Assembly: GCA_965371225.1 (NCBI GenBank)
Contig: CBDUXP010000112.1
Location: forward strand, 1-6,313
Direction of reading: 5' to 3'
Origin: CBDUXP01 sp965371225 [NCBI: uncultured bacterium]
GTDB lineage: Bacteria > Abyssobacteria > SURF-5 > CBDUXP01
Length of the DNA stretch: 6,313 nucleotides
Shown here: in pieces, positions 1-6,313 of the stretch
Layout of the letters: the number at the start of each line of letters is the position of its first letter
Position numbering within the stretch: position 1 is the first letter of the stretch
Notes under the pieces: model-generated
Told to the model about the DNA's origin: nothing
What the model saw: the letters and a program-made list of their open reading frames with translations, nothing else
The model's database searches: none
Made by a program: the position numbers and the translations under genes

Positions 1-2
1 CC

Positions 3-410
3 CAGGCGTTGCGCGAAGAGCACGGCACCATCCCCTACCTGGACGTTCGCTCCACCCAGGAATTCCAGAACGGCCACCCCACCGGTGCCTACAACATCCC
101 CATCATGCACTTCCACCCCGTCCGGCAGCAAATGGAGCCCAATCCCGATTTCGAGCGGGTGGTGCAGGCGGCGTTCCCAGTCCACCTGGTCATCCTGGTG
201 GGGTGCCAGTCGGGTGGCCGCTCCGTGCGGGCCTCCCAGATCATGGAATCCCTCGGATTCCAGAACCTGCGGAATGTGGTGGGCGGCTTCGGCGGCGGCC
301 AGGACGAGTACGGCGAGCCGGTTGCTGGCTGGCTCGATTGTGACCTCCCCGTCTCCCGCGAGGCCGCGCCCGGCTGCGACTACGAAAGCTTGCTCCAGGC
401 AGCCTCCTGA
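3..410 (+). CDS. Rhodanese-like sulfurtransferase, 5' end cut by the window
   Basis: This is a single rhodanese domain, which transfers sulfane sulfur through a cysteine persulfide. The frame is open from the first complete codon at base 3, so the real start is probably upstream; the TTG at 9 is only the first possible start inside the window. Counting from that TTG, the N-terminal half carries the family hallmarks LDVRS (11-15), E-F-x-x-G-H (18-23) and GAYNIPI (26-32). The active-site loop C-Q-S-G-G-R has Cys66 as nucleophile and Arg71 closing it. This six-residue C-x4-R loop is the length typical of sulfurtransferases, as opposed to the seven-residue loop of Cdc25-type phosphatases. A GFGGGQDEYG segment (93-102) follows where the family usually has GG-x-x-x-W. 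The tail after about residue 112 is not family-specific. The physiological acceptor cannot be told. It is followed by a long non-coding gap, so it is probably the last gene of its transcript. Confidence 0.85.
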   Translation, partial: QALREEHGTIPYLDVRSTQEFQNGHPTGAYNIPIMHFHPVRQQMEPNPDFERVVQAAFPVHLVILVGCQSGGRSVRASQIMESLGFQNLRNVVGGFGGGQDEYGEPVAGWLDCDLPVSREAAPGCDYESLLQAAS

Positions 411-784
411 TCCGTTCCTCCTGGCTGCCCCGCGGACGTTCGCGCGTCCGGTCGTCCTCGACTACGCGCGCGCGCGCTGCCGGTGGCGGCGGGGAACCCC
501 CACAGTAATGGGGTCCACTTGACTCCCCGGACAAATAGTGTCTTAATTGCTACAACATCTTTGTCCTCCACCGAAGTGCACGGCCCAGTCGGTACACCGT
601 GCGGTGGGGGACCCGTCGAAACAGTACGAAGCGAGGGGCTGGAGGCGGCTTGAGCTGGTGCGGTGCATCAGGTTGGCTGGTTGTAGCAGTTGGGACGACT
701 CTATCTAGGCCCGGCGTGCCACGGCGCGACGGAGCCAATCACATAACCGCTACGGGACAGTAGAGGCGAGCACCAGGAGGCTGT
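411..784. other. 374-base non-coding stretch between the rhodanese and phasin-like genes
   Basis: I see no convincing gene here. The frames that stay open have implausible composition and no ribosome binding site. The stretch holds an inverted repeat CGGACG (433-438) / CGTCCG (445-450) with a six-base loop just after the rhodanese stop; it has no T-tract, so it is a weak candidate for a transcript end. A 13-base alternating CG run lies at 465-477. A short stem ACCCC/GGGGT lies around 496-514, a candidate promoter at 519-547, and a perfect inverted repeat GCACGG (578-583) / CCGTGC (597-602) with a 13-base loop. If the promoter is real, the phasin-like mRNA has a leader of about 230 bases, long enough for structured regulation, but I do not recognise any known riboswitch or small RNA. 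Confidence 0.5.
519..547 (+). promoter_or_regulatory. Candidate sigma70-type extended -10 promoter upstream of the phasin-like gene
   Basis: TTGACT at 519-524 matches five of six bases of the -35 consensus. After a 17-base spacer comes CTTAAT at 542-547, four of six bases of the -10 consensus, preceded by TG at 539-540, which makes an extended -10. Spacing is ideal. It lies about 240 bases upstream of the next start codon, and no other motif in the gap scores as well by eye. It is a prediction from consensus only. Confidence 0.4.
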
Positions 785-1504
785 ATGGCGAGCGGATCCA
801 GCGGGAAGTTCAGGAAGACGGCGAAGGCGAAGTCAACCGCGAAACGCACCCGCCAGGCGGCGGACAAGACGAAGACCGCCCGCCGGCGGTCGGGCCCGGC
901 TCTGCTGCGTCCTCTGTGGCTGGGGCTCGGGGCCGTTGCCGGTGCCCGCGACGCTGTCGGTGAGTTCCTGGACGATGCCATTCAGCGCGGCGAAGAGATC
1001 GAGACCCGCAGACGCAAGCGCACTGGCCGCACTAAGGCCAAGTCCGCGCGGGCGAAGAAGGCGCCGGCCCGTGCCACGCGGAAGAAGGCCACCGGCTCCT
1101 GGTTCGACCTGGATGGCAAGCGCATCGGCGATCGCGTCCGGGCCATCTTCGACATTCCGACGAAGCAGGACCTGGCATCCCTCGAAAAGAAGATTGATGC
1201 ATTAGCCAAGAAGGCGGCGAAGGCTGCCAGAGCCGGGAAAACGGGCCTGGCCCGGGCCAGCCGGCGGACGAAGCCGGAGCGCGTCGAGACTCCCGTGCTG
1301 GCCGAGACTGCCCCCGCGGAAGAGACCGCCGCTGACTTCGCCGCCGCCGATTTCGCCACGGCGGAGTTTGCCACCGCCAACCTTGCCACGGAAATCAGTG
1401 GCCCGGATGACGGAGACCCGGCGCCTGCCGAGGAGCAGCCGGTCATGGCTGCGGCCCCGGTGCCCATCACCATTCTGCCCACCGAGCCGCCGCCGCAGGA
1501 CTGA
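785..1504 (+). CDS. Phasin-like (polyhydroxyalkanoate granule-associated-like) Lys/Ala-rich protein
   Basis: The 239-residue protein starts at ATG 785 behind AGGAGG (775-780, four-base spacing). Residues 1-36 are very basic (Lys, Arg, Ala, Thr), like a histone H1-type tail. Residues 41-75 (core WLGLGAVAGARDAVGEFLDD, then QRGEEIE) form an amphipathic helix that resembles the start of the phasin family of PHA granule proteins. A second basic linker (76-102) follows. A segment with IPTKQDLASLEKKIDALAKK (124-143) matches the 'IPs-x-x-D/E-x-x-L-x-x-I-x-x-L' coiled-coil signature of PhaF/PhaI-like phasins. The C-terminal third is acidic and Ala/Pro-rich, with four pentapeptide-like repeats (183-202). 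Phasins coat storage granules, and PhaF-type proteins also bind DNA through a Lys/Ala tail, which would fit the basic blocks here. The family call rests on two short motifs; a non-PHA coiled-coil, nucleoid-associated protein is the main alternative. No PHA synthase gene is in the window. Confidence 0.6.
   Translation: MASGSSGKFRKTAKAKSTAKRTRQAADKTKTARRRSGPALLRPLWLGLGAVAGARDAVGEFLDDAIQRGEEIETRRRKRTGRTKAKSARAKKAPARATRKKATGSWFDLDGKRIGDRVRAIFDIPTKQDLASLEKKIDALAKKAAKAARAGKTGLARASRRTKPERVETPVLAETAPAEETAADFAAADFATAEFATANLATEISGPDDGDPAPAEEQPVMAAAPVPITILPTEPPPQD
1331..1390 (+). repeat. Four tandem pentapeptide-like repeats in the phasin-like protein
   Basis: Residues 183-202 read as ADFAA, ADFAT, AEFAT, ANLAT. 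This agrees with the pentapeptide-repeat consensus A(D/N)(L/F)xx, encoded by four consecutive 15-base units whose third codon positions differ (TTC, TTC, TTT, CTT at the aromatic or leucine position). Four units make only about one coil of a pentapeptide beta-helix, so this may be low-complexity expansion rather than a folded domain. Confidence 0.55.
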
Positions 1505-1600
1505 AGCCGCCGCCCGGTGGCCGCGCGCTGTCGGGCCATCGCGTGAGTAGCCCGTGCGCCGTTGCCGGCGCCGCTCGGGGTGCGGCCCGCCGCAGCCCGC
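1505..1600. other. Convergent intergenic region between the phasin-like and aldolase genes
   Basis: Two genes end toward each other here. Small GC-rich inverted repeats are present: CGGGC 1532-1536 with GCCCG 1550-1554, and TGCGG 1581-1585 with CCGCA 1590-1594 around a four-base loop. Neither is followed by a T-tract on either strand, so a classical intrinsic terminator is not seen; termination may be Rho-dependent or rely on these stems alone. Confidence 0.35.
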
Positions 1601-2695
1601 CTAGGCGACCGTGATGCCGGGGTTCAGGTAGACGTCCTGAATGGCGTTGAGCAGGGCCACCCCTTCGGCCATGGGACGCTGGAACGCCTTGCGCCCGGAG
1701 ATGAGGCCGGTGCCGCCCGCGCGCTTGTTGATCACCGCTGTGGCGACCGCCTCCGCCTTGTCGCTCGCGCCGCTGCTGGCGCCGCCGCTGTTGATGAGCC
1801 CCGCCCGGCCCATGTAGCAGTTCGCCACCTGATACCGGCACAGGTCGATGGGGTGGTCGCTGGACAGTTCGTCGTACACCTTCGCGTGCGTCTTGCCGAA
1901 GGCCTGGCCATTACTGGTCATGGCCGTGTACCCGCCCGTGTTCTCCGGCAGCTTCTGCTTGATGATGTCCGCCTGGATCGTCACCCCTAGGTGATTCGCC
2001 TGCCCGGTGAGGTCGGCGCTCACGTGGTAATCCTTGTCCTTCTTGAAGGCCGGGTTCCGCAGATAGCACCACAGCACCGTGGCCATGCCCAGCGCGTGGG
2101 CGTGCGCGAACGCCTCGGCGACTTCCACCAATTGCCGGCTGCCCTCTTCGGAACCGAAGTAGATCGTGGCGCCGACGGCGGCCGCGCCTAACTCGTAGGC
2201 CTGCTCCACCGTCCCGAACATCACCTGATCGAAATCGTTGGGGTAAGTGAGCAGCTCATTGTGGTTCAGCTTGACGATGAAGGGAATCCGGTGCGCGTAC
2301 GTGCGCGAGACCATGCCGAGCACGCCGAACGTGGACGCGACCGCGTTGCACCCGCCCTCCAGCGCGAGCTTCACGATGTTCCCGGGATCGAAGTAGGCGG
2401 GGTTCGGCGCGAAGCTGGCGCCAGCGCTGTGCTCGATGCCCTGGTCCACCGGCAGGATCGAGACGTACCCGGTCCCCGCCAGCCGCCCGTGGTTAAACAG
2501 GCGGTGCAGACTGGCCAGGACCCGGTTGTTCCGGTCGCTCTGCGCGAAAACGCGGTCGACGAAATCCGGCCCCGGCAGGTGAAGCTGGCTCTTGGGGATG
2601 GTCCGGCATTCGTGGGCCAGCAGGTCGCTCGCGCGGTCTCCCAGCAGAGCCGCAATCTGATCGACACCACCCGCGGTGGCTGTAGCTGTAGACAT
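1601..2695 (-). CDS. fbaB: Class I fructose-bisphosphate aldolase, FbaB/DhnA (archaeal-type) family
   Basis: This cytosolic enzyme of glycolysis and gluconeogenesis reversibly cleaves fructose 1,6-bisphosphate into dihydroxyacetone phosphate and glyceraldehyde 3-phosphate through a lysine Schiff base, without metal. The 364 residues form one TIM barrel close to the usual ~350 of FbaB. Numbering from the chosen start, LPVDQGIEH (81-89) carries the conserved Asp84. W209-x-Y211 matches the Trp/Tyr pair of archaeal class I aldolases. Lys246 in ADIIKQK is the likely Schiff-base lysine (Lys248 is next to it). [11 protein letters not shown] (302-312) and ISGRKAF (333-339) form the phosphate-binding loops near the C-terminus. 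I chose the ATG at 2695 because GGAGGA (2707-2702) sits six bases before it; the GTG at 2701 directly abuts that site and is unlikely. The gene is single and is transcribed divergently from the aminotransferase, with which it shares a short upstream region. Confidence 0.95.
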
Positions 2696-2740
2696 GATCA
2701 CTCCTCCGGCGAAGCGGCGCGCCGGTGTGGCGCGGGTCCA

Positions 2741-2749
2741 AGTATACCA
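2741..2749 (-). promoter_or_regulatory. Candidate extended -10 promoter for the aldolase
   Basis: On the minus strand TG-G-TATACT is read from 2749 to 2741: a TATACT -10 (five of six bases) with the extended TGn element. No -35 match lies 17 bases upstream, as is common for extended -10 promoters. Transcription would start near 2734, giving a leader of about 38 bases that ends in the aldolase ribosome binding site. The same bases read TATACC on the plus strand, so a weak divergent -10 for the aminotransferase could overlap it. Confidence 0.45.
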
Positions 2750-2797
2750 CTGCCCCGGCGCGGGGCGGCCGCGTCTGCTAAGCTGACGCGTTTTGAG

Positions 2798-2813
2798 CGC
2801 CGGGCGCCCGGCG
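2798..2813. promoter_or_regulatory. 16-base perfect palindrome just upstream of the aminotransferase ribosome binding site
   Basis: CGCCGGGCGCCCGGCG equals its own reverse complement. It abuts the GGAGG ribosome binding site (2814-2818) of the next gene. In DNA it could be a repressor operator. In RNA its half-sites would form a short GC stem right before the ribosome binding site and could limit translation. In such GC-rich DNA a chance origin is possible. Confidence 0.35.
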
Positions 2814-2823
2814 GGAGGGGTTC

Positions 2824-4125
2824 ATGAGTACCGACGCATACTGGCAACCGTTCACGCCCACCGGCTATCGCGCCGAGGTGCGCCAGCACACCATCGTCGA
2901 GGGCGACGGCGTGTACGTGGTCGACACCGAGGGGCACCGGCTGCTGGACGGCACCGCCGGCCTGTGGTGCGTCAACGTGGGCCACGGCCGCGCGGCCATC
3001 GCCGACGCCATGCACGCGCAGGCGCGCACGCTCGCGTACTACACCCCGTTCGAGTATCGCAACGAACCGGCCGTGGCCCTGGCAGAGCGCGTGGCCGCCC
3101 TGTTGCCCGGCGACCTGAACCACGTGTTCTTCACGTGCACCGGCAGCGAGGCCGTGGAGACCGCCATCAAGATTGTGCGGGGGTATCGCGCGCGGCGCGG
3201 CGAGGTCGGCCGGACGAAGATCATCTCCCGCGACCTGGCGTACCACGGCGTCGGCATGGGCGGCACGAGCCTGAGCGGCCTCACGTTCATGCGGTCGGCG
3301 TTCGAACCGCTCCTGCCGCACACCTTGCGGATCCCGCACCACCACCACCGGCACTGCACCATGTGCGACGACCTGGACGCGTGCAACCTGAACTGCGCGC
3401 GGCACCTGGAGTACCGCATCCAGCAGGAGGGACCGGAAACGGTCACGGCATTCATTATGGAGCCGGTGGTGGGCGCCGCGGGCGTGATCCCGCCGCCCGA
3501 GGGCTACGTGCTGGCCGTGGCGGACATCTGCAAGAAATACGGGGTGCTCCTCATCTTCGACGAAGTCATCACCGGCTTCGGCCGCCTGGGCACCTGGTTC
3601 GCCGGCCAGAAGTTCGGCGTCACGCCCGATCTCGTCACCATGGCGAAGGGCCTCACGAGCGCGTACGCGCCGCTCGGCGCGGTGGCGGCGACGGCCGAGG
3701 TGTTTCAAACCTTTGTCGATGCCGACGCGAAGCCCGCGCCGGAGTTCGCGCACGGCTACACCTACAGTGGGCACCCCGTCTGCTGCGCGGCGGGCCTGGC
3801 GAATCTCGATATTCTGGAAGCGGAAGACCTGCCCGGAAACGTGGCGAAGCTGGAAGCGCCGTTCGCCGAGGAGCTGCAGGGGTTGACGGACCTGGCCCCC
3901 GTGGCCGAGGTGCGCGCGATGGGGCTCCTGGGGGCGGTGGAGTACACCGCCGAGGCGGGGGCGGGCTTTCCCCGCCGGGTGAGCGAGGAAGCCTACGTGC
4001 GGGGGCTCATCGTGCGCCCGACGCGGAACAACAGCGTGCTCTCGCCACCGCTGATCGTCCAGCGGGAGCACGTCACGGAAATCGGCCGCCTCATGCGCGA
4101 AGCCATCACCGCCGCCGCCGGTTAG
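2824..4125 (+). CDS. Class III PLP-dependent aminotransferase, omega-amino acid (beta-alanine)-pyruvate type
   Basis: This cytosolic pyridoxal-phosphate enzyme moves the terminal amino group of an omega-amino acid to a keto acid, probably pyruvate. It has 433 residues, the usual length for the family, and starts at ATG 2824 behind GGAGG with five-base spacing. The N-terminal WQPFT (7-11) and DGTAGLWCVNVGHGR (42-56) resemble beta-alanine-pyruvate transaminases. PLP site: TGSEAVETA (106-114) binds the phosphate, Y140-H141 stacks on the ring, D246 in FDEVITGFGR pairs with the pyridine nitrogen, K275 in TMAKGLTS is the Schiff-base lysine, and HGYTYSGHP (310-318) supplies the Thr from the partner subunit. 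An unusual stretch at 172-191 holds five His and four Cys (C178, C181, C187, C191). Some class III relatives have a Cys-bearing loop at this place. The exact substrate is unresolved; other omega-amino acids, diamines or GABA are possible. Confidence 0.9.
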   Translation: MSTDAYWQPFTPTGYRAEVRQHTIVEGDGVYVVDTEGHRLLDGTAGLWCVNVGHGRAAIADAMHAQARTLAYYTPFEYRNEPAVALAERVAALLPGDLNHVFFTCTGSEAVETAIKIVRGYRARRGEVGRTKIISRDLAYHGVGMGGTSLSGLTFMRSAFEPLLPHTLRIPHHHHRHCTMCDDLDACNLNCARHLEYRIQQEGPETVTAFIMEPVVGAAGVIPPPEGYVLAVADICKKYGVLLIFDEVITGFGRLGTWFAGQKFGVTPDLVTMAKGLTSAYAPLGAVAATAEVFQTFVDADAKPAPEFAHGYTYSGHPVCCAAGLANLDILEAEDLPGNVAKLEAPFAEELQGLTDLAPVAEVRAMGLLGAVEYTAEAGAGFPRRVSEEAYVRGLIVRPTRNNSVLSPPLIVQREHVTEIGRLMREAITAAAG

Positions 4126-4132
4126 GGACATG

Positions 4133-4200
4133 GTAGGGGCGATCCAAGTGATCGCCCACCGTTCGCGCGCAGGGCGGGCGAAGACGAGCTTCGCCCCTAC
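4133..4200. repeat. GTAGGGGC palindromic double-hairpin element, copy 1
   Basis: Outer arms GTAGGGGCGA (4133-4142) and TCGCCCCTAC (4191-4200) are perfect inverted repeats of 10 bases. Within the element are two local stems. GGGCGAT (4137-4143) pairs with ATCGCCC (4151-4157), and GGGCGAA (4176-4182) pairs with TTCGCCC (4190-4196), each with a seven-base loop. The outer arms share bases with the local stems, so whole-element pairing and two-hairpin pairing compete, with GTAG/CTAC able to close the two-hairpin form. It starts seven bases after the aminotransferase stop codon. The architecture is like REP/BIME or MITE elements; there is no coding potential and no clear target duplication. Confidence 0.8.
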
Positions 4201-4216
4201 GCAGGCACGCAAACCC

Positions 4217-4274
4217 CGTAGGGGCGCAATTTATTGCGCCCATCTCATCGGGCGCGATGAATCGTGCCCCTACG
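4217..4274. repeat. GTAGGGGC palindromic double-hairpin element, copy 2
   Basis: Outer arms CGTAGGGGCGC (4217-4227) and GTGCCCCTACG (4264-4274) are inverted repeats with one mismatch in 11. Local stems are GGGCGCAAT (4222-4230) with ATTGCGCCC (4233-4241), nine perfect pairs around two bases, and GGGCGCGAT (4250-4258) with ATCGTGCCC (4261-4269), eight pairs plus one G-T. It follows copy 1 after 16 bases. The plan matches copies 1 and 3, but stem and loop sequences differ. Confidence 0.8.
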
Positions 4275-4323
4275 ACACCATCGTGGGGCGGGGAGGCGAA
4301 TCCGTGCCGCGCACGCGGAGGCG

Positions 4324-4329
4324 TATGAT
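4324..4329 (+). promoter_or_regulatory. Candidate -10 element for the ACT-domain gene
   Basis: TATGAT matches five of six bases of the -10 consensus and lies 57 bases before the ACT gene start. No good -35 is found 17 bases upstream. A transcript starting near 4336 would have a leader of about 50 bases. That leader contains a strong stem, GTCCCG (4350-4355) with CGGGAC (4368-4373), ending just before the ribosome binding site AGGGGGA (4374-4380). Confidence 0.3.
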
Positions 4330-4386
4330 GGTGGCGAGGGAATGGAGCCGTCCCGGCGCGGGGAGCGCGGGACAGGGGGATGCGTC

Positions 4387-4782
4387 ATGCCGATATCGAC
4401 GAAGAAGCAGTTCACGGTGTGGTTGGAGAACACGCCGGGCCAGTTGGCGAAGCTGGGCCGGGTCCTGCAGCGCGGCAAGGTCAACATCGTGGCCATGTGC
4501 GTGGTCGAGAACGCGGACAGCGGGCAAGTGCGCTTCGTAGCGGATAAGTCCTCTGCTGCGCGCAAGGCGCTCCAGCAGGCCAAGCTGCCGTTCAGCGCGC
4601 GCGACGTGCTCGTGGCGCGGCTGGGCGACGTGCCCGGCGCGATGGGCCGCGTGGGGTCCGCCCTGGCTAAGGCGAAGATCAATCTGGATTACGCCTACGC
4701 CAGCACACACCCGGCGCAGGACGATGCGCTCGTGGTCATCGCCTGCGACGACGTCCGCGCCGCCAAACGCGCCCTCGGCTGA
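4387..4782 (+). CDS. Small tandem ACT-domain protein, probable amino acid sensor
   Basis: The 131-residue protein is made almost entirely of two ACT domains (about 6-66 and 73-131), a layout seen in stand-alone ACT proteins that bind amino acids or other small ligands and act as regulatory subunits. Each domain opens with the ligand-loop motif: LENTPGQL (13-20) in the first and GDVPGAM (80-86) in the second. Each is followed by a helix and a strand with K-x-N-I / K-I-N-L. No catalytic domain or DNA-binding domain is attached. The start is set at ATG 4387 behind AGGGGGA with six-base spacing. A longer frame opens at GTG 4264, but its extra residues are encoded by the repeat element and a hairpin and look nothing like ACT sequence. 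The gene lies between repeat copies 2 and 3 and faces the next gene tail to tail. Which ligand or partner enzyme it serves is not shown by the context. Confidence 0.85.
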   Translation: MPISTKKQFTVWLENTPGQLAKLGRVLQRGKVNIVAMCVVENADSGQVRFVADKSSAARKALQQAKLPFSARDVLVARLGDVPGAMGRVGSALAKAKINLDYAYASTHPAQDDALVVIACDDVRAAKRALG

Positions 4783-4804
4783 CGCGACGGCTCGTTAATT
4801 CTTC

Positions 4805-4880
4805 CGTAGGGGCGGACCGGCGTGTCCGCCCGCAGGTGGGTGCGGCTCCGCGCGGGCCGACACATAGGTCGGCCCCTACG
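4805..4880. repeat. GTAGGGGC palindromic element, copy 3, at the junction of two convergent genes
   Basis: Outer arms CGTAGGGGC (4805-4813) and GCCCCTACG (4872-4880) are perfect inverted repeats. Local stems are GGGCGGAC (4810-4817) with GTCCGCCC (4824-4831), and GGGCCGAC (4854-4861) with GTCGGCCC (4868-4875), eight perfect pairs each with six-base loops. A third small stem lies between them: GTGCG 4840-4844 with CGCGC 4849-4853, including one T-G pair. Stem bases differ from copies 1 and 2 but remain paired. The right arm contains the TAG stop (4876-4878) of the downstream minus-strand gene. As a structured element between convergent genes it could also limit read-through. Confidence 0.8.
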
Positions 4881-5496
4881 TACTCACTTCTTCGAGCGCA
4901 TGCCGCAGCGCCGCGTGCGGGTCGCTCGTTACGGGCGGGCCGTGATCCAGGCACAGCACGGAGAACTCCAGGTCGAGGAGTCGCCGCACGCTCGCCTGCG
5001 TCGCCGCCGCGTCGTCGTGATACTCGCCGGGCACGAAGTGGAGCGCCCCGTCGGGCGTGCACATCAGCAGGTCCGAGCAGAACAGCACGCCGGGATCGTC
5101 CGCCCGCAGGAAAGAGTAATGCGCCGGCTCGGGACCCGGGGTGTGGACCACCTCCAGCCCGCCGGGGAGCACGTCACCTGCGGCATAGCGTTCGTCCGGC
5201 TCCTCGTCCGTTTCGCGCGCGCCCTCGGGCGCGTAGACCTTCACGCCGAATTCCTTGCGATAGCGCCACGCCGCCCGTTGGTGACAGGTGGCTGTGAGGC
5301 AAATGGCGGAAACGGGACCGAGGCTCTGCAGGGCTGCGGGGTCGAGGGGAAGCGGGTCGATGAGCACCACGCCCCCGTCGTCCGCGACCGCGTGCGCGTC
5401 GCCGCGGAAGTTGATCCGCTCGTCCAGAATGTGCCAGTTCCAGACGCCGGATACGACCTCTTCAGTCGTTTCCGCTGTGGTCGTGGGTTCAGACAT
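4876..5496 (-). CDS. Metallo-beta-lactamase-fold protein with a degenerate metal-binding motif
   Basis: The 206-residue protein has the order of secondary structure and spacing of the metallo-beta-lactamase fold, as in glyoxalase II-like hydrolases. It has a first strand with DGGVVLIDPLPLD (40-52), then LT-A-T-C-H-Q-R (67-74), where the family normally has LTHxHxDH. The later landmarks are partly kept: TPGPEPAH (119-126) for TPGHTPGH with His126, FCSDLL (139-144) with Asp142, and DHGPP (184-188) with His185. Three or four metal ligands of the first motif are therefore absent or replaced (Cys71 and His72 remain nearby). It may bind one metal in a changed geometry, or be a non-catalytic member. 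I chose the ATG at 5496 because AGGAGG (5508-5503) lies six bases before it; an in-frame upstream extension to 5634 has no such site and no family similarity. The last codon and the stop lie inside the right arm of repeat copy 3. Confidence 0.75.
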   Translation of the reverse strand: MSEPTTTAETTEEVVSGVWNWHILDERINFRGDAHAVADDGGVVLIDPLPLDPAALQSLGPVSAICLTATCHQRAAWRYRKEFGVKVYAPEGARETDEEPDERYAAGDVLPGGLEVVHTPGPEPAHYSFLRADDPGVLFCSDLLMCTPDGALHFVPGEYHDDAAATQASVRRLLDLEFSVLCLDHGPPVTSDPHAALRHALEEVST

Positions 5497-5552
5497 AAGA
5501 ACCCTCCTTGCGAGCAGCTTCAGCTGAGCTGATGATGGCGTACGATTCACAG

Positions 5553-5558
5553 AGTATA
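5553..5558 (-). promoter_or_regulatory. Candidate -10 element for the metallo-beta-lactamase-fold gene
   Basis: On the minus strand TATACT (5558 to 5553) matches five of six bases of the -10 consensus and is the same hexamer as the aldolase candidate. No good -35 stands at 17 bases. Transcription would begin near 5546, leaving a leader of about 50 bases before the ATG at 5496. The gene therefore probably has its own promoter rather than depending only on the genes upstream of it. Confidence 0.35.
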
Positions 5559-5655
5559 TCCCGTCACAATCACGCGCGAGACATGGATCACGTATTCCGC
5601 GAGACCGCGGCCCGCCCGCGCCTTCCTTGCTCAACCAAAGCGTGCTGTCGGGTGG

Positions 5656-6249
5656 CTAATCGCGCGGCTCGCTTGGTCTTATTCTGAAGCTCAAGAGCTT
5701 GCGGCACTCTGTGAGGAATTTACGAGCTGCCCGTTTGGCCTGTGGACGGCTAAGGCCGTTCCGCCGGAAGCGCCCTACAAGATGCTTAAGGAAAAGATGT
5801 TCCCAATGGCTTCGAAAGCCGGTTTCAGAGACTTGCACGAGTATGCGCGGGTGATCTGGCGTAGTCATAAACCGATCGCCCTCACGCCCGGGTTGCACAT
5901 ATAGTCCTCCAGCGGTTAGGGCAAGGTCTACAAGCCCTCCCTGAGTTTCAATATCGAACTCGAGAACGATTTTCAGCACAGTGGGGCGATGAAACTCAAG
6001 AATCAGATAGATTTTGCCCTTCCGACCCTTCACTTCCGCCCACTGACCCTCCACGTCTCCCGTTTTAACATGCTCATGTACCCGCACTAGCTCTTCGATA
6101 TCAGGTCTATCGGACGTGTCAATGATGAGAAGTGGAATAAGTCGCCCCTCACCGAGCAGGACAGTAGCAATGGCCGCGTCAGCCACGATCTTCGGAAAGG
6201 TAGCCTCGTACTTCGTTCGAAAGCTAATCTTCGTCTTGCGCGGGTTCAT
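5656..6249 (-). CDS. Unrecognised 197-residue protein in lower-GC DNA
   Basis: I do not recognise a family. The protein starts MNPRKTKISF and has a basic N-terminus. Alternating hydrophobic strands follow, for example ATVLLGEGRLIPLLIID (28-44), GKIYLILEF (78-86) and VLKIVLEFDI (91-100). The last third is very basic, with Arg/Lys-rich helices (about 157-192) around NGLSRPQAKRAARKF. There is no signal peptide or membrane segment. It looks like a soluble mixed alpha/beta protein with a possible nucleic-acid-contacting tail, but that is inference. Coding DNA is close to half G+C in the lines counted, far below the genes to the left, which suggests transfer or weaker codon selection. The start ATG at 6249 has only a weak GGGA upstream and lies inside the end of the preceding gene, overlapping by 26 bases, so translation is probably coupled. 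Confidence 0.7.
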   Translation of the reverse strand: MNPRKTKISFRTKYEATFPKIVADAAIATVLLGEGRLIPLLIIDTSDRPDIEELVRVHEHVKTGDVEGQWAEVKGRKGKIYLILEFHRPTVLKIVLEFDIETQGGLVDLALTAGGLYVQPGREGDRFMTTPDHPRILVQVSETGFRSHWEHLFLKHLVGRFRRNGLSRPQAKRAARKFLTECRKLLSFRIRPSEPRD

Positions 6250-6313
6250 CTGCTAGTTCCCGGAAGATGCCCGGCTGCAACTCCACAATCTCGCCATGGG
6301 CATCAGTCAGAAG
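6224..6313 (-). CDS. C-terminal end of an upstream gene, cut by the window edge
   Basis: On the minus strand a frame is open from the window edge and ends at TAG 6226-6224. It encodes 29 residues: LLTDAHGEIVELQPG first, then IFRELADEPAQDED. The acidic, soluble-looking end resembles a genuine protein C-terminus. Its last 26 bases overlap the start of the 197-residue gene in another frame, an overlap typical of translationally coupled pairs. Too little is visible to name a family. It could be chance read-through of an open frame, but the overlap, plus the weak ribosome binding site of the next gene, favour a real gene. Confidence 0.55.
   Translation of the reverse strand, partial: LLTDAHGEIVELQPGIFRELADEPAQDED

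Follow-up and report, generated by a model that had tools for sequence, protein, structure and literature searches.

What kind of element produces a family of short double hairpins whose stems change from copy to copy while the pairing is kept? The question is raised by three palindromic elements in a window of 6,313 nt (the whole stretch of DNA that was analysed) on contig CBDUXP010000112.1 of assembly GCA_965371225.1, from CBDUXP01 sp965371225 (NCBI: uncultured bacterium), with a G+C content of 66.5%. The reading that we prefer, at a probability of roughly 0.9, is that the window elements are GTAG-tagged REPINs built on a GTAG-GGGC foot, most likely mobilised by a RAYT, and that their stems probably covary through recognition of structure. 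As such, they are a well-supported new representative of the known REP/REPIN class.

A Pfam scan of the seven window genes identified a rhodanese, a phasin-like protein, an aldolase, a class III aminotransferase, a paired ACT-domain protein and a metallo-beta-lactamase-fold protein, with one gene lacking a match, a 197-aa open frame at window positions 5656-6249 (-); no transposase was found among the seven. A search with the aminotransferase gave three relatives, which are 36-41% identical to it. REPIN 1 and REPIN 2 lie between the aminotransferase and ACT genes, and REPIN 3 lies between the ACT and lactamase-fold genes, as listed here.

2824..4125, + strand: class III aminotransferase gene, directly upstream of REPIN 1
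4133..4200, no strand: REPIN 1, head-to-head dimer of GTAG REPs, inner spacer 18 nt (4158-4175)
4133..4157, + strand: REPIN 1 left REP hairpin, stem GGGC+GATC (8 bp), loop CAAGT
4176..4200, - strand: REPIN 1 right REP hairpin, stem GGGC+GAAG (8 bp), loop CTCGT
4218..4273, no strand: REPIN 2, head-to-head dimer, inner spacer 8 nt (4242-4249)
4218..4241, + strand: REPIN 2 left REP hairpin, stem GGGC+GCAA (at least 8 bp), loop TTTA
4250..4273, - strand: REPIN 2 right REP hairpin, stem GGGC+ACGA with one A.C mismatch, loop TTCA
4387..4782, + strand: paired ACT-domain protein gene, between REPIN 2 and REPIN 3
4806..4879, no strand: REPIN 3, head-to-head dimer, inner spacer 22 nt (4832-4853)
4806..4831, + strand: REPIN 3 left REP hairpin, stem GGGC+GGAC (8 bp), loop CGGCGT
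4854..4879, - strand: REPIN 3 right REP hairpin, stem GGGC+CGAC (8 bp), loop CTATGT
4876-5499, - strand: metallo-beta-lactamase-fold gene, convergent with the ACT gene
4876-4878, - strand: TAG stop codon of the metallo-beta-lactamase-fold gene, provided by the GTAG end of REPIN 3

The first-pass annotation had described a three-copy family of double hairpins with shared terminal arms, and the arms bear this out. The window holds six occurrences of the 8-mer GTAGGGGC, three on each strand, which form three inverted pairs and are restricted to the six element ends, against a mean of 0.23 and a maximum of 2 in 200 dinucleotide shuffles. Of the limits first given to the copies, 4133-4200 stands, and 4217-4274 and 4805-4880 are each too long by one flanking C/G per side. 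Every half has the same layout of GTAG, GGGC, four variable bases, a loop of 4-6 bases, the complement of the variable bases and GCCC. All six window ends have an unpaired GTAG immediately 5' of a short GC-rich hairpin, with stems that start GGG, and in all three elements the two REPs are inverted about a spacer with GTAG facing outward. The base before GTAG is C at five ends and G at one. All three elements are extragenic and near gene 3' ends, with REPIN 3 overlapping a stop codon.

The pairing had been called almost perfect, and this is accurate: perfect stems of at least 8 bp are present in five of the six hairpins, and the exception is the right half of REPIN 2, in which the A.C mismatch leaves only 4 contiguous pairs. 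The right stem of REPIN 3 differs from that of its partner by one flipped pair. Over 59 nt, REPIN 2 and an element of IMG/VR locus L032 are 89.8% identical. It had also been proposed that two folds compete, and DNA energies agree: relative to the two-hairpin fold, the long whole-element fold is more stable by 0.9 kcal/mol in copy 1, 1.3 in copy 2 and 6.3 in copy 3. The minimum free energy fold is the long form on both strands for copies 2 and 3, but not for copy 1.

Stem covariation across loci

A loose IMG/VR scan for the element pattern returned at least 120 stretches. Together with the window and three genome loci, the IMG/VR matches listed gave a set of 147 elements, counting nested and repeated ones. 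In 66 of the 147 (among the matches listed), both halves had stems of at least 7 bp, against a mean of 0.1 and a maximum of 2 in 200 runs with shuffled interiors of the same elements; the remaining matches include ones without such hairpins, so an element is not defined by its arms alone. Strict scans, in which the feet of both halves were fixed, were then made of IMG/VR. Four such scans returned 62, 51, 49 and 78 stretches, for 208 distinct dimers (3 from the window and 205 from IMG/VR). The 416 halves of these dimers pair at all four variable positions in 293 cases, at three in 96, and at two or fewer in 27. Among 258 distinct half bodies, 178 are paired at all four positions, compared with a mean of 6.9 and a maximum of 14 for shuffled partners, and the strict set holds 52 distinct stem words with all sources pooled.

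The stems had been said to covary, and the claim holds for bodies chosen without regard to pairing. Each GTAGGGGC in the loci gathered to that point was joined to the first GCCC that followed it at a hairpin-like distance, and 125 of 195 distinct bodies were paired at 4/4 variable positions, with 4.9 expected when the 3' parts were shuffled. Within single genomes the words also vary with the pairing kept, as ACGG, ACGA, ACAG, ACAA and ACGC in G474 and as GAC, TGC, CTG, TAG and TTG in G482. The stem covariation is real; the contigs are partly related and so not independent, yet the margin is large. The many paired stem words amount to natural data on what a RAYT needs for recognition.

Carriers and RAYT-like genes

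Two genome samples were searched for the arm pattern, one centred on an Osedax symbiont (Pseudomonadota) and one on Brevibacillus formosus (Bacillota), with the phylum labels being those of the centres. The pattern was found in 7 of 299 genomes of the Pseudomonadota sample and the same pattern read backwards in 25 of 299, so that arms alone prove nothing in that sample. By eye, the insides of the matches are REP-like in G082, G102, G186, G247 and G272 but not in G177 or G242. The single-REP pattern compared with its reversal gave 10 vs 23, 6 vs 4, 6 vs 4, 18 vs 16 and 17 vs 14 in these five carriers, and the total is not above that for the reversal. A weaker half-dimer pattern was present in 40 of 120 genomes from the order of G272 and its reversal in as many; among the matches listed, only the places in G272 and G390 look REP-like by eye.

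In the Bacillota sample, the arm pattern was present in 5 of 199 genomes, and the reversed pattern gave single matches in 13 genomes. Four of the five have REP-like insides by eye (G474, G482, G594 and G607), with up to eight dimers each, and in these four GTAGGGGC-N-GCCC outnumbers its reversal by 56 to 0 (G474), 47 to 1 (G482), 41 to 17 (G594) and 8 to 4 (G607). The large plasmid of Thermomicrobium roseum carries 20 such matches in clusters (18 distinct REPs by eye), with 8 for the reversal. On that plasmid, NC_011961, the GTAGGGGC REP clusters are at 148-156, 187-199 and 212-225 kb, mostly with GAGG stems and some about 225 bp apart. One foot type recurs in the Bacillota and Pseudomonadota samples, in many metagenome contigs and in Thermomicrobium; linkage to RAYTs was seen in the Bacillota sample.

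A plasmid search with the element region returned 16 records, 12 of them from Pantoea, with 77-89% identity over short stretches. The Pantoea stretches, such as NC_014838.1:670917-670978, resemble REPIN 2 or its left half and are mostly unannotated; perhaps they are REPs of another foot type.

The first-pass annotation had suggested a look for a RAYT flanked by these arms, and such genes were found in other genomes. Matches to Y1_Tnp (PF01797) are present in all four Bacillota carriers. One Y1_Tnp protein of G482 (L372:2603-3079) has ten GTAGGGGC hairpins at distances of 113-818 bp, on both sides, and narrowly passes the NCBIfam model NF047646 (REP-associated tyrosine transposase), with 81.8 bits against a cut-off of 80. 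In G594, one Y1_Tnp match has a GTAGGGGC-N-GCCC match at a distance of 311 bp. The other nine Y1_Tnp stretches examined in the Bacillota carriers have no GTAG hairpin of at least 7 bp within 1.5 kb. In the Pseudomonadota sample, three of the seven genomes with arm matches have a Y1_Tnp match, and no GTAGGGGC hairpin of at least 7 bp was found in the surrounding stretch examined for any of the three.

A set of RAYT-like loci was selected by protein similarity only, with no use of the repeat, by comparing the G482 protein with 291 genomes of its class (E <= 1e-10) and taking one locus each from 30 genomes, one of the 30 being the G482 locus itself. With one protein containing an internal stop left out, 29 proteins were scored against NF047646, and 28 match at E <= 0.001, not necessarily all over the cut-off. 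GTAG hairpins occur within 1 kb at 19 of the 30 loci, at 10 of them of the GTAGGGGC type, and rearranged tags used as controls (GATG, GGAT, AGTG, TGAG and GTGA) were found at 2, 0, 1, 0 and 0 of the 30. The GTAG hairpin is missing at the remaining 11, some of which are interrupted by contig ends. At the RAYT-like locus L387, the stems are GGGC+GGAC and the loops CTGCGT and ACATAG; REPIN 3 shares the GGAC stem on one side, and on the other side its CTATGT loop is the complement of ACATAG.

Searches of the metagenome and plasmid carriers gave negative results. PF01797 was over its cut-off in 0 of 47 IMG/VR records, with one weak match; these records come from 48 of the at least 120 loose-scan loci, and many are short fragments. 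A search of IMG/VR with two RAYT proteins found none, and PF01797 had no match on the REP-carrying plasmid of T. roseum. The exact-stem finder returned no hairpin at the E. coli rayT locus. REPs of E. coli need a bulge for activity (PMC8266576, in excerpt), and so a perfect stem is not universal among REPs.

An array at G242:C1:2359068-2362462 (L126, L131) has GTAGGGGC ends and a different inner structure, with units partly about 117 bp apart. Within it lies a Y1_Tnp match (2361293-2361556), at a distance of about 250 bp from GTAGGGGC-ended units, and the array is possibly another REP type with its transposase.

We infer a RAYT that serves this organism and the mobility of the window copies, and the biochemical steps proposed for them are borrowed from published work on other REPs. 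Each half would consist of the unpaired GTAG and a hairpin with GGGC/GCCC at the bottom, in which the upper pairs, about four, may vary provided that they pair, and a REPIN would consist of two such halves in opposite orientation with GTAG outward. The RAYT (TnpA_REP; a Y1 HUH enzyme) would bind the hairpin as single-stranded DNA, with GTAG guiding its choice of cut site, and would move or copy the dimer, often to gene 3' ends. The stems would covary because recognition would need a paired stem and no particular upper-stem sequence, and lineages would drift to different paired words. Published cleavage tests, as excerpted from PMC8266576, offer a simple reason for stems that are paired yet varied: GTAG matters, the upper stem in E. 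coli can be swapped for its complement while the bulge is required, and cleavage is impaired in S. maltophilia and Marinomonas by a mismatch in the stem or a changed loop.

An empty site, unlike halves and other explanations

One site with and without an element was found. The element at L059:6448-6502 is absent from the orthologous site in L286; the flanks are 76% identical over 193 bp on one side and 80% over 196 bp on the other. In the L286/L059 comparison, AACGT joined to AAAAAAGG aligns against CACGTAG...CTACATGAAAAAAGG, by either gain or loss, with at most a possible 2-bp GT overlap and no clear target duplication. By reading frame, the upstream stop is TAA without the element and the TAG of GTAG with it. 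When read, the other candidate empty sites resembled nested or repeat artefacts. The supply of gene stop codons is a described habit of GTAG REPs (PMC3733652, in excerpt). Among 219 element ends close to a long open frame, 37 have that frame ending at the TAG of GTAG; this count is not relied on beyond the one clear window gene, because the longest open frame was taken, which by our reading is not the real gene for two of the three window entries.

Among 351 distinct flanks, the base before GTAG is T in 170, C in 143, G in 28 and A in 10. A pyrimidine is therefore directly outside GTAG in 313 of 351, and positions further out are nearly flat except for -2. The same holds for 42 of 52 hairpins at the RAYT-like loci. 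The TnpA_REP of E. coli cuts at CT adjoining the REP (PMC8266576, in excerpt), and the preference just outside GTAG is in keeping with this, if not an identical rule.

The two halves of a dimer are commonly unlike. Of 125 dimers whose stems are complete, 28 have identical halves, compared with 5.6 when partners are shuffled, and the majority are still unlike; where halves differ singly, the difference is a C/G flip in 26 of 44 cases. Were the halves identical, the long fold would win by energy in 125/125, but as found the two-hairpin fold wins in 43 of the 125. The same stem occurs in 34 of 172 inverted neighbours vs 19 of 30 tandem ones (p=3e-6), with unlike words in 138/172 and 11/30, respectively, in a comparison for which loci were fetched for their inverted pairs and in which tandem duplication alone could explain the tandem figure. 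Di Nocera et al. called the excess of heterodimers unexplained and suggested protection from SbcCD (PMC3733652, in excerpt), and the present data fit a cost of long palindromes, short of proof. A broader proposal, which we put forward tentatively and regard as rather improbable, is that the GTAG-GGGC foot and the loop class form the fixed recognition core of a cross-phylum REP superfamily. The upper stem would then be a freely exchangeable paired word, and the words of inverted pairs would be prevented from becoming alike, in many cases through a single flipped pair, which would let the small hairpins fold in place of the long palindrome.

A related rule, that identical stems are rare at short spacers, was dropped, given that the predicted rise at 31-60 nt failed in a fresh scan. 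The first set had identical stems in 6/71 at 0-14 nt vs 22/54 at 15-30 nt, or 6/46 vs 15/41 without repeated stem pairs (p=0.013). With deduplication, the difference was 3/23 vs 9/15 for loops of 3-4 nt (p=0.004) and 3/21 vs 4/21 for loops of 5-8 nt (p=1). The fresh scan at 31-60 nt, for 3-4-nt loops, found identical stems in 5 of 16 elements and in 3 of 13 distinct stem pairs.

Covarying stems could arise by a route other than recognition. In quasi-palindrome correction, template switching in a hairpin during replication restores pairing. If one arm were rewritten from the other in this way, the covariation could come mainly from replication, and the elements may still be REPs. Among 47 orthologous element pairs that differ in sequence, both bases have changed in 17 variable stem pairs that are still Watson-Crick, as one-step restoration would produce; the predominance of C/G flips in the single differences between halves points the same way. 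However, selection on a foldable structure yields the same pattern, and one-sided changes (19) are as common as two-sided ones (the 17 and 4 others, with 164 stem pairs unchanged). In addition, 43 halves were unparsed, the 47 pairs include some that are not REP dimers, and some elements may have been replaced by another copy. We consider template switching an unlikely main source of the covariation, while leaving it a real chance.

Two other explanations bear on what the elements are. They could chiefly be RNA hairpins at gene 3' ends, selected by the host to end transcription or protect mRNA, in line with the position of all three window copies downstream of at least one gene end and with the stop codon inside one of them. 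Rfam gave 0 matches above the gathering score in the window and none with locus L125, and an RNA role leaves unexplained the GTAG on both strands, the outside pyrimidine, the patchy distribution and the link to RAYT-like genes; as the chief function, it is very improbable, and an RNA side effect of the elements is possible. The first-pass annotation had offered REP/BIME or MITE elements as models, and the former is borne out by the GTAG tag, the head-to-head dimers, the gene-end location and the RAYT flanks elsewhere. A MITE would be an internally deleted DDE transposon with GTAGGGGC as its terminal inverted repeats and target-site duplications. The inverted ends and short length suit it, but the ends belong to two separate hairpins, single GTAG hairpins exist as well, the one empty site is without a clear target duplication and the linked protein is of the Y1/RAYT type. 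There is hardly any room left for a MITE, and the RAYT-mobilised REPIN is the reading retained.

Relation to known REP systems

GTAG REPs are known from Proteobacteria, Cyanobacteria, Chloroflexi and the PVC group (Di Nocera et al. 2013, PMC3733652, in excerpt). As far as that text extends, they have in common with the window type an unpaired GTAG foot, paired alternative stem residues and head-to-head dimers, along with frequent heterodimers, location at gene 3' ends and GTAG stop codons. Thermomicrobium roseum is named there as a carrier of GTAG-23 in clustered blocks. The window REPs probably belong to family GTAG-23, an assignment made by T. roseum and the clustering and not by the family consensus; a point of difference is that the 52 stem words found here, with all sources pooled, are very diverse. 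Among the literature matches listed, no publication naming the GTAGGGGC REP was found. PMC4192349 was set aside as a report of it, since GTAGGGGC occurs in primers in the part consulted.

The TnpA_REP of subclass 2.4 is associated with REPs that have three G-C pairs at the base of the stem and that also occur within the transposase gene (Quentin et al. 2018, PMC6006769, in excerpt). Both traits are present at the 30 RAYT-like loci, where 42 of 52 GTAG hairpins begin GGG and a GTAG hairpin lies inside the protein match at 14 of the 30. These traits suggest that the RAYT behind the window elements would be of the subclass 2.4 kind.

The RAYT-like genes of L393 (1501-1962) and L409 (1501-1932) read through in-frame REPs, which add peptides such as VGAAICRP and GRQVAAPT, as the excerpted text describes for subclass 2.4 (PMC6006769).

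The REPINs of Bertels and Rainey (2011, PMC3116915, in excerpt) are alike in being an inverted REP doublet with a spacer, in their predicted long hairpin and in their tie to a RAYT. They differ in hosts and in REP sequence. In the doublets described there, the ends are highly conserved and the middle varies, whereas in the present elements the hairpin stems vary as well.
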